Assembly (NCBI GenBank): GCA_000496135.1
Contig: KI542675.1
Location: 778,755 to 842,754 of the forward strand
DNA length: 64,000 nt
Reading direction: 5' to 3'
DNA from: Thermoplasmatales archaeon E-plasma
GTDB taxonomy: Archaea; Thermoplasmatota; Thermoplasmata; Thermoplasmatales; Thermoplasmataceae
Shown here one piece after another: positions 1 to 64,000 of the stretch; positions within the stretch are counted from its first letter, which is position 1, and each line of letters opens with the position of its first letter. A model generated the notes under the pieces. The model worked only from the letters and a program-made list of their open reading frames with translations, was not told the origin of the DNA and did no database searches. Both the position numbers and the translations under genes were made by a program.

Positions 1-30
1 ATAAAGGTATTAAAAAGTCATAATTCATAT

Positions 31-306
31 TTATAACCTGATGCTCGGCATTTCTAATACTACCTGTATTTCTCTGTGCTTTCGGAATACGCCTGTGTCG
101 GCAATAGAAATCTGTATTTTAGCACCCTGCACGACTACGTCTTTACCTGTTGTCTGTGCATAGTGGAAAGCGTCAGTATAGACTTGCTCGCTTATTGCTT
201 CTATACCGCTACCTTCTATGACTTCATTAACAACGTGTCGGTGTTCTCTTTTTACGATAACGTTTCGTTTAACAGATATAGGTTCAATCTCAAACTCATT
301 TTTCAT
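31..306 (-). CDS. Hypothetical protein, last visible gene of the element operon (91 aa)
   Basis: I do not recognise this 91-residue protein. It is soluble in appearance, with no membrane segment, a basic stretch near residues 13-24 (VKRNVIVKREHRH) and a valine-rich second half that looks like beta strands. Its ATG at 306 is preceded by a strong ribosome site (GGAGGTGATAAAGA then ATG) and overlaps the end of the preceding gene by 11 bases, so it is translated as part of the leftward operon that starts with the ATPase at 2948. The operon may continue left of the window. The context suggests a role in the integrated element rather than in host metabolism; this is inference. Confidence 0.7.
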   Translation of the reverse strand: MKNEFEIEPISVKRNVIVKREHRHVVNEVIEGSGIEAISEQVYTDAFHYAQTTGKDVVVQGAKIQISIADTGVFRKHREIQVVLEMPSIRL

Positions 307-565
307 TCTTTATCACCTCCTTTTCTTTTCCTCCTCCCGAAAAAAATTCATCTAAATAGTTTTTCAGGAATGCTAGAATGTCTTTTACTTCCTCTTCCTG
401 CAGTAGATACGAATTATACGCTAATGTTGTTATACGCACGACATCGTTCCAGTTAAAATTAGCTCTCCCCTGTGTATCCACGATATAGAGATACACATAT
501 CTTAACCACGACCCGAACTCTTTTGCCGTTGCCGATATTGCTTTCTCTAATGTCCTGTCCTTCAT
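296..565 (-). CDS. Hypothetical protein, element operon (89 aa)
   Basis: An unrecognised, mostly helical 89-residue protein with a charged lysine/glutamate tail (about residues 75-89). The ATG at 565 overlaps the TGA of the upstream gene as ATGA and follows a GGAGGGG ribosome site, so translational coupling is the likely way it is expressed. No membrane segment or catalytic motif is visible. Neighbouring genes in the same operon encode a membrane-anchored ATPase and a membrane protein, which suggests a small accessory subunit of the element's DNA-transfer or packaging machinery. That role is inferred from context only. Confidence 0.7.
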   Translation of the reverse strand: MKDRTLEKAISATAKEFGSWLRYVYLYIVDTQGRANFNWNDVVRITTLAYNSYLLQEEEVKDILAFLKNYLDEFFSGGGKEKEVIKNEK

Positions 566-1095
566 ATTTTCCCCTCCTTTTTCTTATTCTCCATTATCCA
601 ATCCTCCGCTAACTTGCGTATTTCCTCTGGTGTTTTCGTGTATATCATCGCATTCAGTTTTAGTGTCTGCCGATAAGAAAGATATTTGCGGTGTTCCTTG
701 CTCAACGCCTTTGCATATTCTACGTTCTTTTTCCTGCGTTCTTTTTCCTGCTCCTTGCTGTCTTTCTGCTGGACTTTCCAATTTTTCATTTTCCATTTTA
801 CCTCGTCTTTGACTGCTTTTTTCACGTTTGGCTTTCCCTCCTTCCTCCACGCCTTCTTGCTGTGTTCTGCGATATATTGCCTTTTGATTTCTCTTATATT
901 GTCTTTCCCCTGCTTCGTTTCTCTCCTATCTATCTGCCTCTGCACATTCGGGTATTTCTTTCGTAATTGCATTACAACCACAATAGCTATCCCTATACCA
1001 ATAAGACCTGCTATCCACCCGATGAAAACCGATAAAATAGCGTCTATTCCAATCCAGATAAGCAGGAATATTCCTGCCTGTTTCCACTTTTTCAT
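562..1095 (-). CDS. Membrane-anchored charged protein, element operon (177 aa)
   Basis: The N-terminus carries two closely spaced hydrophobic segments (about residues 6-42). The rest is a very highly charged lysine/glutamate/arginine tail that could form a coiled coil. I place the start at the ATG at 1095, not at the in-frame ATG at 1122: 1095 overlaps the TGA of the ATPase gene as ATGA and has a GGAGGAGG ribosome site just upstream. No family is recognised. Its position directly after the membrane-anchored ATPase suggests it is a membrane partner of that enzyme; this is inference. Confidence 0.75.
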   Translation of the reverse strand: MKKWKQAGIFLLIWIGIDAILSVFIGWIAGLIGIGIAIVVVMQLRKKYPNVQRQIDRRETKQGKDNIREIKRQYIAEHSKKAWRKEGKPNVKKAVKDEVKWKMKNWKVQQKDSKEQEKERRKKNVEYAKALSKEHRKYLSYRQTLKLNAMIYTKTPEEIRKLAEDWIMENKKKEGKI

Positions 1096-2948
1096 ATTTC
1101 CTCCTCCTGCATTTCTCCCCATAAATCAACTAACGTTAGAACTTTAATCTGCGGGTATTTTACCTCGTATTTCGGCTTGATAAAGTCATTCGGAACAATG
1201 ATTATCGTAGTTTTTCCCTCCTTGAGATAACGCTTAATTCTGCTGTCTATATCGTCAATAGAATTTTTGAAGCCTGTTTCAATTTCATATACGCTTTTCT
1301 TTGTTTCAATATCTGCACTGCTTACGCCGTCAGGTTTGACCTCGTATGATATTCCTTTCTGTTTTAGTATTTCTGCACACGCACTTACTAAATATGAATG
1401 AAAATCACTTGGATAACTCCCTTTTCTGCAATATACTACCTCCTCTACAACATATGCCTTTTCATTATGAAATTTCACGTTATCAGTGCGTTCTGCCACC
1501 ACTTCTTGATTTACAACCATTTTCTTTAAAATTCCTTTAATTTTCAGTTTGACGTTTGCAATATCGTCTTTTTCTTTCGTTATACTCAAAGATTTAGCTA
1601 TATCCTGTATGTTTTTAGCCATATCAAGAACAGGTAAAATATTAGTAGGATTATATACAATCTCTTCCTTATCCTCCTCCTCCCTGACGCTCCTGTTAGC
1701 CGTAATGGACATTTCTTTCACAGGGTAGAATTGCGGTCTTGGGTTTTTCAAAATATAGATATAGATGTCATCTAAATTGTCTGTCGCAATATCTACGAAC
1801 TCGTGAGCATACAATCTTGTTATTATCCAGTGCATAAGCAAATTAATAGCTTTAATTCTGTTAAGACTTCTCTCCCCCAATTGCTTACTGCTGAATATTG
1901 TTGCTGTGTTGCCTTGCACGACATCGCCTAAATCGTCTAACTCTTGTGTCGCTAAGAGCATAGCACCTGTGGAACGTATCAATCGTGATATCTGCGGAAT
2001 AATGGTATCCTTACGCATTCCGTCTTTCGTTTTCAAAAATAACGAGCATTCGTCAATAAAAAACATAGAGTTAAGTCTTTTTTTCCTTAGCATATCGCTA
2101 AAAATCTCACGCAATAGATACTCACCATAAAAAATAAACTGCGTTTCGGTGAGACCTTCAAAATCCAAAACAGCTTCCTCTGGAATAGGATAATCTATCA
2201 TTTTCTCGGAATAGACCGAATTAATATTGTTTAGAATAGCCTGTAAAGATGCCTTCATATTTCCGTCTTTTTCATCGTTTATTCTATCTGAAATATTACT
2301 CTTGAATTCTTTCCAATTCTTGCTTTTCTTTGCGATGTCCTCCACCAGAGAGGGTATTGCTCCCGCCTGTATTCCTGTCTTGCCTTCGGCAATATGGAAT
2401 GCCACTAAAAAAACCTCTATGAAGGTCTTGATGTCCGCAAAGACGTTAGGGATAGCTTCTGCAATCTTTAAGGAAGGGTACCCCAATTCTGTATATCTGT
2501 CAGTATTCTTATATTGGATTATAATCAGCAGCCGTTCTGTAAACTGCTGAATAATATAATATGTGAGCGTTGTTTTACCACTTCCTGCACCTCCAATCAA
2601 AGCAATATTAGTATTTCGCTTATTCTGGATATAATCAACTATGTTTACCTTCCTTACGTATGTCCTAAATCTTTGATTTTCACGCCATAACTTACCTTGA
2701 GCATTCGCCTTATCCTCCTCTTTGGCTTCACCTATTATACAAAAAAGATTTTCCTCCTGCACATCATCTTTGCCGTTCTTCACTTCTAATATAGTAAAAG
2801 TCAAGGCAATAACAACTATACTGAAAATTAAGTCTATGCCTATCAGCACGAATGCATACAGAAAAACAAAGATGACAAAGCCTACCCCTACTGCAAAAAC
2901 AGATATTTTTCCGTGTCCTGCTTTTCTCATAGGAGTTTTAGTTGCCAT
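1092..2948 (-). CDS. Membrane-anchored HerA/VirD4-type ATPase with nuclease-like C-terminus
   Basis: A 618-residue protein with two membrane segments (about 14-58), then an ATPase core with Walker A GGAGSGKT at 119-126, a Walker B ending in Asp299-Glu300, and an LLATQ motif near 331-335 typical of HerA/TraG-type DNA pumps. The C-terminal 110 residues look like a PD-(D/E)xK fold: Asp546 followed by the strand YEIETG (Glu555, Glu557), but the usual ExK lysine is replaced by Glu. The start follows a GAGGAGGT ribosome site. It heads the leftward operon of the integrated element, next to its recombinase. Likely role: moving or packaging element DNA at the membrane, with a domain that may bind or cut DNA. 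The pump-type ATPase call is firm; the nuclease fold is inferred from pattern. Confidence 0.8.
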   Translation of the reverse strand: MATKTPMRKAGHGKISVFAVGVGFVIFVFLYAFVLIGIDLIFSIVVIALTFTILEVKNGKDDVQEENLFCIIGEAKEEDKANAQGKLWRENQRFRTYVRKVNIVDYIQNKRNTNIALIGGAGSGKTTLTYYIIQQFTERLLIIIQYKNTDRYTELGYPSLKIAEAIPNVFADIKTFIEVFLVAFHIAEGKTGIQAGAIPSLVEDIAKKSKNWKEFKSNISDRINDEKDGNMKASLQAILNNINSVYSEKMIDYPIPEEAVLDFEGLTETQFIFYGEYLLREIFSDMLRKKRLNSMFFIDECSLFLKTKDGMRKDTIIPQISRLIRSTGAMLLATQELDDLGDVVQGNTATIFSSKQLGERSLNRIKAINLLMHWIITRLYAHEFVDIATDNLDDIYIYILKNPRPQFYPVKEMSITANRSVREEEDKEEIVYNPTNILPVLDMAKNIQDIAKSLSITKEKDDIANVKLKIKGILKKMVVNQEVVAERTDNVKFHNEKAYVVEEVVYCRKGSYPSDFHSYLVSACAEILKQKGISYEVKPDGVSSADIETKKSVYEIETGFKNSIDDIDSRIKRYLKEGKTTIIIVPNDFIKPKYEVKYPQIKVLTLVDLWGEMQEEEI

Positions 2949-2950
2949 AA

Positions 2951-3167
2951 CTATTTACCTCCTCTAAGATTATTATGACTTTCGTTATCCAATAAATCAA
3001 GTAAAATAGCCGTTGCACCTATGAGTTCCTCAATTTCTATTTGGTCTGGGATAGAAAGCAGTGTTTGAAGGATTGGGGAATTGGGAAATTTAGTAGCGAA
3101 GCTGTTTTTTAGGTTTTTGATTGAAATCTTGCCTTTAAGCCTTAGTTCTAAATGCGTTTTTTCTCAC
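2951..3167 (-). pseudogene. Short ORF with homopolymer frameshift ahead of the ATPase gene
   Basis: From 3163 to 2951 there is an open frame of 70 codons with no ATG. Its translation is protein-like and its last codons contain the ribosome site of the ATPase gene. A GTG at 3167 would be a good leaderless start, lying about 28 bases from a TATA box at 3191-3200, but it is one base out of frame. Reading five instead of six adenines in the A-run near 3157-3162 would join GTG to the open frame as one protein of about 71 residues. It may be a recent frameshift, a slippage site or a sequencing error. Function unknown. Confidence 0.45.
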
Positions 3168-3190
3168 CGATATTTGAATACAATCAAAAA

Positions 3191-3200
3191 ATATATATGG
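3191..3200. promoter_or_regulatory. Shared TATA box of a divergent promoter
   Basis: The symmetric string ATATATAT lies 25-30 bases from the ATG at 3221 on the plus strand and from the GTG at 3167 on the minus strand. One AT-rich box could therefore serve both directions. This is the junction between the element's operon and the winged-helix-like gene, the usual place for an autoregulated switch. Confidence 0.5.
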
Positions 3201-3220
3201 TTAATACCATTATAATATCA

Positions 3221-3622
3221 ATGTATGAATATTACCCCTGCTCTTACTGTGAAGAAATTATAAACCTTATTCTGTCAGAAGATACAGTTGTGAGCCAGTA
3301 TAAACTTATTAAGTCCTTAAAGGAAAAAATGAACGAGAAAACGGTTATAAAACACGTTAATGAATTAATCAGCAATGAAATATTGACTGATTTTAGTAAT
3401 CCACCTCTTCTCTTATTTGATGAAATAAAAAAAGCATTCTCTGGTAATTCAGAATATGGAATGCCAAGTAAGAGGAGATGGTTAGATTTTACTAATAAAA
3501 ATGACCTTAAATTATTAATGAATGTATTGGAGGGAAGTAAGAAACGGCAAAGAAGAGTCTACGTATTGTGGTTTAATTATGAGTGGCTTTCTAAAAATAG
3601 ACCTAAAACCTCAACCTCATAA
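3221..3622 (+). CDS. Small winged-helix-like protein, possible element regulator
   Basis: I start this at the ATG at 3221 (133 residues), because it sits about 27 bases after the TATA box at 3191-3200. ATGs at 3152 and 3197 in the same frame are too close to or inside the promoter. Residues around 27-60 (Val-Ser-Gln-Tyr-Lys-Leu-Ile-Lys to Glu-Ile-Leu-Thr) read like a winged helix-turn-helix, and the N-terminus has a CSYC pair. The C-terminus is basic. It is divergent from the ATPase operon and its 3' end overlaps the recombinase gene by about 20 bases in convergent orientation. A regulator of the element is likely but not proven. Confidence 0.6.
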   Translation: MYEYYPCSYCEEIINLILSEDTVVSQYKLIKSLKEKMNEKTVIKHVNELISNEILTDFSNPPLLLFDEIKKAFSGNSEYGMPSKRRWLDFTNKNDLKLLMNVLEGSKKRQRRVYVLWFNYEWLSKNRPKTSTS

Positions 3623-4922
3623 CCGCCTTTCCGTTCGGAAGAACTGCCTCAAAATCATACCCATCGCTGATATACTGCTCTATGTCGCTTACGGCTATAA
3701 CCTTCTGCTTCGCTCCGTTGTCGCTCATCGCACCTGCTACCTTATCCCGTAATAACTGCTGAAAGTCCTCGTTGCTCACATTCGTAAGGTCTATCTTGTC
3801 TATTTCTTCCTGCTTGTATCCCACTGCTGAAAGAAGCTGTTGCTGTAAGAATAGCTTTGCATTATCCTCAGACACTTCGGATATTCTTGTTTCAAGGAAT
3901 TTTAAACATTTCCGATAGCTCTCTCTCATTTCTTCAACCATATCTGGCGGTAGCCTTTTGTTCGTGCTGTATCTTGCCTCAATGTCGCCCTTATGCCCCA
4001 TCATGAACTGCCTCCAAGGGTGCGATATTAGACCCTTGGATTCTGCTATGTCCAACGCTGTGCTGAAATATGCTCGCAATACGTAGGGACGCCAATCATA
4101 ACCTGCATTTACAATAGCCTTCTTGATGTCCCTTGCTACCAGTTGTGTTCTAAGGTAATCATTCCTTTCTTTTCCTCGCTTCTTCTCTCCCTTTGGGTCT
4201 AACTGCAAAACGGAGGAATTAAGGGTTATATTCTCTCCCTCTTGTATCCTCTTGTTAAGATACTCCATAAGGTAATCTATACCTTCCTTTCCTAAGAATG
4301 TAAAATACTCATTTCTCGTCTTTGAGAGATTGACCCTAACCCTAAGCTTTGTTGGGATTGTTTCAAATTCTACCCCCGCGCTTGATATTTTAACTCCTTC
4401 TATGTCTGAAAGCTTGATACAATCCGTTCCTTCATAATCTCCTAATGTTTCCAGTCTGAGACCTGAATAAGCCATGAAGGAAACAGATACTCTCGCCCTT
4501 GGGGTTGCCATTCTGAGAATACGTGCCAATTCTTCCTTGCTTGGCACTCTCTCGTTTTCTGACCTGATATTACGGTTCTCATCCTTTATGTTGATACTTA
4601 GTTTTACGTTAATCCCATTGAATTTAAGCCATGAAATTAAGGGCTTTTCTGCATACGCAATATATGAACCAGCTTTGCCCTCTGCCTCAAATCTCCTTAT
4701 AACGTCCATAATCCTGTATCTAAAATCTTCGCGTTTTGCAAGTTCTAAGAGTTCCATAGGGTTAGTATTGTCTCTATCACACCATAAAAGTAAATGCCTA
4801 AAGTAAGTCTCTGCTGTGATTACCGAATGTGCCTTTAGATTTTCAAACCACCTTTTCAGTTGCAGATTAAATTCAGGGCTACCCTCTGTAATGTATTTTT
4901 TATATTTCGGCTCACGTGTCAT
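3603..4922 (-). CDS. Tyrosine recombinase/integrase of archaeal XerA/SSV-like type
   Basis: A 439-residue site-specific recombinase. The catalytic pattern is visible: the first Arg in SGLRLETLG (about residue 157), the archaeal variant LRAYF box where HxxR is normally found, the MGHKGDIEARY block giving the late His and the nucleophilic Tyr (about residue 318), and a C-terminal extension of roughly 120 residues. The ATG at 4922 lies about 25 bases after a TATA-like CTTTTATAC on the minus strand, so the message is probably leaderless. The gene starts only 50 bases from the 3' end of tRNA-Cys, the classic integration target, so it very likely catalyses integration and excision of the element to its left. 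The partner attachment site is outside the window. Confidence 0.92.
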   Translation of the reverse strand: MTREPKYKKYITEGSPEFNLQLKRWFENLKAHSVITAETYFRHLLLWCDRDNTNPMELLELAKREDFRYRIMDVIRRFEAEGKAGSYIAYAEKPLISWLKFNGINVKLSINIKDENRNIRSENERVPSKEELARILRMATPRARVSVSFMAYSGLRLETLGDYEGTDCIKLSDIEGVKISSAGVEFETIPTKLRVRVNLSKTRNEYFTFLGKEGIDYLMEYLNKRIQEGENITLNSSVLQLDPKGEKKRGKERNDYLRTQLVARDIKKAIVNAGYDWRPYVLRAYFSTALDIAESKGLISHPWRQFMMGHKGDIEARYSTNKRLPPDMVEEMRESYRKCLKFLETRISEVSEDNAKLFLQQQLLSAVGYKQEEIDKIDLTNVSNEDFQQLLRDKVAGAMSDNGAKQKVIAVSDIEQYISDGYDFEAVLPNGKAVMRLRF

Positions 4923-4942
4923 AAATAGATAATCAAAAATGG

Positions 4943-4951
4943 TATAAAAGG
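4943..4951 (-). promoter_or_regulatory. TATA box of the integrase gene
   Basis: Read on the minus strand, CTTTTATAC is centred about 25 bases before the ATG at 4922. The spacing fits a leaderless archaeal promoter. It lies between the recombinase and the tRNA-Cys 3' end, so it would be next to the attachment site and change context upon excision. Confidence 0.5.
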
Positions 4952-4971
4952 TATCCGTTTATTTAATTAAA

Positions 4972-5043
4972 AGGATAGGTAGGGATTCGAACCCTAATAA
5001 ATGAGATCTGCAGTCTCACGCATCACCTCTCTGCCACCTATCC
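4972..5043 (-). tRNA. tRNA-Cys (GCA), probable integration target
   Basis: The minus strand folds as a complete cloverleaf. Acceptor GGATAGG pairs with CCTATCC. The D stem is GCA/TGC, the anticodon stem TGAGA/TCTCA with loop CTGCAGA giving anticodon GCA (complement of 5009-5011), and the T stem TAGGG/CCCTA with loop TTCGAAT. The discriminator base is T and no CCA is encoded. The recombinase gene begins 50 bases past its 3' end, so the 3' half of this gene is the likely attachment site of the integrated element. Confidence 0.95.
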
Positions 5044-5134
5044 GCCAAAGGTCATAATTTTAACTTATTTTATGATGTCGATTATGGCATTGCTGACATA
5101 GTGTGCATTAATATACAGTTTAATATTAACAGAT

Positions 5135-5208
5135 GTCCGAGTGGGGTAATTTGGATATCCTAGAGGCCTGCGGAGCCTTTGATCCGGGTTCAAATCCCGG
5201 CTCGGGCG
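5135..5208 (+). tRNA. tRNA-Arg (GCG)
   Basis: Acceptor GTCCGAG pairs with CTCGGGC (one G-U). The anticodon stem GAGGC/GCCTT closes the loop CTGCGGA, giving anticodon GCG at 5170-5172 for CGC/CGU codons. The T stem CCGGG/CCCGG closes TTCAAAT, and the discriminator is G. There is no intron and no encoded CCA. It is divergent from tRNA-Cys with about 90 bases between them. Confidence 0.95.
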
Positions 5209-5247
5209 TTTTTGAACAGATAAAATTAAAGATTCTTCAGATTTGAA

Positions 5248-8200
5248 TTAACATTTTTCAATCTTTATTGAAACATTTCTACCATCGATATCCCAATTTC
5301 TTCCGTCTATGCTGTTTGAACGCGCTAGGGTTTTGGCCTGAACATCAGTCGATATCTTCCTTTTGTGCTTATCTATGGCCTCCTCTATATCAGAATCCCC
5401 ATGATATGTTACCTTAATCTCATCGTTATACTCCAGCAAAGCCTCCTTTCTCATCACCTGTATTCTTCTAATAACTTCCCTGGAGAGCCCTTCCAATTCA
5501 AGTTCTCTATTGATTTTCTTATTAACATAAATTTCGATGGATTCCTTTTCACTTCTTTCCATTATAAAGGCATCATCAACAATTTCTGTTATGTTAATTG
5601 AATTCAATGGTAGCTCAATACCTTCGAAGAAATGTGAATTTGTTTCAGCTAATACCTTTTTCAGATTATCAGGTTCATTCAAATAGTTTTCAAATTTAGT
5701 TATTTTCTCTCGTAAAATAGGAGCTGCAACAACCTTATTGACTGATGCCTTCAGCATGACAGGTCTCTCATTAAATTCTATAAATTTAATATCATGCGCA
5801 TTCAGTTCATCGATGATTGGTTCTATGTGGGTCATGCTCAAATCTTCTTTGCAATGGATCAGGATTTCCTCTACAGGTTTTCTCCCCTTAATGTTAGCAT
5901 TTTGCCTGGCCCTTCTTGTGAGCTCCAGAATTTCCTTTACTCTATCCATTTCCCGTTCCAGGTTCTTATCTATTAGACTTTCAGAATATGGTTTCAACTG
6001 TTCAAAGTGCACGCTTTCACTTTTCGGATTTAACGCCATGTAAACATAATCAGCAGTAAATGGTGCCAGGGGAGCAAGCATTTTGGCGATTTCATTCAAT
6101 GAATAAAAGAATGCGGAATATGCTCCTTCCTTGGATTCTGAGCTACCATCATCCTCCCAGAATCTTCTTCTGGAAAGCCTTAGATAAAAATTTGATGTGA
6201 GATCGATTAGCGTCATAATGTGCCTTAATGCATCATGAATCTCATATGAATCCATACATTCAAGGTACTTATTACCCACGGAGTTAACTACAGAAACCAG
6301 CCATCTGTCTATCCTGTTGGAAACATTATTCAACCCTTTATATTGAAAATTATCCAAATTTGCGTTAGATGCAAAAAATGAATAAAGATTAACAAAAGTC
6401 CCAAGAGTTTTGGTTGAGATTTCCTGAACGATCTTTGGGCTCAGGGGTTTGGGTTTCCATGGGGGTCCGTTAAAGAAGAATAACCTTGAGGAATCTGGTC
6501 CATACTGGTTAATCAAATCCAATGCAAAAACAGAGTTTCCTTTGCTTTTGCTCATTTTTCTTCCTTCTGAATCTAGTATGAATTCAACAACAAATGCATT
6601 ATTGTAAGCATTTTCCTTGAACAAAAGTGATGAAATAACATGGAGAGAATAGAACCAGCCTCTCGTCTGGTCAATTCCCTCTGTTATGAAATCAACAGGT
6701 ACCGGAATATGCTGATTATTTTCAAAAGGGTAATGTAGAGCAGCAAATGGAGCACTCCCAGAATCAAACCATGTATCTATAACAAACGGTTCCCTTTTGC
6801 AACTTTCACCGCATTCAGGGCATTTAAACTTTATTTCATCAATAAAAGGGCGGTGAAGGTCTTCCACAGGATGACCGTATAGTTTTTCCAGTTCAGAGGC
6901 TGAACCCATGCAAAACTGGTGATTGTTCTGACAGACCCAAACTGGAAGAGGATTGCCCCAGTATCTATTTCTGGAAAGATTCCAATCCTTTGCCTCAGAT
7001 ATAAAATTACCAAATCTACCCTCTTTGAGGTGGTCCGGTATCCAGTTTATTTTTTTGTTGTTATTGACCAAGGATGTACGGACATTAGAGACACCAATGA
7101 ACCAGGCATCAACTGGATAATATAACAGAGGTGTTCCGCATCTGTAACAGAATGGGTATGTGTGAGTTATCTTCGTTGATTTATACAGGAGCTTTTTTTC
7201 CTTGAGATATTTTATTATGTCAATGTCAGCATCTTTTACAAATTTCTCAAACCAGGGTAAGCGTTTATCGTTAAATTTACCGTTCAATCCAACAGGATTG
7301 AGTATCTTTATATTATGTAATTTTCCTATCTGAAAATCATCCACACCAAAAGCCGGAGAGGTATGTACTATACCTGTACCATCTTCCAGTGTGACGTGTT
7401 CGCCAGACACCACATAACAGGTATCCTCAGATATATCAAGAAAATCCACCGGTCTCTCATATTTGATACCAATTAATTCCTTCCCGGACATTTCTCCTAT
7501 AATTTCATATTCTCCCTGTATTACTGATTTTATCCTTTCCTTTGCAATGATATATTCTTCTCCTTCAACTTTGATCAGAGCATATGTGAATCTTTCATTA
7601 ACGGCAAGAAACATATTGGATGGAATTGTCCATGGAGTGGTGGTCCATGCCAGCAAATACCTGTTTGATTCTCCACCAACTTTGAATTTAACATATATTG
7701 ATGGATCCTTAACCTCCTTATATCCCTGGGCAACTTCGTGGGAACTGAGTGAAGTTTCACATCTTGGACAGTATGGAGATATTCTGAAATCTTTATATAG
7801 CAATTTTTTTTCAAAAAGTGTTTTCAGGGCCCACCATTCACTCTCCATATACTCCCGTGTCATGGTGATATACGCCTTATCCTGGTCTATCCAGAAACCT
7901 AAGAGGTTATCAACCTCATGCCATTCGTTGATGTAATTAAATATACTTGTCTTACAATAGTCATTGAATTTTTCTATCCCAAAATCTTCTATGTCTTTTT
8001 TAGTTTTAAAACCGAAGTGCTTTTCGGCTTCAAGCTCTACTGGAAGGCCATGACAATCCCACCCGGCATTCCTTCTGTCTATGTAGAAACCGCGCATATT
8101 TTTGTATCGGAGGACAGTATCTTTAACAGTTCTGGTTAAGGCATGACCAACATGAGGTCTACCGTTTGCCGTCGGGGGACCCTCAAGGAATCTAAAAGTT

Positions 8201-8349
8201 TTTTCGAAACGGCTTTGATTATTTACCTTGCTGAAAATGTCATTTTCAATCCAATAATTTCGGATTCTATGAGATATATCTTTTAATGTTAAATTCGTGT
8301 CATGCTCAAGATAATACTTGCCACTCATTTCACCCCCATAGGGGTTCAT
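5248..8349 (-). CDS. ileS: Isoleucyl-tRNA synthetase
   Basis: A 1033-residue class I aminoacyl-tRNA synthetase that charges tRNA-Ile, with an editing domain in the insert. The HIGH signature is HVGH at 66-69, the KMSKS loop is RKMSKSKGNS near residue 600, and the cysteine pairs CPRC (about residue 187) and CPEC (about residue 510) are zinc-binding candidates. The length fits the archaeal/eukaryotic-type family. The ATG at 8349 is in frame, but the ATG at 8328 follows GGGGGTG and could be the true start; the seven extra residues are not conserved-looking. It lies 5 bases after a small gene on the same strand and is probably co-transcribed with it. Confidence 0.97.
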   Translation of the reverse strand: MNPYGGEMSGKYYLEHDTNLTLKDISHRIRNYWIENDIFSKVNNQSRFEKTFRFLEGPPTANGRPHVGHALTRTVKDTVLRYKNMRGFYIDRRNAGWDCHGLPVELEAEKHFGFKTKKDIEDFGIEKFNDYCKTSIFNYINEWHEVDNLLGFWIDQDKAYITMTREYMESEWWALKTLFEKKLLYKDFRISPYCPRCETSLSSHEVAQGYKEVKDPSIYVKFKVGGESNRYLLAWTTTPWTIPSNMFLAVNERFTYALIKVEGEEYIIAKERIKSVIQGEYEIIGEMSGKELIGIKYERPVDFLDISEDTCYVVSGEHVTLEDGTGIVHTSPAFGVDDFQIGKLHNIKILNPVGLNGKFNDKRLPWFEKFVKDADIDIIKYLKEKKLLYKSTKITHTYPFCYRCGTPLLYYPVDAWFIGVSNVRTSLVNNNKKINWIPDHLKEGRFGNFISEAKDWNLSRNRYWGNPLPVWVCQNNHQFCMGSASELEKLYGHPVEDLHRPFIDEIKFKCPECGESCKREPFVIDTWFDSGSAPFAALHYPFENNQHIPVPVDFITEGIDQTRGWFYSLHVISSLLFKENAYNNAFVVEFILDSEGRKMSKSKGNSVFALDLINQYGPDSSRLFFFNGPPWKPKPLSPKIVQEISTKTLGTFVNLYSFFASNANLDNFQYKGLNNVSNRIDRWLVSVVNSVGNKYLECMDSYEIHDALRHIMTLIDLTSNFYLRLSRRRFWEDDGSSESKEGAYSAFFYSLNEIAKMLAPLAPFTADYVYMALNPKSESVHFEQLKPYSESLIDKNLEREMDRVKEILELTRRARQNANIKGRKPVEEILIHCKEDLSMTHIEPIIDELNAHDIKFIEFNERPVMLKASVNKVVAAPILREKITKFENYLNEPDNLKKVLAETNSHFFEGIELPLNSINITEIVDDAFIMERSEKESIEIYVNKKINRELELEGLSREVIRRIQVMRKEALLEYNDEIKVTYHGDSDIEEAIDKHKRKISTDVQAKTLARSNSIDGRNWDIDGRNVSIKIEKC

Positions 8350-8353
8350 TGAA

Positions 8354-8653
8354 TTAAATCTTATTTCTTAATTTATTATCCATATATGGCTTTACTGCAG
8401 GCTCATAATCTAACCAAACTAAATCATTGCCAGCTGGTGGGTATATGCCAAATTTCTTACGGAATCTCCTTATGAGTCTTATTTCACGTTCTGAGACCCA
8501 GTTAATATATTGCCTTATGGAAAAAGAACAGTTATCTGCAACTGAAAGCAAAGATAGCCTCTCCTCGTCCATGCTGATTATTTGATCAAGTAACAGGCTT
8601 TTCTTTCCGGAATTATTTTTCATGATTTGCATATAATAGTTTATTGAATGCAT
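8354..8653 (-). CDS. Small basic helical protein upstream of ileS
   Basis: Up to 99 residues; ATGs at 8653, 8632 and 8623 are all possible starts, and the last gives a compact protein of 89. It is rich in Arg, Lys and aromatic residues, and the region Ser-Ile-Arg-Gln-Tyr-Ile-Asn-Trp to Ile-Arg-Leu-Ile-Arg-Arg is predicted helical. I do not recognise a family. It ends 5 bases before ileS, so it shares that transcript. A nucleic-acid or tRNA-related role would fit the basic character and neighbour but is not shown. Confidence 0.6.
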   Translation of the reverse strand: MHSINYYMQIMKNNSGKKSLLLDQIISMDEERLSLLSVADNCSFSIRQYINWVSEREIRLIRRFRKKFGIYPPAGNDLVWLDYEPAVKPYMDNKLRNKI

Positions 8654-8725
8654 AAATTAACTTTACCTATAGCCGAAAAAAATGAGCAAATGGGTTTATT
8701 TACTGGGTTTTAACAACATTTGATA

Positions 8726-9685
8726 TTAATAATCTGGTCTAAAATGCTCATAACCAAAATCAGTAATGGGATTCCAGCGTTCTCCATCAAATATAATATT
8801 TTCATTTTCCCAGACATCGCCTATCATTGAAAACTCAATACCTTTTTCTCTTAATTTCAAGGCAGTTTCTTCTGAGTTATCATTATCTATTGAGAATAGG
8901 AGTTCATAATCTCCTCCATATCTGAATATTGCCTGGAATGGATCAACACCAACTATCTTACTTATCCTGAAAAGAGCGTCGTGGATTGGTAACTGATCCT
9001 TAACAATCCTAAAACCAATTCCATAATCTGCTTTCATCTGGCTTAAAGCTGAGCCGAGACCGTCTGAAAGATCCATCATAAACCTGCCTCCGAGTTTTGC
9101 AATTATAGTTGCTTCCTTTACACGTGGAGTTATCCTGAGCATATTTTCAGCATTCTCCTGAACCCTTATTCCATTAGAATATGCAATAAAGGCTGCAATC
9201 TTTTGACCCAATTTATGCGTCACACACAAAATCTGACCCTTTCTGATGTTAGACCTTTTCAGGATAGCATCCTTACTCACTGTACCAATGCAAACTCCGG
9301 AGAATGACATAGTATTATTTTCCTTTGTATCTCCACCCAGGTATTCAACATCATATTGCTCTAGAATTGAACTTAATCCTCTTTCAAAATTATCGATGAA
9401 TGACAATTCTATAGATGAAGGGATATTAAATGCAGCGAGAAAGTACTGTGGAATACCGCCCATTGCTGCTATATCACTAAGATTTACGGCTCCAAAAAAT
9501 CTTCCAATATTCTCAGGAGATGCACCTTTAGGAATATGTGTTTTTTCATTTAAGGCATCCACAGTTATGAGTTCATAATTTCTTCCTCTGGATATGTAAA
9601 CGCAGTCATCCTTTTCCTGCAGGATATTCATATTTTCGTATGTTCTGGCAATTAACTTTCGCTCTCCCAGATCCGAAATCTTCAT
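8726..9685 (-). CDS. thiL: Thiamine-monophosphate kinase
   Basis: A 319-residue member of the AIR synthase/ThiL family, which phosphorylates thiamine monophosphate to the active cofactor TPP using ATP. Family marks are the N-terminal LGERKLI, the metal-binding VNLSDIAAMGG block (about residues 70-80), the GGDT signature (about 117-120) and the second-domain DLSDGL motif (about 206-211). It follows the RaSEA-like gene by 10 bases on the same strand, so the two are probably one transcript. No TPP riboswitch is visible upstream. TPP is needed by the transketolase encoded at 29880-31648. Confidence 0.93.
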   Translation of the reverse strand: MKISDLGERKLIARTYENMNILQEKDDCVYISRGRNYELITVDALNEKTHIPKGASPENIGRFFGAVNLSDIAAMGGIPQYFLAAFNIPSSIELSFIDNFERGLSSILEQYDVEYLGGDTKENNTMSFSGVCIGTVSKDAILKRSNIRKGQILCVTHKLGQKIAAFIAYSNGIRVQENAENMLRITPRVKEATIIAKLGGRFMMDLSDGLGSALSQMKADYGIGFRIVKDQLPIHDALFRISKIVGVDPFQAIFRYGGDYELLFSIDNDNSEETALKLREKGIEFSMIGDVWENENIIFDGERWNPITDFGYEHFRPDY

Positions 9686-9695
9686 ATTTTCACTC

Positions 9696-10754
9696 TCAGA
9701 CAGTCTGGTCGGATGATATCAATCTGTTTCTCATTGCAATAGCTTCATGTTGTACAGGCATTCTATCCTCTAACTCTATTTGAATATCATAGTTTTCATG
9801 GTCAGAGGTATAGTAGTATTCTTCGAGCTCTTTAAAATCCTGTGACAGTGATGATGAATAAATCAATTCAAGCAGTTTCTTATCTACAGAATCGTTGTGG
9901 GCACCACGCCTGGAATTACCTCCAGTTGGATACGATATAACCTCACACTGATCGTTCCTTGAATCCAGCAGGAGTTTTGCCACACTCCAGAGTCTTGGTG
10001 GCCGGTATAACCCTTTTTTCCAGTATTTTTCAACCAGTGTATTCCTCTGGATATTCATGGGGTTTATAGAAACATCCTCTGTTAAAGATGAAACAAGTTT
10101 AATTGATTCCAGAATATCATTAATAGATTTCTTCTCCGACATGAACAGGGGCTTAAACAGGAGGTATGTTCTTAATTCCATTGATAGTTTTGATACTACC
10201 TCAGCCGCTTTCACATATTTTTTAAAGCTTGAACCCTTATTTATGATATTCTTCATAATATCGTCATTGGCAGTTTCCAGACCTATGGCAACTCTTGTGT
10301 CAATTCCACTGTTTGTAAAAGAAAGCAGATTATCTGGTGTAATGTATTCAGTTCTGGATTCAACGAGTAACTTTGAAATCTTACCCTGTAATTGCTGAAT
10401 AAAATATTCACGAGCCTCCACTGGAAACTCTCTAGTATCCAGGAAACTTCCTGATGTAAAAACCTTTAATACTTTAATATCACCTATGAATGAAATAAGT
10501 GAATCAATCTGTTTTTTTAAATTCTCAATTGATACATTTGCTGATATATCATTAAAATATCCGCACATTGAACAGGAAGAAAAGTTATACCAGGAACAGC
10601 CTGTGGTCCTGAAAATAACCACCGCAGTTGGTTCAGAATAACCTCTTAGACGGTCTTTTTCCGTCCACATGGATACAGGTTTATTTGGATCATTCTGCCT
10701 CTTTGTGGAGGGCATTAGTGATTTAATTTCTGAAGCTAGTTCTCTATTTATCAA
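9696..10754 (-). CDS. Radical SAM enzyme, RaSEA-like (archaeosine synthesis)
   Basis: A 352-residue radical SAM protein. The cluster cysteines are Cys53, Cys61 and Cys64 in RTTGCSWYNFSSCSMCGY, a spacing typical of Elp3-like/TIGR01210 proteins rather than of the CxxxCxxC majority. That family (RaSEA) works with ArcS in converting preQ0-derived lysine adduct to archaeosine at tRNA position 15. Later motifs GLETANDD and the SINPMN segment fit the radical SAM barrel. It is the first gene of a leftward pair with thiL. The radical SAM fold is certain; the archaeosine role rests on motif memory and would need the ArcS partner elsewhere. Confidence 0.75.
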   Translation of the reverse strand: MINRELASEIKSLMPSTKRQNDPNKPVSMWTEKDRLRGYSEPTAVVIFRTTGCSWYNFSSCSMCGYFNDISANVSIENLKKQIDSLISFIGDIKVLKVFTSGSFLDTREFPVEAREYFIQQLQGKISKLLVESRTEYITPDNLLSFTNSGIDTRVAIGLETANDDIMKNIINKGSSFKKYVKAAEVVSKLSMELRTYLLFKPLFMSEKKSINDILESIKLVSSLTEDVSINPMNIQRNTLVEKYWKKGLYRPPRLWSVAKLLLDSRNDQCEVISYPTGGNSRRGAHNDSVDKKLLELIYSSSLSQDFKELEEYYYTSDHENYDIQIELEDRMPVQHEAIAMRNRLISSDQTV

Positions 10755-10866
10755 TGTGTATGTATTGTCATCTACGATTTAAAAGTGTTTTTGCGAGATG
10801 GTTTTATTTTTAAATATCGCATTCGTTGCATATAAAGATTTAAATATTTTTTATTAATATAACGCT

Positions 10867-11055
10867 ATGGCAAGTTACGGATTCAAATGTAAAGACATTG
10901 GAATGGACTGCGGTTTTACTGCATCAGCTAAGACTAAAGAAGAATTAATGCCAAAGATAGCAGAGCATGCAAAGCACGATCATCACATAGAGACAATAGA
11001 CGAAGCTTTACAGGCTAAGGTGAATGGAGCAATAAGAAAGAAAATGCTCTTCTAA
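10867..11055 (+). CDS. DUF1059 small Cys/His protein
   Basis: A 62-residue protein of the DUF1059 family, with the pattern CKDIGMDCGF (Cys9, Cys15) and the later HAKHDHH cluster, suggesting metal binding. The function is unknown. The ATG lies about 24 bases after the TATA-like TTTAAATAT at 10839-10847, so the message is probably leaderless and monocistronic, ending in the T-run just after the stop. Full family length, no oddities. Confidence 0.85.
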   Translation: MASYGFKCKDIGMDCGFTASAKTKEELMPKIAEHAKHDHHIETIDEALQAKVNGAIRKKMLF

Positions 11056-11057
11056 TA

Positions 11058-11067
11058 TTTTTTTTAC
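11058..11067 (+). terminator. T-run terminator after the DUF1059 gene
   Basis: An uninterrupted run of eight thymines follows the stop codon at 11055 by a few bases. Archaeal RNA polymerase terminates at such U-tracts without a hairpin. Confidence 0.55.
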
Positions 11068-11107
11068 ATATTAAAATTATTTATTCTTTCTGTAACAATA
11101 AGTTATT

Positions 11108-11731
11108 TTGACTGAATGTTTTTACACATCAATGGGTTTAGAAGAAATTTCAGAAATATTAAAAAATGGAAAGGTTACCATAATCGATACAAGGAGCCTC
11201 AACGATTACATGAATGGGCACGTCCCTGATTCCGTACTTGCGCCTTATACCAATGACTTCTGGTTTCATGAAATAGGAGAATATTTAAGAAACATTCCTC
11301 ATAACATCATCATAATCACTGGAAAAACCTCAAATTCAGAGGAGTTTGCAACAAGGATTAAAAATGTTAGATCGGATGCCGTGGTAATAGAATATGATGA
11401 ATTAAAAAAAGGTCTTAATGTAAAGGAATCAAAATTGTGGGAAATAGATGTAGAAACACTAATGAAAGATATGGAAAAGTGGAGTATTATCGACGTTAGA
11501 GAGCCCTATGAATGGACTTCTGGAATAATACCTGATGCAGAAACTATCTCCATGAATGATATTCCCAACTCCATTCCGCATCTGGACAGAAATAAGAATT
11601 ACGCCATAATATGTGAACATGGTAATAGAAGCTTATACGCCGCTATTTTTATGGCAGACCGTGGTTTTAATGTGGCGACAGTAAAGGAAGGCATGGATGG
11701 GTATAGAAAGCATAGATTGCCTTTAGACTGA
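11108..11731 (+). CDS. Tandem rhodanese-domain sulfurtransferase
   Basis: Two rhodanese domains, about residues 1-90 and 100-207. The second keeps the active-site cysteine in CEHGNRS (about residue 168) and the preceding IIDVREPYEW. The first has IIDTRSLNDY but in place of the cysteine loop reads ITGKTSNSE, so it is inactive, as is usual for two-domain sulfurtransferases of this kind. It probably transfers sulfane sulfur from thiosulfate or a persulfide. The start may be the TTG at 11108, about 25 bases after an AT-rich box (leaderless), or the ATG at 11132. Confidence 0.82.
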   Translation: MTECFYTSMGLEEISEILKNGKVTIIDTRSLNDYMNGHVPDSVLAPYTNDFWFHEIGEYLRNIPHNIIIITGKTSNSEEFATRIKNVRSDAVVIEYDELKKGLNVKESKLWEIDVETLMKDMEKWSIIDVREPYEWTSGIIPDAETISMNDIPNSIPHLDRNKNYAIICEHGNRSLYAAIFMADRGFNVATVKEGMDGYRKHRLPLD

Positions 11732-11805
11732 GTCAGCGGGCATTCATATACATTAACTGGATAAAAAAGTGTTAGTAGAGGAATAACATTATAATCGGAA
11801 CAGGA

Positions 11806-12288
11806 ATGAACAAGGATATTGCCAGAAAATTAATAGCAACTGTTGCAGCAGAAAGGAAGAATGCAAATGAATTTACTGAGAAGGATTTCATTAATGTTCT
11901 GAGCTATAAGAGGAAAATGGTCAGTGAAAACAACATCCCAAAATTCATAGAATCCGCCAGGGAAATTGGTTTGCTTTCAGAAAGATCAGGAAAATTGATT
12001 CCTAATTTTAACGCCAGGGGTGTAATTGTTCCCATAGATTTTGTTTTCACAGAGAATGAATTGTTTGAAGACAGGAGCGAAGAGAGCCTAATGGATAGAT
12101 TGGTTGAGGCCATTTCTGCTTCCGGTAAAATGTCTAAAAAGGAGGCCATTGCTAAAATGAAGGAACATCTCCCGGAAATGGAGTTTATAGACAATGAGGA
12201 GAGACTTATTTCTATGATGATTGATAATTCCATAAGCATTGATGACTTTAGGGACGATATAATTCAAAAATATATCACGCCCAAATGA
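11806..12288 (+). CDS. DUF2240 family archaeal protein
   Basis: A 160-residue protein of the archaeal DUF2240 family, recognised by the central GVIVPIDF motif (about residues 69-76) flanked by two helical, winged-helix-like regions. The first half (ARKLIATVAAER to LLSERSGKLIP) resembles a small DNA- or RNA-binding helical domain. The biochemical role is unknown. It stands alone between the rhodanese gene and the convergent fen gene. Confidence 0.75.
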   Translation: MNKDIARKLIATVAAERKNANEFTEKDFINVLSYKRKMVSENNIPKFIESAREIGLLSERSGKLIPNFNARGVIVPIDFVFTENELFEDRSEESLMDRLVEAISASGKMSKKEAIAKMKEHLPEMEFIDNEERLISMMIDNSISIDDFRDDIIQKYITPK

Positions 12289-12485
12289 GTACAAATATTA
12301 TTACATAATTTTAAAACAGAAATAGAAAATCCATAATTGACGCAAACAGCATGATTTATAACATGTGTTAGTGTTGATTTTTTAATATTCTTTAAAAGAA
12401 AACTTTTGTTAATAATTACTGTATTTATTCCCTCTTATGGGTAAATTATACAAATTTTTAGGAATAATTTCCTGTCTATATGGAA

Positions 12486-13511
12486 TCAGCTCATGAAGAA
12501 AGTGTCAAGGTTTGCCTGTCTGCCCTTATTATATTGAAGTTGAAGATCATCAAGACTTTTTGAGATCCTATCCATGGAAAAGTTATGGGTATCACAGAGA
12601 TATTGCATGACCTTTTCTCTTTCGGGTTCTTTGAAGTTTATATCAATGTTTTCAACTGCTGGTGGATGCAGGAATAATTCCCTAATGTCATTGAGATTTG
12701 GTATAGTTTCATTCTTAATTTTCAATACATTTTCAAGGGATCCATTTTTTCTAATCAGGGAAAGGGCGGTTTTGGCTCCAACCCGTGGAAGACCTTCGTT
12801 GAAATCTGTTCCTGTGAGAATTGCTATATCGATCAATTGCTCCCTTGAAATTTTTAAAGAATTTAGTGTCTCCTCCAATTCTAAATATTCAGGGTTTATG
12901 GAGACATAAATATTCCTGCTTGAAATTCTTCTTCTCCCGTAAAGTGTAAAATTCCTCAAAACACGCCTTGCACCAAACAAAAGACAGTCATAATCCTGGG
13001 ATATTACTCCCTGAACGATGTTGACAGAACTCATATAGGACGCCTGCGCTTCCCCTTCTGAAATTGCCTGGACAAATGGAACTCCCATATATCCCAGCAA
13101 GGTTTTACATTCATCAACAATGTCAGATGTTATATAATTGATTGATCTCCGAAGGGCTGCTATTCTCTCCACATCTCCCTTTTGAATGGCCTCTTCCAGA
13201 TTTATTTTAGCCTTCTCTTTCAACAGACGTCTTTCACTGATAGTTCTCTGTTTTAAGGGTGACGGTTTTCCATCAAACACGTAGACAGGCTTGATTCCCT
13301 CATTCATCAATGATATTGTCCTGTAGAATACTCCTGAAAGATGTGATGTTACATTACCATTTAAATCTGTCAGGGGCGATCCATCATTTTGCCTTATGCT
13401 ACTTAGAAATTGATAAATTACATTGAAGGCATCCACTGAAACAAGACTACCGGAAAAATTGCTCAATTTGGTCTCATGCCTAATAACAATATCAGATATG
13501 TCTACTCCCAT
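12486..13511 (-). CDS. fen: Flap endonuclease FEN1
   Basis: A 341-residue structure-specific nuclease that trims 5' flaps during Okazaki fragment maturation and repair. Visible family marks are the N-terminal MGVDISDI, the metal-ligand motifs VSVDAFN, VYVFDGKP, EGEAQASYM and SQDYDCLLFG, the helix-hairpin-helix region around RVGAKTALSLIRK, and a C-terminal PIP box QANLDTFF (331-338) for binding the PCNA clamp. It follows radB by one base and is almost certainly co-transcribed and co-translated with it, pairing flap removal with recombination. Confidence 0.96.
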   Translation of the reverse strand: MGVDISDIVIRHETKLSNFSGSLVSVDAFNVIYQFLSSIRQNDGSPLTDLNGNVTSHLSGVFYRTISLMNEGIKPVYVFDGKPSPLKQRTISERRLLKEKAKINLEEAIQKGDVERIAALRRSINYITSDIVDECKTLLGYMGVPFVQAISEGEAQASYMSSVNIVQGVISQDYDCLLFGARRVLRNFTLYGRRRISSRNIYVSINPEYLELEETLNSLKISREQLIDIAILTGTDFNEGLPRVGAKTALSLIRKNGSLENVLKIKNETIPNLNDIRELFLHPPAVENIDINFKEPEREKVMQYLCDTHNFSMDRISKSLDDLQLQYNKGRQANLDTFFMS

Positions 13512-13512
13512 T

Positions 13513-14208
13513 TCATGGGTTACATGCTATACCGATATTTAAGAGATAGAACTGACACGATATGCCTTCCTGAATTGATCTGTGCTTAACAATTTTCAGC
13601 AACCTTTTCCCCGGATCAATTTTCTCAAGAGCTAAAATTGTCTTGACAGAATGATTAAGGAAATAGCCTCCATAAGCTTGAAAATTACCACTTTCAACAT
13701 CCACGTAGATCTGATTGGTTATTAAAACTGGAATATCGTGTTCTGAAGATATGGATGAAATTATGGAAAGCTGTTTTTGCATAGAGGGAGGGCGATTGCT
13801 TTTTTCATCCCTTTCCGCACGAAAGTGCTCGGTAAAAGAATCTATTATGAGCATATCAAAATCTGATTCCTTATCAATCATCTTTTGTGATTTTAAAAGA
13901 GCCAGTTCCTGATCTTCAAGGCTGTTAACCCTATATAAGAATAATTTCTTAGTTAAATCAATGTTGCCGCCTGCTATCTGCATGAATCTTTCAACGGAGA
14001 AACCTTCAGAATCAATATATATAACACTCTTTCCGGAGTTAAGAGATGAAATTGCAAAATGCATGGCAAAATTCGACTTCCCGCTTCCTCCTTCACCAAA
14101 TATTTCTGTTATTACCCCGCGTTCCAGTCCTCCATTCAGCAGAGAATCTATGCAGCCCACTCCCATGGGAACATGGCCCTCCGGTTGGGTGAGATCCACT
14201 CGTTTCAT
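13513..14208 (-). CDS. radB: RadB recombinase paralogue
   Basis: A 231-residue RecA-fold protein lacking the N-terminal domain of RadA, as expected of RadB. Walker A is GEGGSGKS (about residues 39-46), Walker B LIIDSF (about residues 118-123), and the start TGVGCIDSLLNGG-like block matches the family. RadB assists homologous recombination, with weak ATPase activity. The ATG at 14208 is preceded by GGGAGG, which lies inside an inverted repeat (14209-14229), so translation start or transcription may be controlled by that element. It heads the radB-fen operon. Confidence 0.92.
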   Translation of the reverse strand: MKRVDLTQPEGHVPMGVGCIDSLLNGGLERGVITEIFGEGGSGKSNFAMHFAISSLNSGKSVIYIDSEGFSVERFMQIAGGNIDLTKKLFLYRVNSLEDQELALLKSQKMIDKESDFDMLIIDSFTEHFRAERDEKSNRPPSMQKQLSIISSISSEHDIPVLITNQIYVDVESGNFQAYGGYFLNHSVKTILALEKIDPGKRLLKIVKHRSIQEGISCQFYLLNIGIACNP

Positions 14209-14246
14209 ATTATCCTCCCATGGGATAATATTTCCCTGATATCAGG
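14209..14246 (-). promoter_or_regulatory. Palindromes at the radB start (TATCC-N7-GGATA and CCTGATATCAGG)
   Basis: Immediately before the radB ATG an inverted repeat has arms ATTATCC (14209-14215) and GGATAAT (14223-14229) around seven bases; read on the minus strand it encloses the GGGAGG ribosome site. Ten bases further out is a perfect 12-base palindrome CCTGATATCAGG (14235-14246). Together they cover the expected transcription start. The first has the same arm sequence and spacing as two elements upstream of the ATPase gene at 48521. They could be operators or an mRNA hairpin hiding the ribosome site. Confidence 0.5.
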
Positions 14247-14433
14247 ATAAATTCCACTTTGAAAATAGACATTTAAGGGCGGCATATTTCCGTACATTGT
14301 GAATACCCTTAAGCTTAAGATACTTCCTGATCCGCGACAATAGATTAATTCAACAAGTCGTAGAATCAATAACAGCATGTAAGCTTACTTTTTATGAATT
14401 AAAACAATTGCAACTATAGTACCCGGAGAACTT

Positions 14434-15111
14434 TCATAAAATGCCAAGAGATGATAAAATATCGTCATCCAATCCCTTTAAACTTTCAGAAAAAATGGTT
14501 TTTCCATATGGATTTGTTCTATTATCCTCAGGATTCAAAAGTATAGAATATTGGGATTCCTTAAACATGGAGAAATCATTCTGGGTATCTCCAACAGCTA
14601 CTGTCCTTCCCTTCGGAATAGAATATTTTTTCTGTAAATCTCTCACATTATCTCCCTTCTGTGCAGGAACAACCATTATCTTTCCATCTCTCAGAAGGTG
14701 CCCAGAGCTATCAAAGAAAAGCTCATTTGCCATTATTTCATCAAAGCTGACTTTTTGATTAATCAGCTCGGCCAGAATATACAATCCACCAGATACAATT
14801 GCAGTTACAAAGCCGGAGTTACTTAAATGCCCTATAAAATTGATTAGCCCTTCCCTTAATTCTATCCTCCTCACTATTGATAAAATAAATTCTCTGGTTA
14901 TATCTGGTTTAACACCAAGCCAGTCATTTATATCCCTGAGCATGAATTCCCTGTAACTGATTTTTCCGCTCAGATATAAATCGTAATTAACCCTATTATC
15001 AGTTCCAAGAGTTTCATGAATAATTCTCCAGCTGCTTCTGTTAGTTGTGAGAACGCCATCCATGTCAAATACTGCAAGGTAATTTCGCTTTTGCAAAGTA
15101 ATCAGACTCAA
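14434..15111 (-). CDS. HAD phosphatase, phosphoserine-phosphatase-like
   Basis: A 225-residue haloacid dehalogenase-fold phosphatase. Motif I is FDMDGVLT (Asp16 nucleophile, Asp18 acid/base), motif II the Ser in AIVSGG (about residue 99), the Lys in PAQKGDN (about residue 150) and motif III VAVGDTQND (about residues 173-181). The overall layout is like SerB, but the cap lacks clear SerB substrate residues, so the substrate is open. Its ATG overlaps the proS stop by 4 bases, so it is co-translated with prolyl-tRNA synthetase. Confidence 0.8.
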   Translation of the reverse strand: MSLITLQKRNYLAVFDMDGVLTTNRSSWRIIHETLGTDNRVNYDLYLSGKISYREFMLRDINDWLGVKPDITREFILSIVRRIELREGLINFIGHLSNSGFVTAIVSGGLYILAELINQKVSFDEIMANELFFDSSGHLLRDGKIMVVPAQKGDNVRDLQKKYSIPKGRTVAVGDTQNDFSMFKESQYSILLNPEDNRTNPYGKTIFSESLKGLDDDILSSLGIL

Positions 15112-16556
15112 TAGGATCTTCCGAAATTCACCACAAATTTTGCCTTATTTCCACAATTAATGCAGATTGAGTCTGGTCCTGCACTTGAATCGAAAGGTAT
15201 ATTTGTACTCTTTCCACCTGAAACTTCCTTGATTTTATCCTCACAGGCTGAACTTCCACACCAGTGTACCTGAACTATATTTCCCTGTGCGATTATATCC
15301 CTGATCTGAGTGATTTCATTCGTCTTCTTAATGTGCGAATAAAGAAATTCTGTTGATCTTTTCAAGAGATTTGCATTTATCATTTCGATGATATTTCCTA
15401 TTTCATTCCCCACGTCCGTTGCATTTAATGTCCCTTTTTCCATGGTATCTCTTCTGACATATGTTAATTTGGAACTTTTCACCTCTCTGGCTCCTATTTC
15501 AATTCTGACAGGTATCCCCTTAAGTTCCCAGTGATTGTATTTCCATCCTGGTGTATATTCAACTCTATCATCGAGATACACTCTGAATTTAACTCTAAGT
15601 TCATCACGAATTTTAAACGCGTATTCCAGAACTTCACCTTTAGTTTTCTCGTTAAATATTGGAACTATGACTACTTCATATCTGGATAGACCTGGAGGAA
15701 CCACAAGACCTTTGTCGTCGCCATGAACTGCGAGTAAAACCCCAATCATTCTGGTTGAAATAGCATACGTGTTCTGGTAAACATAAGTTTTTTCTCCTTC
15801 TCTATTTAGAAATGTAATATCGAAGGCTTTGGCAAAATTTGTTCCATCATGATGGAAGTCCGGCCCCTGAACCGTCTTTCCGTCAGGCAGAAGAAATTCA
15901 AAACTGAATGAAGCCAATCCTCCTGCAAATTTCTCCGATTCGGTTTTCTGACCTTTTATCCCCTTGAGGCAGAGTAAATCTGTTATGGTTTTTTCATAAA
16001 TGCCAAGAATCTGATCCTTTTCAAGATTTGCGGATTCTTCATCTGCAAAAACAGAATGCCCTTCATTCCACAAAAATTCACGGTTTCTGAGAAGAGGAGT
16101 TGGATGCTTAAACTCCCATCTAATCACATTATTCCACTGATTGTACCTGTAAGGCAAATCTCTCCAGGATCGTATCCATCGTGAGAATGCAGGATACATA
16201 ATTGTTTCAGAAGTGGGTCTTATGGCAAGTTCCTCCTCAAGTTTTGATTGCCCTGCCTTTGTTACCCAAGCGACTTCAGGTGAAAAACCTTCAATATGTT
16301 CTTTCTCCTTTTCTAAAAATTTTTTAGGGATAAGCAGGGGAAAATATGTGTTGGTCACTCCTGCCTCCTTGAAAAGGGAATCAACGTAATCATGAATTCT
16401 CTCCCAGATAAAATAGCCTTCAGGTCTAAAGATAGTCGTCCCGGATATATCGCCGTAATCAAAAAATTCTGATTTTATTATTGCCTGTATGTACCATTCC
16501 GAGAAATTTTCAGATTTCTTTACAGTTATTCCTTCATCCTCTGCCATTAATTTCAA
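15108..16556 (-). CDS. proS: Prolyl-tRNA synthetase (archaeal type)
   Basis: A 482-residue class II synthetase of the archaeal/eukaryotic type, which charges tRNA-Pro and has a C-terminal zinc domain instead of the bacterial editing insert. Seen are the RPTSETIMYPAFSRWI motif, the motif 2 arginines in IRWEFKHPTPLLRNREF, the motif 3-like GIPVRIEIGAR, and the zinc-binding pairs CGSSAC and CINC near the C-terminus followed by the conserved final tyrosine. The start may be Met1 or Met4. It forms an operon with the overlapping HAD phosphatase gene. Confidence 0.96.
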   Translation of the reverse strand: MKLMAEDEGITVKKSENFSEWYIQAIIKSEFFDYGDISGTTIFRPEGYFIWERIHDYVDSLFKEAGVTNTYFPLLIPKKFLEKEKEHIEGFSPEVAWVTKAGQSKLEEELAIRPTSETIMYPAFSRWIRSWRDLPYRYNQWNNVIRWEFKHPTPLLRNREFLWNEGHSVFADEESANLEKDQILGIYEKTITDLLCLKGIKGQKTESEKFAGGLASFSFEFLLPDGKTVQGPDFHHDGTNFAKAFDITFLNREGEKTYVYQNTYAISTRMIGVLLAVHGDDKGLVVPPGLSRYEVVIVPIFNEKTKGEVLEYAFKIRDELRVKFRVYLDDRVEYTPGWKYNHWELKGIPVRIEIGAREVKSSKLTYVRRDTMEKGTLNATDVGNEIGNIIEMINANLLKRSTEFLYSHIKKTNEITQIRDIIAQGNIVQVHWCGSSACEDKIKEVSGGKSTNIPFDSSAGPDSICINCGNKAKFVVNFGRSY

Positions 16557-16666
16557 TAGCTGATACGCTACATAATAAATTGTTTTTGCATTTTTAGTTT
16601 GGAGATCTATTTCATTATGAGAGGAAATTGTAGTTAATTTTAAGTGCGTGATAGAATTTAAGCACC

Positions 16667-17869
16667 ATGCAAGCCTCTGAAGATTTGATGAGAGAGGAAA
16701 TTATTCGTTATGCCAAAAGGATATTGCCTGTCAGGGCCATAAGCCCAGAATCCGGGGGTACCGGGGAATCTGCCAGGGCAGACGAAATATGCAAAATTCT
16801 AACTGAGAACGGTTTAAATGATTTTCAGAGATATGATACCTCAGATAAAAATGACGTGGTAAGATCAAATGTGGTCATTAAAATCGGAAAGGCGGAAAGA
16901 ACCCTATGGCTCATAGCCCACATTGACACAGTTCCCGTAGGAGACAGAAATCTCTGGACAAGAGACCCGTTCTCCGCTACTGTGGAGGAAAACAGAATAT
17001 ATGGGAGAGGCTCATCAGATGATGGTCAGGCCGTTTTTCTGTCTCTGCTTCTTGCTAGGGAATTGAAGGATAAAGAATTGAAATACAACCTTGGAATTGC
17101 CTTTGTTGCCGATGAAGAGGTTGGCAGCGTTTATGGTATTCAGTATCTTTTAAAACAGGGAATTTTCAAAAAGGATGATCTTATTCTTGTCCCCGATTCT
17201 GGCTCTGAAGATGGTTTGGATGTTGAAGTCGCGGAAAAGAGTATTCTCTGGATCAAGTTTACCGTAAAGGGAAAACAATACCATGCAAGCAGACCCGATA
17301 ACGCAATAAACGCAGGAAGGGAATCCATGAAATTTATCTTAGAACTGGATTCAATGCTCCATGAAAAATACACGGCAAAAGATGAAATTTTTAATTATCC
17401 ATATTCTACGTTCGAACCAACCAAGCATGAAAAAAATGTGGATAATGTTAATACAATTCCAGGTTTGGAAACTATTTACATGGATTGCAGGATACTGCCT
17501 AAGTATGATCTGGACAACGTCATAGACGATATAAGCAACTGCATAAGGGATTTCGAGAAGGATAGCAAAGCACACATCAGTTTTGAATTCATGCAGAAAG
17601 AGCAGGCACCAGTAAGTACCTCACCGGAATCTGATATCGTTAAGGTTTTATCAGAATCCATAAGGAAGATCAAGGGATCAGAACCCAGGATTGTAGGAAT
17701 TGGCGGTGGTACATGTGCTGCGTTCTTCAGACATGATGGAATGGATGCAGTAGTCTGGTCTACAACTGTACCAGAGGTTGCTCATCAGGCTGATGAATAT
17801 TGCATCATCGACCATATAATTGGAGACTTTAAGATCCTGGAAAACATACTTCTAAAGGATGAAAATTAA
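16667..17869 (+). CDS. M20-family metallopeptidase (ArgE/DapE/dipeptidase group)
   Basis: A 400-residue M20 aminoacylase/peptidase. The two-zinc site is visible as the His and Asp of LIAHIDTVPVGD (about residues 81-92), the bridging Asp in GRGSSDDGQ, the catalytic Glu pair in ADEEVGS (about residues 149-151), and a C-terminal His in EVAHQADEY. A dimerisation lid domain lies between roughly 185 and 300. Substrate could be a dipeptide or an N-acyl amino acid; the sequence does not decide. It overlaps the convergent NMN adenylyltransferase gene by 4 bases. Confidence 0.85.
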   Translation: MQASEDLMREEIIRYAKRILPVRAISPESGGTGESARADEICKILTENGLNDFQRYDTSDKNDVVRSNVVIKIGKAERTLWLIAHIDTVPVGDRNLWTRDPFSATVEENRIYGRGSSDDGQAVFLSLLLARELKDKELKYNLGIAFVADEEVGSVYGIQYLLKQGIFKKDDLILVPDSGSEDGLDVEVAEKSILWIKFTVKGKQYHASRPDNAINAGRESMKFILELDSMLHEKYTAKDEIFNYPYSTFEPTKHEKNVDNVNTIPGLETIYMDCRILPKYDLDNVIDDISNCIRDFEKDSKAHISFEFMQKEQAPVSTSPESDIVKVLSESIRKIKGSEPRIVGIGGGTCAAFFRHDGMDAVVWSTTVPEVAHQADEYCIIDHIIGDFKILENILLKDEN

Positions 17870-18375
17870 TCATCATCTTCTGCCAGTTCTTGAATCCTTT
17901 CCACACCATCTATTTCCTTTATGATGTTTGAGACCTCAACTGGTACCTGATCCTCCCATTTTAAACCTTTTAACATTTTTTCACGTATTTTGGTTCCGGA
18001 CCATTCATCCCTGTTTGTTAATTTAACCGCTTTAACGTCATAACCTTTTTCCTTGAAAAGTCTCCGGACCAGTGGATTGTTGCTGTATATTGCCTCAAAA
18101 TCAGGTGTCAATGACTCAACATGGGCTACCCAGAGCGGGTTTGAATTGACATCTTCTATTGGGATGATATAGAAATTCAGTATACCGGCAGATTCCAGGG
18201 AATTTGATATCATTAAATGCCTTTCACCGGCGGTGAATGGATTTTCCATGGTGTGTGAATACTGTGCACTTCCTATTCCAATAATAACTGATGAATAATC
18301 CTGAAGGATTTCCTTTATGACATGCAAATGACCATTGTGAAATGGCTGGAATCGACCCACAACGAAGGCTCTCAT
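17866..18375 (-). CDS. nadM: Nicotinamide-nucleotide adenylyltransferase
   Basis: A 169-residue archaeal NMN adenylyltransferase, which makes NAD from NMN and ATP. The nucleotidyltransferase signature GRFQPFHNGH is at residues 7-16 and the second ATP-binding motif is SGTKIRE (about residues 127-133). The middle VGIGSAQYSHT block fits the family. Length is typical. It is convergent with, and slightly overlaps, the M20 peptidase gene. Confidence 0.95.
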   Translation of the reverse strand: MRAFVVGRFQPFHNGHLHVIKEILQDYSSVIIGIGSAQYSHTMENPFTAGERHLMISNSLESAGILNFYIIPIEDVNSNPLWVAHVESLTPDFEAIYSNNPLVRRLFKEKGYDVKAVKLTNRDEWSGTKIREKMLKGLKWEDQVPVEVSNIIKEIDGVERIQELAEDDD

Positions 18376-18495
18376 TAGGGCATAATGCTCAACCTGCTTA
18401 TCTTTTTTTCATTGAAAAGTATGTCTCGCATAGTTAGAGAGTGTGGTTAAGGTGACTTTAATACATCCATAAGTTAAATTTCAATGTCTTAACTC

Positions 18496-19449
18496 TCAAA
18501 TAAGGTGACATTTACCGTATAAGGTGTCAGAATTAATTAATGCAGTCAGAGACTCTGTGCACTTCTCCTTGAGTGATGATATCTCATCCTTAAGCACAAT
18601 TGCTTTCTCAATCTCATCCTGAAGATTAACATGTAGATCATGGGATTCAAATATGTTATTAATTCTGGTATTAAATTCCAACCATAAAGGCTGGGGTATA
18701 ATCGCAACTGAATTTCCATCGAAGGAAAGTGTTGTAAGTGATCCTGCCCTTGATAGTTTTTTCTGCTTGACCTCACTCTTCATCTCGGGACGATGAATAA
18801 ACTCGAGCTTGAAATTAACCAATGAAAATATGAGTTCACTTTTGTAAAGTATTTCCTTCGGGTTATCCTTGGGATTTGATTCAAATTCAGTTATGATACC
18901 GGATGGATTTATCATAAGATAACGTTGAATCTCTCTGGCAAGGACTGGAAGCACACTGGCATATTCCATTATAAATTTCTGATACTTTTCAAATTCTTCA
19001 CCAAATAAATTATCAATACCTGTAATATGATTGCGAACGAGATCATCCCATAGTGGTCTTTCTGCAATTTTAGGCATTGCAGGGATTGTATTGGACATAC
19101 TTTGAATTGGCCATGGTAATACAAGAGATCTAATCATATCCTCCGCCACCTTTTTAAGAATTGATTGATGAACTGCTTTTCTCTTTTGTTCTTCTTCAGA
19201 TATTGATTCCATTGAGTCGTATGGTTTGACTCCTTTTACAATATATTTCTCCTTTTTTACCCTCCCAGAAGTAAATTCAATATCATCTGAAGAAACCCGG
19301 TTTAATTTCACATACAACTCGTCTATGTTTTTTCGCAAAAGATTCAGATCCTTCTTTAAATAAAAGCGGTTGAAAAGGTATCCTATAATTAGTATGATAA
19401 AGATTGAAATTAGAACGGAAGCGGCAATTACTGATGCTGAACTGGTCAC
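18496..19449 (-). CDS. Hypothetical membrane-anchored protein (317 aa)
   Basis: One N-terminal membrane segment (about residues 7-29) is followed by a mainly helical soluble domain with a coiled-coil-like stretch (about 30-55) and another at the C-terminus (about 275-305). I do not recognise the family and see no catalytic motif. The start overlaps the stop of the aminotransferase gene by 4 bases, so it is translated from the same message. A link to aminotransferase function is not implied by the sequence. Confidence 0.7.
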   Translation of the reverse strand: MTSSASVIAASVLISIFIILIIGYLFNRFYLKKDLNLLRKNIDELYVKLNRVSSDDIEFTSGRVKKEKYIVKGVKPYDSMESISEEEQKRKAVHQSILKKVAEDMIRSLVLPWPIQSMSNTIPAMPKIAERPLWDDLVRNHITGIDNLFGEEFEKYQKFIMEYASVLPVLAREIQRYLMINPSGIITEFESNPKDNPKEILYKSELIFSLVNFKLEFIHRPEMKSEVKQKKLSRAGSLTTLSFDGNSVAIIPQPLWLEFNTRINNIFESHDLHVNLQDEIEKAIVLKDEISSLKEKCTESLTALINSDTLYGKCHLI

Positions 19450-20591
19450 TTATACTCACTGAAGAATTCCCCTATTTTGGCTATCCCATTAATAATATCG
19501 TCTTCGGATGCAGCATAGGACAATCTAAAATGCATCTCTCCCTGATCTCCAAAGACAGACCCCGGTATTGTAGACACACCTTTTTTTTCAAGAAGCTGCA
19601 TGCATAACTCTCTGGACTTCAAAGGAAGGTCGTATTTGGGAAATAGATAGAAAGCACCCTCCGGTTCTTTTAAACTTATATTTGGAATTTTTTTCATTTC
19701 TCTGATTGCTATTTCACGTCTCTTCTCAAACTCATTCCGCATCCTTGTTGATTCTTCATAGTGGTCAAGGGCAAATATAGCTGCCTGTTGAGAGATCGAT
19801 GGCGCACATGTAATTGTCTGTTGCTGGAAAGTATCTGCAGCCTCAATTATATCGTCTGAGGCTATCATAAAACCGATTCTCCAACCCGTCATTGCAAAAC
19901 TTTTGGAGAAACCAGATAAAATTATTGTGTTTTTGAGAGCTGGATCCAGATTCAATGGTGAGAATAGTTTTCCGTGGTAAATGAGGTCTTCATAAATTTG
20001 ATCACATATGAAGTAAATATTGTATTTTTTACAGAGTGAAAGTATGTGTTTAATGTCTGATTCTGATAATACTTTTCCCGTGGGATTGCTCGGGTTTGAA
20101 ATTAATATAGCTCTTGTTCTTGGATTTATCAGACCTTCCAGATATTCAAAATCTATTGAAAAATCTTCTCTGGAGGGAAAGCTCACAGGTTTTACCCCAT
20201 TCAATCTGCAAATATCGGGGTATGAAAGATAATAGGGTTCAGGAATAAGAATTTCATCGTCATCATCACAGATTGCCATTATGGATAGATTTATTGAAAA
20301 TTTTGTTGGAGTGACAAGAACATTTTTTGCGGATGTTGCAGTATAACGTCTAGAATACTCAGCGGCGATTTTATTTCGCAACTCTGAAAAACCGAGAGAT
20401 GGTGTATAGTGAGTAAAACCTTCTTTTGCTTTTTCATGGGCATAATCAATGATGTTATCCGGGGTTGTAAAATCAGGCTCACCGATACCAAAGTTATAAA
20501 TTTTTAAACCTCTCGATTTCATTTCCTGAACCTTGTTACTCAGTGAAACTGTTTCTGATTTCAATACTCTTGATACCCTTCTGGAAACCAT
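19446..20591 (-). CDS. Class I PLP aminotransferase (aspartate-type)
   Basis: A 381-residue fold-type I aminotransferase. The Schiff-base lysine is in SGFSKSFAMTGWRIG (about residue 232), the pyridine-ring Asp in NIYFICDQIYEDL, and the substrate-carboxylate Arg in MHFRLSYA near the C-terminus (about residue 357). N-terminal EMKSRGLKIYNFGIGEPDF fits the AspC/AlaT-like group. Amino-acid specificity cannot be read from sequence. It is the first gene of a pair with the overlapping membrane-anchored protein gene. A structured RNA lies about 170 bases upstream on the same strand. Confidence 0.85.
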   Translation of the reverse strand: MVSRRVSRVLKSETVSLSNKVQEMKSRGLKIYNFGIGEPDFTTPDNIIDYAHEKAKEGFTHYTPSLGFSELRNKIAAEYSRRYTATSAKNVLVTPTKFSINLSIMAICDDDDEILIPEPYYLSYPDICRLNGVKPVSFPSREDFSIDFEYLEGLINPRTRAILISNPSNPTGKVLSESDIKHILSLCKKYNIYFICDQIYEDLIYHGKLFSPLNLDPALKNTIILSGFSKSFAMTGWRIGFMIASDDIIEAADTFQQQTITCAPSISQQAAIFALDHYEESTRMRNEFEKRREIAIREMKKIPNISLKEPEGAFYLFPKYDLPLKSRELCMQLLEKKGVSTIPGSVFGDQGEMHFRLSYAASEDDIINGIAKIGEFFSEYK

Positions 20592-20761
20592 GGAACACCA
20601 ATACCACTTTCTTAATTAATTCTTTTTGGTGAGAGATGAGTAGTAATATACAGAAATGCAAACGGTACAGTTAAAATTAAAAAGTTTATGTTTCTTCCTT
20701 TAACATCCGTGTTATAATACACTTTACAATAGACTTTACGCGAAGTTTGCCACGAATCTTT

Positions 20762-20864
20762 GGGCACTCCCGTAGTTAAGCATGTGGAAGCTGGAGTTCT
20801 ACCTGCAATGGAAACTCAAGTCCCTGAATTGGTAAGCCTACCGACTTACCCAGGAGGAATGCCC
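20762..20864 (-). ncRNA. Unassigned structured RNA (three-way junction)
   Basis: The ends pair over nine bases (20856-20864 with 20762-20770); on the minus strand the one imperfect pair becomes U-G, on the plus strand C-A, which favours the minus strand. Inside are two hairpins: GGTAAG/CTTACC (20831-20850) extended by CCTG/CAGG, and a stem of about ten pairs around GAGTT/AACTC (20788-20822). A U-rich tract, read ACTTTTTAATTTT on the minus strand (about 20672-20684), could end a transcript of about 200 bases before the aminotransferase promoter. It does not match 5S, SRP, RNase P or riboswitch patterns I know. Confidence 0.5.
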
Positions 20865-20899
20865 CTCAAATAAGATATTCCTAATTGTTCAACTTTCCA

Positions 20900-23071
20900 C
20901 TAAATCTTATTAGTTTTCCTTAAGTATATGCCTATGACTGCAGCAACCACAGCAACCAGTATTATGATGATAATAATGTTATCCCAGTTGTAAGGCTTAG
21001 GCCCGGAAGTAGGACTGGGTGGGATCTTAGTAAGGGGAGGTATATGCAGAGTTTCGCCCGGAGTAATATCGTATGTACTATTGAAAGATTCATAACCAGG
21101 TGCTGTTATTCTTACATTGTAAACCCCTGCTGTCACGGTAATGTTAAATTTACCGTTTACAATGGTAATTTCTTTCCCATTAACATATACACTTGAGTTC
21201 TTGGCATTAAGAGTTCCAACTATGTATGAGTAATGAAGATATGGTATATTAGAAACAATTCCTGTTCCATTATAATGAAGGTATCCTGATTGGATACTTG
21301 TATAGTAAAGGGAAGTGTTGTAATATTCATAACTATAATTTTGATACTGTGCATTGATGACAGTGAACACTATTTCACTTCCATATGATTGAACTGTTTT
21401 TCCGTTAAAAGTAACTGACCATAACGTCCCAACCATCAGTGAGGGAACCATGAACGCCACCACGGGTCTTACCCATGGCTTCATGAGAGGATACTGGTCA
21501 TTGAATGTCCCGTTGATATCAAAAGGTGAATCACCAATACCATCATTGTTTTTATCGGATCCATTATAACTGCTCCAGTAGTTCCCCCCAACCGACATTG
21601 AAAGGTTAAACAGATCATTTGATGATGAAGACAAAATAAAGTTATGCCTTTTGTTATAGATAAAGTCATTGTGATAGAATATGCTGTTATTTGTGGAAGT
21701 CAAATTTAGCGGAATAGTGGAATTGTTGAAGTAATTGCCATAGAAGGAGTCGTTATAAGACAATTTAGAAAATATATCAGTATTATAGTTTAGGAAGGTG
21801 TTATTGGAAAATGTGGATTTGCTCGCGTTAAACATTTTAATTCCAATACTATCTGGCGCGCTGGAACCTTTTTGGTCGAACATATTTCCATTTAACACCG
21901 TTCCATTTACGTTCCTAAAATACAGCCCAAGGGAAACACTGGTATTATCATTATTCTGAATTACAGTATTGTTACCAAGATAGGTGGCTTTCATCCCATA
22001 TAAATCAATTCCTATTGAAGAATATGAAGAAGAGTTCTCATATATGTAATTCCCGGTAATGTTACTTTGTTGCCCGTCATTGATTAAAGTAAGCGTAACG
22101 CCATTCGTTATGGACGAATTGTAGAATTCCAGGGTATTTTCCGTAATTGAAATATTTGAAGGTTTAGTATTTGAGATTCCAATGATTGAAACTCTCACTG
22201 AGACTATCCTGTTCCCATGTTCCGTAATGTTACCTCCGGTGCTTTGAAACCCGGCTCCAGCGTTACTTACAGGAGTTCCGGAATAGAAATAAATATCGTT
22301 ATTCATGGCAACAATGTTTGTATTGCTTGTAGATACAGCCTGATTCGTCTCGATTGTGTTGAGCATTGAGATATTATTTCCTTTCATGGCGAGATTTCCA
22401 CTATATTCTGAAATAGCGCTGGCTGTGTTACTTCCTGTATTATTAAGCGTTATATGGTTATTAACAAGATTTATGTTAGAATAACTTGAATGTAAAGCCT
22501 CAAAGAGACTGCCGGTATTCCCTGAAGTTGCATTTCCTAACATGAAACGGTTGCCTGATATTGTGACGTTTGATGAATAAGCAGTAATTGCACATACTGG
22601 ATTTCCTGCTGTTGGGTCAAAATCTGGACTAATATTGAAACTGTTTCCAGAAATAATTGTGTTTGGACTGATGTAATTTCCTTGTGGCCCAATTGCAATA
22701 GAATTTTTTAAATAACCATTGAAATGGCTGCTTTTCACAGAAGTGTAATTACCTAAAATACATAGCCCTGTATGTGCTGTTGCAATCACTGTAATATTAT
22801 AGATTTCAGTGTTGGCAGAATTAATGATCGCTCCAACTCCAAATGTATTTAAAGCTGAATTGTAGATGATGTCATTGGAAAAATTTACATATTTCGATGA
22901 TTCAATAGAATTGAAATTACCATTTGAAGGTATCATTCCAGTTAAAATGGTGTTTGTTAAGAATGCCTTTGCGATAACTGAAGTATTTAGAGCAAATTCG
23001 CTATTTTCTACAGATATATTATCTGTTTGCGCACCTATGATTAAAGCGACTATTGCAGATTTAATATTCAA
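20900..23071 (-). CDS. Parallel beta-helix surface protein, C-terminal part after a frameshift
   Basis: A 723-residue open frame made mainly of Asn/Ser/Thr-rich beta-helix repeats of the NosD/PbH1 kind, with the rung pattern NxIxxNxF repeated from about residue 15 to 520. It then has an immunoglobulin-like/PEGA-like region (about 575-685), a Pro-rich linker and a final membrane anchor (about 692-717) ending in basic residues. It has no signal peptide: the same frame continues upstream to about 23112, where it meets the preceding 137-residue frame that does have one. The two are one surface protein gene split by a one-base shift. Confidence 0.8.
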   Translation of the reverse strand: MNIKSAIVALIIGAQTDNISVENSEFALNTSVIAKAFLTNTILTGMIPSNGNFNSIESSKYVNFSNDIIYNSALNTFGVGAIINSANTEIYNITVIATAHTGLCILGNYTSVKSSHFNGYLKNSIAIGPQGNYISPNTIISGNSFNISPDFDPTAGNPVCAITAYSSNVTISGNRFMLGNATSGNTGSLFEALHSSYSNINLVNNHITLNNTGSNTASAISEYSGNLAMKGNNISMLNTIETNQAVSTSNTNIVAMNNDIYFYSGTPVSNAGAGFQSTGGNITEHGNRIVSVRVSIIGISNTKPSNISITENTLEFYNSSITNGVTLTLINDGQQSNITGNYIYENSSSYSSIGIDLYGMKATYLGNNTVIQNNDNTSVSLGLYFRNVNGTVLNGNMFDQKGSSAPDSIGIKMFNASKSTFSNNTFLNYNTDIFSKLSYNDSFYGNYFNNSTIPLNLTSTNNSIFYHNDFIYNKRHNFILSSSSNDLFNLSMSVGGNYWSSYNGSDKNNDGIGDSPFDINGTFNDQYPLMKPWVRPVVAFMVPSLMVGTLWSVTFNGKTVQSYGSEIVFTVINAQYQNYSYEYYNTSLYYTSIQSGYLHYNGTGIVSNIPYLHYSYIVGTLNAKNSSVYVNGKEITIVNGKFNITVTAGVYNVRITAPGYESFNSTYDITPGETLHIPPLTKIPPSPTSGPKPYNWDNIIIIIILVAVVAAVIGIYLRKTNKI

Positions 23072-23100
23072 ATCGGCAAAGGTGTCATTTGAAGACTGAT

Positions 23101-23514
23101 TTACCAGTATGCCAGCTTGATCATCATATTAATTCTTAGATTTTTAACCGAGACATCTTTTGCTTTCAAAATATTCATTGTAAAGTTTTGTTCATGGCCA
23201 TTGCCTGACATTGTGTAATTCTGACCGTTAAATATGGTAACATTGTGCATTATGTTGATGGTACCAAAAATTTCACCTTCCAGTGTGTAAATATTGCCAG
23301 CTCTATCTATAATATTTGTGTTCCCCGTTCCGTGGTAACTGACACTCCCGTTTGCACTTATGTTTACAATTCCGGTAAAATTATTTATGGGGGTTGCTGG
23401 ACCAAATGTCGTCACTGATAACGCAGAACCTGAACTAACATAGGTATCAGACACTATTGTTGTTAGAAGGAACGTTGCTATGAACACTGAGGAAAGAGTT
23501 TTCCAATCCATCAA
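23101..23514 (-). CDS. N-terminal part of the beta-helix surface protein (frameshifted)
   Basis: It has a signal peptide (about residues 1-32, with hydrophobic SVFIATFLLTTIVS) followed by the first beta-helix rungs. It stops soon after the normal-looking KDVSVKNLRIN. In the next frame the sequence continues sensibly as Asp-Asp-Gln-Ala-Gly-Ile-Leu-Val-Asn-Gln and runs into the 723-residue frame. One missing base near 23112-23122 explains the break; programmed slippage or a sequencing error are alternatives. Together the two parts make a protein of about 870 residues, secreted and membrane-anchored. Confidence 0.75.
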   Translation of the reverse strand: MMDWKTLSSVFIATFLLTTIVSDTYVSSGSALSVTTFGPATPINNFTGIVNISANGSVSYHGTGNTNIIDRAGNIYTLEGEIFGTINIMHNVTIFNGQNYTMSGNGHEQNFTMNILKAKDVSVKNLRINMMIKLAYW

Positions 23515-23588
23515 GACATTACAACTTTCAGCAATTTAAACTATTCGTCTTTTTATATGTCATATAAGTCAACGTATCCCTTAGTGGT

Positions 23589-24095
23589 TTATTTGACCCT
23601 TTTCGCATCAATAGTAGTTCCGAAAATTGAGCCAATATTTCTGTACCCAATCTTCCTGTAGAAATTAAGGGCAATCAAATTCAGAGCCGGGAATTCAGCG
23701 GTAACAATACTTATTCCTAATTTATTTAACTTTAAATAAAAATAGTCAAGCAATGCTGCTCCTACCTTTTTCCTTCTGTATTCAGGCATGATGTACAAAT
23801 CGATAATTCTTGCCTCCTTATCTGGATTATAATAAATCCTCTTTCTTATTTCAGCTTTCAGCACACCGACGATGCTTTTATTGAATTCAGCCACAATAAC
23901 GATATAATTTTGTGTGTCAACGATACAGTTCCCATAAAATTTTTCTGCATCAGATCTCTTTTCCTCATCTATTGTATATAATGGATCAAATTCCCCGTTG
24001 AGTCTTTTCATCCTTTCAATCAAACCCAAAAAAGGTTTAAGATCTTCGCTCCTTGCATCTCTTACTTCTATCTTCATCTTTTTATCATCTTTCAT
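23589..24095 (-). CDS. GNAT acetyltransferase, RimI-like
   Basis: A 168-residue single-domain GNAT acetyltransferase. The acetyl-CoA pyrophosphate loop is the YRRKKVGAALLDY segment (about residues 112-124), and the following beta-bulge/tail motif NLIALNFYRKIGYRNIG fits the family. The substrate is unknown. The ATG at 24095 overlaps the malic enzyme stop as ATGA, so the two genes are co-translated; a second Met seven codons in is an alternative start. Confidence 0.82.
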   Translation of the reverse strand: MKDDKKMKIEVRDARSEDLKPFLGLIERMKRLNGEFDPLYTIDEEKRSDAEKFYGNCIVDTQNYIVIVAEFNKSIVGVLKAEIRKRIYYNPDKEARIIDLYIMPEYRRKKVGAALLDYFYLKLNKLGISIVTAEFPALNLIALNFYRKIGYRNIGSIFGTTIDAKRVK

Positions 24096-25426
24096 TGTTG
24101 CTCACCCGGCAAATTTCTTATAAGTTTCTCATCCATCAGCTTTCTGAATATTTTTCTGTTCTCCTCAATTATATCCTTTGCAATATCATAAAACATCTTC
24201 TTGCTCCCTGTCCTTCTGGCCAGACCTTCGTCTTCTGTAGCCTTAGCCACTGCTGATGCAACTTGTGGATATAGATCGGTGTCAGTCATCTTTGGTACTA
24301 TATTATCATCGTCTAACTCTGAGACAAAATCTGCAATTTCATAGGAAGCCTTAACCATTATGGAAAAGTTCACTCCTTTTGCACGGGCATCAAGTACTCC
24401 ACGAAATACTCCTGGAAATACCAGACTGTTATTAATCTGATTTGGAAAATCACCCCTACCTGTGGCTACTATTTTTGCTCCCCCTTCCTTGGCTACATGT
24501 GGCCATATTTCAGGAACAGGGTTTGCCAGTGCAAATATAACCGGATAATTGTTCATTTTCTTAATCCATTGGGGTTTAATTGTATTAGAGTCTGATTTAG
24601 CTGCTGAAACAACTATGTCTGAGCCAGATAATGCCTCCGGTATTCCTCCTTTTTTTCTATCTCTGTTAGTATTCAGAGCCAGTTCGTATTTCCATGGATT
24701 ATTAATCATTAATGAGTCAATATCTTCCCTCTCTGGTTCAAGAATACCCTTAGAATCCACTAGAATTAAGTTTCCCGGTTTAAAGCCTGCACTTATTAAA
24801 AGATTGGAGGCTGCAATATTTGCAGCTCCTGAACCGATAAACACGACCTGTGCATCTTCAATCTTTTTCCCTGAGAGCCTTAACGAATTAATAATTCCAG
24901 CCAGGATTATGCATGCGGTTCCAAGCTGGTCATCATGCCATGCGGGAATAGTAAGTTCCTTCTGCAGTTCACGTAATATATAGAAACATTTCGGGCTTTC
25001 AATGTCCTCTAGATTATAGCCCCCAAAAGATGGTTCCAGAGCCTTGGCGACAGTAATAAACTCCTCCTTTGTTTTTGTTCTTATCGGTATGGGGACTGCA
25101 TTAACGCCCCCAAGATAATTGAAAATCATGGATTTTCCTTCCATTACAGGCATAGCCGCCTCGGGACCAACGTTTCCAATTCCCAGTACTCTGGTTCCAT
25201 CTGTCAGTATGGCAATAGAATTCCATCTGCCGGTAAGATCAAAAGATAAATCTGAATCTGCGGCTATTCTTCTTGAAACCTCTGCCACACCCGGGGTGTA
25301 CCAGTACGAGAAATCTGATAGAGTATTGATTGGAACTTTAGGAAGAACCATTATTTTGCCCTTATAAAATTGAGAATATTTAACAGATAAATCATTAAAT
25401 TTTTTAGTTCTTTCTTCGTCTTGCAT
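24092..25426 (-). CDS. Malic enzyme (malate dehydrogenase, decarboxylating)
   Basis: A short-form malic enzyme converting malate to pyruvate and CO2 with NAD(P). Motifs include the YTPGVAEVS substrate block, the ILTDGTRVLGIGNVGPEAAMPVMEGK metal/malate region, the WHDDQLGTA motif and a Rossmann loop IGSGAANIAAS. I place the start at the ATG at 25426 (444 residues), about 30 bases after a TATA-like box, giving a leaderless message; the ATG at 25447 lies in the promoter. It shares a 50-base divergent promoter with the GNAT gene at 25477 and is coupled to the downstream GNAT gene. Confidence 0.93.
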   Translation of the reverse strand: MQDEERTKKFNDLSVKYSQFYKGKIMVLPKVPINTLSDFSYWYTPGVAEVSRRIAADSDLSFDLTGRWNSIAILTDGTRVLGIGNVGPEAAMPVMEGKSMIFNYLGGVNAVPIPIRTKTKEEFITVAKALEPSFGGYNLEDIESPKCFYILRELQKELTIPAWHDDQLGTACIILAGIINSLRLSGKKIEDAQVVFIGSGAANIAASNLLISAGFKPGNLILVDSKGILEPEREDIDSLMINNPWKYELALNTNRDRKKGGIPEALSGSDIVVSAAKSDSNTIKPQWIKKMNNYPVIFALANPVPEIWPHVAKEGGAKIVATGRGDFPNQINNSLVFPGVFRGVLDARAKGVNFSIMVKASYEIADFVSELDDDNIVPKMTDTDLYPQVASAVAKATEDEGLARRTGSKKMFYDIAKDIIEENRKIFRKLMDEKLIRNLPGEQQ

Positions 25427-25476
25427 ATGTTTCACGATGCGAATCAAATTAATATACGATTTGCTTAACTATTAAT
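25427..25476. promoter_or_regulatory. Compact divergent promoter
   Basis: Only 50 bases separate the ATG at 25426 (minus) and the ATG at 25477 (plus). The segment AAATTAATATACGAT (about 25445-25459) is centred 25-30 bases from both starts, so a single AT-rich core probably provides both TATA boxes and both messages lack leaders. Confidence 0.5.
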
Positions 25477-26397
25477 ATGGAAATGCACAATATCAAGCTT
25501 GACTGGGGCTCCACTCTGGAGAATCATATTGAATGGCTGGAGGAACTCTATGACAGTGATCAAATCCGGTCCTCTTATGAAGCTATTATTCCCCTCCTTA
25601 TAGAAAATAAGATTCCATCTCGAGTTATTGTTACTGGGGGTAAGGTAATTGCATATGCATTTTACATTAAAGGAAATGAAGATGAGAGAATATATTCTAC
25701 GATGGGATTTCTGTCCACAAAGATAGATGAGGGTAAAATTTCTTTTCTGGTAGATTGGTTAATAGACGAATCAAGAAGGGAAAATAAGACTATTATAATG
25801 AATGGGATTTTTAATGAACCAATTAATTTCATGGAACTTATAACAAAAAAGGATTTCAATGTGATTAACAGGATCAGAATGGAGCTTGAACTTACCGATA
25901 ACGTGATGTCAGATTATATATTAAATGATAAGATTGAATTCAAAAATATTCACAACAGCAATTTAGAAGAGACATGTGATTTAATTTATGACTCTTTCAG
26001 AGGGTTACCGGAAAGGATCTTGCTTCCAGCTGGGGATAATAGATCGAAGCTACTGTCCAAAAGTTTGATGGATGGTACTTACGGTAAAATCATGGAGAAA
26101 ATATCATATTTGGTTTCGGAGAATAATAACACAATTGGTGGAGTGATCTTTACTGATGGATCAACCGAATTAAAAAAAATTCCACTTCTTTTATTTATAT
26201 TTGTCCTAAGTGATTACAGAGGGAAAGGCCTTTCTGAGGAAATTCTTGCCAGCGCCATATTTGAGCTTAAAAAATCAGGTATTAAAGAAGTTCAATTATG
26301 GGTAGACAGGAACAATTTTGCATACAATATATACAAAAAGTCAGGATTTAAGGAATGCGAAAACGAAAAGACCCCCATTTACTTTTTTACTCCTTAG
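25477..26397 (+). CDS. GNAT-fold acetyltransferase (306 aa)
   Basis: The C-terminal half (about 160-306) is a GNAT domain with the acetyl-CoA loop DYRGKGLSEEIL (about residues 246-257) and the closing VDRNNFAYNIYKKSGF motif. The N-terminal half has the same rough layout without the loop, so this may be a tandem GNAT with a degenerate first copy. Substrate unknown. It is divergent from malic enzyme. Confidence 0.75.
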   Translation: MEMHNIKLDWGSTLENHIEWLEELYDSDQIRSSYEAIIPLLIENKIPSRVIVTGGKVIAYAFYIKGNEDERIYSTMGFLSTKIDEGKISFLVDWLIDESRRENKTIIMNGIFNEPINFMELITKKDFNVINRIRMELELTDNVMSDYILNDKIEFKNIHNSNLEETCDLIYDSFRGLPERILLPAGDNRSKLLSKSLMDGTYGKIMEKISYLVSENNNTIGGVIFTDGSTELKKIPLLLFIFVLSDYRGKGLSEEILASAIFELKKSGIKEVQLWVDRNNFAYNIYKKSGFKECENEKTPIYFFTP

Positions 26398-26444
26398 TCA
26401 TGAAATATCTCTTTTTTACTCATAGGCAAAATTATAATTCCCGG

Positions 26445-26912
26445 TTAAGTGCTGTCCATACTATCATAAATAAATGAGGACGTGCGTTCAATAACTTCAA
26501 GAACCTTTGGATCTATCTCAATGTCCCGCATTTCATCGATGGGAAACCATCTTACATCCTTTTGGGAAGAGATTATGGATTTTGATTTGTTTTTTAATTT
26601 TGCAATGAAAACTATGTCGATATGATTATGCCTGCCGTCTTCATAATTGAGATTTTCAACCAAAATTGTTATGGGATTTATGCTTAACTTCATGGGCATA
26701 TCCTGATCTTTTTCCCTTTTAGTGTAATCAATCAATTCTATAGTTTCATCTGTCTTCTCCTTAACAATCCGTTTAATTCCCTCCTCTGGAGTCTCATCAT
26801 TTCTGAAGTGATCTCCGATTAACATCCATTTTTTTAAACTTTCATTCCACTGAAGGATCGCCATGTTACCTTCTAAAATTGCAGCGCTTGCAACGATGCA
26901 CGTTTTTGTCAT
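26445..26912 (-). CDS. Nudix-like hydrolase with degenerate box
   Basis: A 155-residue protein with the Nudix layout: strand WMLIGDH, then DETPEEGIKRIVKEKTDET (about residues 37-55), where the canonical GxxxxxExxxxxxxREUxEExGU is only partly kept (the Arg-Glu and Glu-Glu pairs are replaced by Lys-Arg and Lys-Glu). Catalytic activity is therefore doubtful. The start context gives a message with an AT-rich box about 30 bases upstream. Confidence 0.6.
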   Translation of the reverse strand: MTKTCIVASAAILEGNMAILQWNESLKKWMLIGDHFRNDETPEEGIKRIVKEKTDETIELIDYTKREKDQDMPMKLSINPITILVENLNYEDGRHNHIDIVFIAKLKNKSKSIISSQKDVRWFPIDEMRDIEIDPKVLEVIERTSSFIYDSMDST

Positions 26913-26985
26913 GATACCTTATGATGCCAAATCAATATTTAAGTGATTTTTATACGCAAAAATATAAAAGTGAAATATTTTCACC

Positions 26986-27945
26986 TTAGATATAAAGTAT
27001 TAATTCATATGCAATAGTCATAAAAACCGGAATTGAGAAATTATCATCGATTGGGAATGTGGAAAGTGCCTCTGCAAAAACAGCAACTGTGGCATATATG
27101 ATACCGTATATACCCAAAAGGTAGAATCCGGCTATGGCAGTTACTGCAAACATGGAAAAAAAACCTGAATAGCTCTTTTTCTTATTGAAGAATAATTTTG
27201 GACCCTTTAACTTGGAACCGACTATGGTTGCTATGGAATCACCAAAGGTCACAGCTATAACAACAAGAATGATGAAATTCAAGTTATGTGCCACGGATAC
27301 CAGTGCAAGTATTCCTATGGCAAACCATGAGGCACCGATACCAAGCTTTGTATTCTCCCTTTCAAGAGATGTCAGAAAACGAGCAGCTTTAAAGGCATGC
27401 TTATCCTTAACAGAATTAATAATCAGGAAATATATTAAAATAAATATTGTAAGGAAGAATAGCGCCTTTACCATGCCAATAAAAACAATTCCAAGAATGA
27501 TCACAATTCCCCCTGCAATTTGAACAAGATCCCGTGGAACCTCCTTGGAAACTGAACGCCCTTTTTGATTTTCATTGTCACGAGAATATGAAATTAATTT
27601 ATCGTGCCCAAGAAAGGCTGAGCCAAAACCAAGTATTATAGACATATCGATAATTCGAATGTGATTAAAATTAAAGAATAATGAATATGCAAGTACAAAT
27701 AGAGCGAGAAATATAAATGAAATATAGAAGTTTTTTGAGTAAAGGGATTCTGCACAAATTAATGAGAGAATTCCAACTGGTAGGATCCAGTAGGTATTAA
27801 AGATGAAAAACATCGCTAAAAGTGCCAGTGCCACAAATACAGAAAGAAAATATGAAAATCCAAACCTTGGGACAAAAGATACCGCTAACACAGTAAGAAA
27901 GCTGATAATTGCTATGATATTTATATAAAATATAAGGTCAGGCAC
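26986..27945 (-). CDS. Polytopic membrane protein, dolichol kinase/CTP-transferase-like
   Basis: A 319-residue protein of about nine or ten membrane segments. Near the C-terminus it carries FGDSIATIVGSKLKG followed by NKKKSYSGF (about residues 230-258), the pattern of the DGK1/VTE5/SEC59 family, which uses CTP to phosphorylate isoprenoid alcohols or diacylglycerol. In an archaeon the likely substrate is an isoprenoid alcohol. It stands alone on the minus strand. Confidence 0.7.
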   Translation of the reverse strand: MPDLIFYINIIAIISFLTVLAVSFVPRFGFSYFLSVFVALALLAMFFIFNTYWILPVGILSLICAESLYSKNFYISFIFLALFVLAYSLFFNFNHIRIIDMSIILGFGSAFLGHDKLISYSRDNENQKGRSVSKEVPRDLVQIAGGIVIILGIVFIGMVKALFFLTIFILIYFLIINSVKDKHAFKAARFLTSLERENTKLGIGASWFAIGILALVSVAHNLNFIILVVIAVTFGDSIATIVGSKLKGPKLFFNKKKSYSGFFSMFAVTAIAGFYLLGIYGIIYATVAVFAEALSTFPIDDNFSIPVFMTIAYELILYI

Positions 27946-28049
27946 GTTAATTGCCCTAATTGATCAACTTATATTAATCTGACATTTCATCGTCGTTTTA
28001 AATTTATTCTTTACAAATTTAATCAAAATAAGTTTCTGTTGGAGATACC

Positions 28050-28430
28050 GTGGTTGTTTCAACGATATATCAATCAGATAAAAATCTCATTCAAAATTAT
28101 TCAATGGTTCTGTCTTATCAGTTCCAAAAATATATTAGGTATCAAATAGTTGAAGAAATCGTGAGGCATGCCAAAATCGAGGACCTTTCAAATATTGAAC
28201 CACTGTTAGTGAAGATAAGAAATGTTAGAAATCTGAAGGAGAAGCAACCCAGTCACTTCTATTTCAAGGGTAAAAACATTGTTCATTTTCATGCGGATAA
28301 TTCTACTTTATTTGTGGATATAGGAGATTCCAGAACAAAAATTTCAGGTTCATCCGATCCTGGAGAAATCGATGACATCATAAGGAAAATTTTAGAATAT
28401 ATGGACGAAGTATCTGGAATAAAGGGATAA
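28050..28430 (+). CDS. Hypothetical protein (126 aa)
   Basis: Not recognised. It has an alpha/beta look, with a helical N-terminal half and a second half with strands FYFKGKNIVHFHA and TLFVDIGDS. The start appears to be the GTG at 28050; the ATG at 28104 is an alternative. It lies upstream of ftsZ but the 250-base gap and a TATA box before ftsZ argue against a shared transcript. Confidence 0.55.
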   Translation: MVVSTIYQSDKNLIQNYSMVLSYQFQKYIRYQIVEEIVRHAKIEDLSNIEPLLVKIRNVRNLKEKQPSHFYFKGKNIVHFHADNSTLFVDIGDSRTKISGSSDPGEIDDIIRKILEYMDEVSGIKG

Positions 28431-28651
28431 TTTTCTTAATTAAGAAACAGAGTAATTTAACCAAAGTCTGTTGTATAGGTTCTATTTCTCAAACATAACC
28501 ATATTTGAATCCCTCAAAATAGGTTTCTTGCGTTGTTTTAGCGAGAATAGTTATCATTTAATTTTTTCTGCCTCAAGAAAAAATTTTACATGGTTGATTG
28601 TCAGATCCACATACAAACAGCGATGCTTCTAATACTGATTAGCTAAAAAGA
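28431..28651. other. Intergenic region before ftsZ
   Basis: About 220 bases with no gene I can support. It begins with a palindrome TTTTCTTAATTAAGAAA (28432-28448), which could act in termination of the upstream gene, and is otherwise AT-rich sequence. Confidence 0.35.
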
Positions 28652-28659
28652 TTTAATAT
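28652..28659 (+). promoter_or_regulatory. TATA box of ftsZ
   Basis: TTTAATAT preceded by the purine-rich CTAAAAAGA (a BRE-like context) is centred 25 bases before the ftsZ ATG at 28681, predicting a leaderless message. Confidence 0.55.
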
Positions 28660-28680
28660 GGCCGAGCGATTATTCAGACA

Positions 28681-29751
28681 ATGTCCAACTCCTTTGATTC
28701 TGATATGGATAACGAAATTAATACTTCTGATGAGGAACTTCTGAAGTTTATAGAAGAGAGAAAAGTTAAAATTAAACTGTTCGGAGCTGGGGGAGCCGGT
28801 TCAAATACCATAAACAGAATAATGAGGGATCCATTAAGCACAAAGGTACGACTTATCGCATTGAATACCGATGCCGCTCACTTGAGAATGATTGCTGCAC
28901 ATAATAAAGTCATTCTTGGAAGAAACCTTACAAAGGGGCGTGGTTCAGGAGCAGATCCCAAGGTTGGTGAAGAAGCAGCAAAGGAGTCGGAGAGAGATAT
29001 TCAAAAATTTATTGATGGAACAAGCATTGCCTTCATAACTACTGGCCTCGGCGGTGGTACCGGAACTGGATCTGGTCCATACATAGCCAGTAAGGCAAAG
29101 AAAGCGGGAATACTTACAATTTCAGTTGTTACCTGGCCCTTCGCCGATGAAGGTGAAAAAAGAACACTTAATGCAAGGGAGGGCCTGGAAAAGCTGGTTT
29201 ATTATTCAGATTGCGTAATAGTAATTCCTAACGACAAGCTTCTGGAACTTGTTCCGGATGTTCCCATTCAGAAAGCGTTTAAACTTGCAGATGAAATCAT
29301 AATGAAGGCAATATCTGGAATATCTGACTTAATAACAAAACCCGGATTGATAAACCTTGACTTTAATGATCTCGTCAGAGTAACAAAAGATTCTGGAATG
29401 GCAATGTTTGGGCTGGGTCTTTCTTCGGCTCCTGTTGGTCAACGGATAACTGAAGCAACGGAACAGGCGGTGAATTCTCCATTCCTGGACGTTGATCTTT
29501 CAACATCAAAGGCAGTTATCGTGAGTATTCAGGGTGGGAAGGATTTAATGCTTGATGAGGCAGCGTCAGCCCTTGATATTATTAAGAAGAAAGTGGGAGA
29601 AAAAGCGGAAATTATTATGGGAACCAGTCTTGAGCCGCAGTTAAATGGAAAAATACAGATAATGGTCCTTGCCACCGGTGTTAAGACTAAGTTTGATGTA
29701 ACCCCAAGGCAGGGAAAAGGTTTTGGAGTGGATATAGACAGCATTTCCTAA
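28681..29751 (+). CDS. ftsZ: Cell division protein FtsZ
   Basis: A 356-residue tubulin-fold GTPase that forms the division ring. Seen are the N-terminal GTP loop FGAGGAGSNTINR (about residues 35-47), LNTDAAHL, the tubulin signature GGGTGTGSGPY (about 124-134), and the T7-loop LINLDFNDLVRV (about 223-234). About 30 acidic residues precede the GTPase domain, and there is no obvious C-terminal tail peptide. It has its own promoter and a strong T-run terminator at 29782-29789. Confidence 0.97.
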   Translation: MSNSFDSDMDNEINTSDEELLKFIEERKVKIKLFGAGGAGSNTINRIMRDPLSTKVRLIALNTDAAHLRMIAAHNKVILGRNLTKGRGSGADPKVGEEAAKESERDIQKFIDGTSIAFITTGLGGGTGTGSGPYIASKAKKAGILTISVVTWPFADEGEKRTLNAREGLEKLVYYSDCVIVIPNDKLLELVPDVPIQKAFKLADEIIMKAISGISDLITKPGLINLDFNDLVRVTKDSGMAMFGLGLSSAPVGQRITEATEQAVNSPFLDVDLSTSKAVIVSIQGGKDLMLDEAASALDIIKKKVGEKAEIIMGTSLEPQLNGKIQIMVLATGVKTKFDVTPRQGKGFGVDIDSIS

Positions 29752-29781
29752 GAATGTAATAAATGAATCTTAGGTTAAATA

Positions 29782-29789
29782 TTTTTTTT
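29782..29789 (+). terminator. T-run terminator after ftsZ
   Basis: Eight consecutive thymines about 30 bases past the ftsZ stop, in the usual form of archaeal U-tract termination. Confidence 0.5.
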
Positions 29790-29879
29790 CTTATAATTCT
29801 ATCAAAATGTTTTAATTTACACTGAAATATCGTATGGAAATGAATATATGGTTAATATGGTCATACGGGGGTTTTTTCT

Positions 29880-30710
29880 GTGCCTAATCAAACAGACCTC
29901 ATGATATTTGAAAAAGCGAGAGAAGCGAGAAAACTCATAATTGAAATGGTATATTCAGCCAATAGTGGGCATCCTGGTGGATCCCTCAGTATTATAGATA
30001 TTTTAACAGTTCTTTACTTCAGAGAAATGAATATCGATCCTACGAATCCAAATGATCCTCAAAGAGATCGTCTGGTAATGAGTAAAGGGCATGCTTCACC
30101 TGCACTATATTCCATACTTTCTATCAGGGGTTTTTTTCCAAGGGAACTTTTAATGGGATTCCGGAAGCTTAATTCCAAGCTTGAGGGACATGTACACCGG
30201 GGAGTACCGGGAGTTGAATCATCTACGGGATCTCTCGGGCAGGGGCTTGGCGTTGCTGTAGGTATGGCCATGGCTGGAAAAATTGACAAAGCAAATTACA
30301 ACGTTTATGCGATTATTGGTGATGGTGAAATAGAGGAGGGAAGTATATGGGAATCCTTCATGGCAGGTTTTAAATATTCACTATCAAATTTAATAGTTAT
30401 ATTGGATAAGAACAACGTTCAACTTGATGGATTTACGAAGGATATAATGCCCATGGGCGATATTGGAGCTAAGGTAAAGGCCTTTGGATGGAATGTATAT
30501 GAAATCGATGGTCATAATATTCATGAGATATCTGAGACTATAGAAAAGGCGAAGAGCAAAGCAAATGGTCCCAGTCTTATTATTGCAAACACTGTAAAGG
30601 GGAAAGGAGTTTCATATATGGAGAACAATCCAAAGTATCACGGTTCTCCACCTTCTGATCAAATTGAATACGAAAGGGCCCTGAAAGATATCAAGGAGAT
30701 GAAAGCATGA
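29880..30710 (+). CDS. Transketolase, N-terminal (TPP-binding) subunit
   Basis: A 276-residue protein equal to the first third of transketolase. It contains the SGHPGGSLS motif, the SKGHASPALY block and the TPP/metal motif GDGEIEEGSIWE with NNVQ (about residues 146-180). Archaea often split the enzyme into two chains. The start is the GTG at 29880, about 27 bases after the TATA-like GGTTAATATGG. The next gene overlaps the stop as ATGA. With the partner subunit and transaldolase this forms a non-oxidative pentose phosphate operon. Confidence 0.94.
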   Translation: MPNQTDLMIFEKAREARKLIIEMVYSANSGHPGGSLSIIDILTVLYFREMNIDPTNPNDPQRDRLVMSKGHASPALYSILSIRGFFPRELLMGFRKLNSKLEGHVHRGVPGVESSTGSLGQGLGVAVGMAMAGKIDKANYNVYAIIGDGEIEEGSIWESFMAGFKYSLSNLIVILDKNNVQLDGFTKDIMPMGDIGAKVKAFGWNVYEIDGHNIHEISETIEKAKSKANGPSLIIANTVKGKGVSYMENNPKYHGSPPSDQIEYERALKDIKEMKA

Positions 30711-31648
30711 TCTCGGAAAGTTTAAGAGAGAAATACGGAGAAACCATCGTAAAATTGGGTGAGAAGCACCCGGATATCGTTGTCCTTGATGCTGATCTTT
30801 CTTCATCAACAAAAACAGCAGCATTTGGAAAAAAGTTTCCTGACCGTTTCTTCAATATGGGAATATCTGAGCAATCAATGGTTTCATCTGCAGCAGGTTT
30901 AGCCCTTAGTGGTAAGAGAGTATTTGTTTCTACCTTTGCAGTATTCCTCATGCGAACATATGAACAGATCAGGCAATCGATTTGTTATAATAATGTAAAT
31001 GTAAAATTTGTGGTTACACATGCAGGTATAACTGTTGGTGAAGATGGGGCCACTCATCAGATAATAGAGGATGTTGGTATAATGTCCGGCCTTCCAAATA
31101 TGAAAGTAATAGTGCCTGTTGACTCTGTTGAAACAAGGAGTGTTATTGAATACCTCACAGAAGAAACAACTACTCCATATTATGTTCGACTAACCAGAGA
31201 AAAATTCCCGGTTCTCAACGAACCAGATTATAAATTCAAGGAAGGTAAGTCAGTGACTTTCAGGGAAGGAAAGGATCTAACCATATTTGCCAATGGTGCG
31301 ATGGTGTCATTTTCGCTTAATGCCGCAGAAGAACTTAGAACGCACGGAATAGATGTAAGGGTGATTAACCTTTCAACAGTAAAGCCCATTGATAGAGAAG
31401 CTATCATAAAAGCTGCGAAAGAAACGGGTAAAATTGTCACAGCAGAGGAGCATTCCATATATAACGGCATAGGAAGCAGAGTTTGCGAGGTAGTATCGGA
31501 GGAATATCCTGTTATAGTGAAGAGACTGGGCATGAGAGATACTTTTGGTAAATCCGGTAAATCATGGGAACTGTTTGATTATTTTCATATGGGTGTGCAA
31601 GACATAGTTAAATTAGGATTGGAATGTTTCAGGGAGGATAAGAAATGA
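30707..31648 (+). CDS. Transketolase, C-terminal subunit
   Basis: A 313-residue chain with the pyrimidine-binding domain, including [19 protein letters not shown] (catalytic Glu, about residue 54) and a C-terminal swivel domain from about residue 190. It combines with the preceding gene product to make active transketolase, moving two-carbon units between sugar phosphates. Both borders are ATGA overlaps, so the three genes of the operon are translated in a coupled way. Confidence 0.94.
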
Positions 31649-32316
31649 AAATATTTTTGGATACAGCAAATGTAGATGAGATAAAGAAGGTCAGAGACTG
31701 GGGTTTACTCGATGGAGTTACTACAAATCCGTCGCTTGCAGCCAAAGAGCTGGCAAAGGGAATCAGTTTTAAAGATCTTGTTGCGCAGATATTACGGGAA
31801 ACTCCTGGCCCTGTGAGTGTTGAGGTTGTTGCAACAGATTACGATGGCATGCTGAAGCAGGCCCTTAGAATTGGTGCACTTGCTGATAACGCAGTGGTAA
31901 AGATACCAATGACACTTCCTGGCCTGAAAACAATAAAGACTCTTACAGAAAAGAGGATTCCGGTTAACTGCACATTGATCTTCAATCCATTACAGGCGTT
32001 GTTTGCAGCAAAAGCGGGTGCTGAATATGTGTCACCTTTCGTTGGAAGACTTGATGATATAGGTGAAGACGGAATGTCAATAATTGATGAAATTAAAACT
32101 ATCTTTGTAAACTATAATATTAAAACGAAAATCCTGGTTGCATCCATAAGAAATCCGGTACACGTCCTCAGGTCTGCAATTATTGGTGCAGATGTGGTTA
32201 CGATGCCGTTTGACGTCGTATCAAAACTTACCTCGCACCCAAAAACTGATGAGGGTTTAAAGAGATTTCTGGATGACTGGAAAAAGGATTTTGGAGATGG
32301 TGACTTTCCACTCTGA
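31645..32316 (+). CDS. Transaldolase (small, fructose-6-phosphate-aldolase-like)
   Basis: A 223-residue class I aldolase of the short transaldolase type. Family marks: [12 protein letters not shown] at the N-terminus, [15 protein letters not shown] with the Schiff-base lysine (about residue 86), and the SPFVGRLDD motif. Length fits the MipB/TalC group rather than classical transaldolase. It closes the transketolase operon and would link tetrose and heptose phosphates with hexose and triose phosphates. Confidence 0.93.
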
Positions 32317-32381
32317 ATTTTTCTTCAGTTATTAAAATTAAAATTTTGAGAACATTAAATATCATTAAAATATAAAGGAAT

Positions 32382-33095
32382 ATGGAAGAGGAAATAATTT
32401 CTCTTGATAGAAAGCAAATTCACATTTATTTCTTCATTTTACTTGTTTTGGAATTTCTTATTTATATTATAGTTTCATCCATTCCATTCAAGGATCCAAG
32501 CCTCCTGGCATCATTCAAGTCTGAGCAGTCTTCCATAACTTCGCAGAGTATACCAGTGATGTTCATGGATATCTTTCTGAACAACTTCAGGGTTGCCAGT
32601 ATAGAGATAATCCCTATCATCGGCCCATTTTTTTATCTTGCGTCTGGCATTGCAACGGCACTAATTATTTCACTTGAAGGTGGTTCATATAATATTTCTG
32701 GATTATTTGTTTTTATCACTCTTCTTTTATTTCCACATTCCTGGCTAGAGCTCCCATCATATGCAGTGGCGGTTTCCATTAGCATTTACTTAACATATAC
32801 ACTGATCAAGATAAAAGAGGGAAAGGAAAAACTCAAGTACAGACTCATTAAATCCCTGTTGTTATATGGATTTGTTGCGGTAGAACTTGCAGTGGCCGCA
32901 ATTTTTGAATCAATTGAAATATACTTTGAAACTACCCAGTCTTCGCCAGATAATCTCTTTTATCCTTTGTTGATGTGGATTCCTGCGGTACCTGCATTGA
33001 TTTTTCTGGTAATGTTATTTCACAAAATTAATGGACCAGTGAAATTCAGAAAAAAGAGAGTTAAATCTGAAAATAATAATGGAGTAAACCTTTGA
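32382..33095 (+). CDS. SpoIIM-like integral membrane protein
   Basis: A 237-residue protein with about five membrane segments. The segments IFLNNFRVASIEIIPIIG and FPHSWLELPSYAVAVS match the stage II sporulation M (SpoIIM/DUF95) pattern, where a His-x-x-x-Glu-Leu-Pro motif is typical. The role in archaea is unknown. The tail is basic. It is convergent with the acyl-CoA synthetase gene, with one base between the stops. Confidence 0.65.
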   Translation: MEEEIISLDRKQIHIYFFILLVLEFLIYIIVSSIPFKDPSLLASFKSEQSSITSQSIPVMFMDIFLNNFRVASIEIIPIIGPFFYLASGIATALIISLEGGSYNISGLFVFITLLLFPHSWLELPSYAVAVSISIYLTYTLIKIKEGKEKLKYRLIKSLLLYGFVAVELAVAAIFESIEIYFETTQSSPDNLFYPLLMWIPAVPALIFLVMLFHKINGPVKFRKKRVKSENNNGVNL

Positions 33096-33096
33096 A

Positions 33097-34701
33097 TTAT
33101 TTTGAAAATCTTTCTCTCAAAGCTTTTTTGTCGATTTTATTCGTGCTGGTCTTTGGGAAATCATCTATGACAATAAATTCATCCGGGATCCAGAACTTTG
33201 CTATTCTTCCAGAATCCACGTACTGCTTTAAATGATCCAGCATTTTCGCATTATTAACCTCCTTAAGTCCAGATATAAAAGCTACTGGTCTCTCCTCCCA
33301 TTTTGGATCCGGCCTGGCAACTACAGCCACCTCCCTGACACCGGGAAATGTGCTTATGACATCCTCAATTAACAGAGTTGGAATAAATTCGCCGCCTGAT
33401 TTAACCGCATCCTTTTCCCTGTCCACTATATGGAGACTGCCGAAGGCATCCATTACAGCAAGATCTCCAGTATTGAGCCAGCCCCCTCTCCATAAATTTG
33501 CGGTTTTTTCCTCATCCTTATAATAGCCCTCTGTAGCCCATGGTGCACGTATTACTATCTCTCCAATCGTTTTTCCATCATGCGGAACAAATTCCCCATT
33601 TTTACCCCTGAGCCTAATCTCAACGAATGGGGTTGCAAAACCAGTACTTATATTAAACTGCTCTCTTTCATTTTCGGGCAAATTAAGAACCTTATGATTA
33701 TAAGTTGCAAGGGTAAGAACCGGTGCAGTTTCAGACATACCATAACCTGCCATTGAAAGTATGTTTAATTCCTTGGCCCGATCATAAAGACCCTTGGGTA
33801 ATGCAGCCCCTCCTATTATGGTCCTTAGATTTAACGGTGAAATTAATTCCTTTGATCTGGGATTGGCAAGTATCATTGTGAGTATGGACGGAACCATTGC
33901 AGAAACACTTACCTTTTCCCTGCTCATTATTTCAGGAATCTTATCAAAATCATATTTTCCTGGCAGGACATATTTCATCCCTTTAAGCAAGATTAACTGT
34001 GGCATTCCCCATGAATGAACGTGAAACATTGGAACGAGAGGCATAAAAACATCACTTGATTTAATGTTTCCAGGTTCATCGCCCAGATTCATAGCGAGAA
34101 CCATGGCATGAAGAACTATCTGCCTTTGTGTGAAATACACACCTTTTGGCATTCCGGTGGTACCGGATGTATAGAAGAGTGTTGCTCTCTGATCCTCTGA
34201 CAGAACTGGAATTTTTTCTTTATAGTTTGCTGATACTATATCCTCATAGTTATGAACGTTCTCAAGGGTATTTTTTATTATATTGCCATCTTCACTGTAA
34301 ATTATCCATTGTTTGACGAAACTGAACATGTCACGATATTTTTCAATTATGGGTACAAATTCATCCCTGATAATAACAATTTTATCCTGAGCCTGCTGCA
34401 TGGTATAATATATCAATTCCGGTGGATACCTAATATTCACAGTATGAAGCGTAGCCCCTGACATTGGAACAGCATAGAATGCTTCAAGAAACACCCATGA
34501 ATCCCAGTCTATGACACCTACCACATCCCCTTCCTTTACACCTAGATGGATCAATCCTTTGGTCAAACGCATTACTCTGTCATGGAACTCAGAATAAGTG
34601 AACCTTTTTTTATCGGAATATACAATTTCCTGATCCGGATTGCGTTCAACAGATGATCTCAGCAGATTTTCCAGAGTTAATTCATATTTATGCCCAGGCA
34701 T
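33097..34701 (-). CDS. Acyl-CoA synthetase (AMP-forming, fatty-acid type)
   Basis: A 534-residue ANL-superfamily enzyme that activates a carboxylic acid to its CoA thioester through an acyl-adenylate. Seen are the P-loop-like LFYTSGTTGMPKGV (about residues 177-190), the GYGMSETAPV motif (about 318-327), the hinge motif with WLNTGDLAVMD, and the C-terminal lysine in TSTNKIDKKALR. The arrangement resembles medium/long-chain acyl-CoA synthetases. A TATA-like CTTTTATAG lies about 22 bases before the ATG. Confidence 0.88.
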   Translation of the reverse strand: MPGHKYELTLENLLRSSVERNPDQEIVYSDKKRFTYSEFHDRVMRLTKGLIHLGVKEGDVVGVIDWDSWVFLEAFYAVPMSGATLHTVNIRYPPELIYYTMQQAQDKIVIIRDEFVPIIEKYRDMFSFVKQWIIYSEDGNIIKNTLENVHNYEDIVSANYKEKIPVLSEDQRATLFYTSGTTGMPKGVYFTQRQIVLHAMVLAMNLGDEPGNIKSSDVFMPLVPMFHVHSWGMPQLILLKGMKYVLPGKYDFDKIPEIMSREKVSVSAMVPSILTMILANPRSKELISPLNLRTIIGGAALPKGLYDRAKELNILSMAGYGMSETAPVLTLATYNHKVLNLPENEREQFNISTGFATPFVEIRLRGKNGEFVPHDGKTIGEIVIRAPWATEGYYKDEEKTANLWRGGWLNTGDLAVMDAFGSLHIVDREKDAVKSGGEFIPTLLIEDVISTFPGVREVAVVARPDPKWEERPVAFISGLKEVNNAKMLDHLKQYVDSGRIAKFWIPDEFIVIDDFPKTSTNKIDKKALRERFSK

Positions 34702-35038
34702 ATCTTACCATGAAATCGTTCTATAAAAGAGTTGAGCCTAACATTATCATAATTCAAAATTTACTCCGAATTCAAAATATGTTGTTTATAGACTGAAGTT
34801 TTACTTCTCCATTAGGTGATATTATTAGGGAGGAAATCATAATGCGATAAAATTAATTTATTATTAGTATAGATTGTGAATCTTCCCTTAAACATTCTAT
34901 CAAAGGTTTGTATTTGGCAATATATTCCAAAAATTTACAGATGTTATATTCAACATCTTTTGTATGGGCTAAAATTATCACATAATCCAAATAATATTAT
35001 CAATAAACATATAAACCAATTAACTATGTTAATTTAAT
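34702..35038. other. Intergenic region between acyl-CoA synthetase and pilin genes
   Basis: About 340 AT-rich bases with the divergent promoters of both neighbours: a TATA-like box about 34715-34723 for the minus-strand gene and CATATAAA around 35008-35015 for the pilin gene. The string AATTCAAAAT occurs twice (about 34751 and 34770). I see no gene or stable RNA. Confidence 0.4.
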
Positions 35039-35575
35039 TTGTCAAGATCATACAACAAATTGATTATAAGAAAAGGGGATGAAGATCACGCCGTTTCCTC
35101 TATCATTGGAACTATCCTGATGATATCCATAACAGTGGTTATTATAGCTACAGTTGCAATAGAGGCAGAATCCTATATAAAAAATTTACCCCCTCCTCCT
35201 CCATCGGTATCGCTGATAATACTGAATGAATCTGGGCCTTCAGGACCATATTATTATAATATTACATTTAGAAGTGTTTCCAGCCCATTGAATTTGTATG
35301 ATATTGCACTTCAGGTTCAGGGTCCTAAGGGATATTCTGATATTCAGTTGCGTTCCAACATTGTAGAATACAATGAAAGCGGTTTCAATATCCGTTACAG
35401 GAATATAGACCTCTATTCAAACTACCCTTCATTTACATTGTTAAACACATCACTTGAAATTGAATTCAAATCCGTGAATGATGCCTCAAGCTTCTTTATC
35501 TATAATATCAATGTAATAGATACTGCAATAAATAAAGTAATAGGTAGTGGCTACCCTGTAAGAACTTTGCCATAG
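35039..35575 (+). CDS. Archaeal type IV pilin-like protein
   Basis: A 178-residue protein whose start carries a class III (prepilin) signal: a short basic/acidic leader, then AVSSIIGTILMISITVVIIA (about residues 20-39), the hallmark of archaeal pilins, followed by a Pro-rich kink and a beta-rich domain. It is probably cut by an archaeal prepilin peptidase and assembled into a surface filament used in adhesion. The start is the TTG at 35039, about 25 bases after CATATAAA, so the transcript is leaderless with a rare start codon. Confidence 0.82.
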   Translation: MSRSYNKLIIRKGDEDHAVSSIIGTILMISITVVIIATVAIEAESYIKNLPPPPPSVSLIILNESGPSGPYYYNITFRSVSSPLNLYDIALQVQGPKGYSDIQLRSNIVEYNESGFNIRYRNIDLYSNYPSFTLLNTSLEIEFKSVNDASSFFIYNINVIDTAINKVIGSGYPVRTLP

Positions 35576-35629
35576 AGATTGTAGTTTCTGGTTAAAAAAA
35601 CTTTTTAATGCACTCGAACATGGAGAATT

Positions 35630-36973
35630 GTGTCCGTATCACCTTTAGAGTATCGTTATGGAAGGAAAATTATTAAGGATATTTTTAATGAAGAAAGCCG
35701 CATAAAATATATGCTGGAGGCTGAATTAGCAATATCAAAAGCTCAGGAAGAATTCAAGATAATTCCATCCGGATCTTCCAGTAAAATTGAGAAGGTTATG
35801 TCCCTTGGGGTGGATCCGAAAAGGGTAAAGGAAATTGAGAATGAAGTTAAGCATGATATAATGGCCCTTATAAAAGCCGCCTCTGAAAAAGTTAGTGGAA
35901 TGGATTACTTTCATTTTGGTATAACCTCAAATGATATTAACGATACCGCAACAGCACTGCAGATTAAGGAGTTTATGCCATATTTGCAGAATGACCTCGT
36001 TAACCTCGGTTCCAGTTTGGCAAAACTTGTTTCCAGATATAAGAAAACCCCAATGCTTGGAAGAACTCATGGCCAGCATGCAAGCCCTGTTACCTTTGGA
36101 CTGAAAATGGCTACCTATCTCTCTGAAATCAACAGGCACATAGAGAGAACTGAACAGATAAAACCTAGGATTTTAGTTGGAAAAGCACTTGGGCCTGTCG
36201 GAACAGCTGCATCGATGGGAACTGTAGGACTTGAGGTCAGTAAAAGAGCAATGTCTATATTGGGCTTAGGAAGTGAAATAGCAACAGGTCAGATAGTTGC
36301 AAGAGACCGTTATGTAGAATTTGTTAACCTTCTTAGCGGCATAGCAGCATCCCTTGAAAAATTTGCAACAGAAGTCAGAAATCTTCAGCGACCTGAGATT
36401 GGAGAAGTTATGGAAAATTTTAATCCTGACAAACAGGTTGGATCCTCTTCAATGCCAAGCAAAAGGAATCCAATTGATTCTGAGAACGTTTGCAGCCTTT
36501 CAAGAATTGTCAGGGCTATGGTTACCCCTGAAATAGAGGGATCAATTACATGGCACGAAAGAGACCTGACAAATAGTGCACTTGAGAGATTCACTTTGCC
36601 GTATTCCTGTATTTTGATCGATCATATACTTGTTAAGACAGACAGGATTTTTTCCAATCTATATGTTGATGAGAAGAGGATGATGCAAAACTTGTTGAAC
36701 TCTCCACTTTCAATATCTGAGAGGATTGTAAGCGAACTTACACTTAAGGGAATTAACCGTCAGGATTCACATGAACTTGTGAGGAAAGCTTCCATGATCT
36801 CCTATGATCTACGCAAAACTTTTAAGGAAGCATTGCTTGAACAGAGCATTACAGATTATATTGGGGAAAAAGAGCTGGATGAAATCCTTTCTCCAGTATC
36901 ATTTATTGGCTCTTCGGAGGCAATATGTGATGAAATATTAAGAGAGGCTTTAAAACATGGAAAACAACAGTGA
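35630..36973 (+). CDS. purB: Adenylosuccinate lyase
   Basis: A 447-residue member of the fumarase/aspartase superfamily that acts twice in purine synthesis, releasing fumarate from SAICAR and adenylosuccinate. Motifs: SNDINDTATALQ, the catalytic His of GRTHGQHASPVTFG (about residues 144-156), and the signature loop GSSSMPSKRNPIDSE (about 271-285). The start is a GTG at 35630. Its end overlaps the next gene by 17 bases. Confidence 0.95.
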   Translation: MSVSPLEYRYGRKIIKDIFNEESRIKYMLEAELAISKAQEEFKIIPSGSSSKIEKVMSLGVDPKRVKEIENEVKHDIMALIKAASEKVSGMDYFHFGITSNDINDTATALQIKEFMPYLQNDLVNLGSSLAKLVSRYKKTPMLGRTHGQHASPVTFGLKMATYLSEINRHIERTEQIKPRILVGKALGPVGTAASMGTVGLEVSKRAMSILGLGSEIATGQIVARDRYVEFVNLLSGIAASLEKFATEVRNLQRPEIGEVMENFNPDKQVGSSSMPSKRNPIDSENVCSLSRIVRAMVTPEIEGSITWHERDLTNSALERFTLPYSCILIDHILVKTDRIFSNLYVDEKRMMQNLLNSPLSISERIVSELTLKGINRQDSHELVRKASMISYDLRKTFKEALLEQSITDYIGEKELDEILSPVSFIGSSEAICDEILREALKHGKQQ

Positions 36974-37580
36974 AAAGTTATCAGGACAAAGTGTGGAGGT
37001 AGGTATTGTTACTCGGGAAATCATTCTTGATGAACTTCAAAAATCTGAAAAGTCGATTTCCGGGCTTCAAAAGGCTCTCAAGGAGAGAGGATATAACTAT
37101 CACAGGCTGGTCCTCACCGGTTATCTCAATGCTCTGGTAGATCTTGGAATCCTTGCTGAGAAAGAGATCAAGCCTTCCAGGATTTATTCCATAAGAGAAA
37201 ATCCCCAGAAGGATATTTATTATTTCCTTGGGGAAGCAATAAGAACTTTTAATGATGAAGAGGCCGGTGACGTTTGCCTTATTACATTATCATTTCTTTT
37301 TAACAGGCCGATATTTATGAGAGAAATAGAAAAGTGTGGTGTAGATTTACCCAGAAACTACAGGAAATCCAAATCACCAAAGAGAGATGAGTATTTGAAA
37401 AACCTTGACAACGATGGCATTAAAATTCCCCCGACAAATATGCTTGTAGAACCCACTTTCAATAACAAAGACACCCTGTTCAAAGCGCTTAAGATCATCA
37501 TATCATACTCTTACGATATCACCAGATATTCGTCACAGGATGCCGACTACTTTCAAAGGACACTTGAAGAAATGCAATAG
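36957..37580 (+). CDS. Winged-helix-like protein coupled to purB (207 aa)
   Basis: The first 80 residues (GIVTREIILDELQKSEKSI to LVDLGILAEKEI) look like a winged helix-turn-helix. The rest is helical and without recognised motif. The ATG lies inside the end of purB. A DNA-binding regulatory role is possible; the target cannot be guessed from sequence. Confidence 0.6.
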   Translation: MENNSEKLSGQSVEVGIVTREIILDELQKSEKSISGLQKALKERGYNYHRLVLTGYLNALVDLGILAEKEIKPSRIYSIRENPQKDIYYFLGEAIRTFNDEEAGDVCLITLSFLFNRPIFMREIEKCGVDLPRNYRKSKSPKRDEYLKNLDNDGIKIPPTNMLVEPTFNNKDTLFKALKIIISYSYDITRYSSQDADYFQRTLEEMQ

Positions 37581-37614
37581 AATTAATTTAATATACGAAA
37601 CAGATACAGTTTGA

Positions 37615-38673
37615 ATGAAACACTTACCCGGAGATTCCACATATACAGGCAAATTACCCATAGGATGCCAGATGTGCGCCAAAGGCGCCAAGATGGTTCT
37701 GTTTGTATCTGGTATTTGCGATGCAAAGTGTTTCTATTGCCCTCTGTCAGAGCAGAAAAAAATGAAGGATGTAATGTATGCTGACGAGATGCCGCTTGCA
37801 AATATGAGAGACGCTATTTACGAGGCAAGAATGATACAGGCAACAGGAACGGGCATTACCGGTGGTGATCCATTAAAATATTTTGAAAGAACCTCTGAAT
37901 ATATTAAAATATTAAAGGAGGAATTCGGAAATTCGCATCATATTCACCTTTATACCATAAGCGGATCAAAGGAGGCCATAGATACCACAGCTAAGGCAGG
38001 CCTTGATGAGATCAGGTTTCACCCGCCTGAGGAGATCTGGAGCGTTATGGATAAATCTGTTTTCAAGGATCGTATCAGATGGGCAAAAAACAATGGAATG
38101 GTTGTAGGGATTGAGGTTCCCAGTCTTCCTGGAAGGGATAAAGGTACGAAAGACCTCATCGATTTTGCAAGGAGAATGGAAGTCGAATTTGTAAATTTAA
38201 ACGAACTGGAATTTTCGGAAACAAACTTTGAACACCTGCTCGGCAGAAACTATTCAATTAAGAGTGATTATGAATCAGGAGCCATGGGAAGCCAGGAGCT
38301 TGCAATAAAGATGGTCAGGGAGCATCCCGAATATGCTGTTCATTATTGTTCTGCTGCTTTCAAGGATAGCGTACAGTTAAAAAACAGACTTAAGAGAAGG
38401 GCTAAAAATGCTGCAAGACCCATAGATGTTGTCACAAAGGATGGAACCATAATCAAGGGGATTGTGGAAGGTCCCAACATTTATGAGATCAGAGAAGAGC
38501 TCATAAGGATAGGAATGGACCCTGTTGATATACACATAAACCCTGTGAGGAAGAGAGTTGAGATTCCGCCATGGGTCATTGAGGATCTTAAGGGAAAAAC
38601 AGATTACGAACTTTACGAGATAGAGGAATATCCAACATGGGATGCAATTGAAGTCGAAAGAGTGAAGATTTAA
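37615..38673 (+). CDS. Radical SAM protein (PflA-related, COG2108-like)
   Basis: A 352-residue radical SAM enzyme with the 4Fe-4S motif CDAKCFYC (Cys37, Cys41, Cys44), preceded by an extra Cys pair in CQMCAKG (Cys19, Cys22). The GTGITGGDP segment is the SAM-binding glycine motif. It matches the archaeal group described as related to pyruvate formate-lyase activating enzyme, whose reaction is unknown. It follows the winged-helix-like gene by 34 bases and is convergent with the dph6 gene, overlapping by 4. Confidence 0.82.
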   Translation: MKHLPGDSTYTGKLPIGCQMCAKGAKMVLFVSGICDAKCFYCPLSEQKKMKDVMYADEMPLANMRDAIYEARMIQATGTGITGGDPLKYFERTSEYIKILKEEFGNSHHIHLYTISGSKEAIDTTAKAGLDEIRFHPPEEIWSVMDKSVFKDRIRWAKNNGMVVGIEVPSLPGRDKGTKDLIDFARRMEVEFVNLNELEFSETNFEHLLGRNYSIKSDYESGAMGSQELAIKMVREHPEYAVHYCSAAFKDSVQLKNRLKRRAKNAARPIDVVTKDGTIIKGIVEGPNIYEIREELIRIGMDPVDIHINPVRKRVEIPPWVIEDLKGKTDYELYEIEEYPTWDAIEVERVKI

Positions 38674-39317
38674 AAATTCTTTCTCAGATCCTCTATTATC
38701 AGTGCACCGCTTGAACCTGAATAATGTTTTCTGTATTTTTTAATTTCAAGATTTCGTGAGCCATAACCGGTAACAAATGATTCATACTCCCCTCCTTCTC
38801 CTGTAATATTAAGACCATATTTTTTTTCAAGCAGTTTTAAACTCTCAATTGTTCCCTCATCAATTCTTCTGCCAAGAAATTCTTCACCAAGGCCTTCTGC
38901 ACCTACAGCTACTATGACAGGTCTGATTCCCTTCTGCATTATCTCTTCCATTACAATATCCTGTGCTACTCTCCATAGGGGAGAATAGCATAGCATTTCA
39001 TGTGCAGTACAGATCATTTCGAGCTTATTTCTCTGGTAATTTGAAGCAATGGCCCCATTTATAAGAGCCAGATTTTCATTTTCCATTGACAATCCCGCAA
39101 TGATATCTTCAAAATCCGATTCCCTGCAGAATATGGTTTTCAGGTCAATTAATCCGGCTACCTCCTCTGCTAGCTTAGCGTTTGGTACGTGAAACATCAT
39201 TGAATCTTCATCCGGTATGACAGTTATGGCAGAAATAACTTCAAAACCCTGTTCCATGGCAATAAGTGTCGCCAGGAATGAATCTTTTCCTCCTGATAAG
39301 AGACTTATAGCTTTCAT
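38670..39317 (-). CDS. dph6: Diphthine-ammonia ligase
   Basis: A PP-loop ATPase that performs the last amidation step of diphthamide on elongation factor 2. The PP-loop is SGGKDS near the N-terminus, and the GAIASNYQRNKLE and GGEYESFVT motifs are typical of Dph6. I use the ATG at 39317 (215 residues); an in-frame TTG two codons upstream is a less likely start. No second RidA-like domain is present, as usual in archaea. Confidence 0.88.
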   Translation of the reverse strand: MKAISLLSGGKDSFLATLIAMEQGFEVISAITVIPDEDSMMFHVPNAKLAEEVAGLIDLKTIFCRESDFEDIIAGLSMENENLALINGAIASNYQRNKLEMICTAHEMLCYSPLWRVAQDIVMEEIMQKGIRPVIVAVGAEGLGEEFLGRRIDEGTIESLKLLEKKYGLNITGEGGEYESFVTGYGSRNLEIKKYRKHYSGSSGALIIEDLRKNF

Positions 39318-39364
39318 AGACAAAACAATCTTATATATTCTTTAACTATATCAAAAAGAGGTAT

Positions 39365-39832
39365 ATGACACTAAAAAATGGAGATAAAGCACCAGAATTT
39401 GAAACAGTTGATTCCAGTCTTAAGGTAAAGAAACTGAGTGATTATAAGGGAAATAAGGTTGTTCTAGCTTTCTTTCCGGGAGCATTCACTGGAGTTTGTA
39501 CAAAAGAAATGTGCAATTTTAGAGATTCCATGCAGAACTTCAATAAGTTGAATGCCAAGGTTGTCGGGATAAGTGTTGATCAGCCATTCTCGCTTGCTCA
39601 GTTTGGGAAAGAGAATAAACTGAATTTTGATCTTCTCAGTGATCATACAAGGGAAATAAGCAGAAAGTATGGTGGCCTTCACATGGATTTCGCCGGCGCC
39701 AGGCAGCTTACTGCTTCAAAGAGAGCTGTTTATGTTCTTGATAAGGACGGAAAGATAATATATAACTGGGTATCAGAGAATCCCGGTGTGGAACCTAATT
39801 ACAAAGAAATAGAGGAAGCTCTGAAAAACTAG
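39365..39832 (+). CDS. Peroxiredoxin (BCP/PrxQ type)
   Basis: A 155-residue thioredoxin-fold peroxidase that reduces peroxides with thiol electrons. The peroxidatic cysteine is Cys45 in FPGAFTGVC and a second Cys at 50 (KEMC) is placed to be the resolving residue, the atypical 2-Cys PrxQ pattern. It is divergent from dph6 with 47 bases between starts. Confidence 0.93.
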   Translation: MTLKNGDKAPEFETVDSSLKVKKLSDYKGNKVVLAFFPGAFTGVCTKEMCNFRDSMQNFNKLNAKVVGISVDQPFSLAQFGKENKLNFDLLSDHTREISRKYGGLHMDFAGARQLTASKRAVYVLDKDGKIIYNWVSENPGVEPNYKEIEEALKN

Positions 39833-39920
39833 TAGCATCTCTAACTTTCTCCCTTATTTTCTATTTGTATGACCCTTTCACTGATTTGTAAAGATTAATA
39901 AGATCATCTAACATTATTGG

Positions 39921-40163
39921 TTGATAACTTTGGTCGTTGCCTTCATATTGATAAAAGAAAAACCTGGATTCGAAGTGGCACTTCAGGATGGTTTGAAGAA
40001 TGTAGATGGTGTATTGGAAATTTATACACTCTTCGGGGAATATGATATAATAATCAAGGTGGAAACCAGGGATTATAAGGAGCTTGAGCAGCTAATTGTT
40101 AAGAAGATTAGAAATATGCCCGGAATTATAGATACAAAGACTCTGACCGGGATAACACTATAA
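39921..40163 (+). CDS. Stand-alone Lrp/AsnC effector (RAM) domain protein
   Basis: An 80-residue protein that is just the ligand-binding RAM domain of Lrp/AsnC regulators (VEIYTLFGEYDIIIKVE-like core) without the helix-turn-helix. Such proteins oligomerise and may sense amino acids or modulate full-length Lrp proteins. The start is a TTG at 39921 in the frame; no ATG is available. Confidence 0.8.
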   Translation: MITLVVAFILIKEKPGFEVALQDGLKNVDGVLEIYTLFGEYDIIIKVETRDYKELEQLIVKKIRNMPGIIDTKTLTGITL

Positions 40164-40277
40164 CTTAATGTAAATAGTTAGTAGTCCATGCCTTAAATCT
40201 AAAACCAACTATTACGGGTTATATTTTGATTTAAGATTTTTGATCTAAAGTTAAGTAAGCGTTTGTAATTTAGTAAC

Positions 40278-41132
40278 ATGAAACAGATAATGCGAATGAT
40301 AATTGTTGCTGTCATTGCTGCAGGAATCTCTGTTCCATTGGCTTACTATGCCATAAATCTTAATTCCAGTTCAAATTCAATTAATATCGCTTCATTTATC
40401 CCCTATAATTCAGAAATAGCCGTAAGATTTAATCTCAATGGCAGTTCTTATTATTTTGCAGCATTGAATGGAACATATGGTGGTGTCGTTCCGCTTTCCA
40501 CTTCATCTCTGGATTCTGCCGTAAGCGGAGTATCCAGTGGATCCAATGTTTCCTCTGCTCCAAATATTACAATCAATTATTATGAAACATATGATGGCTT
40601 CGATGTATACACGTTAAGCAATCTATCCAGTGGAAATTTAACTTCAAATCTTCAGAATATATATTCAGTGAAGTCGAACCCCCTTGAAATTCTAAAACTG
40701 GTAGAACTTACAAATGCAACGATCTATTTTACAGCACTGTCTGGAAATGATATTCTGCTCGGTAACCTTAATTTTATAAATACCTCGCTTTTCCTGCACT
40801 CCAGAGGAGATTCATATGCAGGTTTTAATTATCTTTATGCCAGTGAAAACATTTCCTTTGTTATTGGAAATGCCAGTAAAACATACAACTCAATGAACGG
40901 ATTTATTAATTATTCAAGCACGTTCCTGAACTTTCAATTTAATACTTCTTCCCTGTTGAATCATACAAAACAGATACATAGCATTTTAAATATGACAGGA
41001 GTTCCCTCAACTTTCAATATTACTAAACAATCAATTTCAATATCAATTAAAATAGGGTTGAAGCAATATGATGAAGCATTCACGATTCTGAAGAAACTTG
41101 AAACAATGAAAACATCACTTTTAGGTGCATAA
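40278..41132 (+). CDS. Secreted/membrane-anchored protein of an ABC transporter operon
   Basis: An N-terminal membrane segment (about residues 5-26) is followed by a Ser/Asn-rich extracellular domain of about 250 residues without known motifs. It overlaps the ABC permease gene, so it is probably an accessory or substrate-interacting surface protein of that transporter. Asn-X-Ser/Thr sites are frequent, as in glycosylated surface proteins of this order. Confidence 0.7.
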   Translation: MKQIMRMIIVAVIAAGISVPLAYYAINLNSSSNSINIASFIPYNSEIAVRFNLNGSSYYFAALNGTYGGVVPLSTSSLDSAVSGVSSGSNVSSAPNITINYYETYDGFDVYTLSNLSSGNLTSNLQNIYSVKSNPLEILKLVELTNATIYFTALSGNDILLGNLNFINTSLFLHSRGDSYAGFNYLYASENISFVIGNASKTYNSMNGFINYSSTFLNFQFNTSSLLNHTKQIHSILNMTGVPSTFNITKQSISISIKIGLKQYDEAFTILKKLETMKTSLLGA

Positions 41133-41973
41133 ATTGTTTCGCTCGTTAACCCTGTTCTATGAGTCTTACACATATTATTTTAAAAATTACTACCGGTCCA
41201 GAAGCTTCTATATTATGCTCATAATCACAATACTTGTATCTTTGCTTCTTACCTATTTTACATTCACATATATACCAAAACTGCCATCATTATTTTCTAA
41301 CTTTAAGGGATTCTTCAACACGCCGGGTTTTTCCCAGCGTCTGGTTGGATTTCTCTGGTCCTTTGTTCTTCTTGATCTCCCTGTTTTTGCTTCAGTATTC
41401 TTTGGCTCCCCTGCAATTTCCAGTGAGATAGAGACCAGAACAGCGTTTTATGTCTTTCCTCTTCCAATACCGAGATATATCCTGCTTCTCTCAAAGTATT
41501 TCGCAGCGGTATCTGTTACAATAGCGGTAATAATGGTATATCTTGTGGTGCAGGGCATAGTATTTTATATGGTTTTTAACGGTATTCTGCTGCTTCCTTT
41601 TTTCCTCAGCATGGGTCTTACGATCCTTTTTATTTTTTCAATTGTGGCGGTAACGTTTCTTGTGAGTACAATCTTTAACAAAAACACCTATGCCTATATT
41701 TCTGTATTTCTGCTTTACTTCCTCATATTCAATGCATATTCCATTATTTCTGAGGTATTATACAAGGTTGTTCCATACTATCTCCTCAACAACTCAGCCT
41801 CCATAATCGAAAGAGTATATCTGAATATATCAACAGGCTTTGGAAGTTTCACTGTAACACCAGACGGAGCCGGATATTCTGACATTTTAACATCTTTAAT
41901 CATAATGCTTCTTTATACCATCGTTTCACTTGCAGGAGCTCTTCTTTTATTCGAGAGAAAGGAGGTTAAATAA
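41125..41973 (+). CDS. ABC-2 type transporter permease
   Basis: A 282-residue protein with six membrane segments of the ABC-2 exporter type, including the GSPAISSEIETRTAFYVFPLPIPR cytoplasmic stretch typical of NosY/NatB-like permeases. The start is a GTG overlapping the end of the preceding gene. It pairs with the ATPase gene that follows at once. Confidence 0.85.
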   Translation: MHKLFRSLTLFYESYTYYFKNYYRSRSFYIMLIITILVSLLLTYFTFTYIPKLPSLFSNFKGFFNTPGFSQRLVGFLWSFVLLDLPVFASVFFGSPAISSEIETRTAFYVFPLPIPRYILLLSKYFAAVSVTIAVIMVYLVVQGIVFYMVFNGILLLPFFLSMGLTILFIFSIVAVTFLVSTIFNKNTYAYISVFLLYFLIFNAYSIISEVLYKVVPYYLLNNSASIIERVYLNISTGFGSFTVTPDGAGYSDILTSLIIMLLYTIVSLAGALLLFERKEVK

Positions 41974-42872
41974 TGCCTCAAATAGAAATTACCAACCTCA
42001 CAAAAAGATACGGAAAACTTGAGGCGTTATCAGATTTCAACCTTCAAATAGATCAGCCACAATGTGTAAGCATTCTCGGGCCAAACGGAGCAGGAAAGAC
42101 CACACTTCTTAAGACTCTTACAAACATAATTAAACCCACTTCCGGTTCTGTGACTATTGATGGCATATCTGTGTCAGAGAATCCCATGCTTGCTTTGCAG
42201 AGCGTGGGAACCCTCATCGAACAACCTGAATTTTATCCTTATCTTACAGGAAGGGAGGTTATAGAATTTGCCGCAAGGGTTAAAGGAGCAAACAGGGCAA
42301 AAATTAAGGAGGAACTGGATCATCTGTCAAATCTTCTTTCAATGGAAGAGTATCTGGAAAGAAAGACAGGTACATATTCCAGAGGAATGAAACAAAGGGT
42401 ATGTCTTGCTGTGGCGCTTGTAATGGAACCCATGATACTTATTCTGGATGAGCCAACCTTTGGCCTTGACCCGAGGGGAATGAAGGAGGTCAGAGACCTT
42501 ATAATCAATCTAAAAAAAGAAAGGGATATTATAATATTGATGAGCACACATTTGATTTCTGAAGCAAAGGAGGTTTCAGACAGAGTAATTATCGTAGACA
42601 GGGGAAAGAAGATTTACGATACAGCTAATGAGAGTAACGACAATGTTGTTAAGGTAACACTGGAGACTCCCATAGATATTAAACATGTGAATATGAAACT
42701 TGAAAATGTTCAATTAACCTTTCTGAATGAATCCACATTTTTATTAAAATTATTGAATGGTATGGACAATTCAAAGGCAATAAGTCAACTTTTAAGCCTT
42801 GGCTACAAAGTAAAATGGGCTGAGCCGTACAATGATATAGAGGAAAAGTATCTCAAATCGGTTTCACTCTAA
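41973..42872 (+). CDS. ABC transporter ATP-binding protein
   Basis: A 299-residue ABC ATPase: Walker A GPNGAGKT (about residues 35-42), Q-loop near LIEQPEF, signature YSRGMKQRV in place of the standard LSGGQ, Walker B LILDEPTFGLDP and the switch His in STHLI. About 85 further residues form a C-terminal domain common in drug/antibiotic exporters. The ATG overlaps the permease stop (TAATG) and has GGAGG ahead. Substrate unknown. Confidence 0.92.
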   Translation: MPQIEITNLTKRYGKLEALSDFNLQIDQPQCVSILGPNGAGKTTLLKTLTNIIKPTSGSVTIDGISVSENPMLALQSVGTLIEQPEFYPYLTGREVIEFAARVKGANRAKIKEELDHLSNLLSMEEYLERKTGTYSRGMKQRVCLAVALVMEPMILILDEPTFGLDPRGMKEVRDLIINLKKERDIIILMSTHLISEAKEVSDRVIIVDRGKKIYDTANESNDNVVKVTLETPIDIKHVNMKLENVQLTFLNESTFLLKLLNGMDNSKAISQLLSLGYKVKWAEPYNDIEEKYLKSVSL

Positions 42873-42912
42873 TATTACTCAACGGAATATGCAATTAAAT
42901 AATTAATTAATA

Positions 42913-44265
42913 ATGAGAAAATCTGACCCTTTATCAATGGAAAATATAGGAGTTCAAAGGGAGAGGAAACTTGTTATTAAGGCAGGAGGTTCCATACTGA
43001 GCCATGGAGCATCATTTGAAAGTACTGCGAATTCCATTATGTCACATCTTGATACTTATGACCGCATCTTCGTGGTTGTATCTGCACCCAATGGAATTAC
43101 TGATATGATAACCAGGTTACTGGATTCTCCTGATGAATCTGAATCGGTAATGATACTGAACAGGATAAGGGAAAACCTGCTATTGACTGGATGTTCCAGA
43201 GACCAGGCAGATTCAACGCTTGAAAATATTATTACCTATTCCTCCCTGTTCAGTAGAACTGGTAAATCTGCTTATAGGGATCTTGCACTTATACAGGGCG
43301 AATTGTTCAGTTCAATGAAACTGGAATCCGTTTTAAGACAAAATGGATCAAATAGTGCTGGAATCATGTACCCTTCAAGATTCCTTTCATTTAGAAGAAA
43401 TTCGAAGAATGAGCTGGAATTAGATCAACTAAAGACTGAATCTTCATTTAAATCTCTTTTGAAATTAATGGACAGTTATAGAATATTAATCGTCCCCGGA
43501 TTTTATGGTAAAAATGGAAAAGGCAGGATAATTACAATTGGCCGTGGCGGTTCAGATCTTACAGCCTCAATAATGTCAATCTTAACGCACGCGGATAAAC
43601 TGGAATTCTGGAAAGATGTAAATGGTATATATTCAATGGATCCCAGGCATTATTCCGGTAGCGTGAGAATACCTGAGATATCCATGCAAAACGCAGCGCT
43701 TCTTGATCTTCTGGGTTCACGGATTCTCCAGGAGCGCTCCATAACCTCACTGCTGAATCACAATGATCTCCCTAGTATAGAGGTAAAAGCAACTGCTTCA
43801 AAGGACAGTGGAACCATTCTGGGGAATAAGAACGCTTTCGATTTCCTAATAAGCATTCTTGATAATGCCAGTATTCGTATATACCTGAAAAAGTTCGACC
43901 GCATTAACCCATTGAAACTTCAAAATATATCCAGTTCAACTCACATTTCAGTAGGTCATAACCTGTTTATGGAGATCAGCAGGGGAAGCTTTAAGAGAAT
44001 GAATCAAACCACATCAACTGTTCTGTCAACAAAATTTCATATCTCGCTCATATCAATATTCATAGGAGATTATCTGGGAAGATACTCATATTCCTTCTTT
44101 AAGAGGTTAAAATTATCCATTGGGAAGAGTTTTCCTGAATCTGACATATATTACAGTCAGGAACTGAATATCATCTTCATTCCAGGATCCTTTGAAATTA
44201 AACATGGAATTTTAAATTGTATAAAGGAGACTGCACAGGAGGTTCAGGAGTCATGGACAAAATGA
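42913..44265 (+). CDS. Aspartokinase
   Basis: A 450-residue aspartate kinase, the first step to threonine, methionine and lysine. The N-terminal KAGGSILSHG is the kinase phosphate loop, the IGRGGSDLTASIMS segment the substrate/ATP motif, and FWKDVNGIYSMDPR is characteristic. The C-terminal 140 residues form the ACT region that usually binds a feedback inhibitor. It is the first gene of a four-gene aspartate-family operon and overlaps the next gene. Confidence 0.92.
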   Translation: MRKSDPLSMENIGVQRERKLVIKAGGSILSHGASFESTANSIMSHLDTYDRIFVVVSAPNGITDMITRLLDSPDESESVMILNRIRENLLLTGCSRDQADSTLENIITYSSLFSRTGKSAYRDLALIQGELFSSMKLESVLRQNGSNSAGIMYPSRFLSFRRNSKNELELDQLKTESSFKSLLKLMDSYRILIVPGFYGKNGKGRIITIGRGGSDLTASIMSILTHADKLEFWKDVNGIYSMDPRHYSGSVRIPEISMQNAALLDLLGSRILQERSITSLLNHNDLPSIEVKATASKDSGTILGNKNAFDFLISILDNASIRIYLKKFDRINPLKLQNISSSTHISVGHNLFMEISRGSFKRMNQTTSTVLSTKFHISLISIFIGDYLGRYSYSFFKRLKLSIGKSFPESDIYYSQELNIIFIPGSFEIKHGILNCIKETAQEVQESWTK

Positions 44266-45305
44266 ATGTTGCCATACTTGGTTCAACCGGTATTGTTGGT
44301 CAGACCTTTATTCAACTTCTTCAAAGAAATCCTAAGTTTCACATAGAGGATGTTTACTCCAGTGGTGAAAAGGCAGGGAAAGCTTACGGAGATATTGTTA
44401 ACTGGAATATGGATGAATTGGTTCCAGCTGAAATTGAGTCAATGAAAATTAAGTCGCTGGAAGAATTCATGACATTCAGAAGCAAATACGATCTTGTTTT
44501 TTCGGCCCTTCCCTCTGAGGCGCATGCTGCAGAGGAGAAAATTGCGGAGTATCTTCCGGTTATTACAAAGTCATCATACCACAGGCATGCGAAAGATGTT
44601 CCTCTGGTAATACCTGAATTGAATATTGATCACCATAAAATAATAGAATATCAGAGAAAAAAAAGAAATTACCATGGTTTTATTGCATCAGAACCTAACT
44701 GCAGCAGTGTGCCAATAGCTCTTGTTCTTGATGCTCTCCGGTATTTCTCCGTATCTGATATCCGTGTTGTAACAATGCAATCAATCAGCGGTGCAGGTAT
44801 TAATGGTGTTTCACCTCTGGATATCATGGGAAATTTGATCCCGAATATTACGGGGGAAGCAGATAAAATAAAATCAGAAATACCAAAGATACTGGGAAGA
44901 GTAAATGAACTTTCAACAGAAATAGACCAGGATAAAATGGAGATCTGGGCTCAATGTAACCGTATTCCTGTTCTCAGAAATCACGTTGAATCTCTATCCA
45001 TGAAAGTTTCCGGTGAAATTTCTCCCGAACAGATCAGGGAAGCGCTGGAGAAATACAAAGGTTCGCCGGGTTATACCAGAATAAGGCATGGTAATCCAAT
45101 ATTCAGATTAAGTGAAAAACCTTTATTTCCTCAACCCAGGGATCTGATTCACATTAAAGATGACATGAAAGTCCTTATGGGTCAGTTATACCTGAAAGAT
45201 GGAATATTCTCATGTGTTTGTACCTCATCCAACCTGATAAGGGGTGCTGCAGGAAATTCAATATTGCATGCGGAAATACTGAAAGAGGAAGGATACATTT
45301 CATGA
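44253..45305 (+). CDS. asd: Aspartate-semialdehyde dehydrogenase
   Basis: A 350-residue enzyme reducing aspartyl phosphate to the semialdehyde with NADPH. The N-terminal Rossmann loop GSTGIVGQ, the catalytic Cys in ASEPNCSSVP (about residue 150) and the conserved QSISGAG are seen. I place the start at the ATG at 44253, because GGAGG lies about ten bases before it; an in-frame upstream ATG at 44217 sits inside aspartokinase with no such site. The end overlaps homoserine kinase as ATGA. Confidence 0.94.
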   Translation: MDKMNVAILGSTGIVGQTFIQLLQRNPKFHIEDVYSSGEKAGKAYGDIVNWNMDELVPAEIESMKIKSLEEFMTFRSKYDLVFSALPSEAHAAEEKIAEYLPVITKSSYHRHAKDVPLVIPELNIDHHKIIEYQRKKRNYHGFIASEPNCSSVPIALVLDALRYFSVSDIRVVTMQSISGAGINGVSPLDIMGNLIPNITGEADKIKSEIPKILGRVNELSTEIDQDKMEIWAQCNRIPVLRNHVESLSMKVSGEISPEQIREALEKYKGSPGYTRIRHGNPIFRLSEKPLFPQPRDLIHIKDDMKVLMGQLYLKDGIFSCVCTSSNLIRGAAGNSILHAEILKEEGYIS

Positions 45306-46246
45306 CTTTAATGAAAAGAGAGAAGGTAACATCGAGGGCAAACTGCTCATCAGCCAACATTGGATCTGGATTCGATGTTGCCGGGATCTGCTTTAACAAT
45401 TTCTATGATGAGATGACTCTTTCTGTGGAGGATGATCAGGATATTCCAGTTAAAATAGTGCACGACGACAGAGAAATAGATGTTAGCAGGAACACTGCAG
45501 GGTCAGTTATTGAAGAGATTAGAAGGCTTTATAAAATCACCGATAAAATCAAGGTATCACTCACCAGGGGAATACCCATTGGCCGTGGACTTGGCAGCAG
45601 TGCAGCCTCAGCTGCAGCAGCTGCAATAGCCATGAATGAGATATTTGGTATTGGATTGAGTAAGGCAGAGCTGGCATTTCTGTCAGGGAACGCAGAAAAA
45701 GTTTCATCCGGCTCTCCCCACTGGGATAATGCATGCGCTTCTATTTACGGAAATTGCACATTCAATATATCCACTGATCCATTTAAGGTCTCCAGTTTTA
45801 AAGTTTCGGAAAACCTTTTTTTCGGCATAATAATGCCTGAGATTATCATATACAGGAAGACATTTACTGCCAGGTCAATGCTGCCGGATAATATTCCCCT
45901 GAAAACAGCAATTGCAATGTCCAGAAACATTACAGCGTTAATGGAATCTCTAAGGAATGGTGATATGAAATTACTCGGTCAGGTAATGAAAAGAGCAGTT
46001 GTTGATAATTACAGAATCAGGATGTTTCCATATCTTGATGAGCTGCGAAAAGCATTTGAAAGTGATATGAACATCGGATGGTGTCTCAGCGGTGCCGGGC
46101 CATCTATTCTTATTGCTTCAAACGATCATGAAGAATTGCTTTCAGGCATGGAACAGGCTTCAGATATATTTAGAGATCTCTCTATTCCTCTGTCGAAAAG
46201 AGAGATGCAAATCGGGGATGGTGCAGGTATTGTCAATGTGGGATGA
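45302..46246 (+). CDS. thrB: Homoserine kinase
   Basis: A 314-residue GHMP kinase that makes O-phosphohomoserine. The ATP loop is GRGLGSSAASAAAAA (about residues 97-111), the N-terminal SANIGSGFDVAG and C-terminal LSGAGPSIL motifs complete the family signature. The start is the ATG at 45302, overlapping the previous stop as ATGA; the longer frame from 45212 is not needed. Homoserine dehydrogenase is not encoded next to it. Confidence 0.94.
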   Translation: MTLMKREKVTSRANCSSANIGSGFDVAGICFNNFYDEMTLSVEDDQDIPVKIVHDDREIDVSRNTAGSVIEEIRRLYKITDKIKVSLTRGIPIGRGLGSSAASAAAAAIAMNEIFGIGLSKAELAFLSGNAEKVSSGSPHWDNACASIYGNCTFNISTDPFKVSSFKVSENLFFGIIMPEIIIYRKTFTARSMLPDNIPLKTAIAMSRNITALMESLRNGDMKLLGQVMKRAVVDNYRIRMFPYLDELRKAFESDMNIGWCLSGAGPSILIASNDHEELLSGMEQASDIFRDLSIPLSKREMQIGDGAGIVNVG

Positions 46247-47336
46247 AATAATCAAAAGCAGATTGGATTCAAACGGATCCCTGAGGTTTCCGGTTTATCT
46301 GAGCAGTGCATTCAACCTGCCGGAAGGGGAGAGATACCGATATTCAAGGGAAAATAATCCAACGGTAGAAGAACTGGCCAGAGTTATATCCCTCACTGAA
46401 GGTTCAGAAAGTACAACGTGTTTTTCTTCCGGTATGGCAGCCATCAGCTCCACGTTCATGTCAGTTCTGAAACCCGGAACAAAACTTTTGATGGGAAGTG
46501 ACTGTTTCGCAAGAACCTATAATCTTGCACAGAAGGTATTCCGTCAATGGGGTGTTGAAACCTGTTTTACCGATCCCGGCATGGATAGTCTGCTTTCTGT
46601 TAATTTTAAACCTGATGTGATTTTTACAGAGACTATTTCCAATCCACTGACAAGATTTTACGACCAGTCTGTCATACGATCACATTTTGGTGATGAAACT
46701 GTTATAATTGCAGATTCTACACTTTCAACAGCTTTCAATTACAATAGTTTGCATGAAGGTGCTGATGTTTCTCTGCAAAGTCTGTCCAAATTTGCTTCCG
46801 GACACAATGATGCAATCGGTGGATCTGCGTCAGGAAATTCAAAAATAATAGGGAATATCGATCAAATGAGAAGAAATTTAGGTGGCTCAATGGATCCCTT
46901 AACAGCCTTTCTTGTGAAAAGGGGAATGGAAACCCTGCCAATCAGAATGGAAAGAATAAACAAAAATGCTCTTGAAATATCCAGAAGGCTGTCAGAATCA
47001 CCGCAGGTCGAGAATGTTTACTACCCAATGCTGGATAGTCATCCTGATTACGGAAACACTTCAAAAAAACTTTCAGGTGGAGGAGGAATAGTTACCTTCA
47101 TTCTTAAAAATGAAATAAACAATTTTACAGAACACCTTTCAAAATTAAGAAAAATTCCAAGGGCAAATACCCTGGGTGGAATTGAAACGGGGATATCGCA
47201 TCCAGTTTCTATGTCTCACAGATCATTGTTGCCGGATGAAATGAAAAGACTTGGTATCAATGAAAAAATGTTAAGGTTATCAGTGGGGATTGAGGATATA
47301 GAATACATATGGAATGATCTCCAGCTCATACTCTGA
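46236..47336 (+). CDS. Cys/Met-metabolism PLP enzyme (cystathionine gamma-synthase-like)
   Basis: A 366-residue PLP enzyme of the cystathionine synthase/lyase group. The PLP lysine is in SLSKFASGHND (about residue 188), phosphate-binding residues in FSSGMAAI, and the substrate Arg in MLRLSVGIED near the end. I take the ATG at 46236 as the start, overlapping thrB. Its place after homoserine kinase suggests it acts on O-phosphohomoserine, giving cystathionine or homocysteine. The reaction direction and sulfur donor cannot be read from sequence. Confidence 0.88.
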   Translation: MWDEIIKSRLDSNGSLRFPVYLSSAFNLPEGERYRYSRENNPTVEELARVISLTEGSESTTCFSSGMAAISSTFMSVLKPGTKLLMGSDCFARTYNLAQKVFRQWGVETCFTDPGMDSLLSVNFKPDVIFTETISNPLTRFYDQSVIRSHFGDETVIIADSTLSTAFNYNSLHEGADVSLQSLSKFASGHNDAIGGSASGNSKIIGNIDQMRRNLGGSMDPLTAFLVKRGMETLPIRMERINKNALEISRRLSESPQVENVYYPMLDSHPDYGNTSKKLSGGGGIVTFILKNEINNFTEHLSKLRKIPRANTLGGIETGISHPVSMSHRSLLPDEMKRLGINEKMLRLSVGIEDIEYIWNDLQLIL

Positions 47337-47381
47337 TTTCCTGAATAATAACGATTTATATTGTGGGTGTAATGCTGATTA

Positions 47382-48050
47382 GTGCTTGAAATACTAATAG
47401 TTGATGCAGAATTACAGTTAGTTCCGGCTGAAATGCATGGGGACAAACAGATCAGAAAACTGGCAGTTGAAAGGGGAAAAAGACCCGAGGAACTTTTACT
47501 GGATTCCAACTTTATGCATTCAGCGATTGAGAGGTATTTTCCCGGAAGATCAAACAGAATGGGCAGACCTGACATATTTCACATGTTAATGAATGTGGTT
47601 CTGGAATCAATCCTGAATAAGGAAGCCGATTTGAGACTTAATATTCATACTGTTGAGGGTAAATTCATCAAAGTAAATCCCAATACAAGGATACCAAAGT
47701 CATACAACAGATTTGTGGGCTTAATTGAGAAACTTCTGCAGAAGGGTAAAATTGAATCTCCAGATGGTAAAGTACTCATGAATCTTGACAAAATATCTCT
47801 CAACGATCATTTAAATGACGGCATGCATAACATTCTCCTTTCTCCTGACGGTCATCTGATCAAATCAGGTGTACTTCCCTTTGATGAAAGGGATACTAGA
47901 ATTGTCATTGGAGGATTTTCAGAGGGAAAATTTATTTCGGATTTTTCAGGAATTGAGGAGAAATATTCCATTTTCAATGAGGAATTGACAATCTGGACAG
48001 TTGCAAATGAATGCATAGCAAGCTATGAAAGATATTTAAAATTGCAATGA
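47382..48050 (+). CDS. nep1: 16S rRNA pseudouridine methyltransferase Nep1
   Basis: A 222-residue SPOUT-class methyltransferase, Nep1/Emg1, which methylates a pseudouridine in helix 35 of small-subunit rRNA and assists ribosome assembly. Motifs: HGDKQIRKLAVERGKRPEELLLDSNFM, the RPDI-F-H segment, and HTVEGKFIKVNPNTRIPKSYNRF. The SAM-binding knot is C-terminal (VIGGFSEGKF). The start is a GTG at 47382, about 25 bases after the TATA-like CGATTTATATTG, so leaderless. Confidence 0.94.
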   Translation: MLEILIVDAELQLVPAEMHGDKQIRKLAVERGKRPEELLLDSNFMHSAIERYFPGRSNRMGRPDIFHMLMNVVLESILNKEADLRLNIHTVEGKFIKVNPNTRIPKSYNRFVGLIEKLLQKGKIESPDGKVLMNLDKISLNDHLNDGMHNILLSPDGHLIKSGVLPFDERDTRIVIGGFSEGKFISDFSGIEEKYSIFNEELTIWTVANECIASYERYLKLQ

Positions 48051-48104
48051 TTTTTCGGCATTTTTAACGGTAAAATTATAAACGTAATTTATATCACTGG
48101 TTAA

Positions 48105-48177
48105 GCGGGTGTGGTGTAGCCTGGTAACACGCGAGCTTGCCAAGCTCGTGCCTCGGGTCCAAATCCCGGCACCCGCA
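48105..48177 (+). tRNA. tRNA-Gly (GCC)
   Basis: Acceptor GCGGGTG pairs with CACCCGC, the anticodon stem CGAGC/GCTCG closes loop TTGCCAA with anticodon GCC at 48139-48141, and the T stem TCGGG/CCCGG closes TCCAAAT. The discriminator is A and no CCA is encoded. It marks the left edge of the accessory island. Confidence 0.96.
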
Positions 48178-48442
48178 TATCCTTGAAAACTGGTTATATG
48201 CTTTAAGAAACGCCTGATTATTCAAGTTTAATCCAATAATTACGAGTATTCTTTAACATTGAATTGCTTTATAATTTTTCGGCCGTTGCTGATCAGGTTC
48301 TAATTTGCATCCATTGAAACTATATTAAAACCATAAAATAATTCATAGAATTCACGCAATTATAGATAGTATTCTGTTCAGTAACTCAAAAAGGCTGATT
48401 AGCAACGTCTTTTATAATAGAGCAAGTTGTATATATTAATTC
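48178..48442. other. Gene-free region after tRNA-Gly
   Basis: About 265 AT-rich bases between tRNA-Gly and the promoter of the first island ATPase gene. I see no ORF or repeat of the tRNA 3' end here. Confidence 0.4.
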
Positions 48443-48491
48443 TATCCTAAATGAGGATAATTTGTTTATGATATTATCCTGTGAGAGGATA
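48443..48491 (+). promoter_or_regulatory. Tandem operator-like palindromes TATCC-N7-GGATA
   Basis: Two copies of the same inverted repeat lie head to tail: TATCCT-AAATG-AGGATA (48443-48459) and TATCCT-GTGAG-AGGATA (48475-48491). Their centres are 32 bases apart, about three helical turns. The second abuts the TATA-like ACTTATATA (48492-48500), itself about 25 bases before the GTG start at 48521. Loops differ while arms are identical, as expected of protein-binding half-sites. Confidence 0.65.
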
Positions 48492-48520
48492 ACTTATATA
48501 CATTTATTTGATTACAAGGT

Positions 48521-49843
48521 GTGATTGAAAGGCAGAATTTGACAAAGGTAATCTCAGAATGGCAACTGTATGATCCTCCAGAAGTAAAGCCAAGGGATAT
48601 GAATATACCATTGAATCTGGATCTGATAATTTCAATTGTTGGACCCAGGAGAGCTGGTAAAACCTTCCTAATGTTTAATCTAATAGAAAAATTGAGAAAG
48701 GAAGTTCCCAGGAGTAATATTCTTTACGTTAATTTTGAGAATGAGTATCTTACGGGAATGAAGGCAACTGACTTTGACAATCTTATCTCTGTTTTCTTCG
48801 AAATGTCTTATCCATCTGATGAATATCCAGTATATCTTTTCCTGGATGAAATTCAGGTTGTGGAAGACTGGAGCAAATGGCTTAACAGAATATATGAAAG
48901 CAAGAAATATAAAATTTTCATTTCAGGTTCTTCTTCCAGGCTCCTATCAAGAGAGCTTGCCACGCAATTGCGAGGGCGAACACTAGATTTTACGGTGCTT
49001 CCATTCAGCTTTCTTGAATTTTTATCTTTGAGGTCCTCCACTCCTAAAAACAAGGATGCAATGTTAATGAGCGTTAATAGGGGGAAAATTCTATCAGAAC
49101 TTAGGGAATATATGGTTCATGGAGGCTACCCACAGGTAGTACTTATGAGCAGTTACAAGGAAAAACTTCTTCGCTCATATGTCGATACCATGATAATAAA
49201 GGATGTCGGTGAAAGATTTCATATTGAACCTTCTATACTGAATGTTTTTGTAAATTACTGTGTTCGGACATTTTCAAGCCCTGTTTCAGGAACAAAAATT
49301 TACAGGTTTCTGAGATCGATGAATTATTCTGTAGCTCACGATTTTCCACTTAAATTACTCTCAGATTTTTCAGAAGTATTCTTTTTATATACTGTTGAAA
49401 TAGTTTCAAAATCCTCCAAAAAAAGTTCAAAGTATCCAAAAAAATTATATGTTGTGGATTCTGGAATAGTAAATGAACTTACGAATACATTCGATATGGG
49501 AAAAGTAATGGAAAACGTGGTTTTCATAGAACTTATAAGAAGGTTAAATAGTACAGGAAAATTTAAGATAAATTACTGGAAGGAGTACGGAAAAGCTGAT
49601 GGATTGCAGGTTGATTTCGTTATCAGTTCGGGGACGGAAATATCTGAACTAATAAATGTAACCTATGCTGGATCTGAGGGCGAAATAAGAGATAGAGAGA
49701 TAAAATCACTCATAAAGGCCTCCAAAGAACTTGGGTGCAATAAATTAACCATAATAACATGGGATTACTTGAAGGAAGGTGAAATAAATTATATTCCTCT
49801 TTGGTACTGGTTATTAAGCGGCCATGAGTCAGGGAGGTTCTGA
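48521..49843 (+). CDS. AAA_14/DUF4143 ATPase, island copy 1
   Basis: A 440-residue archaeal-type ATPase. Walker A is GPRRAGKT (41-48), Walker B VYLFLDEIQ (about 107-115), then the sensor-like ISGSSSRLL. A winged-helix-like region (about 240-300) is followed by the DUF4143 domain, whose core GLQVDFVI...ELINVTY resembles a PD-(D/E)xK nuclease with the catalytic lysine replaced. Function of this family is unknown. The GTG at 48521 gives a leaderless start. The palindromes just upstream suggest self-regulation. Confidence 0.85.
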   Translation: MIERQNLTKVISEWQLYDPPEVKPRDMNIPLNLDLIISIVGPRRAGKTFLMFNLIEKLRKEVPRSNILYVNFENEYLTGMKATDFDNLISVFFEMSYPSDEYPVYLFLDEIQVVEDWSKWLNRIYESKKYKIFISGSSSRLLSRELATQLRGRTLDFTVLPFSFLEFLSLRSSTPKNKDAMLMSVNRGKILSELREYMVHGGYPQVVLMSSYKEKLLRSYVDTMIIKDVGERFHIEPSILNVFVNYCVRTFSSPVSGTKIYRFLRSMNYSVAHDFPLKLLSDFSEVFFLYTVEIVSKSSKKSSKYPKKLYVVDSGIVNELTNTFDMGKVMENVVFIELIRRLNSTGKFKINYWKEYGKADGLQVDFVISSGTEISELINVTYAGSEGEIRDREIKSLIKASKELGCNKLTIITWDYLKEGEINYIPLWYWLLSGHESGRF

Positions 49844-50284
49844 CATTCTAAAAATCCTTTTGTGATTCCATCTTAATTTAAATATAAAGGTCGGGTGAAT
49901 TCATGAAATGTAATACGTTTGAATCAATTAAAAATGAAGCTTTAATTTTATTAGTTATCTGAGTTTCTTGTGATAAGAACTTTCAGTAAAAATTATTCTA
50001 ATATTAAACTAGATTTCCTTGAGACTTAACAGAGAATGGTACCTAATAAATAATAGTCGATGACAAAGGTTTGGAGTATTGAACAAATAAGAGGATAAGA
50101 GCACCTTTAATTATGTGTGTAAAAACATTTTTGATACTACAGTAAAGGCAATTCTTCGTAATTACAAAGAGAGAAGGCATGTTATTCAATGTCGTTGATG
50201 CCTTTTCCATATCTCAATTAATTATATTCATTAGATTTTTTCTGAAACTGAGCAAAGCTACTGTTAGATTTACTTCTCTAACTG
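49844..50284. other. Gene-free region between ATPase copies 1 and 2
   Basis: About 440 AT-rich bases. A plus-strand frame at 50179-50382 has hydrophobic, low-complexity content and overlaps the promoter of the next gene, so I do not call it. Nothing else is visible. Confidence 0.35.
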
Positions 50285-50311
50285 TAATTAGTCTAATTAT
50301 GATTAGTCTAA
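50285..50311 (+). promoter_or_regulatory. Operator-like palindromes TAATTAG-T-CTAATTA and TTAG-T-CTAA
   Basis: A perfect 15-base palindrome at 50285-50299 is followed by a shorter version with the same centre at 50303-50311; centres are 15 bases apart. An AT-rich TATA-like region (about 50318-50333) and the GTG at 50355 follow. The motif is different from that of the other ATPase genes. Confidence 0.5.
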
Positions 50312-50354
50312 GCTATATTAGAAAATATTATTTACTTTTAACTGATCTGGTAAT

Positions 50355-51767
50355 GTGTTCGTTGGCAGAGATAAAGAATTGAGTTTTCTGAATGAAAAGT
50401 ATGCTGAAAAATCAGGAAATTTTATTCTCATTTATGGGAGGCGAAGAATCGGCAAAACAGCGCTTGTAAACAAGTTTATAGAGGATAAAAAAGCTATTTA
50501 CCTCCTTGCAACTATGGAAGAAAGAAACCAGATCATAAGGAGATTCACTCAGGAAATATCGCAATTCTTCAATGATGAACTCATGTTCGACAATCCGCTT
50601 TCAGATTGGGATTCTTTTTTCAAATACATGATTGAAAAAATAAAATCATGTAATACTAAGATAATAGTAGTTTTTGATGAAATCACGTACATAATAGAAC
50701 AGGGCAAGTCATTTTTATCCATACTACAAAGATATTTCGACCTCTATCTGAAGGATATGAATACAGTGTTGATATTAACAGGTTCCTTAATCAACGTGGT
50801 TTATAATGACATTCTCAGTTATAAATCACCCATATTTGGAAGAAGAACTGGAAACATAGAGCTTACTGAGTTGAAATTTTATGAAATTATGCATTTCTTT
50901 CCAAAATTACAAATGGAGGATCTTATACGGATATACGCCATTTATGGCGGGGTACCATATTATCTTAGACTGCTTGCTGATGGGTCTAAACCCATTGAAA
51001 AATTTGTGAACAAAAACAATATCTACTGTTCTGATGTACAGTTTATCCTGGGGCAGGAACTCCGGGCTCCAGAAAAATATTTTACAATACTAAGATTGAT
51101 AGCGGAAGGAAAGAATAACACTTCAGAAATTTCTGGCGCCATGGGTATGAATTCCAATGAAATTTCTCCTTATATTGATAAACTTCTTACGATGAGAGTA
51201 ATTTCGAAGGAATTTCCCATTTTATTGAAGAAAAGAAATACAGGTGCTTATAAAATAACAAGTAATTATTTTAATTTCTATTTCAGGTTTATTTTCGGGA
51301 GACAGCAACTTCTTGAAACAGGAAGAGAAGACACCTTGCTTAAAATTATTACCAAGAGCATTGATATTTATATTTCAAAGATATTTGAAAATATATGCAT
51401 GGAATTGCTAACCCTCAAAGCCAGGGATATTTTTGGTTTTGAACTTTTAGAAATTGGAAGATGGTGGGGAAGAAATCCAGGGAAAGATCGTGGTAAGGAT
51501 ATTGAGGAGATCGACATTGTAGGAACTTATGAAGGGGACGGCCTCCTGTTTGGAGAAGTAAAGTGGAGGAACACGAAGATCGAAATTGATACCTTTATTA
51601 GTCTTAAGGCCAAATCCGCCATGTTTCAGTCTGAAAGAAGAGCCTTTGTGATAATATCTAAATCGGGCTTCGAAGATGAATTAATATCCTTAGCTGCTAA
51701 GAGTAAAGAAAAGTTGTTTTTAATAGGGTTGAATGATATGAATCAATTAATCAGAACGTTGGAATAA
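50355..51767 (+). CDS. ATPase_2/DUF234 archaeal ATPase with PD-(D/E)xK tail, island copy 2
   Basis: A 470-residue archaeal ATPase with the start FVGRDKEL typical of this family. Walker A is YGRRRIGKT (about 26-34), Walker B IIVVFDEI (about 98-105), and LTGSLIN follows. A winged-helix region lies at about 230-300. The C-terminal DUF234-type domain keeps the nuclease pattern: EIDIVG...LLFGEVKW, with Asp and the Glu-Val-Lys that form a PD-(D/E)xK site. Of the four island ATPases this is the only one whose nuclease motif looks intact. The GTG at 50355 is leaderless. Confidence 0.85.
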   Translation: MFVGRDKELSFLNEKYAEKSGNFILIYGRRRIGKTALVNKFIEDKKAIYLLATMEERNQIIRRFTQEISQFFNDELMFDNPLSDWDSFFKYMIEKIKSCNTKIIVVFDEITYIIEQGKSFLSILQRYFDLYLKDMNTVLILTGSLINVVYNDILSYKSPIFGRRTGNIELTELKFYEIMHFFPKLQMEDLIRIYAIYGGVPYYLRLLADGSKPIEKFVNKNNIYCSDVQFILGQELRAPEKYFTILRLIAEGKNNTSEISGAMGMNSNEISPYIDKLLTMRVISKEFPILLKKRNTGAYKITSNYFNFYFRFIFGRQQLLETGREDTLLKIITKSIDIYISKIFENICMELLTLKARDIFGFELLEIGRWWGRNPGKDRGKDIEEIDIVGTYEGDGLLFGEVKWRNTKIEIDTFISLKAKSAMFQSERRAFVIISKSGFEDELISLAAKSKEKLFLIGLNDMNQLIRTLE

Positions 51768-51908
51768 GAAAATACAAGACAATAGAAATTTAAAAGCGCA
51801 GTATATTCTCATTTACGCTAAACATTTGGAGAAGGGACTAAGATTTTTAAATGCTGACAAGTTAGTGATATTAACGATCTTTAAATAAAATATATTAAGC
51901 GCAATTAT

Positions 51909-52152
51909 GGCTGAATACTAAATTCATCGGAGAGAAGAATATTGAAAAATTCTAAATGTCACCTATTGATAAAAAATACCCCGTGAAACAGGAATATTAT
52001 TCAATGCCTCCGGATCTGCGTATGCTGTAATCAGGACGTTAGGGTCTATGATATAATGACATAACTGTGGCTCATCCAAAGGAATTATCATGGATAGTGA
52101 AAGCAAGGAGGAAGAATGATCGTGTTGATTCCACTATACTGGCGAAACTGCA
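51909..52152 (+). repeat. 244-bp duplicated IS110 scar, copy A
   Basis: This segment repeats at 54207-54450 in the same orientation and same length with about eleven mismatches by eye. Read on the plus strand it encodes pieces of an IS110-family transposase: ASGSAYAVIR then, after a stop-frame break shared by both copies (TAATGA), VAHPKELSWIVKAKRKNDRVDS. Because the lesion is shared, the element decayed before it was duplicated. The right end runs in frame into a fragment of an ATPase gene. Confidence 0.75.
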
Positions 52153-52156
52153 CTCC

Positions 52157-52198
52157 ATGGTGAAACAGATGTTTAATAATTTCCTAGTAGAGCAATAA
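52157..52198 (+). pseudogene. Fragment of a DUF4143 ATPase gene joined to the IS110 scar
   Basis: MVKQMFNNFLVEQ then stop. The DNA is close to identical to positions 59124-59160 inside island ATPase copy 4 (MVKQMFNNYLV). It follows the IS110 remnant in the same frame, so recombination joined the two. This implies that a further, now lost, member of the ATPase family once stood here. Confidence 0.6.
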
Positions 52199-52243
52199 AA
52201 ATACAAATTATCAAATGGGCGCTGCTTTTGAATTGCATCAACA

Positions 52244-53539
52244 TCATTTCAGTTCGTTGAGAGCCCATATCCAGAATGGAATGTACTGTATTTTAATTCC
52301 TTCTATAATTTCCTCATCCTCGAAAACATAAGTTATAATTTTAGCTGCCTTTAGACCAAAATACTTAGCCCCCTCCAATAGTGCAGAAACTTCTCTTGAC
52401 CTTGTGTCTGGATCAGAAACATCATAACATACCTGAATGATCTCCTTAGTTCTTTCACCCACAACAAAATCTATTTCTTTCCCTGATTTCAATTTGAGGT
52501 AACTTATATCTTTATTTCTCTTTCGCAGCAATTCCAGATAGACTGCATTTTCCAGTGCTCGTCCCATGTTAATATCGGAGAAAAGCCTGGAAATTCCTGT
52601 GTCAATTGTGTATACCTTTTTATGCAATGTAAGTCGTCTGGTTGTGCTCTTTTCATATTGCTCGAGTTTTTGCACCAGAAAGACATTGCTGGAATATTCC
52701 AGGAAATTTAATATAGTGGCTCTGTTGATGTTCCATCCCATGCTTTTGAAAGTATTCAGGACCCTTACTGAACTAAAATATGAGGCATAATTGGAGCAAA
52801 GAATCCTTAGAAATATCCTGAGCTCATTTATCTCTCTAATTCTGTATCTTCTTACAATATCCTTAAAGAAAATAGCATCAAAATATGATGATAGAATCTC
52901 AAGTTTTCTTGTGTTATCACCCAAAACTGCTATCTCAGGAAATGAACCATACTCTAAAAAAGACCTTACAGCCTTAAGTATAGTTCCCCTGTCAGTTGAA
53001 TATTTTAGCAGTTTGTCTACTTTTAAACCCTTTGCCGAAATATATTCACTAAAAGATAGAGGATAAATAGTATATGTCAAATTTCTGCCAGCTAACGATG
53101 TTGCTATTTCACTGCTTAAAAGTTCTGATGATGAACCTGTTAAAATTATCTGGTAGTTCCCGGTATCGTATATTTTCCTTACCCATTTATCCCAATTTTC
53201 TACTACCTGAATTTCATCTAGGAAAATGTATATTTTTCCATCAGGGTTGAATAGTTCCTTATGTGCCACGAGAAGCATATCCATGTCCTTTGCATTAAGA
53301 CCAATCAATCTCTCATTTTCAAAATTGATGTATAGAATATTGTCTTTCGCGACTCCCCTTTCTTTAAGGTCATTAATGTACTGAAACATAACATATGTCT
53401 TGCCTGTCCTTCTAGCTCCAGCTATTGCTATTATCTTATTAGAATTCAGATCAATTTTTATATCCCGTTTAATGAATCCTCCGGGAGAATGACTATCCAA
53501 AATGGTTAAAGCATACTTGAAGTCTTCAGTGGTTACCAT
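52244..53539 (-). CDS. AAA_14/DUF4143 ATPase, island copy 3
   Basis: About 431 residues from the ATG at 53539; an upstream in-frame ATG at 53560 lies inside the operator repeats. Walker A is GARRTGKT, Walker B IYIFLDEIQ, then LTGSSSELLS. A winged-helix-like segment and the DUF4143 domain follow, with GKEIDFVV...EIIQVCY again resembling PD-(D/E)xK without the lysine. The last residues (IQYIPFWIWAL) parallel copies 1 and 4. It lies between the two IS110 scars. Confidence 0.85.
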   Translation of the reverse strand: MVTTEDFKYALTILDSHSPGGFIKRDIKIDLNSNKIIAIAGARRTGKTYVMFQYINDLKERGVAKDNILYINFENERLIGLNAKDMDMLLVAHKELFNPDGKIYIFLDEIQVVENWDKWVRKIYDTGNYQIILTGSSSELLSSEIATSLAGRNLTYTIYPLSFSEYISAKGLKVDKLLKYSTDRGTILKAVRSFLEYGSFPEIAVLGDNTRKLEILSSYFDAIFFKDIVRRYRIREINELRIFLRILCSNYASYFSSVRVLNTFKSMGWNINRATILNFLEYSSNVFLVQKLEQYEKSTTRRLTLHKKVYTIDTGISRLFSDINMGRALENAVYLELLRKRNKDISYLKLKSGKEIDFVVGERTKEIIQVCYDVSDPDTRSREVSALLEGAKYFGLKAAKIITYVFEDEEIIEGIKIQYIPFWIWALNELK

Positions 53540-53542
53540 TCT

Positions 53543-53594
53543 GTATAGTATACCATACAATAATTAATAGTTTATGTTTATTATACCATACAAT
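53543..53594 (-). promoter_or_regulatory. Paired operator repeats around the TATA box of ATPase copy 3
   Basis: TATACCATACAAT occurs at 53549-53561 and again at 53582-53594, 33 bases apart. The proximal copy is part of a near-palindrome GTATAGTATACCATAC (53543-53558, 14 of 16 symmetric). An AT-rich box (53561-53574) lies between the copies, about 25-30 bases from the ATG at 53539. A protein dimer or tetramer binding both copies would enclose the promoter. Confidence 0.6.
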
Positions 53595-53658
53595 ATGGGT
53601 TTTTCAGTTATATTTGACACATGGGATTTGATTTCATATGGACGCTTTGATTCATCGA

Positions 53659-54206
53659 TTAGATAATAATTGCGACATTCGTATCCAAATCCATGATCAG
53701 CCTGCATATACTGCAGTGGTATTTGCGGTCTGATAGTTTCAGATCATTCCTGAATTCATCACTTTCATTCCATCTCCTTTCAAATTCATCAGGTGGAAGG
53801 AATGATATGGATGAGTGTGGCCTGATTGTGTTGTAATCTTTGAATACATATTCAATCGGGCTCTTTGCATTTTCAAATATTTTAATATCGGTAATCCAGA
53901 TGTTAGCGGTTTTCAATGAATTATGAAACGATTCAATATCTCTGTTGTCCTCAGGAGTGTGCTTCTGAATGTATTCTGATCTTATACCAAGATGCTTCAC
54001 TGTAGTTTTGAATATTTCTGACACATACTGTGGTCCGTTATCTGTTCTTAAGACGATTTGTCCAGGATTGCCGTCAGGGAATCTATTAGAATAAACACTT
54101 TCAACAGCCTTAATGCAATCGTTTCCTGTGTATGTCCTTGAGAATTCATAGGATACCCATTCCTTCATGAACTGTGCTGACATAATGAATGTCTGTTTCC
54201 CAGAGA
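53659..54206 (-). pseudogene. Truncated IS3-family transposase (OrfB)
   Basis: The main frame has the rve integrase core from KEWVSYEFSRTYTG through LRTDNGPQY (second catalytic Asp) and HTPEDNRDIESFH (catalytic Glu) to NTIRPHSSISFLPP. Upstream, in another frame, WETDIHYVSTV supplies the first catalytic Asp; a deletion and frameshift remove the segment between. The N-terminal half is absent, replaced by the IS110 scar. It is inactive. Confidence 0.8.
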
Positions 54207-54500
54207 GGCTGAATACTAAATTCTTTGGAGAGAAGAATATTGAAACATTTTAAATGTCACATATTGATAAAAAATACCCCGTGAAACAGGAATATTATTC
54301 AATGCCTCCGGATCTGCGTATGCAGTAATCAGGGCGTTAGGGTATATGATATAATGACATAACTGTGGCTCATCCAAAGGAATTATCATGGATAGTGAAA
54401 GCAAAGAGGAAGAATGATCGTGTTTATTCCACTATACTGGCGAAACCGCATCTTGCGAGAATGATACCGGAATCACATCTCTTTGATGAGAAAGAAGACC
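54207..54500 (+). mobile_element. IS110-family transposase remnant (scar copy B)
   Basis: Positions 54207-54450 repeat 51909-52152. Here the IS110 frame runs further, through ILAKPHLARMIPESHLFDEKE, before ending at the surface gene. The conserved Asp of NDRVDS is changed to Tyr in this copy. The early frame stops at TAATGA as in copy A. It flanks the IS3 remnant and, with copy A, ATPase copy 3. Confidence 0.7.
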
Positions 54501-54515
54501 TATCCTTTTCCCTAA

Positions 54516-56246
54516 TTAACTCCTCTTTCTCAAGAATGTAACTACTGTTCCCATTACTGCCAGTGCAACCACTGCACCTGTTATGCCATAGAGTTCAGTG
54601 TTGGAAATTCCTGATGGTGAAGATTTGCCAGTGGGTGTCGAAATGACTGTATAGGTTATGGGTTTTGAGACGCTGCCACTTTTAACGGTTATTGAACCCA
54701 ATGAAGGCGACACTGAATATCCCGTTACATTACTAACACTGTATGAGTATGATCCATTGGGTTCTGAGAATGAGATTGTATCTGTTGTGGAAGATTCCTT
54801 TGTTCCATTAAGTGTAACAGACCATGATGTTCCTGATGGAAGACCTGATTCTGAGAATGTGATTGTGTATTTGCGAACAGTGACCTTAACATGTGTGAAT
54901 GTTATGTTGACAGTGACGTTTTTACCTTCAACATTTACACTTCCGGATAATGGTGATATGGTATAACCTGCAATTGATGATATGTTGTATGAATATGATC
55001 CATTGATTGAAGTGAATGTTATGAGACCTGTTGTTGATGAATTGGTTGTACCGTTGAATGTTGTTGACCATGATGTTCCTGATGGTAATCCGGATTCTTT
55101 GAAGGCTACTGTGTATTTACTTACCGATTTTGTAATTTCCGTAAATGATATTGACTGATTGACGCTCTGATCGCTGACATTGATACTTCCGAATGTTGGA
55201 AATATTGAATAGCCTGTTACATTACTAACACTGTATGAGTATGATCCATTGGGTTCTGAGAATGAGATTGTATCTGTTGTGGAAGATTCCTTTGTTCCAT
55301 TAAGTGTAACAGACCATAATGTTCCGGATGGTAACCCTGATTCTGTGAATATTGCAGGAAACTTTGCCTTTTCTTTCGTTGTTGAGATTATACTAATAGT
55401 TCCGATAACGGGGTTTACAACGTACAGGTATTCGTTGCTAGAGTCAAATATAACACATAATGATCCTGAGCTAACCGTTATGTTATCTATTACCTTATTA
55501 GTGGTTCCATTAATTACTGAAACATTATTGTTATCATGATTTACAATATACATATATCCATTGATAGGGTCTAATGCTAATCCATCTGGTCTTGAACCTA
55601 CCGTTATGTTATCTATTACCTTATTAGTGGTTCCATTAATTACTGAAACATTATCTGAAGCTAGGTTTGTAACGTAGATATATCTATTGATAGGGTCGAA
55701 TGCCGCGCCATAAGGCGCTTTATCAACATTAATGGTATCTATGACCTTGTTAGTGGTTCCATTAATTACTGAAACATTATTAGAACCAAGATTTGTAACG
55801 TAGATATATCTATTGATAGGGTCGAATGCTGCTCCTTGCGGAGAGGATCCAACCGCTAAGTTATCTATTACCTTATTAGTTGTTCCGTTGATTATTGAGA
55901 GGTTACTAGATAGTTCATTTGTAACGTAGATATATCCATTGATAGGGTCGAATAAAGCCCCACAGGGGCTTGAACCAACCGCTATGTTATCTATTACCTT
56001 ATTAGTAGTTCCATTGATCACTGAAACATTATCTGAAGCTAGGTTTGTAACGTAGATGAATCCATTGCTGCTGTCAAAAGTCACTGCAAATGGTCTATTA
56101 CCTACGGATATGTTGTCTACAATAATGTTCGTCGTACTGTTTATTACAGAGACATTATCAGACCCGTCATTTGTAACGTAGATATATTTATTGATGGAGT
56201 CAAAGGCTGCCCCACTTGGAAAAGAATTTTTATGGGTTTTGTTAAA
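54516..56246 (-). pseudogene. YVTN-propeller surface protein, C-terminal part (gene interrupted by an IS)
   Basis: The frame has about seven 40-residue beta-propeller repeats (IYVTN...DNVSVINGTTNKVID), then three ESGLPSGT-type domains of about 80 residues (ESGLPSGT..WSVTLNGT..GSYSYS), and a C-terminal membrane anchor (about 20 residues) ending RKRS. The open frame continues past a GTG at 56084 to the IS end at 56246. Its first part is found on the other side of the element. The repeats are near-identical in DNA, so they may recombine. Surface attachment or adhesion is likely for the intact protein. Confidence 0.8.
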
Positions 56247-57978
56247 CCTGTCTATCGGCAGTTTCAGTAACTATGTTTGAAGGGACATAAGATCAAAGGG
56301 TTTCAGGAGCTTCTGCATCTCTTGTGAAACGGTTGTCCACCGGTATATTCGCTTTCCCTTCCTGACCAGGACGACCTCACTTATCGCAGACAATTTATCC
56401 ATCAGATCCTCATAGCTTATTCTCATGCTGTGGAAATCAATCTTCCACATGATTGCTGCCATGATCTCATATGCGATGAAGTTAACCACCGAGAGATAAG
56501 CTTCCACCCTCCCTGGAAGCTGGTATCTCACTGGAGAAAGCGATGCATCTCCCTTCAGGTACCTGAATGCCTTTTCCACCCGATCCTTCTGGAAGTATGT
56601 TTTCACAATCTCCTTTCCCGGCATGGAAATATCAGTGCAGAAGAGAAGTGATCTGCCGTCCTGCTTTCGTGCCTTCGCCTCCTCTGAAGAATCGATCTCA
56701 TAACCCCTGCGACCTTTTGCAGGTTTCACTATTGGCGACAGCGATGCTTTCAATCCCGATATGATCTTCCCTGATGTTTCCGTTTCGAGCCTCTGGATTG
56801 CAAGGTCCCTTTCTGTTCTGGTGCGATCCCTTTTCTCCGGATCTATGATTATGACAATCCTGCATGTGTGTCCAAACAGTGTTCCGATTTCATCCTTGAA
56901 ATATATGCCGCGTTCTCCAGGCATCTCCATGATGTTTTCCCTCTTTTCTATCACTGAATCCTCATATTTCGAGATCCAGTCATTAACCTCGGATGATGTG
57001 TGTGGTCCGCCGGAAAGCACATGATATTTTTGTTCCAGAGCATAATCTATATTCGCCCTGCTCACGAAACCACGATCCCAGACCAGCGTGATCCTTTTCA
57101 GTTTCCAGCTTGAAAGGTTGTCTATTGTCTCCCTGACTGTTACCTTGTCGGGATTTGATCCCCTGACGGGATATCCTGCCAGCGGCATGTAATGATCCCT
57201 TGAAACTAGAAGGCCAAAACCTATGTGTGGCCTTCCTGTCTGTGCACCATATCCCCTCTCAGCAATTTCGTTTTCCTGGCCATTCCACCTTATCCTTGTA
57301 ATATCCTGGTAGAAGAAGTATCTTGGATGTTCATGGCCAATTATACCCTTCCAGGTTTCGGAAAGACCATGTTGTATGCTCATTGAACGTGATTCCTCTT
57401 CGCCGTCAATCCTGCTCGATATGGAATCAAGTGCAGAGAGGAAATAATCCTTTGTCATCTTCTCAGGATCCAGTGAAATCCACCTGTGCAGCGGTGATCT
57501 CTTTATCCACCCGCTCATCTTTGTCAGCGCTTTCCTTCCCATGAGCTGGTTTATGGCAAGGAGAAGAATTGCCATTGCATTCTCCTCTCCTATGGCATCA
57601 GAGAGGCATTCCTTCACATGGAATGATTCTGCAATCTTCCAGAACAGCGCGATATTTCCTACAGGATATGCCATGTCTATGCTTTCGAACCTTGATTCAG
57701 CTGCAATAACTTCCTCAATACCATCCTTCTCCACAACGCTTCCGATATGCCTGATCACATGTATCCGGGACTGCTTTTTCTCCTTGTCCCACCTGGATTC
57801 AACAATTTGCCTGTATCTCTTTCCACGGCTGGTAATGGTTCTCTCGAATGACATGCATACTGTACAGTAACTATGCTTATGAACTTTCCGGTCTGAAAAT
57901 GCATCTGAGGATAAGCCATAATTCAGGTTCCCAGAATACTGTCACTTGACATAGTTACTGAAATGATCGATATACAGG
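56247..57978 (-). mobile_element. Complete IS1634-like insertion sequence with target duplication
   Basis: The ends are imperfect 30-base inverted repeats (56247-56276 and 57949-57978, 25 of 30 matching; the inner 15, TTTCAGTAACTATGT, are perfect). The five bases TTAAA occur directly on both sides (56242-56246 and 57979-57983), a target duplication. Removing the element and one copy restores the reading frame of the surface protein across the site. It carries one intact transposase gene, so it may still be active. Confidence 0.85.
56271..57854 (-). CDS. DDE transposase, IS1634/IS4-like
   Basis: A 527-residue transposase. The DDE core is seen as LVWDRGFVSRANI (second Asp, about residue 262) and YFQKDRVEKAFRYLKGD (the Glu of the Y...K-x-x-x-E-K-x-F pattern, about residue 430) with HPRYFFYQDITRI (first Asp) near residue 180. 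The N-terminus (RIHVIRHIGSV) fits the IS1634 group. The frame is intact with ATG at 57854. Base composition is higher in G and C than that of its neighbours, suggesting recent arrival. Confidence 0.9.
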   Translation of the reverse strand: MSFERTITSRGKRYRQIVESRWDKEKKQSRIHVIRHIGSVVEKDGIEEVIAAESRFESIDMAYPVGNIALFWKIAESFHVKECLSDAIGEENAMAILLLAINQLMGRKALTKMSGWIKRSPLHRWISLDPEKMTKDYFLSALDSISSRIDGEEESRSMSIQHGLSETWKGIIGHEHPRYFFYQDITRIRWNGQENEIAERGYGAQTGRPHIGFGLLVSRDHYMPLAGYPVRGSNPDKVTVRETIDNLSSWKLKRITLVWDRGFVSRANIDYALEQKYHVLSGGPHTSSEVNDWISKYEDSVIEKRENIMEMPGERGIYFKDEIGTLFGHTCRIVIIIDPEKRDRTRTERDLAIQRLETETSGKIISGLKASLSPIVKPAKGRRGYEIDSSEEAKARKQDGRSLLFCTDISMPGKEIVKTYFQKDRVEKAFRYLKGDASLSPVRYQLPGRVEAYLSVVNFIAYEIMAAIMWKIDFHSMRISYEDLMDKLSAISEVVLVRKGKRIYRWTTVSQEMQKLLKPFDLMSLQT

Positions 57979-58225
57979 TTAAAATTACCATTGATAAGTG
58001 TATTATTTGATAATATAAGGGTATATTTTACAAAGCCTGCATAGGGAGAAATATTATCGCTTGAAAGAAAGAGTTTTTAAAATGTTCATAATAGTTAGGA
58101 TTTCCATTTGAACAGAAATCTGTGGGACCAGTGGAGGGTATAAGTAACGTTGAGAGAAAAGCACAGATAATGAACATAGAAATTATTGCAATAATAAACC
58201 TTTTTCTAGAACATAAAACACACAT
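57979..58225 (-). pseudogene. N-terminal part of the YVTN-propeller surface protein
   Basis: ATG at 58225 opens a signal peptide (KRFIIAIISMFIICAFLSTLL) about 27 bases after a TATA-like TATTTAAAT (58252-58260). The frame runs to FKNSF, then the sensible reading shifts one frame near 58068-58080 (run AAAAACTCTTTCTTT) to LSSDNISPYAG...NNTLINGNFN, which meets the IS border in frame with the propeller repeats. So the gene has both an IS insertion and a frameshift and is inactive as it stands. Confidence 0.7.
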
Positions 58226-58532
58226 TACGGTTCGATAAGATATTGAGTAATTTAAATATTATCTCAATTTTAGCCATAAATTTAGAAACAACTGGTTTTA
58301 CACCCTTATGATAGTTTAAGGATTTTTTATCAGAAATTCCAATGAAAATTCATGAAATAAAATGCGGTCACTGCATAAAGAGAACCGATGAATTGATAGC
58401 ACATGCAAGGACGTATAGACATTCCTTAATTATTTGATGAATATGAATTTAGAAATGTTCCTAATCAATCGGTTTCAATGAGAGTTTATCCAAATGATTG
58501 TGTTTGTGTATAATTAAATTCTAAGCATTCAG
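58226..58532. other. Intergenic region with a possible 31-codon ORF
   Basis: About 300 bases between the surface gene start and ATPase copy 4. A plus-strand ORF at 58342-58437 (31 residues, with KCGHC and a His/Arg-rich end) could encode a small zinc-binding peptide but has no good ribosome site or TATA box; I leave it as unproven. Confidence 0.3.
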
Positions 58533-58567
58533 ATAATGACAAGCTATTAGTAAAAGTTTGTCATTAT
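58533..58567 (+). promoter_or_regulatory. Perfect 10-bp inverted repeat at the start of ATPase copy 4
   Basis: ATAATGACAA (58533-58542) and TTGTCATTAT (58558-58567) are exact complements separated by 15 bases, and the second arm covers the ATG at 58566. It could be an operator or an mRNA hairpin that hides the start; if the true start is the ATG at 58623, the repeat would lie in the leader. Confidence 0.6.
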
Positions 58568-59855
58568 GATATTATTGAATGTTGAGTTACTAAAATATAT
58601 AATAATATCACAGCGTGAACAGATGGAGGAATTGCTCCAGAAGGGAAGAATAATAGATAGAGAATTGGATTTAGATCATATTAAACAGGAGATAAAATTT
58701 CCAAATGTTCTTGCCATACTTGGAATCAGGAGGTCAGGAAAGTCTGTATTCACGTGGTTATTGATGAAAGGTGAAAAGTTTGGGTACATCAATTTCTTTG
58801 ATGAAAGATTATCAACACTTCAGGCTACTGAGTTATCATTGGTTATTCAGGCTTTTCTAGAACTGTATACTGATATTGATTATTTTGTGTTTGACGAGAT
58901 ACAAAGAATTGAAGGGTGGGAAAGATTCGTTTCTAGGATCAGAACATCCAAGAGAATTATCATAACTGGAAGTAACTCGGATCTTCTAAGGGGAAATCTT
59001 TCATCTTTTATCACCGGCAGACATATAGATTTAACAATTTTCCCTTTCAGCTTTCGAGAATTCTTAAAAATAAATGATGTGGAGATAATTGGAGAATGGT
59101 ATCTTTATGATGACAAAAGAGCCATGGTAAAACAGATGTTTAATAATTACCTTGTTAAAGGAGGCTTTCCCGAGGTTCAGAACTTAGGTACTAGAATATT
59201 ACAGGAGATATTCCGGGATATAATAGAAAATGACATAATTTCCCAGCATCATATTCGAAACAAAGTGGGAATAAGGAATCTTTCTCAATACTTAGCCTCT
59301 AATATTTCAAAGGAAATTTCTTTTGAGAGGCTTAAGGGGTACCTTGACATAAAGAATAGCCACACAGTAGCCAAGTATGTTGGATACCTTGAAGAGTCAT
59401 ACATGTTTTTTCTATTGCAGCGTTTTTCTAACAAACTTAGGGAACAGTTCATAGCACCCAAGAAGATATATGCAATAGATACAGCGCTTGCTAACAGTAT
59501 ATCATTCAGGATTACACATGACCAGGGGAGACAATTTGAGAATATAGTTTTTTTAGAACTTATGCGGAGAAACTTGTATCTTGGTTTGAATGAAGAATTA
59601 TTTTATTGGAAAGATCACAGAGGCAGGGAGGTAGATTTTGTCATTAAGAGGGAAAATGAAATAATAGAGCTGATTCAGGTATCATCCATAATTGACGAAG
59701 ATGATTTGATTCAAAGAGAAACAGATAATTTGATTTTATGTTCAAATGAATTAAAGTGCGAGAACCTAAAGGTTATAACACTCGATTATGAAGCTGAAGA
59801 TATTATAAAAGGAAAGAAAATAGGATTTATACCAATCTGGAAGTGGTTATTCTGA
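58566..59855 (+). CDS. AAA_14/DUF4143 ATPase, island copy 4
   Basis: Up to 429 residues; the ATG at 58623 (MEELLQKG) is an alternative start that fits the family better. Walker A is GIRRSGKS (about residues 54-61), Walker B DYFVFDEIQ (about 105-113), then ITGSNSDLLR. The DUF4143 core GREVDFVI...ELIQVS is the third nuclease-like tail lacking the lysine. A stretch near residue 187 is almost identical in DNA to the fragment at 52157, showing exchange among island copies. Confidence 0.85.
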   Translation: MILLNVELLKYIIISQREQMEELLQKGRIIDRELDLDHIKQEIKFPNVLAILGIRRSGKSVFTWLLMKGEKFGYINFFDERLSTLQATELSLVIQAFLELYTDIDYFVFDEIQRIEGWERFVSRIRTSKRIIITGSNSDLLRGNLSSFITGRHIDLTIFPFSFREFLKINDVEIIGEWYLYDDKRAMVKQMFNNYLVKGGFPEVQNLGTRILQEIFRDIIENDIISQHHIRNKVGIRNLSQYLASNISKEISFERLKGYLDIKNSHTVAKYVGYLEESYMFFLLQRFSNKLREQFIAPKKIYAIDTALANSISFRITHDQGRQFENIVFLELMRRNLYLGLNEELFYWKDHRGREVDFVIKRENEIIELIQVSSIIDEDDLIQRETDNLILCSNELKCENLKVITLDYEAEDIIKGKKIGFIPIWKWLF

Positions 59856-59861
59856 TTTACT

Positions 59862-60215
59862 CCTACTGCTAAAGCGTGTGAGGTTCTCACTTTTGCTCTG
59901 CTTTCATTCTCATCTCACACGGTCCGGACGGTTTTGCGAAAAACCATTACCTGGTTTTTGCGTCTTTCCAGTCCTGAGAATTGCGCCTCTTTGGGTATCA
60001 ATGCTCCGATTGCATACATTCCTGTCTGTATGCAATCGGGATGTATCTTTATCCACTCCTCTCCTAGGACTTTGGAACGGAGATATACCCAACCTCATGT
60101 CAATGTCCTTACGAAACAATCTATAAATGGGAAATTTCATGCATGAATCTAAAGCCACTGTGAAATATATGAATTCGCATTCATCCCTTGACTTAACTCG
60201 GGGCGTTCAGTTTGC
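59862..60215. mobile_element. Possible IS200/IS605-type (TnpB/omega-RNA) end remnants
   Basis: Read on the minus strand, the segment nearest the ATPase gene ends CCTCACACGCTTTAGCAG-TAGGAG, like right ends of TnpB elements. On the plus strand ATTCATCCCTTGACTTAACT then CGGGGCGTTCAG (60178-60211) resembles the guide-scaffold end of a second such element. No TnpB frame is recognisable. Between them is a perfect 13-base inverted repeat (60006-60039). I rate this as a plausible but weak call. Confidence 0.35.
60006..60039. repeat. Perfect 13-bp inverted repeat with 8-base loop
   Basis: CCGATTGCATACA (60006-60018) and TGTATGCAATCGG (60027-60039) are exact complements around TTCCTGTC. As RNA or single-stranded DNA it would form a very stable hairpin. 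No gene runs through it in a convincing frame, and there is no T-run after it on either strand, so it is not a simple terminator. Confidence 0.7.
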
Positions 60216-60352
60216 ACGCAAGTAAAACTTTTTATTTTTACTGAATCTAAAAACCGGTAAGAATGCGTTTGATAAGAACTGTAAGCGACAAAGGTCGGGT
60301 TTAAATTCCACAGGATACCAGGGACTTAATGGTATTGAAAGGAGGAACTGAA

Positions 60353-60460
60353 GTGAAATTAAATTTAGAAAATAGTAAAATAATTATTAAAATAAAAAAG
60401 GAATCCGGAGGATATAGTGAACGATTTTTCAAATGTGCTTACAAAAATACCAAATCTTGA
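60353..60460 (+). CDS. Very short basic ORF with good ribosome site
   Basis: A GTG at 60353 follows GGAGG by eight bases and opens 35 codons, lysine- and isoleucine-rich (KIIIKIKKE). It overlaps the next short frame. It may be the degraded start of the antitoxin gene described next. No family recognised. Confidence 0.3.
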   Translation: MKLNLENSKIIIKIKKESGGYSERFFKCAYKNTKS

Positions 60461-60497
60461 CCTAGTATTAATCAGAAAATTTTTGGATGAACGGTAA
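60417..60497 (+). CDS. Short ORF, possible antitoxin remnant
   Basis: A GTG at 60417 after a GGAGG site opens 26 codons (NDFSNVLTKIPNLDLVLIRKFLDER), whose end resembles the tail of small archaeal antitoxins. It abuts the ATG of a decayed PIN-domain-like frame. Probably the shortened vapB half of a toxin-antitoxin pair. Confidence 0.35.
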   Translation: MNDFSNVLTKIPNLDLVLIRKFLDER

Positions 60498-60715
60498 ATG
60501 TACAATAATTCCAATGCGTTTATTTATGCTGCTTTTCCTCCAGATATATAAGATACTGCGCATTTATCAAATAATATATTGGAATTGGTGTTTGAAGGAA
60601 AAATCAAAGCTGCCGCTTCAACATGACTTGTGATAATGTGCTTTGAGCTATTGACAGACTTGTGGATGTGGAAAGAGATATAAATAGAAAATTAGGAAAT
60701 CAATATTTAATAATG
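60498..60715 (+). pseudogene. Decayed PIN-domain (VapC-like) toxin gene
   Basis: From ATG at 60498 one frame reads YNNSNAFIYAAF, stop, DTAHLSNNILELVFEGKIKAAAST, stop, and a further helical part; a later frame gives DRLVDVERDIN. The order matches a PIN toxin (DSNxFIYA at the N-terminus, then ILExIxxGxIxAxTST), with two in-frame stops and a shift. The catalytic Asp of the first motif is already Asn. Inactive. Confidence 0.45.
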
Positions 60716-60742
60716 AAATTTTCCACTCAAGAACTCTTCCCA

Positions 60743-61426
60743 TCATTTATAATTATATTTATAAACCACCCACCATGATTCATCAAGATGAAATGGCTGT
60801 GATGTGAAGTGCATGAAATCCATTGAAAGAGATACTATATATGTTATATTCTCATAGAAGGTGTAATTACCTGAATTCATTATGGATGATATGGGAAGTT
60901 TCCAGGCACTATTATTTGACTGATGATAATCTCCTACTTCATAGATTTGAAATCCAGAAGTACAATTATTGTTTATTTCTGAATAAGTCCAGTATGGCCC
61001 GAAATTGTCGTTTTTATCGGTACCGTTTTTGAATATAGGTTTGTTCACAGATAGTGATGTGTTAAGGATTGTAACTACAGGATTGCTGTATGGCCAGTTC
61101 ACAACAGTCAGGTCGGTCATACAAAACAAGCTCATTATCATGTATCCACGAGTGATATTAACACAACCTCTGGAAGACAAATTTACATAATGAGATAGTG
61201 GACCTGGGTCCATTATGTAACTAACATTTATAGTATTCCCCAGAAATGAAGAGTTTTGAAAAGCAGTAAGACTAAACCAACCGAGCCCCGGATTCCCTTG
61301 GGGATAATAACCTGATTCAAAGGTTAATCCCTTTGGTTCAGTTGAATTTTCATAGTATACAAATGATACAAACACCATAATTAAAATTACGATGATTGCA
61401 CCTATTTTTTTGAATTTACTCTTCAT
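60743..61426 (-). CDS. Secreted/membrane-anchored protein (227 aa)
   Basis: One N-terminal membrane segment (about residues 8-25), then an extracellular domain rich in Asn, Ser and aromatic residues with three cysteines and many Asn-X-Ser/Thr sites. No family is recognised. The ATG is two bases after the stop of the large surface protein gene, so they share a transcript and may form a surface complex. Confidence 0.65.
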   Translation of the reverse strand: MKSKFKKIGAIIVILIMVFVSFVYYENSTEPKGLTFESGYYPQGNPGLGWFSLTAFQNSSFLGNTINVSYIMDPGPLSHYVNLSSRGCVNITRGYMIMSLFCMTDLTVVNWPYSNPVVTILNTSLSVNKPIFKNGTDKNDNFGPYWTYSEINNNCTSGFQIYEVGDYHQSNNSAWKLPISSIMNSGNYTFYENITYIVSLSMDFMHFTSQPFHLDESWWVVYKYNYK

Positions 61427-61428
61427 GT

Positions 61429-64000
61429 TTATCCCTCAAACGGCATATACAGTGGTAATGATACCGCGGCAGTGTAAGATGTTCCAGTGTATATATAACC
61501 TCCATTTCCATTGCTTGTTGCATTAACATAATCATTTTGACTGAAATCATAAGTATTAGGAGCTGTCCTAATACCACAAATTTGACAAAATGTATAAGAA
61601 TGGGCTATAGGTACTACAGTTATACTGGCCGAATATGTAAAATAATTGAGAATGTAGTCGTTGGTTTTATTTACCTTTGAATTCTCAGGTTGTTGTTTAA
61701 TAATCATGTTAAGATATTGCAAATAAGAAGGATTGCCATGGCCATTATTTACCAGCGTATAAACTGGCGCATTGACTGGATAGCCTGAAGCAACTCCTGT
61801 CATACCGGATACCCCCACATCACAGCCCACTTTTATATTTTCCGGACTAGGCAAATTACTTCCACTATTTCCCAAATCCCAGCTTCCATATGATATAGAG
61901 GTTTCAGTATTGAAGCAATGGTTCCAATAACTCTCCTTGTTACTTGGAGCATTGCCCGGAAAAACGAACGGACCTAATGCTGTCATTGTTATACCCAATG
62001 CCATAATGCATGGATCCGCCGTGAGCATTAGTGCAGTCTTTGTAATATCATAAAGTGATTTTTCTGCAGCTGTTGTTGAAGGATTTGGAGTATCACTTGA
62101 CGAAGCCCCCTGATTCAAGGCGCAAATTGGCTTATAAACTGGCTTTACTTTAGTGTATCCAGCCTGGGTTCCCGTGAGGTTCAGATATTGATTGTAGTTG
62201 AGTATACCATATGTATATTCATTTGCATCGACGTCGTTATATGGCGAATAGAATACAGTTGTCAAACCTAGCGGTATTGGCAAACTATCTGTGTAGTTCT
62301 GACCACTTGGCCCTTCACTTGCAGTAATAATAAGATTTCCAACGTAAACTCCACCGGAAGAGTAAACTCTTGTGGATGCAACACTGTCATCTATACATCG
62401 TCCTGTTTGGTTAGTGACAAGGTTCGAATAAACATCAAACGGATGCTTGTAATATGAACGTGCAACACTATTGTTATTAACCAATTCAACCATGAATCCA
62501 CCATATGCCCCTGGTTGTGCGAACCATGAGAAATGAACGATTCCGTTGCCGCTTAGATTTTGATTGCAATATATTTGGAGACCCACGCTTCCACTTGATG
62601 TAAGCGTGTATATTAGCATTCCTCTGAAAGGCACCGGTGGTGGACCGGAAATCTTATCCGATGAAACTGAGGGATTATTTGGTGATGCATATGTATTGAC
62701 CTGACCGCTTCCCTTGTTTGCGCCTGAATATGGAATGCTGAACGTTATATTTGTTGTTTCCGCCTGAAGCATTAGATATCTTACTAAAGTACCTGAATTA
62801 TAAAGCGTATTGTTTACGATGGCTTGAGTTAGATTATGAGTTATTAGTTCATGATAATAATTGCAATCACCTGTATTATAAGTTGGGCAGAAATTCCCTA
62901 TCATTTTTGTAAATGTAACAGATACTGTCGTTGGACCCCCATTAATATTTGCAGTTCCTGAAGAAGGAGATATTTCATATCCTGATATTGATCCTATGGA
63001 GTAAGAATACGATCCATCAGGTTCTGAAAATGATATGGATGATGATGTTGATGAAAGAGTGTTTCCATTGAGGTCAACTGACCATGCTGTTCCATTAGAC
63101 AATCCGGAAGCGAAGAATGTAATATCGTTTGAAATGGAGAAGTAACTTACAGAAATAGACCGTGATTGTCCGTTTACTGAGATGGAACCTGATTTGAGGG
63201 TCCTTGAATAGCCATTTACAGATTGTATACTATATGAATACGTTCCATTGTATTCACTGAATGTTATTGTGTTTGTCGTTGAAGATTTATTAACTCCGTT
63301 TAGTGTAACAGACCATGAGGTTCCTGAAGGTAATCCGGATTGTGTGATACTAACATTGTACAAATGAGGTTCTGGTTGCTTTGTATATTCTACTAAAATC
63401 GATTCAGGGCCATGCTGTACCATTATTTTAGTGGAACCTCCTTGAGAGTTATAGCCACTTACTGAACCTATGGTGTATGAATAGTATCCATAATATTCAC
63501 TGAATATTATTGTGTTTGTCGTTGAAGATTTATTAACTCCGTTTAGTGTAACATACCATGAGGTTCCTGAAGACAATCCCGATTCTTCGAAGCTTACATT
63601 ATAAGGTTGAGCAGTGAATGATACGCTTACTGATTTTGAACTATCCAGAACTAATACTTTTCCACTGGATGGATTACTCGGGTATTCACTTGGGGAACCT
63701 ACACTATAGGAAAAGCAGCCAAATTTTTTGCCGAATGTTATGGTTCTGGATACTGACGTTTGTGTACTTCCATCGAAAGTAACATACCACGGGGTTCCGG
63801 AAGGTAAGCCTGATTCTGTGAAAGATACATCAGCCCCGACCGAAGTGGGCGAAGTTGGTGCAGGAGATGGCGGTGTAGGGGATGGTAGATGAATTGGTCC
63901 CCCAATTATTCTGTATGGACTGTAATATATCATTGGATCGATTGTATATGACTGGTTGTGATTGATTATACCTGTTTCAAATGGTAATATGAGCTGATCA
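61429..64000 (-). CDS. Large surface protein with ESGLPSGT-type domains (partial, runs off the right edge)
   Basis: The frame is open to position 64000, so the start is not in the window; the Met at 63933 is internal. After a Pro/Ser-rich linker come four 80-residue domains of the ESGLPSGT/WSVTLNG/GSYSYS type (about residues 35-340 counted from that Met). A long domain without known motif follows, with cysteines in CPTYNTGDCNY and FCQICG. No C-terminal membrane anchor is seen, unlike the other surface proteins here; the following small gene supplies a membrane-anchored partner. Confidence 0.8.
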   Translation of the reverse strand, partial: DQLILPFETGIINHNQSYTIDPMIYYSPYRIIGGPIHLPSPTPPSPAPTSPTSVGADVSFTESGLPSGTPWYVTFDGSTQTSVSRTITFGKKFGCFSYSVGSPSEYPSNPSSGKVLVLDSSKSVSVSFTAQPYNVSFEESGLSSGTSWYVTLNGVNKSSTTNTIIFSEYYGYYSYTIGSVSGYNSQGGSTKIMVQHGPESILVEYTKQPEPHLYNVSITQSGLPSGTSWSVTLNGVNKSSTTNTITFSEYNGTYSYSIQSVNGYSRTLKSGSISVNGQSRSISVSYFSISNDITFFASGLSNGTAWSVDLNGNTLSSTSSSISFSEPDGSYSYSIGSISGYEISPSSGTANINGGPTTVSVTFTKMIGNFCPTYNTGDCNYYHELITHNLTQAIVNNTLYNSGTLVRYLMLQAETTNITFSIPYSGANKGSGQVNTYASPNNPSVSSDKISGPPPVPFRGMLIYTLTSSGSVGLQIYCNQNLSGNGIVHFSWFAQPGAYGGFMVELVNNNSVARSYYKHPFDVYSNLVTNQTGRCIDDSVASTRVYSSGGVYVGNLIITASEGPSGQNYTDSLPIPLGLTTVFYSPYNDVDANEYTYGILNYNQYLNLTGTQAGYTKVKPVYKPICALNQGASSSDTPNPSTTAAEKSLYDITKTALMLTADPCIMALGITMTALGPFVFPGNAPSNKESYWNHCFNTETSISYGSWDLGNSGSNLPSPENIKVGCDVGVSGMTGVASGYPVNAPVYTLVNNGHGNPSYLQYLNMIIKQQPENSKVNKTNDYILNYFTYSASITVVPIAHSYTFCQICGIRTAPNTYDFSQNDYVNATSNGNGGYIYTGTSYTAAVSLPLYMPFEG

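Follow-up and report, generated by a model that had tools for sequence, protein, structure and literature searches.

The window analysed here is a stretch of archaeal DNA of 64,000 nucleotides. In it, a class I/II aminotransferase gene (19446-20591, minus strand) and a PEGA-domain protein gene (20900-23071, minus strand) flank a gap (20592-20899) that, as a first-pass annotation stated, contains no genes. Within this gap, and outside both neighbours, the annotation placed a compact RNA of no known class, folded around a three-way junction and transcribed from the minus strand. Several parts of this description are present in the DNA. The nine-position closing stem GGGCACUCC/GGAAUGCCC joins 20762-20770 with 20856-20864, and its one imperfect position is C-A on the plus strand and U-G on the minus strand, as claimed. 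The GGTAAG/CTTACC hairpin is found together with its CCTG/CAGG extension. The second hairpin also exists, but it has eight pairs in the minimum-energy fold where ten had been counted. A minus-strand run of U, proposed as the end of the transcript, does lie near 20672-20684, but it reads TTTTTAATTTT and is interrupted.

How unusual is the fold? Taken alone, the minus strand of the feature folds at -41.6 kcal/mol (z -3.08; 2 of 200 shuffles were as good) and the plus strand at -31.4 kcal/mol (z -0.74). For a background we drew 1281 stretches of 113 nt from the window. None reached -41.6 kcal/mol, and 11 of them (0.9%) had z <= -3.08. Since 11 of 1281 stretches are equally unusual, such folds are to be expected in a 64-kb reading, and the fold alone is weak evidence. 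It exceeds chance only modestly; the homology described below exceeds chance by far.

The annotation also called for a covariance search against Rfam, which supplied no family for the stretch. At the gathering thresholds, all 4227 Rfam families, including the sotRNA families RF02656 and RF02657, gave only three tRNAs in the whole window, all of them elsewhere in it, and the gap had no match at E <= 10. Nothing tRNA-like and no tmRNA was detected at the feature.

A link to the aminotransferase gene had also been suggested. The orthologous gap in the congener G001 is shorter, about 233 bases versus 308, and its similarity to the feature is no greater than that of shuffled sequence. In G003 a different gene lies upstream of the aminotransferase gene, and the covariance model gave no credible match to the feature there (best 5.2 bits, E 0.14, minus strand). 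The conservation upstream of orthologues that would mark a cis-regulatory leader was thus found in neither genome. The gene has a probable TATA element of its own, ATTAATTAAG (20611-20620, minus strand), 20-29 bases before its start codon, and a similar motif is kept in both G001 and G002. Transcription likely starts from this conserved element, so the gene would need nothing from the feature. We therefore rejected an aminotransferase leader or terminator on the strength of the orthologue comparison and the interrupted U-tract. In the congener G002 (contig C17, L008:678-1391), the gap before the aminotransferase gene holds what looks by eye like a small alpha/beta-hydrolase-like gene, so the neighbourhood has been rearranged within the genus.

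Homology to the 3′ ends of tnpB genes

Positions 20762-20838 of the window show 74-78% DNA identity to the 3′ ends of tnpB genes in relatives. Our first DNA search covered the window's own genome and 40 relatives. The stretch from 20762 to 20838 or slightly further recurred there in many copies at ~70-90% identity, among them matches elsewhere in its own genome; the copies frequently lie near contig ends, as repeats do. Several are the 3′-terminal part of intact tnpB genes, with products of 411, 428 and 410 aa that carry the domains PF01385, PF07282 and PF12323, and in two of these intact loci an IS200-type tnpA (PF01797) lies upstream. When the search was widened to 117 genomes of the order, matches at E <= 1e-6 appeared in 15 genomes apart from that of the window, with per-genome values for the tnpB-end homology down to 4e-11; none of the 117 holds a closer copy of the feature, above 78% identity.

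The similarity extends to the protein frame. The translated tail of intact TnpB, VGRGTPEVTPVE.GALPA...GSP, corresponds to a plus-strand frame in the window, LGTPVVKHVEAGVLPAMETQVPELVSLPTYPGGMPLK followed by a stop (20760-20874; translation and Pfam), for which an intact TnpB (L002) has VGRGTPEFTPVEIGALPAMVTPVTETGSPLR and a stop. No stop interrupts this frame before 20874, and over its first 77 bases the feature aligns without gaps to several family members. Upstream of the feature there is no tnpB gene, only this C-terminal frame remnant, so the copy does not lie at a tnpB 3′ end as an ωRNA would.

Where does the element end? Two copies in G010 share 93% identity across 1.72 kb and part immediately past ...GGGAGGATGTCAC, which fixes the right end of the transposon there; similarity among element copies stops once the GTCAC end is passed. 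In TnpB ωRNAs the bases that follow the right end are the guide position. By DNA identity and the covariance match described below, we place a remnant of an IS200/IS605 tnpB 3′ end, comprising ωRNA scaffold and right end, at 20762-20865 on the plus strand.

The ωRNA family and the state of the window copy

We aligned 30 ωRNA scaffolds from relatives, excluding the window copy, and built a covariance model from the alignment. RNAalifold alone recovered four stems from these scaffolds. The family also has a pseudoknot between the loop of stem 1 (GGCA) and the UGUC that immediately precedes the guide. With the pseudoknot included, 94.5% of cells are paired over the 30 homologues; shifting the partners by 1-3 columns lowers the figure to about 36-46%. 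Both sides of a pair have changed in 56 cells of the alignment against a shuffled mean of 25, although such compensatory counts are inflated by kinship, and more weight belongs to the controls with shifted partners and to the exchange of whole stem-1 arms than to the shuffles. When the mini-elements described below are added, changes on both sides reach every one of the five stem-1 pairs and the final pair of the pseudoknot, and pairing is mostly maintained; in the pseudoknot an A-U pair becomes C-G. These comparisons give strong support to the predicted plus-strand RNA structure of the family.

The layout, with stem 1 and its loop pseudoknot followed by stems 2, 3 and 4, is that of the ISDra2 ωRNA (PMC10097598, PMC8612924), which has four stems and pairs bases -5 to -3 before the guide with the stem-1 loop region (PMC10097598). 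In ISDra2 and in the relatives alike, the RNA sits at the 3′ end of tnpB, overlapping its C-terminal codons, and the guide follows directly past the transposon end. The haloarchaeal sotRNAs (RF02656 and RF02657, cited in PMC12558985) overlap the 3′ part of tnpB and were later recognised to be ωRNAs. The relatives' scaffolds resemble them as archaeal RNAs over the 3′ part of tnpB, but no Rfam model matches either the stretch (E <= 10) or, at E <= 0.1, those intact scaffolds of relatives that were tested.

In the window the model has one match only, which scores 29.6 bits (E 1.4e-5; E 3.7e-4 genome-wide) and covers plus-strand positions 20760-20864; by this measure the window copy resembles a TnpB ωRNA. 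Pair by pair, its state is uneven. The place of the 5′ arm of stem 1 (20757-20761) holds TCTTT for GGGAG, and none of the five pairs can form. Stem 2 keeps 2 of 5 pairs and stem 4 keeps 2 of 8; the degraded 3′ arm of stem 2 and the degraded stem 4 occupy 20828-20852 in the alignment. In these three stems the copy falls short of an ωRNA. Stem 3 (20789-20822, plus strand), AGCUGGAG...CUCAAGUC, retains 9 of 12 pairs including its inner part, UACC/GGAA, and the pseudoknot retains all four, as an ωRNA should: its 5′ strand GGCA is kept at 20763-20766, as in the ISDra2 layout (PMC10097598), and its 3′ strand, UGCC where relatives have UGUC, is aligned at 20860-20863. The conserved ...GTCAC end is altered. 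Compared with ISDra2, then, the window copy has neither tnpB nor stem 1, has lost the greater part of stems 2 and 4 and no longer ends in exactly the expected sequence. At the guide position stands TCAAATAAGATATTCC (20866-20881, plus strand). Ten sites in the genome match it with at most two mismatches, and the only exact one is its own; the remaining sites are AT-rich and unconvincing.

This family structure accounts for the parts of the fold first described. The closing stem consists of both pseudoknot strands plus a chance extension, with 20763-20766 and 20860-20863 as its core. The GGTAAG/CTTACC hairpin, which lies within 20828-20852, is built from the ruined stems 2 and 4 and is missing in homologues, and the second hairpin overlaps ωRNA stem 3. 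As a whole, the minus-strand structure is kept poorly by the family: any single homologue preserves only 15-21 of 33 counted pairs. The homologous scaffolds and the tnpB frame lie on the plus strand, which contradicts transcription from the minus strand. What survives of the first-pass reading is an origin in a structured RNA within a gap free of genes; the strand, the proposed fold and the absence of a known class do not.

Transposons of the genome and its relatives

In the window's genome, which is 96.3% complete, we found no intact tnpB: all traces are truncated, frame-shifted or interrupted, so no cognate TnpB for an ωRNA was found. No intact tnpA was found either; its sole trace covers 53 of 121 profile positions. 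Near the feature (window 20001-21500) nothing shows convincing similarity to a left end, and the same holds for a mini-element around it.

Two nearly intact ωRNA scaffolds lie beside broken tnpB genes elsewhere in this genome (L070, G000:C2:460233-460343, and L074, G000:C3:411133-411244). Their scores, 119 and 116 bits, are the two best in the genome, and no intact tnpB was found for them. Four weaker ωRNA-like matches (L126, L127, L129 and L130) score 26-52 bits, and at least two of these lie near fragments of a different tnpB subfamily. The genome also has an iscB gene (L125:1111-2889, on G000:C6 near 18283-18376) with RRXRR and HNH domains and an open frame of 445 aa. Upstream of it lies a HEARO RNA that scores 73.8 bits, under the Rfam gathering score of 83, and a mini-element of ~280 bp sits between the two. 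The HEARO RNA (the IscB ωRNA, RF02033) is, like the feature, a guide RNA of an IS200/IS605-type element, but it differs in fold and effector and stands beside iscB elsewhere in the genome, not in the stretch.

Searches with the covariance model also revealed 94-nt scaffolds without an adjacent tnpB in several relatives. They belong to mini-elements of ~280 bp that contain neither tnpA nor tnpB and consist of an IS605-type left end and, at the right end, an intact TnpB-type ωRNA scaffold. Over 60 bases the left end is 95% identical to its counterpart in the autonomous tnpA-tnpB element of the same genome, and the right end comprises a full ωRNA scaffold with GGTCAC as its last bases. G010 has nine such elements (copies on G010:C1), seven of them at least 89% identical to the query copy; others occur in G013, G018, G003, G015 and G036 (loci L156-L165, for example L157:1782-2063, L158, L161 and L163). 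Relative to tnpB-linked scaffolds, their stem 1 and pseudoknot carry compensatory changes, a sign that either the RNA or the end hairpin may be under selection. A narrow literature search found no description of such mini-elements and nothing specific on solo or orphan ωRNAs.

Remnants of this general kind have been described in another archaeal order. In Haloquadratum, core deletions in IS605-type elements leave short C-terminal transposase remnants, and non-coding pieces of their ends are scattered in the genome (PMC3119063). The window feature resembles these terminal-only remnants and PATEs in being a short C-terminal remnant and an end piece in an archaeal genome (PMC3119063). It is an end without transposase genes, the right end only. 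A PATE has both ends and can be mobilised in trans; the window feature, for which no left end was found, is not evidently mobilisable.

Origin of the feature

We conclude that the stretch is very probably a decaying right-end remnant of an IS200/IS605 transposon, corresponding to roughly its last 100 bases. The intact counterpart in relatives encodes the last residues of TnpB and, judging from the literature on IS200/IS605 elements, would be transcribed as the ωRNA scaffold and also form the right end of the transposon; the ωRNA would direct TnpB to DNA that matches the sequence just past that end. In this lineage an element may have inserted beside the aminotransferase gene, or only its 3′ end may have reached this place. 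All sequence upstream of the final ~105 bases would then have been lost, with the remainder mutating since. A relic is indicated by the lack of a tnpB gene upstream and of a convincing left end nearby, by a genome in which no intact tnpB or tnpA was found, and by the G001 gap without the feature. The window copy is probably dead.

Might it still serve as an ωRNA? A scaffold standing alone with its flanking guide could act in trans with TnpB or with a TldR-like nuclease-dead repressor. Well-structured solo scaffolds do exist in the relatives' mini-elements, the window's genome has two more that are nearly intact despite their broken tnpB genes, and the window copy preserves its pseudoknot strands. 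We nevertheless hold such use to be unlikely: pairing is disrupted in stems 1, 2 and 4, the family's conserved ...GTCAC end has changed, the guide has no exact match elsewhere in the genome and G001 lacks the feature. No intact TnpB was found, although one could be encoded in the missing part of the genome. The open frame and the gap-free first 77 bases speak against strong decay, and the perfect pseudoknot with the largely kept stem 3 could hint at residual constraint. The frame, the pseudoknot strands and stem 3 thus leave a small chance of residual function. It is correspondingly improbable that the solo scaffold is alive as one of a set of TnpB-less guide RNAs kept by the lineage, with a TnpB or a nuclease-dead relative from another locus as its partner in trans.

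More doubtful still is a structured RNA on the minus strand or an aminotransferase mRNA leader, possibly as a secondary use of the remnant. The energy and z-score of the minus-strand fold speak for it, as does the U-G at the single imperfect pair, but 0.9% of sampled window stretches reach an equal z and the fold is not preserved in homologues. The interrupted U-tract, the conserved ATTAATTAAG-like element of the aminotransferase gene and the failure to find the feature upstream of the orthologues in G001 and G003 weigh against it as well. As for a chance fold in unrelated intergenic DNA, it would agree with a fold that is only modestly unusual, but it is refuted by the tnpB-end homology together with the covariance match, and we give it next to no credence.

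The right-end remnant that we favour takes a candidate new RNA class off the list: the feature is probably an ordinary relic. What is left of a GC-rich structured RNA still folds, and it can fold better on the wrong strand. The comparison also yields a new covariance model for the TnpB ωRNAs of this archaeal group, one that detects solo scaffolds in related genomes too, and the compensatory changes back an ISDra2-type pseudoknot in a distant archaeal lineage. Were use in trans to be true of the window copy, the relatives' mini-elements would be the well-preserved version of the same strategy. They raise a question of their own: is a guide RNA retained in tnpB-less elements because it lets a TnpB provided in trans protect them?
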